In this document: in pieces, positions 1 through 64,000 of the stretch
How the letters are laid out: every line of letters starts with the position of its first letter
How positions within the stretch are numbered: the first letter of the stretch is position 1
DNA from: Siphonodentalium dalli
Lineage: Eukaryota > Mollusca > Scaphopoda > Gadilida > Siphonodentaliidae
DNA length: 64,000 nucleotides
Direction: 5' to 3'
Assembly: GCA_032622095.1 (NCBI GenBank)
Contig: CP136063.1
Coordinates: 82,065,980-82,129,979, forward strand
Notes under the pieces: generated by a model
Seen by the model: the letters and a program-made list of their open reading frames with translations, nothing else
Told to the model about the DNA's origin: nothing
The model's database searches: none
Program-made: the position numbers and the translations under genes

Positions 1-511
1 TGTGTCTCAGAAGGTTCCCAAGAAAACTAGAACATAGCTGAGATCATAAAATAATTTCCCCCGTGATGGCTCCCAGAATGCAACATAATTAAACTACAAT
101 CTATTTTCAATGGATTGGGAATAACTCTAAATATATACAGTTATTTCCCTTCCATTGAAAATAATACTTCGTGTAGAAACTTCAGAACAGACGTCTGTTT
201 CTCAATAAAAACAACATGTTCACAGTTTATTACATCGAATAAGTTGAAAATATTACATCGAATATGGCATATATTTTATATAATGTGATCTGGGGGGTTC
301 GAAAATTAAGTGGGCCTTTAAATGGTACTCACGGCCAGGGCTGCAGCTTGAATTTACAAATTCCAACTGATACCTTACTCCCTTTACCCAACAAACCTGC
401 CAAATAAAGCTTCAACAGCCTAAAATATTTTCGGTCTGTCTCAATAGAACCATACAAATATGGATATCATTGGAACCGGCTCCTTGACCACATTGTGATA
501 GTTACAGTTAT
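1..511. other. AT-rich sequence, nothing recognised
   Basis: Only short scattered stop-free stretches are present. No conserved motif, hairpin or repeat shared with the rest of the window was seen. Confidence 0.5.
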
Positions 512-743
512 GCCCTGTGCCAATGCATTCTCTTATATATGCGAGTCGGCCATAGGTCGCCTCGCATATATAAGAGAATGCATTGGCGTAAAAAAAATAA
601 AAAATTTAACACTTTTTACCATTTTTTCTTACATTCTTTAACAATTATATAATTTTTAATGTGTTAAGCCAATGCATTCTCTTATATATGCGAGGCGACC
701 TATGGTCGACTCGCATATATAAGAGAATGCATTGGCACAGGGC
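512..743. mobile_element. Palindromic MITE with two internal hairpins
   Basis: The element is bounded by a 15-bp inverted repeat (GCCCTGTGCCAATGC at 512-526, its complement at 729-743). Each end folds into its own near-perfect 69-bp palindrome (519-587 and 668-736) built on TTCTCTTATATATGCGAG and its complement. An approximately 80-bp AT-rich spacer without coding capacity separates them. A related degenerate pair lies at 22599-22733. No transposase or clear target-site duplication was seen, so the superfamily is not assigned. Confidence 0.75.
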
Positions 744-1042
744 CCTTCTGTTGGGTAATTCGCGCAGTACAATTTTTTTTTAGTTTTAAATTCCGCACTT
801 CAAATTCTGACAAAAAATAATTTTCGTAAAAGACATGTATCCAATGGTAGTTTTTGTTCTAAATCGTCTATTGATGACAGATAGACATCACGATGTATAC
901 ACATGAAGATGATGTGCTTTTGGTGATGGGACTTTCTGATATTCTTGGACCTGTTGTAGTCATTTACAACGTGCACGTGCATCCAATAGAACGATAGGGG
1001 GAAGTACATCGATCATTTAATATATATGTAGGTATACTGCAT
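744..1042. other. AT-rich sequence, nothing recognised
   Basis: Contains a small minus-strand stop-free stretch (800-1009) with no recognisable domain and AT-biased composition typical of noncoding DNA here. Confidence 0.4.
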
Positions 1043-1702
1043 GACGACAGGAACGACAAGACCCGCTGTAACACGAAGAAGGGGCCTCCAAAGAGAAAGA
1101 CACCCTCACAGAAAATAAGGGACGCTGCCAGACGGGCTAAATGGAAGAAGCAGAAGGGGGTGACTGTAGATCGGCCAGTCGCCCCTCCCCGTGTGGTTCA
1201 GCCGTCTAGAGTCATAGCCGGCGGGTCGAAGTTGTCTGAGAGACGCCCAGACGACTCGACCTGCATGGAGACTGACGACATAGTACCAGCTAGCAGGGAC
1301 TCCGTGGATCTGCCGGAGGTCCCTGCTGTCGTCGTCGAGGCTTGCGGAGACAGGGACGTGGATACCACCCAGATGTTCCTGCCGCCAGCTTCGACATGGA
1401 ACTGGATAGCTTTACACCTCGGACACCGGATTACCATCAAATCCCGGTGTCCCCCAGCTCTACCACCATTAGCAACAACACCAGTGCAGCCACCACCATG
1501 TCTACGGAGGAAATCATTGCTGACTCCAAAAGAAGGACCGATATAGTGGAGAAAGAATGGCAATACCAACAACAACAACAGCAAGAACAATTTGACATCC
1601 AACAAGAAAAAATAGAACTCCTCTTACATCAACAACAGAATTCTCCACCTTTTTCAACTGAGAAACGAAACTCGATGAAAAAGAGGAATAAGAAACGATA
1701 AA
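1043..1702 (+). pseudogene. Frameshifted basic / polyglutamine coding fragment, unknown family
   Basis: A GC-richer island stands out from AT-rich surroundings. One frame is open from about 1043 and reads a strongly basic stretch (motif PSQKIRDAARRAKWKKQK at about 1103-1156) followed by an acidic, proline/serine-rich part. Near 1370-1400 the coding-like character moves to another frame, which reads a serine/threonine-rich segment, a glutamine run (CAA/CAG codons at about 1562-1590) and a lysine/arginine-rich C-terminus with a stop at 1699-1701. AATAAA-like signals follow at about 1748-1761. An AG at 1049-1050 could be a splice acceptor. I do not recognise the family; basic fragments of this kind can come from retroelement ORFs or from a host nuclear protein exon. 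The apparent frame change favours a decayed copy, but a short intron or a sequencing indel would look the same. Confidence 0.4.
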
Positions 1703-2001
1703 GTCAAACATCATAAAATGCTTATATATATTTTTTGGATTAATCTCAATAAAGGCAATAAATGGGGGATTAAGGAGAGGTGCCTCTCGGCCCTTTCGAG
1801 AATCCCGGGCTAGCCACCCAAACTACTATCTCTCACTTCAGAAAAGTAGCTTACTGTTAAGTAATACATACAATGTATTACCCACAGGCTCTTATTTCCT
1901 CGTAGATTCAGTGGTAGATTCAATAAAAAATTGAGCCGTACACTAATAATACTATGTTTCGCTCAGTTTTAAATTCGCGAAAAATAATATACCGTGCGAT
2001 T
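1703..2001. other. Sequence between coding fragment and MITE A1
   Basis: Contains the AATAAA-like signals downstream of the coding fragment; otherwise nothing recognised. Confidence 0.35.
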
Positions 2002-2503
2002 TTAAAGGCACGTGAGGCCTTAGTTGTCGAAAATATTCATATTTGTTCCAATCACCGTAAACAGAAAAACATTAAAACGCATACAGTTTCGTTCATATAT
2101 ACTATGAACATCGCGTAAACAGCATGTTATCATAAAGATTTACTATATTTGACCTAATCAAGAGCCTGATTGTGTTACAGAAGACAGCACAATGCTGCTG
2201 GCTAATCACACACAAATGGCATAAACGCTCTTTATTCGTTCCATATCAGGAATTCACCAACAAAGAACGCTCTTTATGTTTACCATCATAATATAAACAA
2301 ACACCAGAAAAGTTACTTTTTATGCTTTTATTTACATAACAATGGTCAAAGATATGACAATAACATACTGTTTATGCGATATTTCTTATTTGTATACGGA
2401 CAAAGTCTGTCTACATTTTGTTGTTCTTTCTGTTTGTGGCGGTTTTTGACGGGTGGAAATATTTCCACAGGATACCCACCGCCAAGGCCAACCGTACCTT
2501 TAA
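2002..2503 (+). mobile_element. TTAA-inserted MITE family A, copy 1
   Basis: An approximately 494-bp element (2006-2499) flanked by TTAA on both sides. It starts AGGCACGTGAGGCC and ends with the complement of AGGTACGG, so the short terminal inverted repeat is AGGYACG. It is highly similar along its length to 5322-5823 and, inverted, to 36337-36835. No transposase is encoded. TTAA specificity suggests mobilisation by a piggyBac-like or Sola3-like transposase, but the termini do not decide which. Confidence 0.8.
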
Positions 2504-3350
2504 TTAGGATTAAAATTTTCCACTGTTTTTTATGCATTCAACCTAACACCTATAATTGGAAAATTACAACTGATGGACATTTAATTTTGAAATTTGGACT
2601 GAAATTAAGTCGTAGTCTATTCGAATCTTAGTCTAAAACCGACATATTTTATTTATTGAAGATATTGCTTGAAAACTGTATAACAATCGGAACAATTTCA
2701 AGCTATTTTCGATCTGAAATTTCCAATTGGTTCTGATTCTCGCTTGGTGGGGGGATTTTCCCAATCAATGTCTGCTGTTGCATGAAACAGTGGACGAAAG
2801 GTGGACAGACAGTTCGAACAGAGGTAAAACTTGCCTTTCAAGATGGTTCCATTGTTATATTGTTTCAAACTGGGCGAATAGGATGGATGATACATTTTAT
2901 TTTACTTGAAAATATGTAAAAAAAAAAGGGACTTGAGCCACGATTAGATCGTTAAATGATGTGCACCTAAGACGCGTATACGTACGGGGAATCCCGCCGA
3001 GCCTAGGCGGCTTTTAGCCGAGCTTTTTGAACTCTTGGTTCGCCTGATTTGTGTTTCCACGTCATCATACAACGAATGCACGCTAACAATGTTCTTGTTG
3101 GACCAGATTGGCGGAAGTACGGTTTGCGTCGAAGTCTTTTGGACCAACGACTCTCGACGTCTGCTCACGGGCTCTCGACGTTTGGTCGTCTTCTTTTTGT
3201 TCTGTATGGGTGGCAATGACATAACGAAGCAACATTGCAAGCCGTTCTCCTGTAAGTTTAATTTAAAAATAAGATGGCTTATTTGAACAATTAATGGCAT
3301 AACTTTGAAGGTGATATAGGATATGTGCATATATCCACGGTTACGTAGCG
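2504..3350. other. Unannotated AT-rich sequence
   Basis: No domain, hairpin or repeat shared with other parts of the window was recognised. Stop-free stretches at 2698-2909 are short and present on both strands. Confidence 0.4.
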
Positions 3351-4645
3351 TTTTTCCGAAGACCCATAACTCCGAAGGTCCGATTCTCCGAAGGTCAGAT
3401 TCTCCGACGCCCCGATTCTCCGAAAGCCCATAACTCCGAAGTCCCGATTCTCCGAAATCCCATAACTCCGAAGACCCATAACTCCGAAAGCCCATAACTC
3501 CGAAGGCCTATAACTCCGAAGGCCTATAACTCCGAACGCCCATAACTCCGAAGGTCTATAACTCCGAAGGGCCGATTCTCCGAAGGCCCGATTCTCCGAA
3601 GGTCCGATTCTCCGAAGATCATGTTTTATCGCTTATTAAATAGTGTACAGTCCAGTGGCGGGGTCAATGGGGCCCTAGGGAAGACGGCCCCCAAAAAACA
3701 TGTCAAATGTCATGTAAACGTCAGGAAATCCCTCCTAGGCATTCAAATATTCACAGTGTTCCTGCCCAGTGGAGCCCCCGGACCAACGATTGGGGGCGAC
3801 CCCTCCCATGTATGCGCTCCCCAAATCAGGCCTTCGTGATAATGCTTTCGGCATATCATATGCATGATATATATCCCCATATATCCCCCACATATGCTAA
3901 TTAATGTGCACCCCTAAATGGGAACCCTGGCGCCGCCACTGGTGTGCACCGGGTATATTATAACGAAACGCTGCAAGAATGTCAGAGTAGCCTAACATGC
4001 ACAGGGGCGACTAGTTCTTCCCCGTTCACCCCAGTACATTTTACTCTGGCATCTCATGGGCCAACGTAACGTTATAGTATCTGGTGTATAGTCAGTTGCG
4101 GGCCAGGATTCCCATTTAGGTGGGGGGCAGTAGGAAAAGTTTGAATATTTTGATGCCCCATGAACGATTTCCGGGCGTTTACATGACATTGGACATGTTT
4201 TGTTAGGGGCCCATATTGTCTGAAATGGCAAGTAGAGGTTTAATGGGGGCAGTGGGAATTTTGGGACCCCTTGGCTTCGCCACTGGACTGTACACTATTT
4301 AGTAAACGATAATACCCCGGTAAAACAAAATCTTCGGAGAATCGGACCTTCGGAGAATCGGGCCTTCGGAGTTATGGGCCGTCGGAGAATCGGGCCTTCG
4401 GAGTTATAGGTCTTCGGAGAATCGGCCCTTCGGAGTTATAGGTCTTCGTAGTTATAGGTCTTCGGAGAATCGGCCCTTCTGAGTTATGGGGTTTCGGAGA
4501 ATCGGATCTTCGGAGTTATGGGCCGTCGGAGAATCGGGTCTTCGGAGTTATGGGCCGTCAGAGAATCGGGTCTTCGGAGTTGTGGGCCGTCGGAGAATCG
4601 GGTCTTCGGAGTTGTGGGCCTTCGTAGTAATAGGTCTTCGGAAAA
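3351..4645. mobile_element. Foldback-like element with 16-bp minisatellite arms
   Basis: The left arm (about 3351-3620) is a tandem array of a 16-bp unit in two variants, CATAACTCCGAAG and GATTCTCCGAAG plus three spacer bases. The right arm (about 4330-4645) is the same array inverted. Inside the arrays a further inverted repeat continues (about 3620-3680 against 4270-4330, and about 3685-3790 against 4100-4220). Long inverted arms made of tandem repeats are the hallmark of foldback transposons. Stop-free frames through the arrays exist because the unit lacks stop codons; with a 16-nt period they repeat as 16-residue peptides and are not genes. Confidence 0.75.
3652..3942. mobile_element. hAT-like MITE nested in the foldback centre
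   Basis: The left end reads CAGTGGCGGGGTC and the right end is the complement of CAGTGGCGGCGCC, terminal repeats typical of hAT-type MITEs. Flanking GTGTACAG and GTGTGCAC could be a decayed 8-bp target duplication. A related end (complement of CAGTGGCGAAGCC) lies near 4283, so more than one such copy may make up the middle of the foldback. Confidence 0.5.
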
Positions 4646-5321
4646 CCGGTCTCACACCCTGTCCAATCAGCTCTTGTCCTATCATTGCGAACGGATACCT
4701 ATACCAGTGTCACGCGGAGGCCTATTAGTGTCAGTGCATGCAAACGAGGACAATCCGTGCAGCTATAATTCTTATATATGGGCCATATTTCGATGGACTC
4801 ATTATATAATGAATTTAGCTAATACGATTGTAACATTGTTCTAAAATGGTAAACTGATGGGTCTAAAGTAAATTAAAATTCGAACATGTATATACAAGGC
4901 CGACGATAATCAAAGTTAGTGGAATATTCTGTTTATAATAACGAATTTGGTCGATAATAGTACATATTTTGAGGTACATGTACAAATTCTCAAAACTTTT
5001 TTTAGTCGTACATGTACATGCAAAGTCATATACAAATTTTCCAGCCGTTTTCATTATTTCGCACATAAGTTCAAGAAACTCTCTTTATTACCATGCATAT
5101 AAGGCAGTGGTAGCCTATACCGGAAACGCACTTTGTTGTTCCATGCCAAAGACAAATCGGGACCTGACTTTTCTTAATTATATGGGCACACAGAGAGAAT
5201 CCATATTATTAACCAAATATACAACCATACAACCATACAGAATCCATATTATTAACCACAACTATTTTAATCACGAAAATGAGCATTCCTTGCCATGCAT
5301 ACTTTCGGGCTTCAAGCAGCT
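4646..5321. other. AT-rich sequence, nothing recognised
   Basis: Contains short TACATGTACATG palindromes near 4975-5015 and no supported gene. Confidence 0.4.
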
Positions 5322-5823
5322 TTAAAGGCACGGGAGGCCTTAATTGTCTAAAATATTCATATTTGTTCCAAACACCGTAAACAGAAAAACAATAAAACGC
5401 ATACAGATTCGTTCATATATACCGTGACCGTCGCGTAAACAGCATGTTATCATACATACCTACTATATTTTACCCAAGCAAGAGCCTGATTGTGTCACAG
5501 AAGACAGCACAATGCTACTGGCTAATCACACACAAATGGCATAAACGCTCTTTATTAGTTCCATATCAGGAATTCGCCAACAAAAAACGCATTTTATGTT
5601 TACCATCATAATATAAACAAACACCAGAAAAGTTACTTTTTATGCTTTTGTTTACATAACAATGGTCAAAGATATGTCAAAAACATACTGTTTATGCGAT
5701 ATTTCTTATTTGTATACGGACAAAGTCTGTCTACATTTTGATATTCTTTCTGTTTGTGGCGGTTTTTGAGGGGTGGAAATATCGTCACAGCATACCCACC
5801 GCCAAGGCAAACCGTACCTTTAA
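5322..5823 (+). mobile_element. TTAA-inserted MITE family A, copy 2
   Basis: Same length, orientation and termini as the copy at 2002-2503 (AGGCACGGGAGGCC start, complement of AGGTACGG end). TTAA is present at both edges (5322-5325 and 5820-5823). It differs from copy 1 by scattered substitutions, so the two are old or independent insertions and not a recent tandem duplication. Confidence 0.8.
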
Positions 5824-7251
5824 ATTTCCAATTTCAAGCGTTCTTTACACTTAGAAAATAAAACTTTTGTTGGGTATTTTCTCTTGTAATATTTTGTCAT
5901 CGATCTAATATGGGTTGTGCTCAAAATGTCACACAAAACTTACTTTTGCATGTGTCGATGCATAAGATCGCGTTCGCGAAATCAAAGAGTTGTCTCTCCT
6001 CCCCTGGACAACCCACAACTACTCACCTGTGTCACGTAACCATGATTACATTTAAAATGTTGCTTTCAAGATCACAAATGTTCACTTTGCAGAAAACGTC
6101 ACAGCAAGACGTCGTTGTGGATACAGTCGCGGGGAAGTATGCGTTGACGTCATGCATGTGGGATGTTTTTGGATCCTGTCAGGAGAAGGTCATTTGATGT
6201 CAATATCGCGATATGCGACAATGTTCAAATAGCCAATCAGTATCAGTGCCATCAAGGCAATATACCATACCATTCAAGCTTATAACAAACACATTAAATG
6301 AATATTTTTGTTACGTTCTCAAGGTAATTAGATAAGATAAGATCCGTTGTAATGGTCTTTGAATAAACATAATAATTAACAGACAGCAATACAAATAAAG
6401 TAACAAGTATATGAGATAGATTTTAGAAAACAAATATTGTATATCGTAAATAATGACTAATGTGCAGTATAATATAGTTTAGTTACATGTAGTATACATC
6501 CATGTATACGTATGGCAATATATCTATAAATATCACGGGTGTTACATGTACTATAGATTTGGCTCCGTAAGGAGGTTGTCCGGCACTATCATGTGATTAA
6601 AAAAACCACCGGGGATATAGCATAAAACGGTCTGATGATCATGTATTCCCATTATGGTCCCCATGATCAAAGTAGGTCGATAAATATAATTTAATATACA
6701 TGGTCTTCGTATGCATCTGAAGGACTTATTGAAGTAATGGACATTTATTACATTGTATACCTGATTTTAACTCCCCACACACCACGCGGGAGAGAAATTA
6801 AGAGAGAATGATCTAGACTTGAATAAGTCTTTCAGTGGCATACATACATACAAGTACCTAGATAAATGATTCATATATTTATCGGCACATCTTGATCGAT
6901 GCCGCGTCATATACTTTCAATAAAATTCGGAAAAATTCGACAGCTCCTATTTAGAGATCATCCCGAAGTCACACGTGAAGTTTGGGATTAATCAGATAAA
7001 ACTTGTTGGTAGTATATTTTGGAAGGGTCAAAGTATGTTGCCGCCGCCAGCCATTTTGGGCTTACGTGACTAAATTACTCGACACGCCCTATATACAGCC
7101 TGATACATCCAAAATTTCATCCGATAGACCCCAAACTTCAGGGTGACTTCTAGATGAAATCTGTCATTTGTTTTCCCAGATTTACGTTAATATTGATGGT
7201 TCAGAAAAGAAAACAGATGCCATTAGAGCAGAATGATTCATATTCATTGGT
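5824..7251. other. Unannotated intergenic sequence
   Basis: A short ORF at 5910-6197 has no recognisable domain. Nothing else supported was seen before the palindrome at 7252. Confidence 0.4.
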
Positions 7252-7304
7252 GGGAAATGTTCATATAATAAGTCGCTATCGAACTTATTATCTCAAAATT
7301 TCCC
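7252..7304. repeat. Palindromic repeat family C, copy 1
   Basis: An imperfect palindrome of GGGAAATGTTCAGATAATAA type with its complement, separated by about 10 bp. The same palindrome occurs at 9573, 19847, 22031 and 37930, so it is a dispersed family. A stop-free frame at 7154-7417 crosses it and is not a gene. Confidence 0.65.
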
Positions 7305-7417
7305 AAGGGAAATACTCGCCAATTAGTACTTTGTATAGAATGGGTTACATGGTCACGTGTGCTTTTAAGTTCGGTTGTAGACCTGACGTATATACAGCAT
7401 GCCACATGGGCGTGTAG

Positions 7418-7833
7418 TTAAAGTGACGTGAAACACTCCGGTGGAGAATAATTTTGCTCAAAGTAGTTATTTTTTACGAATATTAATCCAAATTTTCAGC
7501 ACACACACACACACACCGTCATTCTTATATATTAATTAAATGCAATGACTCTCGATGGCGAAATCATTTACGTTAGTTTATCGCGGATTGTTGCGTTCCG
7601 AATCGAGGTGTAAATATTTACAATTATGCGTAGTTCAAACGATGATATCTATGGAGTGGTATGGTCCATATCTTTGAGATTTTCGGCGATGTTAGTAGAA
7701 TGATACCTTCCCACAGTACTAACAGTACTAACTTATCAGTTTCATGCACCCGAACAAGTCCATAATATGTCTTTAAAACGAGTAAACAATTATATGTGAA
7801 AAATCCAAATTAAAAACGAGTGCGCCACTTTAA
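7418..7833 (+). mobile_element. TTAA-inserted MITE family D, copy 1
   Basis: TTAA at 7418 is followed by AGTGACGTGAAACACTCCGG and the right edge reads GCGCCACT followed by TTAA (7830-7833). An inverted relative lies at 22234-22496, sharing the CACTCCGG end, the region with the (AC)n run and the CGAACA-centred segment. It has no coding capacity. Confidence 0.6.
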
Positions 7834-8000
7834 CAAACGCGTCACAATCAAATAGCAATGTGTTTGTTAAAGAAGCACGCACGGTTTGAATTAACATTTT
7901 TTTAATTTATATTTTACTCGTTTTAAAGGACACGCCATGTGCACAGTTGGACCTTGCGAAGGAGTGCAAGAGAACAATATTCGATGACATAAAAGTGAGA

Positions 8001-8172
8001 AAATACACCATCATCTACATGTATTTATCTGTGATAAAAGTTATAAAATGCACCATCATCTACATGTATTTATCTGTGATAAAAGTTATAAAATGCACCA
8101 TCATCTACATGTATTTATCTGTGATAAAAGTTATAAAATGCACCATCATCTACATGTATTTATCTGTGATAA
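8001..8172. repeat. 45-bp tandem repeat, nearly 4 copies
   Basis: The unit contains CACCATCATCTACATGTATT, with copies at 45-bp spacing (CTACAT at 8015, 8060, 8105 and 8150). Because 45 is divisible by three, a frame at 7947-8264 stays open and would encode a 15-residue repeat. There is no other sign of a gene. Confidence 0.9.
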
Positions 8173-9480
8173 CTGATAATGACATGAATACGCACTGTAT
8201 GAGTTATAATTTCCATGTCGACATCCTCCTATGCCACCCATCCATGGGCTTGCAAAAATCGTAGCGACCCTTATCGTGGGGTTGTTTGTCCGGCACACGG
8301 TTACACACGATGACCCTGACAAAGCCGATCTTCGGAGTCCTGGCCCAGGGTATATTACAAATTTATTGCTTCTTGGATGAAATGGAATAGTGAATTACTA
8401 ACAGTCTGGGTAGCAGATCTTCTGAACAAGACGCACGCGACATTGACGCACGATGAAATGTGAATGTTTATACGCAAGGAACGTTCACAAACTATCATCT
8501 TTACTTTGCAATTAACAACAAGGTATCCATTTATGAAAGGTTCTATATAGTATATACATGCATGTATATATTGCAAACACAATGGGTAAAACTGAATATG
8601 CCTCATGTGCCACTTGTACGTCGGTGATAAGGCCTATACATGCACATACCGCGGACTGAAGTTTTCAAGAACATAATTATATAATCTCCCACTTATCAAA
8701 TGTCCATAGTTTCAGTTCAAATCGCGCAACCATGCAGGGACCATGAGAGCATATGATTTTATATGTACACTTGAATCACGTCGATACCAGATTCTAGACC
8801 AGCATGTACACGTCATGTGTATATACGTGATGAGTTATTGGTTTCTTTTGTGAAATGTTCTATAATTCTAAACTATTTTACAACTCGGATTATTTCTACC
8901 AATAGCTGCTAAAAAGAAAATATTTAATCATTTCTTTGCTTTCACTTCAAACTGAACATGTACAGACATCTGAGGATCATACTATTTAACGATTGTGTAT
9001 CTATTCCGGACCACAATTACAACAACAACATCAACAACAACAACATAATTTTATATGAAACAAAAATACAGATAAAACTTTGTAAGTTTGTGTATATTAT
9101 TTGTCTATAAACCGAGCGTAATTTGCGGTGAAATCTGTTAGTTGAAATGAAATTTTCTTTGACCGAGAGTTCTAACAAGATATAGAGGATACGCTCCAGG
9201 TACGCTGCGATCGTCTCCGGGAACTATATAAAACTAGTATACACTACCTTTACTTATACGAAATGTGGTACTCGCATATTTGCAAATTACAAACAGTAAT
9301 TAAAGGTGAAAATAAGTTTCAAGTTTAAATTCAAACTCGCAGTCGGCAGTGAACGTGTTAAAGGTGAATACAGCTGGTATAAAAACATTGTTTCTACAAC
9401 GTGAACAAGCGAGTCTATTCCAGGAACAATTAACCCTATCTTTATTAATGGATTCTCCTATGAAGTTATAAAATTACACA
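8173..9480. other. Unannotated intergenic sequence
   Basis: Nothing recognised beyond a short CAACAACAA-type run near 9020-9045. Confidence 0.4.
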
Positions 9481-9572
9481 ATGAAATGGTCTATTATTAT
9501 TCATATGCCATTAAAGCAGACGGCAGACCGCCGAAAAGAATACAAAAGTGCAGATGGATTGACATTAATTAG

Positions 9573-9637
9573 TGGAAACTGTTCAGATAATAAATTCAAC
9601 GACCTATGGTTGAACTTATTATCTGAACAATTTAGGG
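9573..9637. repeat. Palindromic repeat family C, copy 2
   Basis: Left arm GGAAACTGTTCAGATAATAA and right arm its near complement ending CTGAACAATTT. Upstream sequence with ATGGTCTATTATT (about 9485) resembles that upstream of copy 4 (about 21945), so the mobile unit is probably larger than the palindrome. Confidence 0.6.
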
Positions 9638-9668
9638 AACTACTCATCAAAATGCAGTTATCAAATTA

Positions 9669-10499
9669 ACCCAGTGGTGGGAAATTTCCAATTGACTGCC
9701 ATTTAAGTAAAACAAATGACCAATAGTAGGAAGTTTCCCGTGTAAGGTGGCTTTATTTGGCCAGTGGCAATTTTATCAATGAAAAAAAAAAAGATTCTGA
9801 GAACAATCATTCAATCAAAATTTGCTTCTAACTGTTTATGTTGTTCGAATATCGGGACTATCTAATATGAAGGCCACACCAAATTCTGTCGAATACTATT
9901 CAAGTTATAATCCGGACAACAAACCGTACGGATAGACGGGCGGACGGACACCGCTCAATGTTTTTTTCGGGCGACAAATGTTCGTCTTTTGGTCTGAAAA
10001 CAATCTTTTTTAAACTATGAGATTCAATAATTTTTTTTCTTTTGGGCTGCAATTTCCAAATAATTCTGTTGCAGTGTGATGACATTTCAGTGTCTTTAAA
10101 ACTTTTGGCCGAAGTTGACCCTAGCCCCCCCCCCCCAACACCCCGATCGTTGTCGTCACGTCCCTGTGTGTCTGAAAGGAAACCTGGTCATTGCACGAAT
10201 TCCGGGGATCCAAACTAGAGTTATTATAGACCGGTGTACACATGCAATATCCATGCATGTCTTATAACTTTGTATGCATCGGAGGGACGTATTGAAATGA
10301 AGAAAATTGTCGCTTCAGTAAAGACAAGTCACAAAATTCCGGAAAATCGTTTCTCAGAACCTTCTTCATCGTGTAACAATAAAGAGCGTTTATCATAGAT
10401 ATATTCCTCATATGGTGAACATAAAGAGCGCTTGCCTCACATGTGTGTATGCGAACATTGAAATCGGATATATAATTATATGTATGACTGTCAAGTTAT
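9669..10499. other. Unannotated sequence with a C-run
   Basis: Contains a poly-C tract near 10125-10137 and no supported gene. Confidence 0.4.
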
Positions 10500-10905
10500 T
10501 TAAAGGTACTCAATCCGATTCGATGGTCCCCATATCATTAGATTCCAACAGCATTATTTGAAATACCGCTTCAGTTATCAGAATCGAATAATTGCCCAAA
10601 TATAATGCTAACCACAGTCGACTACAGTATCAAATTGCCCAAAACCTGTTATCTGGTAAAAAAAATTCAAATGACACAAAAAGGCCACTTGATTTTAGAG
10701 TTATCCATCTTCATACGTAATTTGGTCCGAGACCGTCTTCTCGTCTAATGTTTACTGGACCGCTTAAAGTGATCGGTGGTGAAAAATAATAGATTTCAAA
10801 CATCGATATCTGATCACTCTGAGCTTCGACGAGTGGGTTCCTCGAATCCAATTAAATCTTTTTTTACCCCCGAAGCCAAGGAAATAGTTATTTGCGAGCA
10901 TTAAT
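10500..10905 (+). mobile_element. TTAA-inserted MITE family B, 3'-truncated copy
   Basis: TTAA (10500-10503) is followed by AGGTACTCAATCCGATTCGA. The body matches family B (phrase GAGTGGGTTCCTCGAATC near 10829) but the right terminal repeat is missing; similarity fades near 10905. Confidence 0.6.
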
Positions 10906-11203
10906 TCGGATTATGCATAACGCCTGTATACCAATATGTTGTGTAATTATCGACCTATATTATCGCTATATAGATAAATTACGAAGATATAATTCGGAGG
11001 TTCACATGAGCCGTGTCGGATTAACTTTATTTCTTTTTCTATATATTCTTCAGCAAAGCACGCACTGAAACACACCGGACCAATGTGATGTTCTAAAATT
11101 AGATATATCTTAGGTAGATCATGCCATGAATCTCTACTCTGGCTAACGCCCGTAGTGATAGCAGCGTGAATATCGTTACTTATTCCTTATTCCTTATTCA
11201 AAA

Positions 11204-11835
11204 AATTTGGGGAAATGAGGCAAATGACCATGGCAACGTCTTAAGTAGGGCGAGACAAAATTTCTTGTGAAAATTCTGGAATTTTTTTAAAAGTTAAAAA
11301 ATGCCTCGAAAATAGACAAAGTCCGAAAATAAACGGAAATAGTCCGAAACAAGTGCGGGGTCATAAATGGCCACCTCGGCCAAAAATTTTGGGCCGAAAA
11401 ATATTTGGGTCGAGTCCGAAAAAGTGGGTCGAATTCCAGTTTTCGCTGTGCTCGGTGGGGAAAATTTCGGAAAATGTGGCAAACTGTCACATATTAAAAA
11501 ATGGCCACCTGGGCCGAACTTTTTGGGCCGAAAAGTTTTTGGGTCGAGTCCGAAAAAGTGGGTCAAATAGAAATTCCCGCTCTGCTCGGTCAGGAAAATT
11601 TGGGAAAATGTGGCAAATGACAGTTTGCCACATTTTCCGAAATTTTCCCGACCGAGAAGAGCGAAAACTGGGATTCGACCCACTTTTTCGGACTCGACCC
11701 AAAATCGACTCCCGCACTTGTTTCGGACTATTTTCGTTTATTTTCGGACTCTGCCTATTTTCGAGGCATTTAAAAACTTTTTTCGAGAAATTTTTTTCAC
11801 AGGAAATTTTGTCTCGCCCTACTTAAAGTCATTAG
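11204..11835. mobile_element. Foldback-like module E, copy 1
   Basis: The module is palindromic at large scale: it opens with AGTAGGGCGAGACAAAATTT and closes with the complement near 11803-11822. Repeated blocks such as GGGTCGAGTCCGAAAAAGTG occur on both arms in opposite orientation. Stop-free frames on both strands (for example 11294-11683 and 11353-11826) read one another's complements and are not genes. Confidence 0.7.
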
Positions 11836-12835
11836 CTTCACTCCCGGTGGGTATATATTTCATGTCAGACAGAACTGTATCCGATATACCATAAGAAAGG
11901 TCATAAAAAACTAGAAATAAAACCCCAAGGTTGCATATTATTGATGCGGTATTCGCCCCGTATTAAATTGTTGAAAACTGCGGTCAGAGTAAGAAATCTT
12001 CTCAGATACAACCACATTTTCGGCGCGAATCATCGCGTGGAGGTCATGGAATTATATTCGGAAGAAATCGGAACCGCCCGAAAAACGACGATCGGCTGGC
12101 ACGCACGGTTAAGAGAACAGCCAAAAACAATAGCCGACATGTCGATAACCGAAAGTAGATTCAACAAAACACAAACTAGATAATGTGATTATGTCTTGAT
12201 TTTTGCATCGATATCTCATGTTTTCTAATTGAAATGTCGAGAATTAATTGGCAACTAACAAAGTGTACACACTGTGTATATGTTATATATGGATTGTTTG
12301 CAAATTTAGGCGTGAATGGGTATTCGTGCACAGCATGCAAAATACGATTGGCACACCTCCGAACCGATCAGCTGATCCAGGTCGTCATGCTTCTCATCGA
12401 TTGAAAATAAACAAATCGGGGAATTCCTGCCCTTCTTATCAAACGTCAACACATTTGGTCGAATTTAAGATGAAGTTATCTGCAATGGCATTATTGACTT
12501 ATGTAAATGGAAATTATTAGCAATATTTCAAACGCAGAGAGTGCATGAACCACCGATCGATCTATAAATTATAATAGCCCAATCGGGCTGAACTAGATCG
12601 ATTGGTCTTCCTGGCATAGTGGTTGCTGCTGTAAGAGAGGGAACTCTAAATTTCTTAAATATTAAAATTTTGTTTGTTTTCAGATTTGTACAAGTTTATA
12701 ATGAATATTACTAGTAAAACAATATACCATTGTCTTTCATTAGTTTCAAAATAAATGAGAATTTTTTTTAATTGGTAGAAACAGCTGATCGAAAGAACAA
12801 TTTAGAGTACTCCCCTTATCCCAGATTCACTTTAT
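11836..12835. other. Unannotated sequence inside the composite
   Basis: Small frames at 11941-12183 and 12248-12520 have no recognisable domain, no splice context and no paralogue in the window. I do not annotate them as genes. Confidence 0.4.
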
Positions 12836-13475
12836 AGTAGCTAATTACACTTAAGCATAAATTATTTATGCTTAAGCATAATTAACTTACGATCAGCGTA
12901 ATACATTTGAATTACGCTTGAGTGTAATTGGGTTCATCAGCTATCTCACCTCTATGGGAGGAAGCCAAATTAACATTTAATAAATAATTGAGCTAAAGCC
13001 CCCCCCCCCAATCAAGGAATCTCTAATTACACTTAAGTGCAATAAGAATATTTCTTATCGCGCTTAAGTGCAATAAGAAGATTCCTTATTGCGCTTAGAG
13101 ATTCCTTATTGCGCTTAAGTGCAATACGATATTCCTTTTTGTGCTTAAGTGCAATAAGATATTCCTTATTGTGCTAGCGCAATTAGATATTTCCTTATTG
13201 AACTTAATCGCAATTATATCTTCCCTTATTATATCGCTTAAGCTCAATTATATCGCTTAAGCTCTATTATTTATTAAATGTTAATTTGGCTCCCCATATA
13301 CCTCATGTATATTGGTATAACCTGATGTAGGTTACTGGCATTAGTAATGCGGTTGCATCCATTTCAGCTTGAGGGGAGTTCAATGAGAGTGTATATGAAT
13401 TACGTTTAAGCGTACTTCATTTACGCTTAAGCGCGGAACTCATTTACACTTAAGCATAATTAATATGAATAATGC

Positions 13476-13952
13476 TTAAAGGTACTCAACCCGTAAAGAG
13501 GGTCCCCATCTCAACAAATTCCAACAACAACAATCCGATCAGAGGGTCCTATATTACTATTTAATTGGCTTTGGGGGTAAAACATATTTGATTCGAGTCG
13601 AGGAACCCATCAAACAAAGCTCAGAGTTATTAGATATTGATTTTTCAAATTTGTTATGTTCTCGAGATCAGTACTAATAACTGCCGTAATCTGCTCTGGA
13701 TGTGTACTCCAAATATATTCAAACAGACAAGGATGAATAACTCTAAAATCAAGTGGTAATTTTAACGTAATTTTGACTGAGTTCTGGGCCAGATAGTATT
13801 CCCGATAATGAAAAATAATAGATTTCTAAAATCGATATCTAACAAATCTGAGCTTTGATGGGTGACTTCCTCGACTCGAATCAAATATTTTTGACCCCCG
13901 AAGCCATTGAAATAGTAATTGAGAGGAGTTTTATCGGGTTGAGTACCTTTAA
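13476..13952 (+). mobile_element. TTAA-inserted MITE family B, copy in palindrome array
   Basis: Element 13480-13948 starts AGGTACTCAACCCG and ends with the complement of AGGTACTCAACCCG. TTAA flanks both sides (13476-13479 and 13949-13952) within GCTTAA and TTAAGC, so it appears to have landed in one of the CTTAAG palindromes. Confidence 0.8.
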
Positions 13953-14417
13953 GCAAATACCTAACTCCAACTGATTTCCTCTGTCTGAATAATTGAGTCC
14001 ATCTCATAGTATATGGGGGAGTCTAAACCGATGTTTGATTGATGTCTAAATTGCCAGAGTAAATTTGAGTTTAGAGAAAATCGCATGGGAGACAGCCTTT
14101 TCAAATATATTATTTATTAGTGTAAATCAATTGCGCTCAAGCGCAAAAAATATGTGTCTAATAATATATTTGCGCTTTAGCATAAAATTGCCATAAATGT
14201 GATCTATTATATGGGAGGCCCTTTTCACATTTATTATTTATTTACGCTTAAGCGCAAATAACCTCTATCATTTGCAATTAAGCAAATAGATCATATTTGC
14301 GCTTAAGCGCAAATCATTTGCACTTAAGCGCAAATAAAAATCAATATGCAATGATCCCCCCTGAATTAATTTTACATGGCACAGGCCTAAACACATCACT
14401 AAAGTTGATATAGCCCC

Positions 14418-14815
14418 ACCATATGAGGGAAACAATCCCCCAGAAACCCCAAGATCTGTTTTATGACCATGGAAATGATATAGATCTGTGTAGGATATGT
14501 CTCTTTTATAAAATATACTATATCTCTGGGATGGCGACACAAATTCTTGGGGACAGGGATGCTGATATTATGAAAATAGGGGTTTTCCCCCCAACTTCAA
14601 GTCAATGAGTACACCATATGAGGGAAGAAAACCTCAGTAACCCCTAATTCCCTATTTATGGCCATGGAAATGGTATATATCTGTGCAGGAGATAATAAAA
14701 TATACATGAGCTCTGGGAGTGAGGCACCAAATCTTGGGACACCAGGGACAGAGATGCTGATATGCATATGGAAATATGTTTTTTCTTCAACTTCGAGTCT
14801 GTATGGGGCTATTAC
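14418..14815. repeat. Imperfect tandem duplication, 195-bp period
   Basis: ACCATATGAGGGAA starts at 14418 and again at 14613. Both units go on through a GACCATGGAAATGATATA / GGCCATGGAAATGGTATA segment and a CTCTGGGA segment. They are diverged and noncoding. Confidence 0.75.
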
Positions 14816-15470
14816 TATGGGCCCATGCTAATATAATATGAGATGGACTCAATCATTCACATCAGAGGGATGTAATGGAGTGTTAGGTATTTGCGCTTAA
14901 GCGCAAATAAATTGATAGACACATATTTGTGCTTAAGCGCAAATGATTTACGCTTAAGCACAAATATTTGCGCTTAATGATTTATGCTTAAGCACAAATA
15001 TTTGCGCTTAAGCGCAAATAAATACTAAATGTGAAAATGGCCTCCCATACTATTTCCGCTAAAGCGCATATGATTTGTATTTAAGTATAAATGATTTGCT
15101 CTTAAGTGCAAATGATTTACACTTAAGCGTAAATGATTTACGATTAAGCAGAATCAGAATAAATGTGAAAACGGCTTCTCGTATAATCGCTTAAGCATAA
15201 TTCATTTATGATTAAGTGTAATTAATCTATCAATGAAAATAAATGACCAGTGAGCTTAAGCGTAAATCAATTACGCTTAAGCACACTTTAATCAATTACG
15301 CTTAAGCACACTAGTCATAATTCTATTACTCATAGGAGTAATGCTTTATCTACATCATACGGTTAAGCGTAAGTGAAGTACGCTTTATATGTGTGCATTA
15401 CACCTGAGTGTAATACATTACGCTTAATTGTAATTCACTTACGCTAACGTGCAATTAGCTAATACATGTG

Positions 15471-16235
15471 AAGAAGGCTTTCCATTATAGTTATCATCCA
15501 TCAGAATGAATAGTGCTTACTAAAGCTTGACAACAGAATTTGCCATTAAAAACATTTCATGGCCAATGAGCTAACAAATGTTCTGTACTGGCATATTGAA
15601 TACCAATTATTTGTACTATTGTACAGGTATAATGTAATTAAACAGTTTTGAGTTACAAAAGTAAGACAACTCTTTCTGCACGGTACTGTGCTTGCGGCCA
15701 GATTGATGTAAAAATTCGGTCAATGCGCTTACAATTTTCTATAAATAGTAACATTTTGGAATTATTACCTCTCGATCACTGTTCGATTATAATCTTTGCC
15801 ACTAACTCGGCCAATGTTCTTCCGTTTGTGATTTCACGCAACAATTCCCTTTCTATTCCTTCCCTGTCGAATTGACTACCGATTGCGATGGCAATTTGTT
15901 TTTCGCTTTAATATTCTGATGTGCATGACGCTATTCCAGCGAACGGTCATCCTCCCTAGAAGCCATTTCTGAGAACGAAACCCGATTCAATCCCAATCGA
16001 GTCGGAAGTGCTCGGGCATTTCCGTGACTGCACAAGACAACGCATCGGTTTGTATTTTCGTGTTATTATGGTGAGATTAATCGGGACGATTGATGAATAT
16101 AAATAGTTAGCCGAATGGCCGTATAATGTGTACAAACTGACTTCAGGATGGGGGATTTCGTGTATCTGAGTTATTTTATTCACTCTTCCCACAGAATGAC
16201 GCAGGGAACTCAATTGTGAGGTTCAATTTACGTTT
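15471..16235. other. Unannotated sequence, end of a D-family MITE at its right edge
   Basis: No gene recognised. The right edge (about 16217-16237) reads GTTTCACATCACTTTAAG, the terminal sequence of family D with its TTAA target. Confidence 0.4.
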
Positions 16236-16640
16236 CACATCACTTTAAGACGTTGCCATGGTCTTTTGCCACATTTTCCCAAATTTTCCTAACCGAGCAA
16301 AGCAGGAATTTCTATTTGACCCACTTTTTCGGACTCGACCCAAAAACTTTTCGGCCCAAAACGTTCGGGCCAGGTGGCCCAGGTGGCCATATGTGACAGT
16401 TTGTCACATTTTCCGAAATTTTCCCGACCGAGCAGAGCGAAAACTGCGATTCGACCCACTTTTTCGGACTCGACCCAAAATCTTTTCGGCCCAAAATTTT
16501 TGACCGATGTGGCCATTTATGACCCCGCACTTGTTTCGGATTATTTTCGGACTTTGCCTATTTTCGAGGCATTTTTGAACTTTTTTCCAGAATTTTTTTT
16601 CACAGGAAATGTTGTCTCGCCCTACTTAAGACGTTGCCAT
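16236..16640. mobile_element. Foldback-like module E, copy 2
   Basis: Shares CCCACTTTTTCGGACTCGAC, GTCTCGCCCTACTTAAG and AGACGTTGCCATGGTC blocks with the copy at 11204-11835, mostly in opposite orientation. The AGACGTTGCCATGGTC block is directly repeated at both of its edges (about 16248 and 16630), as expected if one unit was duplicated or inserted into another. Confidence 0.65.
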
Positions 16641-16709
16641 GGTCATTTGCCACATTTTCCCAAATTTTTTGAATAAGGAATAAGTAACGAAATTCACGCT
16701 GCTCGTAGT

Positions 16710-17144
16710 GATCATATTCCACCAGAACAAAACCTTGGAACTATTTGGTTTTTAAAGGGAACTTTATAAAGTCCAAAAAATAATGCCGGGAATATATTTC
16801 TTAGTTATTATCTGTTCCTTAATAATTTACTTCACTGTATGTGAAGATCAGAACTCGAAATTGCATGCTTTTCTGTGATTTTTGGTGAGCCGATATTGCA
16901 AAAAACATTGAATTAATTACCCAGGAGAAAAATCCACAATTGTAAGCGACGCAAAGCAAAATCGCTCACAAATTCACTTAAAATCGTGAAATTTCGAGTT
17001 CGGACATTCACATACATTGAAGTAAATTATTAAGGACTGGATATTAACTTAGAAATATATTCCCCGCGTTATTTTTCTACTTTATAAAGTTCCCTGTCAA
17101 AACTTCGAAAAGTTCCCAAGTTTTGTACTGGTGGAATATGATCT
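16710..17144. mobile_element. Long-hairpin MITE F
   Basis: The left end GATCATATTCCACCAG is matched by its complement at 17129-17144. The arms continue pairing inwards through AAAGGGAACTTTATAAAGT, GGAATATATTTCT and TAATTTACTTCA segments. It splits the right inverted repeat of the 6.1-kb composite, so it inserted after that repeat existed. Confidence 0.75.
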
Positions 17145-17186
17145 CTACGGGCGTTAGCCAGAGTAGATATTCATGACATGATCTAC

Positions 17187-17711
17187 ATCTTATAGGTCTC
17201 AGTTTGTTGGAAGTAACCTGATGAAAAACTTATATAGTGACATAATATTCTGTTGACGGTTCGATCTCTGGGTAGAAATTATTATTTAATGGCTGAATAT
17301 ATATTTTTAAAACACCCGGGGGGGGGGGGGGGGTAAATACACCTGATAACACGTGGGTGATAATGGGTATATTATATAAAAAAAACGTTGGCCTATTTAG
17401 TCCAAACTGAACAAGTTTCAACGAACTGTATATTTTGCACTAGAACTGTTAACAATTAAAGTCAATGGAATGTGGCTGTTTACAACAAACACGAGCTTGT
17501 AGTATGTGTAAAATTTCCTGTTGTCTATACACACCCCATTAAATGCTGAGTTACTGTCTGCAATCTCACGTACTAATCATCTAATCTCACGATGCAGCTA
17601 TAGTAAAAACTATTAAATATCACAGCATGCCGCCCAATCTGATGCGTATTTTCTGTCTGCAATTAAAAAAAACACGTAAACACGTATTATGTAACCAAAC
17701 AATATGCGCGA
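17187..17711. other. Unannotated sequence with poly-G run
   Basis: A run of about 16 G lies at 17318-17333. Otherwise nothing is supported. Confidence 0.4.
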
Positions 17712-18055
17712 GTTACTATAGAGCTTTGTCGGGCACAGACAGGACGAATGAATAATTCGCAATATTTAACGCGAGTTGCCCCCGAGATATTTAGTTCGAC
17801 GCGACCGATTTTACGTTTTTCGACAACATGTACATGAAACAGATGACGATACTTTTCTCTCAAATTACATTTTACATTATGTCTCGCTATAACTTTGTCG
17901 GGCACAGGCAGGAAAAATGAATAATTCGGAATATTTAACAGAGATAACCCTAACATATTGAGTTCGACGTGACCGATTTCACGTTTTTCGACAACATGCA
18001 CATGGAACAGATGCAGACACTTTTTTCTTCCAAATTACATTTTACATTGCGTGTC
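17712..18055. repeat. Two-copy tandem repeat, 169-bp period
   Basis: CTTTGTCGGGCACAG occurs at 17724 and 17893, followed in both by AATGAATAATTCG, GTTCGACG and ACGTTTTTCGACAACATG. A minus-strand open frame over it (17687-18001) repeats the same peptide phrase only because of indels and is not taken as a gene. Confidence 0.8.
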
Positions 18056-19846
18056 GATGATGTGATTTTGTTGTTGACATTGCACTTATGCCGAAATTAT
18101 TTTTATATACGCCCGCTTTTAAAAAACGTGACGTATTTAGGTATTGGTCCATCAGTCTGTCCGTCCGTTCGCTTTTGGTTTATGGATGACAACTTTAGAT
18201 ATATAGTCTCTTCTGAATGGAATTAAATTAGGTAGGTTGGTTTACTATCACAACATACAGGACAAGTTCGAATTGGGGTTCCGCCCGCCCATTTTCACCA
18301 GAGTTATGACCATTTTGTTTGAATTTGCACTCTGTATTTCCGTTTTCGGATGACCACTCTTTAGCAAGTCTATGCTGAATGGAATAAAATTGCTTCTGTG
18401 CGTTTACTAGCCAAAAATACAGGTCATTGGCCCTTTATTGGACAACGGGCATATTTTGCCACACCTATCATGATAGCGAGGTCATTGTTCTCTTATTGCA
18501 GGCAGTTTCAGTGGAAATGGCACATTTGAACCTCAACGTTATATGTCTACGTATTTTGGAAGTAGGAATGAGATGTAGAATTTCAGTTAATCGTATATTT
18601 TATGTTTCCTGTCGTAAATTGTATGTTTCCTGTCCGGCTCAGTGTCACAAAATTATGTTATCTATACTTTCGGTCTCATTTTATTCCGAGTCCACTGCAT
18701 GTTTTTTTGTTTTTTTTTAAATATATATGTTATAAGCTATTTAACATTTCTGTAATGTGTTGAGACCATAAATTAAACAACATCAAAGTCAATGAAACCT
18801 AAATAAAAAGGTAAAATCATAAATAAATATATGGATTAAAACCACCACAATGGGAGCTTCTCAACGAAATATAAATGGGTATGAACCTATAATAAATACT
18901 CTTGAACTATAATAAACATCGTTATTCGACGAGGGCAGGATTGTGTCATCCAATGCACAAGGACGATGATGGGTTCATTATCCGAGTTCTCCATGTCATT
19001 TATAAGACACACCTAGAGTCATAGCAGTATCGTACGGCGGCGTATAGAACCATGCTGCAATGAGATGTCACCAAAACGGATTTGGGATGTCAAAGATACG
19101 GATTATATATTTCGCATTTTGACTGTAATTCTGTTTGAAAATATCCCCATTATCTTTTGGACAAGCCGCCATATGTTCGATCTTTCCCTATTGTTGTCGT
19201 GTTCGAATCGAGGTACATGTGCAAGAGCCTATTCGTGTATGTTTGTCAGTGTTTTATGTTCTAATGTCCTACTAAAAGTATAGGCTAGTCTGTAATATTC
19301 AATAGTATAGGCCCGGAACATTAAAACAGTGTAAATCATGAGTGGACATGGACATGTCTGAAGTATGCCCGTTGGGGGCGTCCAACTAAAAGTTTCTTAA
19401 CGCAACCCGCCCCTTTCGGGAAATTCCATTTGCACCACCTGTCAGGTTGGAGTTTTCATCGAGTTTACATCGGGTTATTCAGCTATTGGATATGACAACC
19501 CCCGAAGGTTGGATTTGTTATAACTGGTGGCCATTTCAGTTGGAAAATCTGATGGAAATTTTTAAATTGTATAAATATGCGGCTTTTTGTCTGAAAACAA
19601 TTTTTGACACTAAATACTAAACAACTTGAACCAATTTTAGTCTAAATTTTCTAACTGAGGCTGTGTAGGGCAAGACATTTCCAAATGTTGAAAATGTTGA
19701 CCAACGTATAGGGGCATCTCGCATCAATGTCACACCCATGTATGTGAAAGGGTGGATGAACCACCCGACTAAGAGTACAGAACAATGAGCTTCATAATTA
19801 TGTAGCCCGGTATGTTCGTGGATATATAGAGTCTACTCTTTGGTAT
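18056..19846. other. Unannotated, with degenerate dispersed repeat
   Basis: From about 18110 to 18480 there is a GTCTGTCCGTCCGTTCG phrase followed by two similar blocks (CTGAATGGAATTAAATT and CTGAATGGAATAAAATT). A comparable CTGTCCGTCCGTCCG phrase is at 38248. Dispersed repeats with such leaders are common in mollusc genomes; this is from general knowledge and was not searched. Confidence 0.4.
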
Positions 19847-19908
19847 GAAATGTTCAGATATTAAGTCCGACAAACGGCCGTTTGTTGAACTAATTATCTG
19901 AACATTTC
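19847..19908. repeat. Palindromic repeat family C, copy 3
   Basis: GAAATGTTCAGATATTAAGT pairs with a right arm ending ATCTGAACATTTC around CAAACGGCCGTTTG. Confidence 0.65.
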
Positions 19909-22030
19909 TTAAGGGTTCATTTACATTGCTGTAGATATGTATACAGTTATACACGCATACTAGTGTAAACGGGTTGATATAGAAATGCACACAGAAATAA
20001 AACGGTATTCGTTCGTGTGAAAAAAAATCGTATCGGTTATAAGTCATGGTCAACACCGAGGCATTGCGATAGGCAAATCGGATTTGATTAATTGTTACTC
20101 AGTCTTGGCGAATGTGCTCAATATTTCTTTGTCATTTCAACTCACGTATTTCACACTGTGTAAGCGAGAAACTCCGTGCAGGTGTATGGTGGGACAAAGT
20201 TCTTAAAGTAAAATGTTACTATACAGTTTATCTTGTTTATATTTGTTCTTCTTGGAGTTTGGTAATACCTTGGTACACCCAAGACAACAACAGGGCGACC
20301 GCAAAAGCATAACATAACCATTATCAACTGGTGTAAGAATAAACTGCTTTGGTCTTCTGATAGTTGATTAATTTTTTGTTTGTCTGGCCTAAACTGACAC
20401 GACTCATAGTGAATTGTCAATTAGCAGAGTACTGATGAGCGCGCGTTCACTATCAGTAATCATGTTGTGATCACAGCAATCTGTGACACGTGACTTCACA
20501 CAGATCTGTAGACAGATCTACAGCAAAGTAAATGCACCCTAAAGGAACAACTCGTTAGAGTAGATTCGTAGTCCAACGGATCAGTCTCAGAAACACCAGA
20601 TAACACATCAGAACTCAACGCATTGCCATTTTCTATTGTTTCTAACACTTTCCCGCTCGTTAACACTTGAGTAGGAATTTACTCGTTTAACCTATTGTTA
20701 TATCAAGGGCATTAATGGAATTATCATTATTGAAACCGAATAACCTTATCACGCATATATAGATAGCGTTTTGCCACAATGCCGGGTCGTTTTATAGCTT
20801 ACCCAAGGCAGTATATGAAGACTCTATATATTGTTATCGCTAAACGATTAATGCGGATACAACCTTACCCGGATTATGTGTGGATGTATTAGCTCAGTCG
20901 TGTTAATTTCAATTATCGACAGCAATAGAATCATATAGTTCTTGTTGTTTTTACACTTATAAATATACGGCCAATAATGCCGCCCTAGTATATATATATA
21001 TAGCTCGAGTATGAGTCTAGTTATCACTTTCTATACTAAATACTCATTGACGAGTAGTTATCTCTTAGGATTAAACAATTCCCACCAATATGAATCTTTC
21101 TCCGCGTGTATTATCTTTTCACCACCGTGACACAATCGTCTGCTTATTTCGCACGAACAAATGAATAACTACTATTCCTTGCATATTTACATTTATAGCT
21201 GAATGGGGGAATCCATTTGATAGAAAGTATAGTCATGAGCACAATGTATTTCTTTAAAGGTTTGCACCAAGAAGTGCGGCCGGTACTTTTCCACAAAGCA
21301 CCCAACCACACCCCTATAAGTACGACATAATTGATTTCTAAATATATGGAAAATGTACAAAACAAGCCAATTAAAACATGTATTAAGATGGATATCTACA
21401 AAACACCGAAAGTGTTTACGAATTAGTACGCCCACAACGACGACTTAAACTCGTGAAATACAAAGCTTACTGACCGCTGCGCTATTATTATATATGAGAT
21501 GGGATGAAATTGCTCGAATAGTTGACATATTTGCTCTCAATCGATCGTTTGTGAATAATAAATTCTGACGATATTCAAAGATAAAAGAGGGCGATCTTTC
21601 CTTTATAAATTGTGCACGTGGGATGATATGGAAGCCAGACTTAGCATGTTGACACGGGTACAATTACGTATGCAGTGCGTACCACGATATCTCTGTTACC
21701 ATTCAATAGGGAACCAACCCTGCTAAAGTGTCCTATTGAAATAAAAACATTTGTCGAACGACACCTACAGATTCACAAAATCGTGACTTGAACGATCGTA
21801 ATGAATTCCATTTGTCAAACAGAAAGAGGACATGGAAGCCACGTCACCGAAATACATGTTAAAAAATACCATGATTTCACACCAGTAACCCTTTCTTTTC
21901 GAAATGGTTTCTCCCAGCCAGTTCAAAAATACACACACGTATGAATGGTCTATTATTCATCTGGGGGGATGTAAAGGTGATAATAGCAGATGACGGACAA
22001 TAAAAGTGCAGAAGGAGCCATATTTGTTGG
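19909..22030. other. Unannotated intergenic sequence
   Basis: No gene recognised. A segment near 20568-20625 (GTAGTCCAAC, GATCAGTCTCAG, CATCAGAACTC) resembles 25510-25570, which hints at an old dispersed repeat. A short TA run lies at 20990-21002. Confidence 0.4.
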
Positions 22031-22082
22031 GGGAAATGTTCAACAAACGATATATGGTTGAACTTATTATCTGAACATTTCC
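22031..22082. repeat. Palindromic repeat family C, copy 4
   Basis: GGGAAATGTTCAACAAACGA pairs with an arm ending ATCTGAACATTTCC. The left arm lacks the AGATAATAAG segment present in the right arm, so one arm has a small deletion. Confidence 0.65.
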
Positions 22083-22233
22083 TACATACGGGATGCCATA
22101 TAATCAATGATGCTTTAGTACAGATATAGTTAAATCACCGTATGTACGTCTTCTATATCAGAGAATAATTAGATCCGACCCATGAGCTCATTAATATGAG
22201 GTTTCGATGTCCAGATATCGACCTTCAAAAATG

Positions 22234-22496
22234 GAGGTTTTAAAGACATATTATAGACCTGTTCGGGTGCGTGAAATTGATTAGTCAGTATTCCGGTGTT
22301 ATGCTAACTGGATGAATGTAGCATTCTACTAGCATCGCTGAAAATCGATGGACACTGCCGTTAATTAATATATGAGTGTCGGTGTGTGTTGTCAATTTGG
22401 ATTATAATATTTGTAAAAATAACTACTTTGAGCATGATTGTTCTCCATTTATATATGATCACCCCACCGGAGTGTTTCACATCACTTTAAGTGGAA
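22234..22496 (-). mobile_element. MITE family D, inverted copy
   Basis: Reading on the minus strand it begins, after TTAA, with AGTGATGTGAAACACTCCGG and follows the same order of blocks as 7418-7833 down to the AAAGACATATTATAG / CTATAATATGTCTTT-type end. It is shorter and diverged. Confidence 0.6.
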
Positions 22497-22598
22497 AATT
22501 GATGAATAAATAATTCTGAATTATTTGGTGATAATGGGATCGTGGGTCATTAACCCTTTAATGACGGGAGTTGCGCTGGTGCAGCATTAAAGACCACA

Positions 22599-22733
22599 AG
22601 CCAGTGTATTTTCATATATATGCGAGTCTCCCATAGGAAGCCTCACATATATAAGAGAATACACTGGCTTACAAGGTTAAGGTAAATATTGTTAGGCTAA
22701 TGTATTCTCTTATATATGCGAGGCTCCCTATAT
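22599..22733. repeat. Palindrome pair related to the 512-743 MITE
   Basis: 22599-22670 is a palindrome with AAGCCAGTGTATT ends around ATATATGCGAG and CTCACATATAT. A partial second copy (TATTCTCTTATATATGCGAG at about 22704) follows. It is the same family as 512-743, but the second hairpin has lost its right half. Confidence 0.65.
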
Positions 22734-22740
22734 TGAAATA

Positions 22741-23879
22741 AGCCGATAGTGGACTTATTTTCGTAATTCCGTTTTTTTGGCGCAAACTACAGTGCTCACA
22801 CATTTTAAAGAGCGAGCATCTGGTAAGTAGTCGGTTGGTTTATTCGTGTTATTGTTCGCCCATAATGAACTTATTATAGGTTATTTTGGGTCGATAATGA
22901 CACTAAAACACTCTCATTTTCAGTTCGTTATGGACTCAAAATGAGGCAATTCTACGCCGATTATGAACCTAAAACAAATCCCATTATAAGCCGACGTCAG
23001 GGGTGGGGGGGGGGGGGGGGGGGGGGGTTCCGGGCACGTATGCCGGGGTGGGTGGGTGGTCGATAGGACCAACAAACTATTTTTTCCGCAACTCAAAAAT
23101 ATTTTTCCTGTAAGTCTTTTTGACTGTTTTTGCAATGAGTTTGGCTTAAAACACATATATATGTCAATATTAACATAAATGACAGATTTCACGATTATCA
23201 GACAAACAGTATAGCCTGTAGCCCATGCTAATGGATTGAATTTTGAAATCCAAGATGGCTGCTGGCAGCCATGTTTTTTTGACCGAATGACCCCAAAATG
23301 ACTTGTTCCTATTTACATGTCAATGTTAACATCAATGACTAATAGTATGCACATAAATTCATATACAGATGTTTACGCGGGGGTGGGTGGGTCCCAACAA
23401 GGGTCGAAAGTCAAAAATCAGCATACGTGCCTGCAATTTTTTTCCGACTCCCCCCTGACAACGTGACGATTTTTGGGACAACAGGCTCAAAATAAAGTCG
23501 AAGGTGTGTGTGTGTCAAGAGAAGCCTCGAGTTTCTAGGAGGCGAAACTACCACATATTAGCACACATTGTTTCGAAAATTGCATCTGTGCTAGAGAAGG
23601 ACAGTTTATCTAATGTAATGTCATAACAATTTTATTATAATGTTAAAGATGAACTTTCGTTGGGCCCCGAGGGGTGAAACTTGTCGACCTCCCGTTTAAC
23701 ATATATTCAATTAATCGGCAGAAAATTCAAGAAGAAAAAATTAAATCTCGTACAGAACAAAAGGGAAACAACAGTTCTCTAAATATTCTCGAATAATAAG
23801 CTACGTATAATTGGTGACATTTGTCGATAGGCTTACCAGTCAGCTCCCACGACTGTTTTATAATTGGGGTGTACCTAAA
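22741..23879. other. Unannotated sequence with long poly-G run
   Basis: A G-run of about 23 (23005-23027), interrupted just upstream by one T, could form G-quadruplex structures and is a likely length error point in assembly. No gene is seen. Confidence 0.45.
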
Positions 23880-24990
23880 ACGCCGAATCAGCAACTGATC
23901 AGCAGGTTACCACCTAAAATTCTGATCAGCAGATTTCCCGATTTAAGTTGAACTCAAATATAACGACGATAGCCGGTTGTAGGTTGTGTAAATGACACGT
24001 AATATATGTGTTATATGCCAATACAGGAAGGGGACACCCTTTGACCGCCCGCCATGCCCGTTCAGCAGTTCAAAATCCCGTTCAGCAGTACGGCGACTGT
24101 AGTTCAGCAGATTATCGCGAACGCAGTTTAAAGGTACTCAATCCGATCAGAGGGTCCCCATCTCAACAGATTCCAACAACAACAATCCGATCAGAGGGTC
24201 CTATATTACTATTTCTTTGGCTTTTGGGGTAAAAAATATTTGATTCGAGCCGAGGAACCCATCAAACAAAGCTCAGAGTTAATAGATATTGATTTTTGAA
24301 ATTTGTTATTTTCTCGAGATGAGTACTAATAATTGCCCTTAACTTCGTAATCTGCTCGAGATGTGTACACCAAAACACTATTCAAACAGACAATGATGGA
24401 TAACTCTAAAATCAAGTGGTAATAATAACGCAATTTTGACTGTGTTCTGGGACAGAACGAATAGAAATAACGAAACTTCAAATATCGATATCTGATCACA
24501 CTGAGCGTTGATTCGGTAGATTCGTTGACTCGAATCAATTATTTTTTACCCCCAAAGCCAAATAAATAGTAATATGGGACCCTCTGATCGGATTGAGTAC
24601 CTTTAACTCAATTATAACGAAGTTAGCAGAGTTTAGGTTGTGCAAATGACTTGTAATTAATGTGCCATAACCAGATACATGGGTAGAAAACCATTTGGCC
24701 GACCTCCACCCCAGTTCAGCAGTTCATGATGGCGAGCAGTTCAGCAGATTCCCCGAACGCAGTTTAGCCGATTTTTAACGAGGATAGTCGGGTATATGTT
24801 GTGCAAATGACTTTTTATCGATGGTCCATCAGGAAATACAGGAAGAAAACACGATTTGACCGACCTTCACCCCAGTTCAGCAGTTCAAAATTCCGTTCAG
24901 CACTTTATCTGGAGCAGTTCAGCAGAATATCCAAATCTCAGTTTTTAACAAAGATATTCGGGTGGTGATGCAAATGACTTGTAATCGATG
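23880..24990. repeat. Tandem repeat J, about 160-177-bp period, interrupted by MITE B
   Basis: GTTGTG(T/C)AAATGAC recurs at about 23984, 24638, 24809 and, changed, 24965, each with CCAGTTCAGCAGTTCA-type blocks. Subtracting the inserted MITE (24128-24606) restores a spacing of about 177 bp between the first two units. Confidence 0.75.
24128..24606 (+). mobile_element. TTAA-inserted MITE family B, intact copy
   Basis: A 471-bp element (24132-24602) with TTAA on both sides and terminal inverted repeats of about 28 bp starting AGGTACTCAATCCGATCAGA, perfect at both ends. The flanking units of repeat J show the uninserted form (CGCAGTTTAGCC in the next unit). It encodes no protein. Confidence 0.88.
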
Positions 24991-26055
24991 GTCGATTGAA
25001 TTAGTGGCGACAATTTATTAAACCAGCTATTGCAATGCATACTTTATAAACTGAACCGGTGAATCACCTGAAATATGCATCGACGCAATTGGATTCTTTA
25101 AAATGTTTGTGGATTAGATTGAGTAGATTGCCAACAGTTGTACACCACAAGCATGCAGTGGATCGGGTAAATATGGGCCTCGGTGGATTGTGTGGTAAGG
25201 GGTATATGGATCATAAGCAGTCGAGCGATTTCGAAGCAGGTTCTAATCACAATAAGTGCGGATTTGTAGTACATTCGCATGATACAAAACCTGCAGCCTC
25301 AAGTTTCTAGGAGGCGAAACTACGTTGATACACCGTAGCGTGTCGCCCGGCATGTGTGGTCTATATACAAACTCCAAGCATGTTAATACTAAACGAATAT
25401 CCGATTAGCTGCATCATACGAACGGCAGCATTCACGTGCGTGATAAAGCCATCGCGTATATGCACACAATATTTCGAATATGTTATGGATTCATATTTCA
25501 GATGACATTCGCAGTCCAATTGATCAGTCTCAGATACACATAAAAACACTCGAAAACTCATCAGAACTCCTTAAGCGAAACGTATATTTACTCGGCGTTT
25601 GGTCACATCTTCATCTGTGCCGTTAACACCTATCTGGACCGACAGTGGTCCCTTCATATCTCGCGGATATTGAGAACGACACGGATTTTTTAAATTCTGT
25701 CAAATCCTATGCTTCATTGACAGATTCAACTATATACCGGCATTTGTTTTGGAAACGTGGAAGTCCAGGAACTATACTAGTGAATGGATGTTCTCGAAAA
25801 TTTGAGTGAGCAAAAGCAAAAACACCATTGAAGAAATTCGCCAAAAAAAATATCAATGGTTTGATCTGGGAAAACTGATTGACAACTGGTGGACATACAC
25901 ATACGATGCTCGATGTCTGTTTTACGATGAGAAACAAACATATCATATACGTGAAAATGACTTTCCCATTTCCTCGGCTTTGGCGATACCCTCGGCTTTG
26001 GCGATACCACGTAACAGGGGTGATCATGAATTCCGCTGAATGCATGTGCTTATCT
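24991..26055. other. Unannotated sequence
   Basis: A short frame at 25059-25310 has no recognisable domain. An 18-bp duplication (CTCGGCTTTGGCGATACC twice) lies at about 25975-26010. AGTTTCTAGGAGGCGAAACT at about 25301 is a direct copy of a site at about 23528. Confidence 0.4.
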
Positions 26056-26513
26056 CACGCCAGCCGTTGAGGCATGCCAATATCCCATAATATGTCAAAT
26101 ATAGCGAATTATCGAAATATGAAATACCACGAAAAAGCGAAATAGGAAAATACAGCGAAATTGCGGAATAAAAAATGCATCGAAATGACGAAATAGCGCG
26201 AATTATGAAATAAGAAATTATTTTTATTAACTAAATAACGGAGATATTTGAAGAAGTGTTTTTGACGAAATAACGGGCATATTTGGAGAAGTTTTTTTTT
26301 AAAGAGCGTACCCCAAATCTCCCCCAAGCCCACCCACCCAAGAGAAGAATTTTACTTATATTTCACCACAGTTGATCTATTGTGGTGTTGTTATTTCTAA
26401 TACAAATCGGCGTTATTTCGTAAATATACATTCTTTATAGAGTTATTACCCTGTGGCAATGTTACGATTTTAGCTTGTCAAAGAACATGTGGCATGCCTC
26501 AACGGCTGGCGTG
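26056..26513. mobile_element. MITE-like element with 24-bp terminal inverted repeats
   Basis: CACGCCAGCCGTTGAGGCAT at 26056 extends to a 24-bp repeat that is matched exactly by its complement at 26490-26513. The approximately 410-bp interior is AT-rich with GAAATA-type short repeats and no coding capacity. Confidence 0.75.
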
Positions 26514-27414
26514 GCATGCTACATACCCTATATCACTGAGGAATTTTAACTAATAGTTTGTATTACTACAGAGTAACATTGGTCTGTATCAGGTGCAAAT
26601 ACTTGTATATATGTAGCAATTATATTATATACTATAGCTGATGTGTCCGACTTCTTCCGGGCTATTTAGCGATTTCTTTACCAGAAACATGCATATGAGC
26701 GTATATGAGCGAGGTCAGGGTCAAGGTTTCACCAGATAAATTCTTTGTTGAAAATCTCTTGCCAATTTGGCTGGATCTATGCAATATCATAGTATATCGC
26801 ATGCAACACCTTTTATATCAGTAAAAAGCCATTACATATTTTCTTATCTCTCACTAGCTACATATCACTTGGCATCGCGCCAACAAAATGACCGCGCGTC
26901 TTTACATTGATTCAGGATAAATACGATTTCGACAAGCCGCGCATGACACCAACACCATACAATGCACAACGATTGCTTTGTTCGTTAAAATAAAATTATT
27001 GTCCAACCTCGTTGCACTAACGAAAATAGACACAAAAACAAAGAGGCAAATTGGGGGACCATATTGTCGCGTCTGAATCAACGCTCTAAATGTGTGCATT
27101 TTGCAGCTTCTTCTAAGGATTTTGATTTGTTAAAAATGCATAAAGCTCCAGTTTTTCTCATGTGATATACAAGATCTTCAACTCGTTATGTTGGCATATA
27201 AGATTTTATGAAACTCGTTTGATAAAATCGATTCACAACTCGTCTACGACTTGAAGATGCACTCAAATTAAAGTCCACTAACAGAATCAGTGTTAAAACC
27301 CCTTGAGTACCCGCTGGAAGATTTAAAGAATTCCTTTCCGGCGTAATGGAAGGATGAAGCTTGCGGTGCCACTAAGGAAGAATCAATTGCCGGGGTGTCA
27401 TTATGACGTACATT

Positions 27415-27580
27415 GGGGGAGGGTCTTATTCGTTCAGTCGGACGAGTCATAGGGGAGGGTTTTATTCGTTTTGTTTGGGAAAGCATGCTAAGGGAGGGTC
27501 TTGTTTGTTCAGTTGGGAGAGCTGTCATGTGAGGGTCATATTTGTTGGACGTGGACTGTGAGGCTGTATTATTCGTTTTT
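27415..27580 (+). promoter_or_regulatory. Upstream tandem repeats, candidate promoter region of gene copy 1
   Basis: Five degenerate copies of GGGAGGGTCTTATTCGTT occur every 30-40 bp (about 27416, 27453, 27492, 27530 and 27560), ending about 130 bp before the start codon. The same series precedes gene copy 2 (about 43710-43855). The stretch from the repeats to the ATG, including TAATTAGTTGCCCACACCAT, is strongly conserved between copies. No TATA box was seen. Regulatory function is inferred from conservation and position. Confidence 0.4.
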
Positions 27581-27708
27581 GTGTTGGGCGTGGTAGATCG
27601 AATGATCTTCTTCGTTTAATGTTGAAATAATTAGTTGCCCACACCATCTCGTGTTCACAAATCAGTTATTGTAACCTGAAGTTGTTCACTTGCTTCGAAA
27701 AAACAAAG

Positions 27709-28041
27709 ATGGCCGGCGGAGATTTCGCGAAGATTGCCATCTTCTCAGCTCTGACAATGTTAACTGTTTTCGGAGTTAATGCAGAATATTCGAACGACAA
27801 GTTCCGTACCGTAAAGAAGAAATTTGGCGGTACCATGGGTACGGGTTGTGGGTATCATGAGGAGATTCGCGCGCGGAGCCGTATTGCATGTAGCACTGCA
27901 TGTGCACAACATGGCCAATGCAATTCTGCTAATGCTATCAAGGACGACACCGGATATAGATGTGTGCTTTCATCATACCATACCAGCTTGAACTCGGACT
28001 CTCTCGTGGATTCTGAGAACTCGACATACATGGAAAGAGAG
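27709..28041 (+). CDS. PAN/IgGFc protein gene copy 1, exon 1 (signal peptide + PAN-like domain)
   Basis: The ATG (AAAG-ATG-GCC context) begins an N-terminus with an alanine/leucine-rich hydrophobic core and an expected signal-peptidase site after VNA at about residue 25, so the product should be secreted. Residues about 40-111 form a small cysteine-rich module with Cys at 47, 61, 65, 71 and 85; the phrases RIACSTACAQHGQC and RCVLS and an aromatic/acidic end resemble PAN/Apple domains, which bind proteins or carbohydrates. An N-S-T sequon lies at about 104. The exon is 333 nt (111 codons) and ends GAG before GTCAGT, a usable donor in phase 0. Reading on would give only about 11 more residues, and that tail is not conserved in frame in copy 2 because of a 1-nt indel, so I place the splice here. 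I infer it joins exon 2 at 34121. Without splicing, a secreted protein of about 122 residues would result. Confidence 0.72.
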
Positions 28042-28939
28042 GTCAGTATTAAATGTTATATGAGAAATAAGAGATGAATTGTATCCTAAATGTGTAATCA
28101 GAGTTCGAGGCTAATTATTTACAAAACCTAATTTACTTCGGGTTTTAGGTGGCCAATGTTTCCACCCACACATAGTTAACAGTTCCTGAGAGATGTGAAT
28201 TCAAATGACTGGATGCCACTGAACTGCAATCAGTGTAAACTAGTCATTGTTTAGGCAACATATATACTGTTGAGATTCAAAGAGGTCTACATGTAAAACT
28301 AGTACATCAGAATTATGTGACATGATTGTGTTTGAACCGAAAAATATTTCTAAAATCTTAACTAAATCCAAATATTAGTGAATTCTTCCGACAATTAAAC
28401 AACAGAAAGATAATATTGTACTTTATCACTGCCTACTAGTTCCAGTAAATTCACCACAGTAGAGAACATATGAATTTTATTTGAAAAGTGTTGTAAAAAA
28501 TGTGTTAATAAATACTATCTTTTCCTGCTAAATTAGCCAATACCTTCAATTTTTAAGCGCTACAACTTTTCGGTTAATCCATGAATATGAGGATATAGCT
28601 TCAATTATGGAAGATTAAGTTTCTGAAAACAATTGCCGTGACCATCAGTGTTGAAACTATTAGCCGTATGTGCGTTACTTTAACTTATAGTGTAACATGT
28701 TTGGAACAAGAAGCGGTACACCATGAAAGGAACACCAACATTATCTTGTTATTTTTTCAATAAGAAAATGACATTCTTTTGTATTATGTCTAGTTTATAC
28801 TTGAAATTTTGCCTTTAAACAGTATATACAAAGCAGAAAGCGATGTGAAATTAAAATTGAAATATACTTACATGTGTGATGAAGATTTTTCAACCGACGA
28901 TGTCGTTATATTGATAAAACGTATTTTGTGAATTTTAAT

Positions 28940-29365
28940 TTAAAGGTATACTCAATCCGATCAGACCCTCATAAATTACTATTTCTTTGGCTTCGGGGTT
29001 AAACAATATTTGATTCGAGTCGAGGAACTTACCCATCAACGCTCAGAGTGAACAGATATAAATTTTTGAAGTTTTGTGATTTCTATTGTTTGTGGCCCAG
29101 AAACACGCGGTCAATATGATGGTCTCGGTCAAAATTGCGTTATTGTTAACCATTTTATTTTAGAGTTATCCATCTTCGTCCGTTTGAATAAGTGTTTCTA
29201 TGGCAATTATTAGTACACATCTCGAGAAATAACAATCTTCAAAAATCAATATCTCATCACTCTGAGCTTTGATGGGTGGGTTCCTCGACTCGAATCAAAT
29301 ATTTTTTACCCCTGAAGCAAAGAAATAGTAATTTAGGGGTGCTTAATCGGATTGAGTACCTTTAC
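28940..29365 (+). mobile_element. TTAA-inserted MITE family B, copy in intron
   Basis: TTAA (28940-28943) is followed by AGGTATACTCAATCCGATCA and the body matches the intact copy at 24132. The right end reads ATTGAGTACCT followed by TTAC, so the right target copy has changed by one base. Confidence 0.75.
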
Positions 29366-30679
29366 CGAGGCGCTTTCCACATAGTTCTACATTGCCGTTT
29401 CAAGATTTACGTTCTGTCCTATTTCTTTTTCAATATAGCATAGTAAATAAGTGTTCGGATTGAGAAAACGTGGTCTTTTCATTTATGCATTTGTGTTGTT
29501 TGGTCCATAAGATTTCCTGGTAAATCAGACACTAGGTGTGCATATGGCCAAACATTATTCTACTTAAGAATTGATGTTGATTTGCTTGCGTTCCATAGAG
29601 TATGCGTTCCACACATGAAAATGTCTGACCAACTTGCATCCATACTCTATGGAACGCAACAAAATCAACATTCATTATTTATATTTACACTCAACCGAGT
29701 CAACTGGCAGATTAAAAGAGTTTTAAGCGTCCATTTCCAACGTTATTATCGTGGCTCGGAGCAAGTTGCGTCTACACAAAAATGGATGCAAGTTGGGGTC
29801 AGCGCGCGACGTCATGTGACGTAATTTCGACCAACAAATGTCCTGCATTCATGTTCCACAATAGGAATACACGTGTGAGTGTAAATATATGTATATAGAT
29901 AATGCTATCTCCTGCAAAATAAACACTTACAAATGAATAATTACACCCACTTCATTCTCTATAGTAAATTGCCGTTGAGTTTATCAAAGCTAATGTAATT
30001 ATATCGGATAATTACATTAGGTCGAGATTTTATCAGTGCAACAAAAACGACCCAAAAGTACTTGAGCGCAATGATATTTGTAGTCCGTTGCATAGTAACT
30101 AAGGACGCTATTTTCTTCACACACGCTTCGCATGCAGTACACATTTTTTTTCACGAACGGTATGAAAGCCAATAAAAGAATAATAAATAGATATCCAAAT
30201 AAAGACAATGCCGCAATGAAATAAACATTCCCAAGCTGTTTGCATAGTATAAATTTGGTCGTATTTGCGACGTTTCGTTTCGAAATGCATGGCTAAACTT
30301 ACACAACTTTTTTGTTTTCGTTTTATTTATTTACATTTTCACACCGCATAGGGTATGTCGATCATATGCATTATGATTTTTGAAAGACCACGGGAGCTAG
30401 GAACTTGATCAAATTGATCAACCACTGCCTTAATTAGGCTAATTAGCAATGTTTTGGTCATAATGCTGGGCCAACATTTGCTAATAAAAGGAAGTTATTG
30501 ATCAAGTTCCAAACTCCAATGGTATATCGGTAAGACCGTCACAATTTAAGTCCATGCATGCATGGTACCGTACATTATAATTTTCTGTCATGTCAACAAT
30601 TTATAAATTATATATATACTGTGATGAAATTTTTAATTATTGTTTACAAATATTCCCAAACATTGTACCCAGTCCCCTA
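29366..30679. other. Intronic sequence with small inverted repeat
   Basis: TTGCGTTCCATAGAGTATG at about 29585 pairs with its complement at about 29641-29659 around a 36-bp loop. The phrase AATGCTATCTCCTG near 29903 recurs at about 31930. No exon is recognised. Confidence 0.45.
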
Positions 30680-30750
30680 GATCATGCCATGAATCTCCAC
30701 TCTGGCTGATGCCCGTGTCTACGTCGTTAGCTAGAGTAGAGATTCATGGC
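30680..30750. repeat. Short palindrome, compact relative of the 6.1-kb composite ends
   Basis: GATCATGCCATGAATCTCCA on the left is paired with TAGAGATTCATGGCA on the right. The same sequence forms the outermost ends of the composite at 11114-17186. Confidence 0.65.
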
Positions 30751-30979
30751 AAAGTTTATTAAATTTGGTTTCATAGCTTCGGGAAAAACCCACTCGATCT
30801 ATCAATCGATCGATATTATTCGGACGGAAACGGGGCGAGTTGTCATCGGCTCAAGTCGTATTCGGACAGTGACTCTGTTACGGTCCGTTATTTGAGAACA
30901 TTTAGTTCCTTGTTTCAACCGTCTTTTAAGGGCGAAAATGTTTTTAAAATCAATATTTAACAATTAATGGTATAATTAT

Positions 30980-31132
30980 AAGGAATAATCTCGGGTTCCT
31001 AATGTAATTACACAGTCTAAAGGCATATGCCGAATCACAAACTCTTATAAATCGCTCGCGATTTATAGGTTTGTGACTCGGTATATGCCTTTAGACTATG
31101 TAATTACATTAGGAAACAGAGATTATTCCTTA
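30980..31132. mobile_element. Near-perfect 150-bp hairpin element
   Basis: AAGGAATAATCTC at the left and its complement GAGATTATTCCTT at the right enclose arms that pair almost completely, including AATGTAATTACA and AAAGGCATATGCCGA segments. The centre contains CGCTCGCGATTTATA. It has no coding capacity. Confidence 0.8.
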
Positions 31133-32762
31133 AGCATTACTGTAAACATGTTTTGGCTGCTACAAAGAGAGAATTATCACTACCATTTATCTGAAAATGC
31201 CCAGGTTTAGCCACTCGTATGTGTAACCTGTGTGTGTTGCTAGTGCATTGATATGGAGGTGCAAATATCAGCCCATCTTATTGCTAAACGTGTCTAAAAT
31301 AGGCGGATAGTTAGAACAAGCGGTCGCCACTTCGTCGACTCGATCAAACTAAGATTCTTCGGTACAGGAAAATACCATTATCCCACTTCATGCATAGCGT
31401 TGGCAGCTCGTTCGGTTGTTAGAATATTGGATATTCCTCTTTGCTAAAAGTTTCGTATCCCACACTTTGAACACAAACATCTGCATGGAATGACTCTGTA
31501 CGTGTACGCAAAAAAAAAAAACAACAACAAAAAGGTCACATGAGTCAGCTGACTTTCGTTGGTAATAGCAACACACGTTACAAGTTGCACGTAGGCGTAA
31601 CTGACTATGGATAATAGAGACCTTTCGCAAAACTCACGTTTACGATTACGGATACGAATAGGGTACTACGTCACCAACATGTGTGTACTTTCTAACCGTT
31701 GTCGTATTTTACTATCCGTAAGAACGGTTACGATTTCAGGGTTTCCATAATAAGCTCAAATACCACGTGAAATTTATTTATATATAACTCAGTTCGAGAC
31801 TGGTCATTATATCTCATGTAACCGTCCAGTTATATTGAGCTATGACCTCGGTGTGCTGTTTAGATTGGCAATCACTATGTTCGTCGTCATGAATCACGAG
31901 CTTCCAGCGAAATAAGATTGCTATTCACAAATGCTATCTCCTGGAAAATAAACACTTACAAATGAGCATTACTGTAAACATGTTGTGGCTGCTACAAAGA
32001 GAGAATTATCACTGCCATTTATCTGAAAATGCCCAGGTTTAGCCACTCGTATGTGTAACCTGTGTGTGTTGCTATTGCATTGATATGGAGGTGCAAATAT
32101 CAGCCCATCTTATTGCTAAACGTGTCTAAAATAGGCGGATAGTTAGAACAAGCGGTCGCCACTTCGTCGACTCGATCAAACTAAGATTATTCGGTACAGG
32201 CAAATACCATTATCCTACTTCATGCATGGCGTTGGCAGCTCGTTCGGTTGTTAGAAGATTGGATATTCCTCTTTGCTAAAAGTTTCGTATCCCACACTTT
32301 GAACACAAACATCTGCATGGAATGACTCTGTACGTGTACGCAAAAAAAAACAACAACAAAAAGGTCACATGAGTCAGCTGACTTTCGTTGGCAATAGCAA
32401 CACACGTTACAAGTTGCACGTAAGCTGACTGACTATGGATAATAGAGAGCTTTCGCAAAACTCACGTTTACGATTACGGATACGAATAGGGTACTACGTC
32501 ACCAACATGTGTGTACTTTCTAACCGTTGTCGTATCTTACTATCCGTAAGAACGGTTACGATTTCAGGGTTTCTATAATAAGCTCAAATAACAGGTGAAA
32601 TTTATTTATATATAACTCAGTTCGAGACTGGTCAATATATCTCATGTAACCGTCCAGTTATATTGAGCTATGACCTCGGTGTGCTGTTTAGATTGGCAAT
32701 AACTATGTTCGTCGTCGTGAATCACGAGCTTCCCGCGAAATAAGATTGCTATTCACAAATAT
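31131..32762. repeat. 832-bp-period tandem duplication in intron of copy 1
   Basis: CATTACTGTAAACATGTT starts at 31135 and again at 31967, and the two units of about 800 bp differ by few substitutions and short indels (for example AAATACCACGTG against AAATAACAGGTG). A short linker with AATGCTATCTCCTGG, copied from near 29903, sits between them. The two minus-strand open frames (31388-31630 and 32220-32405) are the same duplicated stretch and are not genes. Confidence 0.88.
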
Positions 32763-33599
32763 AGGTATCCCTGGCTGCAGACGACACAAAGCCAGTCTCC
32801 AAAAAATTGTCTATTTGGTAGCGAAAACGTTTCAGCATGGTGCACATCGCGTCGACTTTGATTCGATTCGATAGGACCATGCAAATCAGAAGTGATGCCC
32901 ATCAGAGCACATCAAACGTTTGTCGCATTTTATAAAGAGGTGATAGGCCTGTGAAACCGAAATCGCCTTCAAATCAACCGCGGACATGAATGGGCTTTGA
33001 ATGACGGCGTCGTGGTTTATGTCAGATCCAAATCTAGAAACCCCTCTTCCCCCATTGTGTCTATCAGATCATCCATGCTAACAACGCACTGAATTTCCAC
33101 CAAATATGACCTGGCATTTATACATGTATTGCCACAATATATTGCGAGAATCCCGGGTCGTACGTTGTGATTGGTCATATATAGTATTGAAAATACGCAG
33201 GTCATGATTATCGTAGTGTTGGAAATGAGACGCAACGTGAAGTTTTAAGGGACTGTATACCAAACACGCGCTTAGAGTTGTAAAAGTGGTACGAAATAAT
33301 GATGGTGCATTTTCGTCAAAACTCTTATCCATAGTCGTTTTGCGAAAGGACGTTTTGGCCATACGGATAGATTTACGGCTACCAATATCTATCCGTATTC
33401 GTAATCGTTAATGTAAGGATGCGAAAGGTCTCTATTAATGCTGAACCGACACGGGATTTAGTGATTACCAAGTGGGAAAAACTCACCCTACCTGATCATT
33501 CCGAATACAAATCGTTATAAAAAAGAATGCAAGTGAAGGATTAAATTTAACGACACGTTTGCACATGTAAAAGACTTGTTGAAATTTATCGGTTCCTAG

Positions 33600-34010
33600 T
33601 AACACCGATGGTCAAGTGGTCCTGTTGATTTGCTATGGTGTTGGTTGGACAAACTGATGCTGTTAAGAACATGTACCGTTATTTTTTCTAAAGTTGTCAT
33701 TTTCATAGCGTTTAGCTAATCTGAACGAATTTAAGAAAAGCCATTATCTGAACGAAACAATCACGAACCGACATACTTTTCTAAAATTCAATAATAACAG
33801 CGCCGATACTTGATTATGATCCAGCACACCCATTATTATTTTTTTTTTATAACATTTTTATACACGAACGGCTTTTCCTCGGTTCGTTCAGATTAGTCAA
33901 ACTAGTCACAATTATGACAACTTTAGAAAAAAAATAACCGTAAATTTGCGTAACAGCATCAGTTTGGCATCCCAGCATCATATCAAATCAGCATGACCAC
34001 TTGGCCGGGG
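33600..34010. mobile_element. Hairpin MITE G beside the exon 2 acceptor
   Basis: Outer ends GGTCAAGTGGTC and GACCACTTGGCC are inverted. Inner arms pair ACAAACTGATGCTGTTA and TTTTTTCTAAAGTTGTCA with their complements at about 33905-33975. Copy 2 has no such sequence at the matching place (after TTTATCGGTTCCTAGTAA, about 45720), so the insertion came after the duplication. Confidence 0.72.
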
Positions 34011-34120
34011 GAGGGGTGAATGTGGCCACCTCATCCCCCCTTATATAGTGGTAGCTTCGCGGATCGCAACTCCTTAAAAAAGTCCACGACACAATTCAAC
34101 GACTAATACTTTGGTTTCAG

Positions 34121-35350
34121 ATACAATATACAACTATCATGATGGGGGTCATTGAATGCGGCGCCACGCCAGCTACCTACAACATACTGGTTACGACCAA
34201 CTCGCCAACGGGAGCTTGCGTCAGCATAACCAGCCCAAACAACGGAGCGCCGATGTCTATTGAACTCATAGTACCACCAATGGGATCCGCGATGGCAACT
34301 CTTGACAACAGCCTCGTCCCAACGAGAGGTGTCATTGAAAGAAAAGGGATCTCGATATCTTCAAAAGATGAAATAGTTGTTTATGGAATGGTTAATTTCC
34401 TGCTCTCAAGTGGTTTGTATGCCGCTCTTGTTGATAATGAATTGGGGGAGAACTATTTCGTGTCAACGTGGCTTGATGCTCCACAATACGGCTCACAGAT
34501 TGTTATATCATCGGGCAGCGACAACAACGCGGTGCAAATCGAGTTTCTGTTACCAGTATCTGCCAATGTCATGTATAATGGTGTTTCATATCAATCTGGA
34601 GATATAATTAACATTGAGATGAACACATTTGATGTTCTCTACCTGTTCGCCAACTCAGATTTTACAGGGACTCATATAATGGCGAGTCAACCAATTGTTG
34701 TTGTAAGTGGCAACATCTGTGTTTATATAGATACAAACACGTGCGACATGGTTTTAGAACAGATGTCACCAGTTGAGCAATGGGAAACCGAGTACATGAC
34801 TGTGCACTTCCCATTTGGGGACAAAGATGATTACTATCAAGTTGTTGCCAGCGAAGCAGTCACGTCCGTTTCTGTTGACGGATCTGTGCAGTGGACAAGT
34901 TCATATGCAGGTGACATGAAAACATTCACCCTCCCTGTTAATGATTATCATACAATCACAGCATCGAACCTGATCATGGTAACCCTCTTCAGTCCAGGTC
35001 AAAGGTCGGATGGTCTCGGAGACGCATTCATGATGACGGTAATAGGACAGAACAGATACAAAAATGATTACAATTTCAAAACTGCGGACTGGACCGATGT
35101 CACTTATATAAGTTTTCTATCTGTCGTTGTTGACCAGTCAGACCTACCCGGGATGATACTAGACGGCCAGCCACTCACGACATACAGCGCCGCCACGAGA
35201 ACATATCCAGCCTCTCCCGAAGTCGTCTGCGTTGAGCTCGAGATCAATTCCGGTTCACACAGTTTGTATCACGAGAACAAAGCTGTGCATTTCGGGGCGT
35301 ACTTGTTTGGAATTGAGGACATGGAAGGAGTCGGGACAGTCATTAGATAG
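34121..35350 (+). CDS. PAN/IgGFc protein gene copy 1, exon 2 (IgGFc-binding-type domain)
   Basis: This 1230-nt exon opens in phase 0 after ...TTTGGTTTCAG and encodes 409 residues to a stop at 35348-35350; joined to exon 1 the protein is about 520 residues. It matches the IgGFc-binding protein N-terminal domain of FcgBP-like secreted mucosal proteins: a VYGMV strand phrase, LGENYFVSTW at about residues 219-228, a SGDI motif, DFTGTHI with a following VVVSG at about 291-308, and LEQMSPVEQWETEYM at about 323-337. Cysteines in NICV, TCDM and VVCVEL are shared with copy 2; two further N-terminal cysteines are not. Relative to copy 2, six codons are missing near the exon start, between repeats of CAATA(T), and about six extra residues occur near 232-258. 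It has no transmembrane segment or other domain. An internal ATG at 34139 could start a shorter leaderless product, which I think less likely. The role is inferred as extracellular, probably mucus or defence related. Confidence 0.82.
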   Translation: MQYTTIMMGVIECGATPATYNILVTTNSPTGACVSITSPNNGAPMSIELIVPPMGSAMATLDNSLVPTRGVIERKGISISSKDEIVVYGMVNFLLSSGLYAALVDNELGENYFVSTWLDAPQYGSQIVISSGSDNNAVQIEFLLPVSANVMYNGVSYQSGDIINIEMNTFDVLYLFANSDFTGTHIMASQPIVVVSGNICVYIDTNTCDMVLEQMSPVEQWETEYMTVHFPFGDKDDYYQVVASEAVTSVSVDGSVQWTSSYAGDMKTFTLPVNDYHTITASNLIMVTLFSPGQRSDGLGDAFMMTVIGQNRYKNDYNFKTADWTDVTYISFLSVVVDQSDLPGMILDGQPLTTYSAATRTYPASPEVVCVELEINSGSHSLYHENKAVHFGAYLFGIEDMEGVGTVIR

Positions 35351-36336
35351 ATTACATATTGAAATTGACAGACTTCTGCACTGTACAACCCAGAAACATG
35401 ACTTAGTGTTGCATATCGTCGGTGGACCATTTTGGCGCGATTCTTTTTATTGCATTTTCGGAATCTACGGGTTCTATTAAGTAAGTTCCTCATATAACTT
35501 GTCAATATTTCAAGTATAAATGCCATTTTTCGATGTTTATCGGGGAAATATTTTTGTGGTTTTAATTTTTATTTTCAAAACCGTTTCTGATGCGATAATT
35601 CTGATTGGAATGTTTTGAAGAAGAATGGTCTGATGGCGTATCCTCCTTATCCCGAGTGACAGAGACTTACGAAGCCGCGGGAATCGTCAAAACTAAAATG
35701 TCGTATAGACAAGAGACAAGAATCATAAAGTGTCGTACAACACAATCAAATCATGTTTTCTCATTAACTAGAAGATAATTGAATAGTTCCCGATAAATAG
35801 TCTCATAAACTATTTGGTTTTCCTGAGGTAATTGTACGACCTTTTAGAAGCCCACTGACGTGGTCATACTAAAAGCCCACCGTATTCGTTCGCACCAGAC
35901 CGCACCTCCCCCAGGGGGTCCGAGCGAGATGGGACATGCACCATCGTGCATAATTGACCTGTATGGCCCAAAGTTATAATCCCAAATCGATAGCTCGAGC
36001 GGAAACGGCACTGTTAACCCCTAACTTGCGGTCCGTTCGTCAGGTGCGCAGACCGCACCTCTACTGACTGTCTGACTACGGAAATGTTCATTATATCATG
36101 CAGCAAACACCCCTCTGCATCCATGTTCAATGTGGCAAATTGGTAGCTGTAGCGGAAGTGAATCAATTAACACATACGCTGCTATCGAATTCTCTATGAA
36201 TGTACGCAAATAAACGCCGAAAATAACACCCGCCGACAACACCACCGGACCGAGCGAGATGGGGCATGCATTATCGTGCAGAATAGACTTGTATGAACCA
36301 AATGTCAAATCTCCAAGTCTCCAAGAACCGGCACTG
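35351..36336 (+). other. 3' flank of gene copy 1 with repeat modules
   Basis: After the stop the sequence matches the 3' flank of copy 2 but lacks about 270 bp present there (47107-47366), including that copy's AATAAA. From about 35900 it contains modules with GGAAACGGCACTGTTAACCC, CATACGCTGCT and GACCGAGCGAGATGGG that recur at 36836-37210 and 47990-48690. No canonical AATAAA was found close to the stop. Confidence 0.55.
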
Positions 36337-36835
36337 TTAAAAGTACGGTTGGCCTTGGTGGTGGGTATCCTGTGAAAATATTTCCACCCGTCAAAAACCG
36401 CCACAAACAGAAAGAACAACAAAATGAAGACTTTGTCCGTATACAAATAAGAAATATCGCATAAACAGTATGTTATTGTCATATTTTTGACCATTGTTAT
36501 GTAAACAAAAGTATAAAAAGTAAATTTTCTGGTGTTTGTTTATATTATGATGGTAAACATAAAGAGCGTTCTTTGTGGGTGAATTCCTGATATGGAACGA
36601 ATAAAGAGTGTTTATGCCATTTGTGTGTGATTAGCCAGCAGCATTGTGTTGTCTTCTGTAACACAATCAGGCTCTTGCTTAGGTAAAATATAGTAAATCT
36701 TTATGATAACATGCTGTTTACGCGATGGTCATGGTATATATGAACGAAACTGTATGCGTTTTAATGTTATTTCTGTTTACGGTGATTGGAACAAATATGA
36801 ATATTTTCGACAACTAAGACCTCACGTGCCTTTAA
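36337..36835 (-). mobile_element. TTAA-inserted MITE family A, copy 3 (inverted)
   Basis: This minus-strand copy matches those at 2002 and 5322. It sits in GCACTG-TTAA...TTAA-CCCCTAAC, while the uninserted form GCACTGTTAACCCCTAAC is present at about 36009 and 48078. This directly shows a TTAA target duplicated on insertion. Confidence 0.9.
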
Positions 36836-37215
36836 CCCCTAACTTGCGGCCGGTTCCGCAGATACGCAAAATAAAAAAAGCACCGACAGTACCTCCCCGG
36901 GCTGCCTGGCCACGGAAATGGACATCACATCACACAAGGAATACCACAAACTCCAGGCAGAGTTATGTCCCATCGCTCCGCTGAGATATCACTGCCAATA
37001 CGGACATTTGGTAAGGATTTCTTACGTGTTCTTAGTTCTTATGTTTTTAGGATTAAAATTGTCGTAGAGGGCACTGCGTGGAGTTTGGGAATACCCTTCT
37101 GCATCCAAGGACGATCGGGCAAGTCGCTATCTGCATGTAGCGGCAATGAATATAATAACCCATACGCTGCTTTGAATTTACGCAAAAAACGTCGAAAATA
37201 ACACCAGCCGACAGC
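36836..37215. repeat. 3' flank repeat module, second unit of copy 1
   Basis: Continues the module after the MITE (CCCTAACTTGCGG, CATACGCTGCT, CGAAAATAACACC), with a further insertion at about 36925-37090 whose ends (ACCACAAACTCC and GGAGTTTG) are inverted. Confidence 0.55.
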
Positions 37216-37225
37216 ACAACAAAAA

Positions 37226-37805
37226 AAGCTCACGATTGAGAACACTCTTTATTTTCCTATACCAGAACCTGATAAGATCGTGTCAATGAGCACACTAAAG
37301 ATGGTGTATCTCTTCCCCGAATGCATAAATTACCAATTGTGTCAAGGAGCTTCTGTCGCTGGGACATTTATTCTCTACAACTATTTCATAAGAGGCATAA
37401 ATATAACATGGTACTGTGTTATATCTCCTATATATATTTCATATGAACCCGGACAGAAAAGGTGGCTATTTTAAAAATACATTACAACACTGTTTAGTTA
37501 AAAAATCTTTTTAAAAACACGTATAAATGAAATATGTGCAACATAAGATGTTTCTCTTGTGAGGTAATATAGCTGAAACGTGCACTGCAAAGGAGTTCCA
37601 TATATTGTTTGTTGTTGGAAATTCTGTCAGATAGGTATCTTTAACCGGTTCTGGTGATATTGACTCTCTAAAGGAAAAGGTTTAACAAGTTCTGATTTTT
37701 GTCAGGCCATTAAAAATTCAATAGAATCTCTTATAAAGAGCGTACATGCTTACGTCACCCCAACGTGGCAGACAATAAAGGGCGTTCTCAATCATGAGCT
37801 CTTGT
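37226..37805. mobile_element. Element with roughly 35-bp terminal inverted repeats
   Basis: GCTCACGATTGAGAAC at 37229 pairs with the complement GTTCTCAATCATGAGC at about 37784-37800, and the match extends into CTTTATT. The approximately 500-bp interior has no recognisable coding region. Confidence 0.55.
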
Positions 37806-37929
37806 GATCGATGTATTTCTCATAATTGTGTAGCTAATGGTGTGTGGATCTTCGCAATGATTGTCCAATACGACTGATGTTTAACCCTTTCTATACTAAA
37901 CGCATCATTAATGAGTAGTTATCCCAAAG

Positions 37930-37988
37930 AAAATGTTCAGATAATAAGTTCAACAAACGTTGTTGAATTTATTATCTAAACATTTCCC
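37930..37988. repeat. Palindromic repeat family C, copy 5
   Basis: AAATGTTCAGATAATAAGTT then CAACAAACGTTGTTG and the complementary arm; the most symmetrical copy in the window. Confidence 0.7.
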
Positions 37989-40394
37989 TCAATAAATAGG
38001 GCTCCCTCCTTCTGGAAATCTTTGACATTGATCCACCGTCACGTGACTTCAACTCCTCGTCGAAGAATTATTCCGTTCCCATAAATGATACACCGCTCTT
38101 TCGAAAATGCTATGTTTCTTTTATGTTCACTCTGGTGGAGTGGGTGGCTTCTGCAGATAAAAATCCAGACACGGAGGGGTGGGTGGGTATACATGTTGCA
38201 TCATTTTTATACGCCATTTAAAAAAAAGGTCGTATTATGTAATCAGTCTGTCCGTCCGTCCGTATGCCCGTCCGTGTTAACATTCATGTGAGCAATTATG
38301 GGCTATTTGTTTAGCCTAGCCCATCATTACGGGCTTATTAAAATAATGAGCTAAGCTCATAATTCCATCATAAATATTTGCGTCTGTCAGAACACAACTT
38401 GTGATATCCCCTGTACTAGTGTAAGTGTTGGAAATGAACAAATGCGCTGGGATTTGGCCATATATGGCAGAACAAATTAATGGGTCGCATGCCGACAGTG
38501 CAATAAAATTGTCTTTGACTTCGTGTCGACAGAGCTGAAGTGAAGGCTGCAACAGTTTCTGATATTTTCGGTAGATTCTTCCGGAATGTCTTGATCAGTA
38601 ACAGTCCATCGACTGCTGTACTCGCTGCAAGCATTGCATCTACCAATGATCTGAACAAGGGAGAATTTTATTGTTCATGTACAAAAGATTTCAATACTTC
38701 GTGGACACTTCTGGTCCACTGATGTCTCGTGTCTTGGCGGAATATATCTTTCTGTCACTATGTAATGACACAGTTGTTGAATAAAACCCTGTATGTATCG
38801 CTTGGGAGAGAAAAATAGCCATGAGCTCGAATATTATAATGACCTTTACAAATAAAGCCCAAGGAACACCGAAGGGCAAATAACGCGAAGTCATTACAAT
38901 ACGTCCACCACGTTCGAGGTGACGTGTGGGAAACATCTGAATTACAAGGTAACAAGACTCAACGCGACAACAGCCTGTCTGACCGTGATATCTCTTTCAT
39001 TTCATTTTGGGATTGACTATTTCGAGTAACAGGAACGGAACCAGGAACAGCTTCCGAGTAATAAGTGAATATTAGGAGTAACAGGAGCAAGACCAGATAT
39101 ATAAGCTCAATGTTCTCGCTTTTTACGCAATGAAACAATACATATTAAACATCATTCGAAAAGCATAGCATCTCCCTTTCATGAACATTGTAACATTTAA
39201 ACACTACTTTGAGAATTAAGCGTATGATTGGTCATGGACGTCGAGCGGTGAATCGACATTTAGCACACGAATAACGTAACAGATTCTTCGTAAGAAAGAT
39301 TTCTCGCAAATAACGCAATGTCACTGCCAAATATTTATAGAAATGGGAAGTGCGTCAATCACAGTACCCATTTCTGGCCCATAGGATGTTTTTTATTCAA
39401 CATATTTCTGAAAAACTTTGAATAGTTATTGACAACAGTTACTGTTCGGCGCGAATTTATCAAACACAGGAACAGATTCTTCGTCGAAAATCACATAATT
39501 TTCGCAACAAACACCGTCATAGATTACAGAACCGTTTTTTAATATCGAACTTCTACTCATGAAATTGCCACAAACTAGACATTGAACACGAACGTTGTCT
39601 TTCAAACGTCGAATTCGTAAGGTCATGCATGATTTTCCGATTGATTGTTTATTTGCATAATATTTACAAGCTTATGACAATGGTGATAGTAATAGTAATA
39701 AAACACTTATAGTATACAGGTGCGGCATGGCTAAGGTGTGTCGCCTTCCCGCCGCCCCCATAAACATATACAACACTGAAGTGGAAACTAAGAAAGTGAA
39801 ATGGTAAAATACAAAAGATGGAATGTAAATGGCTATAGACGAATAATGTATCCAAAGACTTTTGGGATGCACATAATGTGTGTTGATCAATACGAAATGG
39901 CTGTTTTCACGGGCTTATTACAACTGTGTCACAAATGATGAGATATGGCCGGGCTGTTTCAGACGCACGTTTTGCCAAAATGTCCTGGTAATTAAAATGG
40001 ATTTTCTCAAAATATTTCAGGAATTTCTTTGCGAAATTTGGTTCATGCGATTATTGTGACAAAATATTTATTTACAACCGAACCAATGGATATTATAGCC
40101 TCATTTACTTCACTTTTATGGCATGAAAAATATGTAAAATTTCACACTGTTCAGGTACCAAGAACGTCCGTAAAATAAATTGTTTTCAAAAGTGCAGTTT
40201 ATATATATCAATGCCATCATATCTGAAGATCATGAGAGTAGACTTAATTATTCTTCATTCGTGAAATTTAATGATTATTTTCCCATATATACCCATAAAT
40301 AACTTTCTATAATTGAGTATTTACATGTCTTGCCTGTTGATCAATGCAAAATTGAGCTGAGATGAGTTCTGTGTCATGGGTTCATAACCCATTT
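37989..40394. other. Unannotated sequence
   Basis: Several short frames (for example minus 38416-38658 and minus 39426-39626, the latter with a Cys-x2-Cys) lack recognisable domains or splice context. A CTGTCCGTCCGTCCG phrase is at 38248. No gene is supported. Confidence 0.4.
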
Positions 40395-42583
40395 AATAAA
40401 AATTTGTTTAGTCGCTGATTAGCACCAATCTTATAAATAATCATCTCCATGATATCAGGAGTGTAATTGTGTGGTATAAGGATGTCACAAGTGGGGCCAT
40501 TCGAGTCAGTGGTGCATAGATCGAGGTGAGAGGGACACAAAAGATTATAACAATATGTTTAGCACCGATTTCCACCAGATTGATACATATTCTTCTCCGT
40601 GATACGAGGAATCTAATCATGTGGTTTGATACCCCACATTGGTGCTCTTTGTGTGAGAGATATGGGGACCTTAAATTTGATACGAATTTGTATACTTCCC
40701 AATTTTCTCCAATTGTATATATTTGCATGTCCATAATGAGTCTAAATGTGTGGTTTAATGGTGACAAAAGTGGCACCGCTTGAGTCAGAAATTGTGACGG
40801 GAGGGTCACCAAAACTGATAACAAATATTTTTAGTACCAATTACCATCAAATCCATACACGTTCTTCAAATGATGCGAGGAATAAAATCGTACTGTCTGT
40901 CTTTCTGTCTGTCTGTCTGTCTGTGTTCTATATATAACGTCACGGTGTACAATCAGGATGGCAACAAGGCGGTCTAAGTGGGGTAACTTTTTACGAGGAA
41001 GATAATGGTGATGGTTAAAATTTTCTAAAGTGACGCTTTTGGTGTCAGGGGAAGAAAAGGGGGAAGGGTAGCAAAATTTAAAAAATATGTTGAAATAGTT
41101 TTGTCGCCGATTTTCACCAAACGCATATATAATCACTTCCGCGATGTGAGTCAGCGTTGCAGGGGGCATCAATAATTGATTTAATAAACTATTTTTAGCG
41201 CAGATTTGCGCCCAATTGATATATTATTCTTCTCCATGATACGAGGAATATAATCGTGTGATTGGGGGGGGGGGGGTCATAACTATGATAAGAATTTGTT
41301 TAGTTGCTGATTAACACCATGCATCCATCAGTCTAATGGACGTGGTTTAAATATGTCAAAAGTGGCGCCGTTAAAGTCATGCATGAGGATGACAGTTGCA
41401 CCAACGCTGATAGAAATATATTTAGCACTAATTTCCACCAAATTCATACACGTTCTTCTCTAATGAAACGATGAATTAAATCACATTTTGGTGTCGTTTG
41501 CAATTGGATCACGGATGGCGAGAGGATATGCACTATCATTGATAAGATTGCTATTCGCCTATATCCACCTATAAGTTATATATTATCTCACAGGCCATCT
41601 CCATATCGTTTTAAGGAGTTTTTGGCATTCAAATTTCACAATCTCGACAAATGGTGACCCAATTAAGTCACTTGAACAATTATATCTTCTCAACTGTCAT
41701 ATTTATATGGGGATGGGAATCAGGGCAATTTGAGAGACCTCGAACCGCCAGAGGATTGCATATTAGAATGGCTCATGTATATATTATAACACAATTGAGT
41801 ATGTTCATTCAATACAGTTTCCACAAAAAAAGCTACAATCTGTCAAGAGATATGGAAATGTATCGAAGGCCTGTTCAAAAATAGTGGTCACAGTGTGCAG
41901 TCAAATATATTTTCTTCTGAAATAAAGAAAACGCAGTCAGTAGCACATGACTTTTCAGGATCCTCCAATACTGACATCTGACAAGGGTGTATCTGCCCGA
42001 TACAGCGGACTTTTTAGAACAGATTCATCGACTAACATAAACAACTCAAAATCTCGCTCTGTGTCGGGCACATGTGGCTGATATACGTGCGCAGCAACAT
42101 TTCTTTTAAACTGATAATATTTAGCCAGTATATAGCACCATGAACAGAGGAGCACCTGGACATGTCTTTAAAACATCTGTATTTTAATGGAGATATGATA
42201 GCCAGGTGTCCCCGAGACCTTAGTCCAACCCACTGGAGTGATTGATACATCTCTATATATAAAACCCAATTATCGTCTTTTATTTTTGTTTATGATGTGA
42301 ATGTATCCTTTTATAACGTCTGAAGTATACGCAGTTGTAAATAAATAAATAAATATTTCTTTATTGGTGGAACGGATTAATCGCGATAAACAAAATGACA
42401 ATCAACAAGGTGAGCCATTACTTATATTCCATGACTGTATAGGAATCGTGTTTTGTGATGCTATTTGAATATACGGTTTATGAGAATACGTGTAACACTT
42501 TGGGCAAGAGTATTCTATATTCCCACAGCATGCAGAGGGTTTCAAATCACTTTAACCTGGGCAACGCCGGGTAACCCTGCTAG
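40395..42583 (+). mobile_element. Helitron-like element, 5'-truncated (family 1)
   Basis: The 3' end shows the hairpin CCTGG-GCAACG-CCGGG, eight bases, then CTAG followed by host T. The body shares the order of tandem units and distal unique sequence with 50462-53296 and 58171-61440 but lacks their 5' half. A (CTGT)n tract lies at about 40895-40925. No Rep/helicase is encoded, so it is non-autonomous. Confidence 0.75.
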
Positions 42584-42839
42584 TTAAAAATATAGCTCAA
42601 CATTATGATAATGAATTATCCTCCCATAGAGCTAAGATAAAAAGCTATTTGGTGATTGTAGTGTTGTATGAAATTATTAATTATGCTAGCAGTTCTTGGT
42701 ACCGAAATGGACAAAACAGAAAAATATTTTCAACCTCTCAAATGTATTCAATTCCATTGTTTTTATCGTCTCTTTATAATTGCTCACATTATATATACAT
42801 TATGATAATACATTATGTGAAATTCAAGATTTTTATCCA
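42584..42839. other. AT-rich spacer
   Basis: Nothing recognised between the Helitron end and the start of the duplicated block. Confidence 0.4.
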
Positions 42840-43262
42840 GATAGATCCATGAAGAGAAATTCTTTGTTGAAAATACTGATCTTGCCATTTGTGGCTGGTT
42901 TTTATGCAATATCATAATATATAACATGAAACCCATATTATACCATTAAATAGCCAATGCATATTTCCTTATCTCTCACTTGTTACATATCACATGTTAT
43001 CACGTCAACAAAATGACCATGCGTCTTTACATTGATTCAGGCGGTTAATACTATTTCGAAAAGCCAATACAAGACACGAAAATGGACACAAAAACAAAGA
43101 GGCAAATTGGGGGACTATATTTTCCGTCGCCAGACTCAGAGCGCGCAATACTGTCGTATACGGTTGTGCAGCGTCTCAATCAACGCTGTAAATAATGTAT
43201 GCATTTTGCAGCTTCTTTTAATGCTTAAAGCTCAAGTTTTTTCATGTGATATACAAGATATT

Positions 43263-43398
43263 CAACTCGTTATGTTGGGATATAAGATTTTATGAAACTC
43301 GTTTGATAAATTTGATTCACAACACGTCTACGACTCGTTGTGAATCAAATTGATCAAACTCGTTTCCTAAAATCTTATAATCCAACATAACGAGTTGG
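43263..43398. repeat. 136-bp palindrome specific to copy 2
   Basis: CAACTCGTTATGTTGGGATA on the left is mirrored by the complement ending CATAACGAGTTGG. Copy 1 (about 27179-27250) contains only the left arm and then runs on to CTTGAAGATGC, so the right arm is extra here, followed by about 90 bp of new sequence before the match resumes. Confidence 0.8.
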
Positions 43399-43707
43399 GA
43401 TCCTCCATATATACAACACTGGTGCTACCTACCTTTGCAGTCAAACCGGACCACCGATACCGCAATTCTCCGACAGGTCCACACTTGCCAGACTTGAAGA
43501 TGCGCTCAAATTAAAGTCCATTAACAGAATCAATGTTAAAACGCCTTGAGTACCTACTGGAAGGTTGAAACACGCACCCGGGGTAATCTCAAGGAAACGC
43601 CAATATTAGAATTCCTTTCCTGTGTAATGGAAGGTTGAATCTTTATATGCTCCTAGGAGCCCCCAAGGAAAAAACAATTTCCGGGATGCCATTATGACGT
43701 ACATTGG

Positions 43708-43865
43708 TAGGGAGGGCCTTATTCGTTCAGTTGGACGAGCTATAGGGGAGGGTTTTAACCGTTTAGTTGGGGAAATCGAGCTAAGGGAGGATCTTGTTTG
43801 TTTATAGAGTTAAGCGAAGGGTCTTATTCGTTGGTGTGAAATGTGGAGGTCTATTGTTCGTTTTG
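43708..43865 (+). promoter_or_regulatory. Upstream tandem repeats, candidate promoter region of gene copy 2
   Basis: The degenerate GGGAGGGYCTTATTCGTT repeats at about 43710, 43745, 43784, 43815 and 43846 match those upstream of copy 1 in number and spacing. The following 130 bp up to the ATG are also conserved. Function is inferred. Confidence 0.4.
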
Positions 43866-43994
43866 TGTTGGGCGTGGTATAGAGGGAATGATTCAGTTCG
43901 TTTTATGTTGAAATAATTAGTTGCCCACACCATCTCGTGTTCACAAATCGGTACGTGTAACCTAAAGTTGTGCACTTGCTTCGAAAAAACAAAG

Positions 43995-44315
43995 ATGGCC
44001 GGAGATTTCGCGAAGATTTCAATATTCTCAGCTCTGACACTGTTAACTCTTTTCGGAGCTAATGCAGAATATTTGAACGACAAGTTCCGTACCGTTAAGA
44101 AGACCTTTGGTGGTACGGGTTGTGGGTACCATGAGGAGATTCGTGCGCGGAGCCGTATTGGATGTAGCACTGCATGTGCACAACATGAACAATGCAACTC
44201 TGCCAACGCCATCAAGGACGACACCGGATATAGATGTGTGCTTTCAGCCTACCATACCAGCTTGAACTCGGACTCTCTCGTTGATTCGGAGAACTCGACA
44301 TACATGGAAAGAGAG
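43995..44315 (+). CDS. PAN/IgGFc protein gene copy 2, exon 1 (signal peptide + PAN-like domain)
   Basis: 321 nt, 107 codons, ending GAG before the donor GTCAGT in phase 0. The signal peptide ends after ANA at about residue 24. The PAN-like module keeps all five cysteines (43, 57, 61, 67 and 81) and the RCVLS phrase. Compared by eye with copy 1, 98 of 107 aligned residues are the same, and copy 2 lacks four residues (one Gly near the start, three in the Gly/Thr stretch before the first Cys). After the donor the two copies differ by a 1-nt indel (AAATGTTTATATG here against AAATGTTATATG), which would change a read-through C-terminus and supports splicing. It is inferred to join exon 2 at 45820. 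Confidence 0.72.
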
Positions 44316-45819
44316 GTCAGTATTAAATGTTTATATGAGAAATAAGAGATGTATTGTATCCATAAGATGCATTCAGGTTTCGAGGCTAATTATTTACAAA
44401 ACCTAATTTACGAGGTTCAGCATATGTTTACATTCATAGTGACGTGCGTGTGGACCTTTTACAACAATATCTCAATCGAGTTCGAAAACGAGGTTTGTCA
44501 GATTTTTAAACCTGAGTTACGGCCCTTGGTTTTGTCTAATTGTATTAGCAGTTATAACGCGATAACTTGAACAAACGTCAACCGATTCCATTCATATTGG
44601 GTGTATGGATCTTTCTCAACAATATTTCGATTGTGTTTGAAAACCAGGTTTGTCCTTTTTTTTTTTTTAACTGAGTTACGGTCCTTAGTTTGTCGATTTT
44701 TAAAAACAATTTTATGACCGCTAGGGTGATAACTTAATTGCACAAACGTCAACCGATTCCATTCATATAGGGTTTATGGATCTTTCACAACAATATTTTG
44801 ATTGAGTTAAAAAACCAGGTTTGACCGATTTGTATTTATTTGAGATAACACCCTTATTTCTGAGCTATGGTTCCTTAGTTTGTTAATTTTTGGTGATTCT
44901 TGGTCAGACAGATTCGCTTTTATGGGCCAAAAAACAAACAAACAAACAAATAAACTCGACGAGAGCCATCTTTGATGCGCAACCCTTGTTTGGTGTTGTA
45001 ACTGGATGCCAATACTCCTGAATACAAATTATAAATACGATTCTTCGGCACAGGCAAATACTATTCTCCTATACTTCCCACATAGAATTGGCCACTCTTT
45101 CGGTTGTTAGGCGATTGGATATTGACAATGACAATCACCAGACAATCTGGACAAATAAGGGCAATTAAACCACAAACTAAATTATCATGCAGAGGTTTTA
45201 CCCAAACATTACATTTTCAAGATTATGGAATGAAACCGAGACAGTGTTATTTAATCGCCTACATAATCATAACTATACATGTATATGTACATAATCCAAT
45301 ATTTTGATATTATAAATTCCGGTATTTCGATATTTAGTTATTAGCACCTCAACTTGAGGTTATGCCATTGGTAAATTACTTATTATATTGATAACGGGAT
45401 GACAGGAAGACAGACAATCCTGGTTATGCCACGCCCTCACAATAATTACACCTGTTTTTTTTTTAGTTATTATTGTTGCTAATTATTGTATGAATGAAAC
45501 ATACCATACCATGAATATGAATTCTTCTATACTTGAATTATTATTTCGTATGGCTGTCGTCTGCTTTTATTAATTGAACACCCGTCAAAATGAATAATGA
45601 ACCGTTCCAATGGATATTTTCATAACTGAATAGAGATACAATTTAGTATGGAAATGATTAAATTTATCGACACATTTGCACGTGTAACATACTTGTTGAA
45701 ATTTATCGGTTCCTAGTAAAGTGGTCACCTCGTCGCCACCCTACATGTATATAACGGTAGCTTCGCAAACCATTGAAGAAGTCCATGCCACAATTCAACG
45801 ACTAATACTTTCTTTTCAG
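44316..45819 (+). other. Inferred intron of gene copy 2
   Basis: 1504 bp from GTCAGT to ...CTTTTCAG, with CTAAT 18 nt before the acceptor as in copy 1. It contains a block at about 45030-45120 that matches copy 1's intron (TTCGG(C/T)ACAGG, CTTTCGGTTGTTAG-type phrases), showing that the introns are homologous. Confidence 0.62.
44420..44890. repeat. Tandem repeat, 173-bp period, about 2.5 copies
   Basis: AACGTCAACCGATTCCATTC occurs at about 44575 and 44748, each followed by TATGGATCTTTC, CAACAATATTT and AAAACCAGGTTTG. A partial third unit precedes them. This is intronic in copy 2 only. Confidence 0.75.
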
Positions 45820-47049
45820 ATACAAGAAGATGTGCCAGTTCAATATGATTCTATCTTGATGGGAGTGTTTGAAAGCTCCTACACGCCGGTGAAGTACAAC
45901 ATACTGGTTACGACCAAATCGCCAACGGGAGCTGTCGTCAATATAACCATCCCAAACAACGGAGCGCCGATGTCGATAGAGCTCGTAGTACCGCCAATGG
46001 GATTCGCGATGGTGGTGCTTGACAACAGCATCGTCCCAACGAGAGGTGTCATTGAAAGAAAAGGGATCTTGCTCTCGTCAAAGGAAGACATAACAGTTTA
46101 TGGAATGATCAATCGTCAATACAATAGTGGTTTGTTTGCAGCTCTTGGGGATAATGAGTTGGGGCAGAACTACTTCGTATCGACATGGACTTATGACTCT
46201 CAAATTGTTATCACATCGCGCGGCAACAATAACACGCTGCACATCGAATTGTCATCATCCGCCAATGTGTTGTATGATGGTCTTTCGTATAGTTCTGGGG
46301 ATATAATCAACATTGAAATGAATAAATTTGACGTCCTCTCCTTGTATTCCAGCTCTGATTTCACAGGGACACACATAGAGTCATGTAAACCTATTTCGGT
46401 TCTGAGCGGCAGTCGATGTGTGACCATAAACACGGCAATGTGCGACATCGTTGTAGAGCAGATACCACCAGTTACGGAATGGGAAACCGAGTACATGACC
46501 GTGCACTTCTCATTTGGAAATAAAGCTGATTACTACCAAATAGTTGCAAGTGAAGTAGGCATTTCCGTGTCGGTTGATGGGGTAGAAGTATGGACAAGTT
46601 CATATGCAGGTGACATGAACACATTCACTTTCCCTGTTAATGAATACCATAAAATCACAGCGTCAAACCTGATCATGGTAACCCTCTTCAGTCCAGGTCA
46701 AAGATCGGATGGTCGCGGAGACCCATTTATGATGACAGTAATCGGACAGAACAGGTACAAAAATGCTTACAATTTCCAAACTGCGGACTGGGCCGATGTT
46801 ACTTATATAAGTTTTCTGTCTGTCGTTGTTGACCAGTCAAACCTACCCGGGATGATACTAGACGGTCAGCCACTCACCACATACAGCGCCGCCACGAGAA
46901 CCTATCCATCCTCTCCCGATGTCGTCTGCGTTGAGCTCGAGATCAATTCCGGTTCACACAGTTTGTATCACTCGAACAAAGCTGTGCATTTCGGGGCGTA
47001 CTTGTTTGGAATGGAGGACATGAACGGAGTCGGGACAGTCATTAGATAG
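45820..47049 (+). CDS. PAN/IgGFc protein gene copy 2, exon 2 (IgGFc-binding-type domain)
   Basis: 1230 nt, 409 residues to a stop, beginning in phase 0 after ...TTTCTTTTCAG; with exon 1 the protein is about 516 residues. It carries the same IgGFc-binding landmarks as copy 1: VYGMI, LGQNYFVSTW, SGDI, DFTGTHIES with VLSG, and VEQIPPVTEWETEYM, then the long conserved C-terminal part (LFSPGQRSDG, DGQPLTTYSAA, HFGAYLFG). The frame is also open for 99 nt upstream of the acceptor back to 45721 by chance, and that stretch is intron-like when compared with copy 1. By eye the first roughly 110 residues match copy 1 at about 75%, the middle at about two thirds, and the last roughly 127 at about 91%. AATAAA at 47348-47353 is a possible polyadenylation signal. 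A secreted role in mucus or defence is inferred from the family only. Confidence 0.83.
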   Translation: MQEDVPVQYDSILMGVFESSYTPVKYNILVTTKSPTGAVVNITIPNNGAPMSIELVVPPMGFAMVVLDNSIVPTRGVIERKGILLSSKEDITVYGMINRQYNSGLFAALGDNELGQNYFVSTWTYDSQIVITSRGNNNTLHIELSSSANVLYDGLSYSSGDIINIEMNKFDVLSLYSSSDFTGTHIESCKPISVLSGSRCVTINTAMCDIVVEQIPPVTEWETEYMTVHFSFGNKADYYQIVASEVGISVSVDGVEVWTSSYAGDMNTFTFPVNEYHKITASNLIMVTLFSPGQRSDGRGDPFMMTVIGQNRYKNAYNFQTADWADVTYISFLSVVVDQSNLPGMILDGQPLTTYSAATRTYPSSPDVVCVELEINSGSHSLYHSNKAVHFGAYLFGMEDMNGVGTVIR

Positions 47050-48690
47050 ATTACATATTGAAATTGACAGACTTCTGCACTGTACAACCAAGAAACATCA
47101 TTGGTTCCTCTGAATGATCCGAATTGACATTATGAACACAGGGTTAAAAAATATAAAACAAAAAATTGCACACTCGTTGTGTATGGATGCGATAATGTTA
47201 TAGTCTTAGTAATGTGTCCATTGTATATTACAGTAGATGTAGTCGTAATTTATTTTGTTCATTACATTACCCAACAATGTACTAAACAGACTTAAAACTG
47301 ATAAATTCATATTTCCCCTCAGTAATGGAGATTCAGCCTCCGTTTTGAATAAACTAATTGGGTGACTTAGAGTTGCATATGGTCGGTGGGCTTCTTTCTA
47401 AAAGGTCGTACCTGCCATTTTCAGTTGGCGCGAAACTTTTTATTGCATTTTCGGAATCTACGGGTTCGATTACATAAGTTCCTCATGTAACTTGTCAATA
47501 TTTCAAGTATAAATGCAATTTTTCGATGTTTATTAGGGAAATTTTTTCGTTAATTCTTAAATAACGTAATTTTTATTTTCAAAACCGTTCCTGATAGGAT
47601 AATCCTGATTGGGTTGTTTTGAAGAAGAATGGTTGGATGGCATATCGTCCTTATCTTGAGTGACAGAGACTAACGAAGCCGGGTGAATCGTCAAAACTAG
47701 AATGTCATATAGACAAGAATTCGATTTTTATCTTCTAAAGTGTCGTATAACATAATCAAATCATGTTTTTTTCATCAACTGGAAGATAATTAAATATGGA
47801 AGAGTATCTATTACAACAGCAACGGTTAATATAGAGTGTTATGGTGTAAAGTTATTGGCAGATACCAATACTAGTTCCAGAGATAAATAGTTTTGTGTGT
47901 CTCCTGGACAAATTGATTTTTCCTGAGGTACGAACCTTTTAGAAGGCCACCGACGCGTTCCTACTAAAAGCCGATCACACCCGACCGCACCCGAAACGAG
48001 ATGGGACATGCACGATCGTGCAGAATAGACATGTATGTCCCAAGTTCCAGTCCCCAAATGAATAGCTCGAGTGGAAACGGCACTGTTAACCCCTAACTTG
48101 CGGTCGGTTCCGTCAGGTATGCAAAATCCAAAAAGGCACCGACCGCACCGACTGTGGCTTCCTGACCACGGAAATGGACACGTTATCGTGCAGCGAATAC
48201 CACTCTGCGTCCATCGGCGATCGGGAAAGTAGCTTTAGCGGAAGTTAATATATTAACCCATACGCTGCTTTCGAATTCGCTATGAATGTACACAAACACG
48301 CCGAAAATAATCCCCGCCGACCACACCGCCACCAGGGGACCGAGCGAGATGGGGATGCATTATCGTGCAGAATAGACCCGAGCCTATGTACCAAATTACC
48401 AATCTCCAAGTCGATAGCTCGAGTGGAAACGGCACTGTTAACCTATAACTTGCGGCTGCGGCTCCGCCAGGTAGGCGAAATCGAATAAGGCGTCGACCGC
48501 GCACCTCCCCCATCTGCCTGACCACGGAAAGGGTCATCATATCGTGCATCGAATACCATTAATCTGCATCCAAGGGCGATCTGGCAAGTCGCTAGTTGTA
48601 GCGAAATTTAATAATTTAGCTCATACGCTGCTGTCGAATTCGCTATGAATGTACGCAAAAACGCCGAAAATAACATCCGTCGGCCGGACG
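47050..48690 (+). other. 3' flank of gene copy 2 with tandem repeat modules
   Basis: Contains an AATAAA (47348-47353) inside about 270 bp absent from copy 1. From about 47990, two or more diverged units of roughly 350 bp share GACCGAGCGAGATGGG, GCTCGAGTGGAAACGG, CTAACTTGCGG and CATACGCTGCT phrases, the same modules as at 35900-37215. Confidence 0.6.
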
Positions 48691-49564
48691 ACTTTTCGTA
48701 GGACCACACGGACGATATTTTTGTTTTCTATTACGAGTCAGATGTCGTATGTTCCAGTTTCATAGTCATATCGTATATGCAAATTAACGAGTATTAATCC
48801 ACTGCATCATTTGATAACTAACAAACGATGTTTTCTCATAAAGAAATCTAAATTAGACATATGGACGTCGAAGGTAGTTTTTCTTTTCGCGCGAATTAAT
48901 ACATTTTTGCTGTGAAATATAGATGCTAAGATTCCTTTTAATACCAAGTTTGCTCATCGACATTGCTTTTTCGCTGTAGAAATCAATTCTACGTATGCCC
49001 CACGCACGACCTTGATTTCGACAACTTTTAGGGTAGGTCAGTTGTTGGCCCAATAATAAAACATTCGGTGTCCTGTGAGTCTCAGGGTTAATATACTCTA
49101 TTATGGAGCATATCCCTCTTTCGATTGACACCAAAAGCTACCTCATATTTGTGCTCTATTATTCGAGATATCACCCGTTCCATACCATTACAAATTATGT
49201 ACAGTGGTTTGTCGTTTTGTTCCACGTTCCATCCCATTCAGCCGTTTGTCTTTATCCGATTATTTTGTTTCAATCACTTTGCGACAATCAGTTGTATCTT
49301 TGTTTTTGGACTTTTAGAGGAGGGTTGATTTAATTATATTTATATATATTTTTGTAAAAAGGGTTATTACAAGTGAAATAAAGCGAATGGGATAGACAAT
49401 ATCATGCGCCGCCATGCGGTCCGACCCAGCAAAATACTAAAATTACAAAGAAAATTCACGTCATAAATTCCGGACAAACTCCGCGCACCGTTTTCCGGCT
49501 TTCTTTATATCGTTATCAGCGGTGCAGCGACGACAACATTCTCCTGCATGTCACCCGTTATGTT
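48691..49564. other. Unannotated sequence
   Basis: Short overlapping frames on both strands, no recognisable domain. Confidence 0.4.
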
Positions 49565-49870
49565 TGACACTAGGCGACTTAAAGGGGCATATATGAGCTA
49601 AAAAGAGCGTTCATTATCAGCTTAGAATATATGTAGGAAAATTGTTACACGCATTGGTTACATGGTCATATAAATGTCATAGGATAGGCGCCTTCGACCT
49701 GATGGGACTTAAAGGGGAAATGGTTTATTATCAGCTTAGAAAAGGTGTGGGGAAATTGGTGCACATAGGTAACAAGAGCGGGGAATGTCACGGGATAGGT
49801 GCTGTTGTCCTCAAATGACTTAAAGGCACTAAGAATTATAAATAAAGGGCGCATATTATCAGATTAAACT
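49565..49870. repeat. Three-unit degenerate tandem repeat
   Basis: GACTTAAAGG recurs at about 49570, 49708 and 49816, with TTATCAGCTTAGAA-type and GGATAGGYGC phrases in between. Units are about 110-140 bp and strongly diverged. Confidence 0.6.
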
Positions 49871-50461
49871 AATTCTGCACACGATGTTTCTACATTTCAT
49901 GTTTGACACCCGTCATTTTTGACGGGCAATCCCCTAGTGTTTACATAATTTCGAAAGTTTATGAACTCGTTTGACCTAATGAAATGAACTCGGCTTATTC
50001 CGTCGTCCCTTGCGGGTGATTGAACGAGCCTGATTAAATTTCTACTCTAGAACAGTAACTGTTTCTGGTGTCATCATATGTGGTGAATAAGTTGAACGGT
50101 GATATATAAAGGAGATATCTCACCAGATATAGTGCCTGATAACATTTATTCCATCTTAGACATAACAGACATAACATGCTATTCAAGTGGCCACATTGCA
50201 CACAATCATCTGGTAACATATGGAGGTAGGGCCCGACGAATCGGCAATCTCAACATCGAATCGAATCTCGAATCGAATCGTGATAATGATTCGAAATCAA
50301 ATCGAATCTCGAATCGAATCTTTATCAAACACTTTAGTAGATTGGCGGTACTGATCAGTGGGAGGTACGAGCAAAAATTGGGGCAAATATCAGATGATTT
50401 TATAACTTCAGTGAGATAACTCAGATTACGAAGGAGAAACTTAAATTTCTATATATCTATA
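49871..50461. other. Unannotated, with TCGAATCGAATC-type simple repeat
   Basis: A CGAATCGAATCTCGAATC run covers about 50250-50322, close to GGGCCCGACGAATCG at about 50228. A related run with the complementary GTCGTGCCCTA end lies at 54247-54325, so these may be two copies of a small dispersed element in opposite orientation. Confidence 0.45.
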
Positions 50462-53296
50462 TCTATATTTGCGAATGTCTGTCTGTCTGTCTGTCTGTAT
50501 GTGTTCTATAGAAATTCACAGGGGACCATCTAGATGATGCCAAAGGGGTCTACTAGGGGTAGCTTTTTACGAGAAAGATAATGGTCGGGGTTAGAATTTT
50601 CTAAAGTGACGCCGTTGTTGTCAGGGGCAGAAAAGGGGGAGGGGCAGAAAAAAAATTTGTCGCCGATTGCCACCAAACTTATATATAATCATCCCCATAA
50701 TATGAGGAATATAATGGCGTGGTTTAAATATGGCAAAAGTCGCGCCGTTCGCGTCAGGGGTGCCCGGAAGGGGGGGGGGGGCAGATTTTTTTCTCTCGCC
50801 GATTGCCACGAAACTTACATATAATCATCCCCATGATATGAAAAATCAACGGTGTGGTTTAAATTTGTCAAAAGTGGCGTCGTTTGAGCCAGGGATGAAC
50901 GGAAGGGGAGAGGGGCACCAAAATTGATAAAACTAATTTTAGCGCCGATTTCCACCAAATTTATATATATTCTTCTTCATGATACAAGAAATCTAATTGT
51001 GCGATTTAACAACGCCAAATTGTTGTTTTTGGATGAGAGATTGGGAGGGGGTGGGCACTAATTTTGATAATAAGTCGCCGATTGCCACCACACTTATACA
51101 AAATCACCCCCATGGTATGAGGAGTCTAATGGTGTGGCTTTTATCTGTCAAATGTGGCCTCATTCGAGTCAGGGTTGCATTGAAAGGGACAGGGGCACCA
51201 AAATTGATGCACAATTTTTTTAGCGCCAATTTCCACCAAATTGATACACGTTCTTATCCATGATACGAGGAATCTAATCGTGGCTTAAAGACGCCATAGT
51301 GGTGCTGTTTGTGTGAGAGATGGGGAGGGGAGGGATTGGCACCAAATTTGATAACAAAAATTGTTTAGTCGCCGATTATCACCAAACTTATAAACAATCA
51401 TCTCCATGATATCAGGAGTGTAATCGTGTGGTTTTAGGATGTCACAAGTGGGGCCATTCGAGTCAGTGGCGTATAGAGATGAGAGGGACACAAAAAAAAA
51501 ATATCTATATGTTTAGTGCCGATTTCCACCAGATTGATACATATTCTTCTCCGTGATACGAGGAATCTTATCGTGTGGTTTAGATACACCAAATTGGTGC
51601 CCTATGGGTGAGATATATGGGAACCTTAATTTTGATACGAATTTGTATACTCGCCAATTTTCACCAATTTCATATATATGCATCTCTAATCTCTAATGAG
51701 TCTTAGTGTGTGTAGCTTGAGTCCGAAATAGGGACGGGAGGGTCACCAAAACTGATACAAAATATTTTTAGTACCAATTACCATCAAATTCAGACACGTT
51801 CTTCTCAAATGATACAAGAAATAAAAGCGTGCTGTCTGTCTGTCTTTTTGTCTGTCTGTGTGCGTTCTATATATAACTTCTCGCGGTACAATCGAATGGC
51901 ACCAAGGCGTTCTAAGAGGGGTAATTTTTAACAAGGAAGATAATGGTGCGGGTTAAAATTTTCTAAAATGACGCTGTTGGTGGGATGGGAAATTAAAAAA
52001 ATATGGTGAAATAGTTTTGTCGCTGATTTCCACCAAACGAATACATAATCATCTTCCCAATATGGTGTTGTTCGAGTCAGCGTTGCATCAACAATTGATT
52101 TAATAAACCAAATTCCACCAAATTCATACACGTTTTTCTCTAATGATATACCATGAATTAAATCACATTTGGTGTCGTTTGCGTCACGGATGGCGAGCGG
52201 ATATGCACTATCATTGATAATTCTTGCTATTCGCCGATATCCACATATAAGATATATACAGTCACCAGGCCATCTCCATATCATTTTAAGTAGTTGGGCG
52301 TTCACATTTCACAATCCCGACATATGGTGACCCACATAAGTCACTTGAACAATTATATCTTCTTAACAGTCATATTTATATGGGAATGGCAATCAAGGCA
52401 TTCACACAATGAGCTAGCAAAAAGAGATAACTAGAAGAAGCATTAAACGTATATGTATCATTCTATTGAAGAGATACATATATTCGTGCAAACTGAGAGA
52501 CCTCGAACCGTCAGAGGATTGCATATATATAATAACAAAATTTAGTGTGTTCCATTCAATACAGTTTCCACAAAAAGTTACAATTTGTCAACAGACATGG
52601 AAGGCCTGTTCAAAAATAGTGGTCACAGTGTGCAGTCAAATATAGTTTCTTCTGATATACAAGAAAATGCAGTTAGTATCACAAGACTTTTCAGGATCCT
52701 ACCAATACTGACATCTGACAAGGGTTTTAGAACAGACTCATCGACTGACATAAACAACTCAAAATCTCGCTCTGTGCCTGGCACATGTAGCTGATATATG
52801 TGTGAAGCAACATTTCGTTTAAACTAAGAATATTTAGCCAATATATAGCACCATGAACAGATGAGCACCTGGGAATTTCTTTGAAACATCTGTATCTTCG
52901 TGGAGATATGATAGCCAGGTGTCATCGAGATCTTAGTTCAACCCACTAGATTGATTGATACATCTCAATATGTAAAACCCAATTATCATCTTTTATCGAA
53001 CTAATGTGTTTATGATGTTCATGTATCATATTATAACGTCTAATGTATACGCAGTTGTAAATAAATAAATACTTCATTATTGGTGGAACGGATTAATCGC
53101 GATTAGATAAACAGAATGACAATTGACAAGGTGAGCCACTACTTATATTCCATGACTGTAATAATCATGTGTTGTGATGCTATTTGAATATACAATTTAT
53201 GAGAAAACGTATAACACTTTAAGCAAGAGCATTCTCTATTCCCAACAAATATCCACAGCATACATTAACCTGGGCAACGCCGGGTAACCCTGCTAG
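50462..53296 (+). mobile_element. Helitron-like non-autonomous element, family 1
   Basis: The start TCTATATTTGCGAATGTCTG is preceded by A. The end is the hairpin CCTGG-GCAACG-CCGGG, eight bases and CTAG, followed by T, giving the expected A/T insertion site. The 5' part carries a (CTGT)n tract, then about nine to ten diverged units of roughly 150 bp with CGCCGATTGCCACCAAACTT and GTGGTTTAAATATG phrases and G-runs, then about 1 kb of unique sequence. No Rep or helicase is present. Open frames inside are repeat artefacts. Confidence 0.82.
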
Positions 53297-54681
53297 TGAC
53301 ATGATATGAACAGTATTTAATCGCAGTTTTAAACAGTTGGGAATGGCACGACATCATTTCATATTTTGTGACAATATGCATGAAGTTCGTGAAAGTAAGC
53401 AGTTTGGAACTTTGGAGTCAATGGAGTCTGATTCGGGTCATTGCAGGCGGAGACTCGTCTGCTCTTATAAGCTTTACCCTGTCATGCACAGCAGGCACGC
53501 GTGATATCAAAATTGCGCATCGTGACTTGGGAATGGCGCATACGCAAATGGGATTACAGGAACTATGTATAGTATTCCAACTTGGGCCTGTCCATCGGAT
53601 CAATTGAGTTGTCATGAAAGCTAAATGGTCAACATTATTCCATTTCGCGGATAACATATGCTGTATAAAGATTTTGATCGGATTTGGACACAACATGTTG
53701 GAGCCCATAATGTTTATTTAATATATTTATATCGTGTTAAGTTTTAAATTAAAAAAATATATTAATTGATTGAGCTGGGTAACGCAATATTGGCTTTTCT
53801 GGGAAGAATATAAAATACCGACATGCAGATATGTCCCAAAAGAAATTCACTCGCTTCCGCAGCTGGGGCCGGGCAAAATCGCGACATTGCTGGTTTTATG
53901 TGGTGGAGGAAACCTGTGTGCGCTACGATTATGGCAATCATGATGAACAAGCGAACCATCACAGACATATATACCACTATGATACCAGCAGGTTGCACGA
54001 GTAACACACCAACCTGCCACGAGTAGCCAGCGCTGGGACTGGGATGCCAATATATATATATGAGCAGTGGGCTATTGGACAACTTACCCTATACACATTG
54101 GACCACGGATGTCCCAGATGGTCGCGGAAGGAGCCTCAGGTTAAGTATATTGGGGATATAATGAATGCTTTGTATATATAATTCAGTCTATTCCCGGTGA
54201 TAAAGGACTTTTATACAACGATTCGAAATATCCCCAATCACACGACCGCTTTCGAATCGAATCGAATCGAATCGGAATGTAAGATTCGAAATCGAATCGA
54301 ATCTCGAAGCTTCGTCGTGCCCTATATGGAGGGTAATTATATATGTCTTTATGTGAGTAATTCATACCAGTTCACGTATGCACGTACTTATAGAAGTAAC
54401 AGAGACTGTAATTACAGAATTACCAATACTAAATACCTGTATATATATACATGCCTGCATTGGTATTACAACAACTTAGAAGGGACAGATAAGACCCTAC
54501 TCAAATATTATGAAACAAATCTAACCATAGCTCAGAAAAAGAGAGCTTTAGTTACAAAGGGCGTTGAAATATATATGGATTGATACAATGCTTTTACATT
54601 TAAAGGGACTTAGACTTAGACACCACACTTGTGTCATGATAATGTCGATCGACATAAGATAAACACAACAATAGCATAGTG
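53297..54681. other. Unannotated sequence between Helitron copies
   Basis: Overlapping opposite-strand frames at 53368-53708 and 53762-54082 have no recognisable domain. A TCGAATCGAATC-type run lies at 54247-54309. No gene is supported. Confidence 0.4.
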
Positions 54682-54787
54682 TGTTTTGAGATGTGTGTTA
54701 TCTCAATGAGTTAGAAGTATGATTTTTCGCGAGGCTGTCTGATCGAAAAATCATACTTCTAACTCATTGAACACACATCTCAAAACA
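54682..54787. repeat. Hairpin repeat with about 45-bp arms
   Basis: TGTTTTGAGATGTGTGTTAT and AATGAGTTAGAAGTATGATT pair with their complements around a short loop with CGAGGCTGTCTGAT. The left arm has a few extra bases. Confidence 0.8.
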
Positions 54788-55344
54788 AATTGCTGTTATC
54801 GTATATATAGACTATATAATTCGTAGAGTGTTAGACACCAATGAAGAAAATAAACCGGAAGTGTGGCACTATCGATTGAGTATATCAACAATGGCCACAT
54901 ATTACAGTCGTCACAAGATGCACACGGCGAGTGCAGCATGCACCAAGCCTTGTTACCAAGGAAACGATATGGACATATATGCTTCTAAGCTGCATGAGTT
55001 CCAATATACTCAAGCATTGACTCAAGCATTGACTTTTCTTCACAACGCTACACATGTAGCTTCTATGTTTGGCGCGTCTTTCACCTGTAAGTTTTCCCGC
55101 CATTTTTCATTTGGCGCCAAATTTTGTCAGGTAACGTTCGTTAACGTCATAGTTACGCGATAAACAAGTTTGTCTGTATATCAATGTGTATTTTCAAATG
55201 ATTGTTTATTCGTGTACCCGACGAAGGCTGTATAGCCGAAAGATATAGTACGACATTAAAGATTTGATGGGTCTTTAATTGGTGTTATCATATTGATAAG
55301 AACTTCCTATTATACCAGACCCATACGGCTAAAGATATCAACAC

Positions 55345-55347
<3 letters not shown>
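54788..55347. other. Unannotated sequence
   Basis: A frame at 54828-55163 has no recognisable domain and a short internal duplication (CTCAAGCATTGA twice at about 55010-55032). A GACGAAGGCTGTATAGCCGA phrase at about 55219 resembles sequences seen near retroelement 3' ends, but this is not firm. Confidence 0.35.

Positions 55348-55407
<60 letters not shown>
55348..55407. repeat. (TA)n microsatellite
   Basis: About 30 TA repeats directly before the minus-strand Helitron end at 55408. Confidence 0.95.
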
Positions 55408-55408
<1 letters not shown>

Positions 55409-56115
55409 TAGAAGGTGACCCGACTTCGTCCGGGCTTTGACCTTGAATTGTCCATTTTGAAGGTCAAGGTCAAGTGGGGTCACGATTTGACAAGTCCAAA
55501 ACACTGCCCGGACAAACGTACCCGACAAACGTGCCCGTCGAAATCCATCCGGTTTTACCCGATTTGACCTTGAATTTATCATTTTGAAGGTCAAGGTCAG
55601 GTCGGGGTCACTCAGTGGACAAAAGTAACCCTATGTATGAAATTTCGTCGAAATCCCATCAAAATTGGCGATTTGACCTTGAATTGACCCGATTTCAAGG
55701 TCAAGGTCACGTCGCACGGGCAAATGAATATGCTTATGAGACTCCCCATACGAAAGTGCCCCCACATACCAAGTTTCATCGAAATCCCGTGATATTCGGG
55801 CGTTTGACCTTGAAATGACCCGATTTCAAGGTCAAGGTCACGTAGGCCTATACCACTCCCCGGCCGAAGGTACCCGCACATACCAAGTTTCATCGAAATC
55901 CCGTGATATTCGGGCGTTTGACCTTGAAATGACACGATTTCAAGGTCACGTCGCACGGACAAATTAATAGGCCCATGCCACCCCCCGGCCGAAAATACCC
56001 CCACATACGAAGTTTCATCGAAATCGGCTCGGCCGTTTTCGAGTTCAACGCGAACACACGGACACACACACACCCTCACACACCCCCTGACAGATCTTCC
56101 AAAATATATAATAGA
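55408..56115 (-). mobile_element. Helitron-like element, family 2, copy 1
   Basis: Read on the minus strand it starts TCTATTATATATTTTGGAAG and ends in a hairpin CCCGG-ACGAAG-TCGGG, seven bases, CTAG and host T. The interior carries five pairs of TGACCTTGA and TCAAGGTCA sites and an (AC)n tract. Open frames are artefacts of these repeats. Confidence 0.8.
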
Positions 56116-56854
56116 CTAGAAGGTGACCCGACTTCGTCCGGGCTTTGACCTTGAATTGACCATTTTGAAGGTCAAGGTCAGGTGGGGTCAAACACCAACA
56201 CCCCAAAAATGGTGGAAATCGGCCCAGCGGATACCGAGATACCCTATGCATCAAATTTCGTCCGTAAAAATCCGCCAGTTTAACCAGATTTGATTTCCAC
56301 TCAAGTATATAAACGCGCCTCATATACACACGCTCATTAATTATCAAGTTTCAACGTAAAGATAAATTACCATCGGTGCCCGAGATATCGCCAAGACGCC
56401 TGAAACAGTCAAATGCATCGGCCGGTTAAGCGTTAACGTGATCTAACGTTATGACCTCTAACGACGTCATAGAAGTTACGCATTGTTTTTATCCTGATGG
56501 AAGATAGTACCACTTCTTCTTGATAATTGAGGCAGATAACTAAAACGGATACATACGCATTATATATCGTTGGAAAGAGGAAACACGAAAGATTCTCACA
56601 GTGTCATTATTATGACTGGCATTTTATTATTCGCGCTGTTTCGAATCGATGTGTAAGCACCGAACTCAAATGAAAGTCCCGTAACACAGCGTAAAACCAG
56701 ATTTGACCTCGGCACGTGAAAAGTTGACCTCGGATCTGAAAATTAATATGCCTATGCCACTTCCCGACCGATAGACCCTCACATACGAAGTTTCATCGAA
56801 ATCGGGTCGGCCGTTTTCGAGTTCATTGCGAACACACACACAGACAGACACCAT

Positions 56855-56889
<35 letters not shown>

Positions 56890-56911
56890 GATCTTCCAAA
56901 ATATATCTATA
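56116..56911 (-). mobile_element. Helitron-like element, family 2, copy 2
   Basis: Abuts copy 1 exactly (...ATAATAGA then CTAGAAGGTGACC). It carries the same 3' hairpin and one site pair, then about 400 bp of different interior and an (AC)n run. The TC end is slightly altered (ATATATCTATA). Confidence 0.75.
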
Positions 56912-57208
56912 CTAGAAGGTGACCCGACTTCGTCAGGCTTTGACCTTGAATTGACCATTTTGAAGGTCAAGGCCAGGTGGGGTCAAACACCAACACCCCA
57001 AAAATGGTGGAAATCGGCCCAGCGGATACCGGGAAATCGGCCCAGCGGATACCGAGATACCCTATGCATCAAATTTCGTCCGTAAAAATCAGCCAGTTTA
57101 ACCCGATTTGATTTCCACTCAAGTATATAAACGCGCCTCATATACACACGCTCATTAATTATCAAGTTTCAACGTAAAGATAAATTACCATCGGTGCCCG
57201 GTCACCTT
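56912..57208 (-). mobile_element. Helitron-like element, family 2, truncated copy 3
   Basis: Begins at the next CTAGAAGGTGACC and follows copy 2 closely, including GAAATCGGCCCAGCGGATAC, here duplicated in tandem (about 57010-57055). It stops after ATCGGTGCCCGG and is joined to TCACCTTCTAG, an inverted fragment of the same end. Confidence 0.7.
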
Positions 57209-58170
57209 CTAGAAGGTGACCCGACTTCGTCCGGGCTATTCAAAAACCAAATTTCAAGTCGATAGCTCCACCCGTTTCCGAGATCTGGTCTGCGCATGCG
57301 CGAAGCTGGCGTCGCACGGGTTCGGCGACCCGATAAAATTCGTATCCGGGGCAAGATACATTCACATACCAAATTTTAAGTCGATAGCTCCACCCGTTTC
57401 CGCGATATATATGTTGACCAATGTCATTTGCGGATACCTCGGCCGGTGATGAGTTAACGCGACATCGGCCGGTTAAGAGTTAAACGCGATCACGTCACGA
57501 TCTCTTGACGGCGTAATATATTTACCGAATGTTTTTCGATGACCGAAGCATGGTCCTGCGTTCTTCCCGACAATTAAGGTAGAAACTTTAAACGGACACA
57601 GGCGTGTGATACATCGTTGGAAAGAGGAAGCGCCATAGATTCTAACCGTGCACATTATATGACTGGCAATTTATTATTCGCGCTATATCGAATCGATTTG
57701 TGAGCACCGAACTTAAATATATTAGCGCAAAACGGCGTAAAAACAGATTTGACCTCGGCACGTGAAAAGTTGATCTCGGATCTGAAATTTGATGAGCTCA
57801 TATTGACCGCCTGGTCAAACTACACACACGTACCAAGTTTCGTCCCGATCGGTCGAGAATCTTCCGAGATCTGGTCTGCGCATGCGCGAAGCTGGCGTCA
57901 CACGGGCTCGGCGACCCGATAAAATTCGTATCCGGGGCAAGATACATTCACATACCAAATTTCAAGTCGATAGCTCCATCCGTTTCCGAGATCTCGTCTG
58001 CGCATGCGCGAAGCGGGTGCCGCACGGACAAATTAATATGCCCATGCCACCCCCCGGCCGAAAATACCCCCACATACCAAGTTTCATCGAAATCGGGTCG
58101 GCCGTTTTCGAGTTCATCGAGAACACACACACACACACAGACAGACAGATCTTCCAAAATATATAATAGA
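57209..58170 (-). mobile_element. Helitron-like element, family 2, copy 4
   Basis: CTAGAAGGTGACCCG at the left and ...CAAAATATATAATAGA at the right, ending exactly at the start of the next, plus-strand, Helitron. The interior has duplicated GATCTGGTCTGCGCATGCGC blocks (about 57285, 57870 and, changed, 57990). Confidence 0.78.
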
Positions 58171-58184
58171 TCTATATTTGCGAA

Positions 58185-58221
<37 letters not shown>

Positions 58222-61200
58222 TGTATAGAAATTCACAGGGGACCATCTAGATGATGCCAAAGTGGTCTACAAGGAGTAGCTTTTTACGAGAAAGATAATG
58301 GTCGGGGTTAGAATTTTCTAAAGTGACGCCGTTGTTGTCAGGGGCAGAAAAGGGGAGGGGCAGAACAAATATTTGTCGCCGATTGGCACCAAACTTATAT
58401 ATAATCATCCCCATAATATGAGGAATCTAATGGCGTGGTTTAAATATTGCAAAAGTCGAGCCGTTCGCGTCAGGGGCGCCCGGAAGGGGGGGGGGGGCAG
58501 ATTTTTTTTCCTGTCGCCGATTGCCACGAAACTTACATATAATCATCCCCGTGATATGAAGAATCCAACGGTGTGGTTTAAATACGTCAAAAGTGGCGTC
58601 GTTTGAGTCAGGGATGAACGGAAGGGGAGAGGGGCACCAAAATTGATAAAACTATTTTTAGCGCCGATTTCCACCAAATTGATATATATTCTTCTTCATG
58701 ATACAAGGAATCTAATTGTGCGAAATAACAACGCCAAATTGTTGTTTTTGGATGAGAGATTGGGAGGGGGTGGGCACTAAATTTGATAATAAGTCGCCGA
58801 TTGCCACCACACTTATACAAAATCATCCCCATGGTATGAATATATAATCATCCCCATAATATGAGGAATCTAATGGCGTGGTTTAAATATGGCAAAAGTC
58901 GCGCCGTTCGCGTCAGGGGCGCCCGGAAGGGGGGGGGGACATATTTTTTTTTCCTGTCGCCGATTGCCACGAAACTTACATATAATCATCCCCGTGATAT
59001 GAAGAATCCAACGGTGTGGTTTAAATATGTCAAAAGTGGCGTCGTTTGAGTCAGGGATGAACGGAAGGGGAGAGGGGCACCAAAATTGATAAAACTATTT
59101 TTAGCGCCGATTTCCACCAAATTGATATATATTCTTCTTCATGATACACGAATCTAATTGTGCGATTTAACAACGCCAAATTGTTGTTTTTGGATGAGAG
59201 ATTGGGAGGGGGTGAGCACTAAATTTGATAATAAGTCGCCGATTGCCACCACACTTATACAAAATCATCCCCATGGTATGAGGAGTCTAATGGTGTGGCT
59301 TTTATCTGTCAAATGTGGCCTCATTCGAGTCAGGGTTGCATTGAAAGGGACAGGGGCACCAAAATTGATGCACAATTTTTTTAGCGCCAATTTCCACCAA
59401 ATTGATACACGTTCTTATCCATGATACGAGGAATCTAATCGTGATTTAAAGACGCCATAGTGGTGCTGTTTGGGTGAGAGATGGAGAGGGGAGGGATTGG
59501 CACCAAAATTGTTTAGTCGCCGATTATCACCAAACTTATAAACAATCATCTCCATGATATCAGGAGTGTAATCGTGTGGTTTAAGGATGTCACAAGTGGG
59601 CCATTCGAGTCAGTGGTGTATAGAGATGAGAGGTACACAAAAAATTATATCTATATGTTTAGTGCCGATTTCCACCAGATTGATACACATTCTTCTCCGT
59701 GATACGAGGAATCTTATCGTGTGGTTTATATACACCAAATTGGTGCCCATATGGGTGAGAGATATGGGGACCTTAAATTTGATACGAATTTGTATACTCG
59801 CCAAGTTTCACCAATTTCATATATATGCATCTCTAATCTCTAATGAGTCTTAGTGTGTGCAGCTTGAGTCCGAAATAGGGACGGGTGGGTCACCAAAACT
59901 GATACAAAATATTTTTAGTACCAATTACCATCAAATTCAGACACGTTCTTCTCAAATGATACAAGAAATAAAATCGTGCTGTCTGTCTGTCTTTTTGTCT
60001 GTCTGTGTGCGTTCTATATATATAACTTCACGCGGTACAATCGAGATGGCACCAAGGCGTTCTAAGAGGGGTAACTTTTTACAAGGAAGATAATGGTGCG
60101 GGTTAAAAGTTTCTAAAATGACGCTGTTGGTGGGAGGGGAAATTTAAAAAATATGGTGAAATAGTTTTGTCGCTGATTTCCACCAAACGAATACATAATC
60201 ACCTTCGCAATATGGCGTTGTTCGAGTCAGCGTTGTATCAACAATTGATTTAATAAACCAAATTCCACCAAATTCATACACGTTTTTCTCTAATGATATA
60301 CCATGAATTAAATCACATTTGGTGTCGTTTGCGTCACGGATGACCAGCGGATATGCACTATCATTGATAAGATTGCTATTCGCCGATATCCACATATAAG
60401 TTATATACAGTCACCAGGCCATCTCCATATCATTTTAAGTAGTTGGGCGTTCACATTTCACAATCCCGACATATGGTGACCCACATAAGTCACTTGAACA
60501 ATTATATCTTCTTAACAGTCATATTTATATGGGAATGGCAATCAAGGCATTCACACAATGAGCTAGCAAAAAGAGATAACTAAAATAAGCATTAAACGTA
60601 TATTTATCATTCTATTGAAGAGATACATATATTCGTGCAAACTGAGAGACCTCGAACCGTCAGAGGATTGCATATATATAAGAAAAAAATTTAGTCTGTT
60701 CCATTCAATACAGTTTCCACAAAAAGTTACAATTTGTCAAGAGATATGGAAGTCCTGTTCAAAAATAGTGGTCACAGTGTGCAGTCAAATATAGCTTCTT
60801 CTGATATACAAGGACATGCAGTTAGTAGCACAATACTTTTCAGGATCCTACCAATACTGACATCTGACAAGGGTTTTAGAACAGACTCATCGACTGACAT
60901 AAACAACTCAAAATCTCGCTCTGTGCCTGGAACATGTAGCTGATATATGTGCGCAGCAACTGTTCGTTTAAACTAAGAATATTTAGCCAATATATAGCAC
61001 CGTGAACAGAGGAGCACCTGGAAATTTCTTTGAAACATCTGTATCTTCATGGAGATATGATAGCCAGGTGTCCTCGAGATCTTAGTCCAACCCACTAGAT
61101 TGATTGATACATCTCAATATGTAAAACCCAATTATCATCTTTTATCGAACTAATGTGTTTATGATGTTCATGTATCATATTATAACGTCAAATGTACACG

Positions 61201-61440
61201 CAGTTGTAAATAAATAAATACTTCATTATTGGTGGAACGGATTAATCGCGATAAACAGAATGACAATTGACAAGGTGAGCCACTACTTATATTCATTAAC
61301 TGTAATAATCATGTTTTGTGATGCTATTTGAATATACAATTTATGAGAAAACGTATAACACTTCAAGCAAGAGCATTCTCTATTCCCAACAAATATCCAC
61401 AGCATACATTAACCTGGGCAACGCCGGGTAACCCTGCTAG
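58171..61440 (+). mobile_element. Helitron-like non-autonomous element, family 1, longest copy
   Basis: Starts TCTATATTTGCGAATGTCTG after A and ends CTAG before T, with the same 3' hairpin as 50462-53296, which it closely resembles. It is longer mainly because a set of internal units is duplicated (GTCAGGGGCGCCCGGAAGG at about 58469 and 58911, and repeated neighbours). No encoded protein was recognised. Confidence 0.83.
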
Positions 61441-61442
61441 TA

Positions 61443-63952
61443 ATAGATATAGGGGAGACCCGGGCAAAGCGGGACACCAAATGTTTTCAAGGAATTTTAG
61501 AGAGGGTTTTCGCCGTAAAAAACTGGAAAGCCGTTGATTGGTATACAATTCATGGGCGCATATAATCGGGTGGTCATTGATATCAACCTCTTGTTTTGTC
61601 CCACTTTGCCCGCGCCTTTGGGCAAAGCGGGACACCGCATTGGGCAAAGTGAGACAATATGCGAGGCTATCCTGGCAAAATGGGATAGCAAAATCAAAGA
61701 GACAGTGCGAGTTGCCATTGCTCAGACTGCTACAGACAGGCAGGCTCTGAGTGCCAGATGAGTTTCTGTTGGGTTATGTAGGATGGATTTCATGTCTGGC
61801 GACCAGAGTTGTCTATCTTAACGATATATTCACCCCTGTCACACTACCGATTAAAACGAAGGTGACTTTCATTCCTTATATTACTTAATCGAAAGTGTTC
61901 TAATTATGTCAAACAAAGGGTGTTGTATTGTTCCCCCCACATATATTCTTTCCACACACCCCATCCCGATCGAAAGTAGCCGCCGTCCAGAAGGTTTCAA
62001 ATAGGGCACCCATGTCATTTCTCGGTCAATTGACCGATTTAAGTCATACAAAGGGTGTTCTATGGTGCCCCCAAGCCAATCTAAATATTCACCTCACTCA
62101 GATCCAAAATCTTCGCTGCCCAGAAGGGTTCAAATAGAGCACCCATGCCTTTTCTCGACACATTTATCCGATTTAGTTCAACCAAAAGTTGTTGTAGGGT
62201 GCCCCCCAAGCCAATATAAATAGCCCCATTCACACACCGATCCAAAATGGCCACCATCCAGAGATGTTCAAATAGGACACTCATGGCATTTCTCGACCCC
62301 ATAACCGATTTAGGTCAAACAAAGGGTGCTGTATAGGGTGCCCCCAGATAATCTAAATATTCACCCCTTTCACACCACCCCGATCCAAAATGGCCGCCGA
62401 CCAGAAGGGTTAAAATAAGACGATTTAGGTCAAACAAAGGCTACACAAGGTACTCATGCTTTCCACACACCTCACACACCTCAATCTGATCCAAAATGGT
62501 GGATGTCCAGAGGGGTTCAAATAGGACACCCATGTTATTTTCGGCCCCTTGGCCGATTTAGGTAAAACAAATAGTGTTATGTGGTGCCCCCAAGCCAATC
62601 TAAATATTTACCCTTTTCACCCACCCCGATCCAAAATGGCCGCCGCCCAGAGGGGTTCAAATATGGCACCCATGCCATCTCGGCCTTTAGACCGATTTAG
62701 GTCAAACAAAGGATGTTGTAGGGTGCCTCCAAGATAATCTAAATATTCACCCCTTTCACACCACCCTGATCCAAAATTGCCGCCGACCAGAAGGATTCAA
62801 ATAGGACATCCATTTCATTTCTCGTCCCGTTGTCCGATTTAGATCAAACAAAGGGTGTTTTAGGGTGGCCAAATGCCAATCTAAATATTCACCCTTTCAC
62901 CCCACCCGATCCAAAATGGCCGCCGTCCAGAAATTGTAAAATAGGGCACCAATGTCATTTCTCGACCCCTTGACCGATTTAGCTCAAACAAAGGGTGTTG
63001 TATGGTGCCACCAAGACTATCTAAATATTTACTCCTTTCACACCACCCCGATCCAAAATGGCCGCTGATGAGAAGGGTTCATGCCATTTCTCGACCCGTT
63101 GACCGATTTAGGTCAAACAAAGGATGTTGTAGGGTGCCCCCAACATAATTTAAATACTCACCCCTTTCACCCCACCCCGATCCAAAATGTCTGCCGTACA
63201 GAAGGGTTCAAATAGATCACCCATGTCTTTTCTCGGTCCATTGAATGATTTAGGTCAAAGAAAGGGAGTTGTAATGTGACCACCAAGCCAATCTAATTAT
63301 TCACCCCTTTCACACCAACCCGGTAAAAAATGGCCGTCGTCCAGAAATTGTAAAATCGGGCACCAATGCCATTTCTCGGCCCCTTGGTCGATTTAGGTAA
63401 AACAAAGGTTGTTGGAGGGTGGCCCCCAAGCCAATCTAATATTCACCCATTTCACCCCACCCTGATCCAAACTGGTCGCCGCACAGAAGGGTTCAAATAT
63501 GGCATTAATGCCATTTCTCGGCCCCTTGACCGATTTAGGTCAAACAAAGGGTGTTGTAGGGTGGCCCACAATGGACGCTTTTCCACGTACCCCTCTCACC
63601 CAATCCAAAATGGCCGTGACCAGAGTGATTCAAATAGGGCACCCATGCCATTTATCATCACCTTGACCGAATTAGGTCAAATGAAGGGTGTTGTGGGTGT
63701 CCCCAAGCCAATCTAAATATTCACTCTTTCACCCTTGTTTGACCTAAATCGGTCAAGGTGCCGAGAAGTGGCAAGGTGCCCTATTTGAACCTTTCTCGGC
63801 GGCGGCCATTTTGGATCGGGGTGGGATGAAAGGGTGAATATTTATATTGGCTTGGGGGCCACCACACAACTCCTTTAATTTACCAAATCGGTCAAGTAGC
63901 CGAGACTATCCCGCTTTGCCTGTCCCACTTTGCCCGAAATGATCATATCTAT
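61443..63952. mobile_element. Element filled with an approximately 135-bp satellite array
   Basis: ATAGATAT plus CGGGCAAAGCGGGACA at the left and the complement of CGGGCAAAGTGGGACA plus ATATCTAT at the right form inverted ends. Inside, about 13 direct units (GATCCAAAATGGCCGCC, CCGATTTAGGTCAAACAAAG and CAATCTAAATATTCACCC phrases, 105-150 bp each) run from about 61930 to 63720, and one last unit (about 63730-63890) is inverted. Open frames across it are artefacts. A short frame at 61534-61761 is of uncertain origin. Confidence 0.72.
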
Positions 63953-64000
63953 GACGCATGTATTGACAGTTTACAGAGACATAATTATTTATTTTATTGT

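Follow-up and report, generated by a model that had tools for sequence, protein, structure and literature searches.

The best-known carrier of the IgGFc-binding domain is FCGBP, a large mucus protein of vertebrates. There, the domain lies near the N terminus of the secreted protein and is followed by repeated VWD, C8 and TIL units with GDPH cleavage sites (PMC10206775). Secreted molluscan proteins of limpet adhesive and abalone shell have been named by BLAST after an IgGFc-binding protein; the domains listed for them in the cited passages are VWD, EGF, C-type lectin or chitin-binding, and PAN is absent from these lists (PMC7333891, PMC6003135). Here, we analyzed a 64,000-nucleotide stretch of DNA (the window) in which two exons very probably form a single gene, joining a PAN-type module to an IgGFc-binding domain by predicted splicing. 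Like FCGBP, the predicted product would be a secreted protein with an IgGFc-binding domain; unlike FCGBP, it would stop after that domain, lacking the VWD-C8-TIL repeats, and a PAN module would precede the domain. It would share a signal peptide and a four-cysteine PAN module with secreted proteins of the PAN/Apple type but differ from them in the fusion of this module to IgGFc_binding. A check confined to the literature found no paper naming the PAN and IgGFc-binding combination. The two-exon gene had been proposed in a first-pass annotation, and it is supported by genome-wide pairing of the exons, splice sites kept in phase, purifying selection and recurrence in a wider family.

In copy 1, exon 1 (27709 to 28041, forward strand) comprises 111 codons. 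It opens with a signal-peptide-like stretch, judged by eye (27709 to 27783), continues into a PAN-like module (Pfam stretch 27826 to 28038; core cysteines C61, C65, C71 and C85) and ends AG/GTCAGT in phase 0, as originally read, with the boundary between 28041 and 28042 and the donor GTCAGT at 28042 to 28047. The intron (28042 to 34120, 6079 bases) contains a candidate branch site, CTAAT, at 34103 to 34107 and closes with the acceptor TTTGGTTTCAG. Directly after TTTGGTTTCAG, exon 2 (34121 to 35350) begins in phase 0 and encodes 409 codons plus TAG, with the IgGFc-binding-type domain (PF17517) over 34436 to 35311; the earlier description of a 409-residue exon about 6 kb downstream of exon 1, in phase 0 after a proper acceptor, was thus accurate. 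The arrangement recurs on the same strand in copy 2, as had been noted, with a shorter intron: exon 1 at 43995 to 44315 (107 codons; PAN_1 E = 0.007 over 43998 to 44315), intron at 44316 to 45819 (1504 bases) and exon 2 at 45820 to 47049 (409 codons plus TAG; PF17517, 159.9 bits). The exon sums give 520 residues for copy 1 and 516 for copy 2, in agreement with the compact product of about 520 residues first suggested; its secretion is predicted.

DNA immediately upstream of copy 1 (27501 to 27708, forward strand) is kept between copies and may represent a promoter and/or 5′ UTR. In blastn comparisons, the copy 1 matches that cover this stretch started at 27501 for copies 4, 5 and L014. For copies 6 and 2, they started at 27511 and 27248, respectively; the stretch was not kept in the copies at 224 Mb. 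An RNA gene in the window was set aside, as an Rfam scan gave no matches at gathering scores.

Exon 1 had been read as a signal peptide plus a five-cysteine PAN-like module. A Pfam search returned a PAN_1 match to copy 1 that was below threshold (18.7 bits versus a cut-off of 21.4; E = 0.0016), and copy 2 scored lower (16.6 bits versus 21.4). PAN_1 matched eight of nine exon-1 copies at E values up to 1 (best, 3.9e-4), and the ninth copy had no match in that range. The spacing C-x3-C-x5-C-x13-C, which we take to be the PAN core, was kept in all nine intact exon-1 copies, while the cysteine at residue 47 was found in only four of the nine. Four cysteines rather than five are therefore conserved. 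Exon-1 cysteines also align with those of 20 PAN-like exons located upstream of other IgGFc exons. The PAN_1 cut-off was passed by 16 of these 20, a set chosen for its position upstream of IgGFc exons, containing several near-identical members and representing 20 of 27 exons of this kind (the Pfam scan did not include L062, L074 or L075 to L079); one of the 20, L056, lacks a close partner of its own type. Among the next-best 20 genome matches to exon 1, 9 passed the cut-off and 17 matched at E values up to 1. On the evidence of these relatives, exon 1 is very probably a PAN-type module, albeit a weaker match than first stated. An NCBIfam search gave no name for exon 1, and a sequence search of solved structures gave two matches (E = 0.56 and 1) that we judged to be chance.

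Exon 2 of copy 1 matched PF17517 far above the cut-off (152.6 bits versus 25.6; E = 1.9e-44; model positions 9 to 297 of 297), which confirms the IgGFc_binding assignment. The Pfam scan of both exons showed no VWD, C8 or TIL match, and exon 2 closes with a stop codon. Searches with exon 2 found no match among phage relatives, a single NCBIfam match far below its cut-off and no relative by sequence among solved structures. The source animal is probably an invertebrate, and invertebrates are not known to have IgG; the domain name is therefore not evidence of function.

The pair extends well beyond the two copies first described. A search of the 2.23-Gb genome placed exon 1 at 11 loci, all on C3, and at 10 of them its own exon 2 lies 0.5 to 12.4 kb downstream on the same strand; the single unpaired locus is a truncated piece. 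Six of the subfamily genes are clustered in a tandem array spanning about 114 kb, and frameshifts occur in 3 of the 10 copies. All 10 copies keep a phase 0 GTnnGT donor (8 GTCAGT, 1 GTCGGT and 1 GTTAGT). Compared with copy 1, the 40 intron bases after the donor are identical at 9 to 21 positions in six of the nine other copies and at 34 to 37 positions in the remaining three. These data bear on whether exon 1 instead encodes a separate short secreted PAN peptide ending at the stop at 28077, with exon 2 in another transcript. The frame of copy 1 does stay open for 11 codons beyond the donor, and exon-1-like PAN exons also occur away from IgGFc exons. However, the read-through tail varies in length and sequence whereas all 10 copies retain GTnnGT, pair order and strand are kept at 10 of 11 loci, and exon 2 lacks a conserved start, following the acceptor directly in phase 0. 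The stand-alone peptide is highly improbable and was set aside because the tail past the donor is not conserved.

Joining of the two exons by predicted splicing could still involve additional exons, such that the PAN and IgGFc parts are fragments of a larger protein. In L016 and L017, blastn found similarity confined to the two exons, blastn between copies detected no conserved coding block inside the copy 1 intron, and no other conserved upstream exon for exon 2 was seen. One copy has an intron of 479 bases. Since the most diverged copies resemble each other in the two exons alone and one intron is this short, no middle exon is needed, and a conserved one was rejected for the subfamily. In addition, exon 1 has its own start, exon 2 has its own stop, and the window subfamily is phase 0 on both sides. 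A larger protein is suggested by phase relationships elsewhere: several other branches combine a phase 0 PAN donor with a phase 1 IgGFc acceptor, a mismatch that needs at least one extra exon between them and that is seen in the genes at C9:174 Mb and C6:8/61 Mb. For the window genes, we consider further exons very unlikely. Some branches of the IgGFc family appear to join PAN directly, and others imply extra exons.

The wider family was surveyed using 93 IgGFc loci (107 rows minus 10 short fragments, with 4 fragment pairs merged). In an unselected test on all 150 rows of one query, 22 of the 93 loci were preceded on the same strand, within 80 kb, by a PAN-like exon (22 pairings involving 20 distinct PAN-like exons), versus a shuffle mean of 0.30 and maximum of 4; upstream exons on the opposite strand were found for 1 of 93. 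Ten of the 93 paired within 30 kb in this test. A compiled list of 146 PAN loci, drawn from partial rows of three match lists (32 of 57, two being pieces of one copy; 43 of 103; and 76 of 150), gave 29 of 93 pairings within 30 kb, or 27 without two pairs at C6:109.9 Mb. The compiled list includes rows added out of rank order, namely, two at C6:109.9 Mb and one at C2:161.4 Mb from the 150-row list and C9:174.24 and 174.42 Mb from the 103-row list (the latter two also among the 150-row-list rows taken in order), and the 22-of-93 test is the cleaner one. Scans of sixteen 5.6-kb upstream regions found a PAN-like exon in two (L050 and L053); the PAN-like exons of other branches lay farther upstream and emerged only from the genome search.

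For exon 1, median dN/dS was 0.27 over 36 pairs drawn from 9 copies; the exon 2 value was 0.33, over 28 pairs from 8 copies. In neither case are the pairs independent. Both exons have the appearance of genuine coding sequence subject to purifying selection. Across the eight closest genes, exon 1 distances correlated poorly with exon 2 distances (r = 0.20; 830 of 5,000 shuffles as high), and the exon trees reject each other (AU p = 4e-7 and 0.0014), a conflict to be read with the length of exon 1 (only about 330 bases) and the support inside the group (29 to 84%). The distance disagreement fits exon exchange and is unlike the prediction for a simple inherited two-exon unit; the tree conflict is likewise what exon exchange would produce. 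That conflict, together with the tandem array and the many copies, speaks for a fast-evolving immune recognition locus diversifying under positive selection. Yet dN/dS is low, and pN/pS in exon 2 reached 1 in none of 20 overlapping windows (7 copies; highest, 0.67), which makes an immune locus of this kind unlikely.

The two exons would together specify one secreted protein of about 520 residues with a signal peptide, a four-cysteine PAN-type module and an IgGFc-binding-type domain. Its gene would be one of ten subfamily members on a single chromosome, within about 90 IgGFc loci that often have a PAN exon 5′. We infer the splicing, secretion and function of this protein. The PAN module may bind a protein or glycan ligand, and the IgGFc domain could serve as an anchor to secreted mucus or extracellular matrix, resulting in surface adhesion or barrier recognition; we offer this role in mucus or matrix tentatively. 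It is more doubtful that PAN-IgGFc proteins form a large undescribed class of secreted recognition proteins, with an old gene plan kept across the roughly 90 IgGFc loci and arrays exchanging exons into new pairings. A small PAN-IgGFc protein present in many copies would provide a unit for testing what the IgGFc-binding domain binds. The gene structure should also help annotators to join genes, possibly missed at present, whose first exon sits kilobases from the IgGFc exon.

Exon-1-like PAN exons are numerous in the genome (at least 150 PAN_1 matches scored, from 1,853 candidates). At C3:83.45 Mb, inspection by eye showed one such exon followed not by an IgGFc exon but by a second PAN-like and an EGF-like open frame.

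Exon 1 of copy 1 (27709-28041, plus strand) encodes a 25-residue start that resembles a signal peptide by eye, followed by 86 more residues, and ends in phase 0 at AG/GTCAGT. Exon 2 (34121-35350, plus strand) opens in phase 0 after TTTGGTTTCAG and continues for 409 codons to a TAG. Copy 2 (43995-44315 and 45820-47049) repeats this plan, its intron being 1504 bases long. The two-exon plan proposed in the first-pass annotation, with phase 0 at both sides and a shorter intron in copy 2, was thus confirmed in the DNA. Exon 2 matched Pfam IgGFc_binding (PF17517) at E=1.9e-44 in copy 1 and 1.1e-46 in copy 2. Judged from sequence, the two are the coding exons of one predicted gene, for which no third exon is needed.

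The genome searched comprises 2.23 Gb in nine contigs, with the window on contig C3. The exon 1 protein query returned 12 close rows (E of 6.5e-11 or better), counted as 11 loci because two rows were frame-shifted pieces of a single copy; all were on C3. The exon 2 query returned ten close loci with 63 to 100% identity, and the next best match had at most 38%. Ten of the 11 exon 1 loci had one of the ten exon 2 copies downstream on the same strand, 0.5 to 12.4 kb away. Six of these ten genes are clustered in an array (C3:82.09-82.21 Mb), and four lie elsewhere on C3, at 74.0 Mb, 91.55 Mb and 224.3 Mb (two genes). At the eleventh locus (L018, 91.53 Mb), exon 1 is truncated. Disruptions affect three of the ten genes: the fifth array copy in exon 1, and the genes at 91.55 Mb and 224.27 Mb in exon 2. 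Directly downstream of exon 2, four of the ten genes carry a decayed second copy of its last ~30 codons together with the beginning of the 3′ flank (L012, 2705-2821; L013, 4306-4415; L014, 5074-5204; L015, about 405-532 on the minus strand), apparently an old local duplication.

The donor was GTnnGT in phase 0 in all ten genes (eight GTCAGT, one GTCGGT and one GTTAGT), while conservation of the reading frame among the copies was lost beyond it. This pattern argues against transcripts ending just past the donor, an alternative raised at first pass. The exon 2 acceptor AG was likewise in phase 0 at the aligned position in 10/10 (seven TTTCAG and one each of TTCCAG, TTTTAG and TTACAG). In the most diverged copies, L016 and L017, DNA likeness to copy 1 was confined to the two exons. 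For the nine copies with both exons on one fetched stretch, intron length varied between 479 and 6079 bases. Median dN/dS was 0.27 for exon 1 and 0.33 for exon 2, and none of 20 overlapping windows of exon 2 (seven copies) had pN/pS of 1 or more, the highest being 0.67.

Exon 1 and exon 2 distances agreed across the ten genes (r=0.85; 30 of 5000 shuffles as high). This agreement depends on the two 224-Mb genes, as the other eight gave r=0.20 (830 of 5000 shuffles as high). The exon trees rejected each other (AU p of 4e-7 and 0.0014), and the simplest reading is that the genes exchanged exons or underwent gene conversion.

The assignment of exon 1 to the PAN type held through its relatives but not through its own score: the PAN_1 (PF00024) match of copy 1 (E=0.0016, 18.7 bits) is under the Pfam cut-off of 21.4. 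At E up to 1, eight of nine exon 1 copies matched PAN_1, the best at 3.9e-4. Five cysteines had been described; the core C-x3-C-x5-C-x13-C is identical in all nine intact copies, and the fifth cysteine is present in only four. Among the 20 best exon 1 matches outside the subfamily (E of 0.0017 to 0.63), nine passed the PAN_1 cut-off and 17 matched at E up to 1. An exon 1 profile applied to 16 regions upstream of distant IgGFc exons gave two best matches, at E of 0.07 and 0.22, neither significant alone; both, one at C8:128 Mb and one at C3:86 Mb, are exons that combine a signal peptide with a PAN module. Using these and other exons as queries, we gathered more PAN-like exons of this kind; of 20 scanned, 16 passed the cut-off and all matched at E of 0.024 or better, and their cysteines align with those of exon 1. 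These two sets of relatives place exon 1 with the PAN type. Genome-wide, PAN_1 gave 1853 first-look candidates, and all 150 that were scored exceeded the cut-off; PF17517 gave 107 matches. Both families look strongly expanded.

A PAN-like exon was present upstream on the same strand within 80 kb of 22 of 93 IgGFc loci (10 within 30 kb), counting all 150 rows of one PAN query. Shuffled positions gave 0.30 such loci on average and at most 4 across 500 runs. One locus had a PAN-like exon upstream on the opposite strand. Eight had one on the same strand but downstream, consistent with its belonging to the next gene in an array. With a pooled, partly selected PAN list, 29/93 loci had such an upstream exon within 30 kb (0.07 expected), and for 10 the PAN-like exon lay on the same strand but downstream. 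The C9:174 Mb cluster has six IgGFc exons in alternation with five PAN-like ones; its sole minus-strand gene has its PAN-like exon likewise on the minus strand. No PAN-like exon was detected at the remaining loci with the queries used, to which detection is limited.

Outside the subfamily, phases were taken from the best-scored splice site. By a crude score, IgGFc exon acceptors ranked best in phase 1 in 16/16 regions, with phase-0 ties in L039 and L042 and the top site of L039 inside the exon. PAN donors were best in phase 1 in L055, L056, L058, L059 and L061-L063, tied in L057 and a close second in L053; L060, which has a broken frame, gave none. Phase 0 scored highest in L050, L064-L074 and L076-L079; for L075 it was phase 2. 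Among IgGFc partners of the phase-1 PAN group, a phase-1 acceptor was best or tied in L081-L084 and L086; in L085 and L080 it ranked only second or fourth. Direct PAN-to-IgGFc joining would therefore be feasible in two ways, in phase 0 in the window subfamily and in phase 1 in the other group. In other branches one or more additional exons probably separate the two, and we are less sure of the PAN-IgGFc link there.

Three cysteines of exon 2 are conserved in 8/8 aligned copies, an odd number that would permit a bond to another chain. Toad and human FCGBP are described, in an excerpt of PMC10206775, as an N-terminal IgGFc domain followed by VWD-C8-TIL units. The window protein, in contrast with FCGBP as described there, has no such units and is thus not an FCGBP, though the two may share a mucus-linked role. 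For the PAN-IgGFc protein, secretion and a part in adhesion, mucus or barrier recognition seem most likely, a predicted role with low certainty on details. The search for a PAN/apple and IgGFc-binding combination covered open-licence literature only, where no paper was found.

Some PAN exons lie apart from the paired genes. The PAN exon L056 (C5:146553840-146554124) is 87% identical to that at C8:128 Mb and may be an orphan, because the closest IgGFc exon downstream, at a distance of 24.6 kb, belongs to a different branch. At C3:83.45 Mb (L089), an exon-1-like PAN exon is followed on the minus strand by two open frames, one again PAN-like and the other EGF-like (1900-2193 and 1063-1326, by eye); such PAN starter exons may therefore also begin other multi-domain genes. 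Within the window, the open frames at 2944-4844, present on both strands, consist of short FG-, SYG- and SELW-rich repeats, probably a minisatellite staying open by chance.
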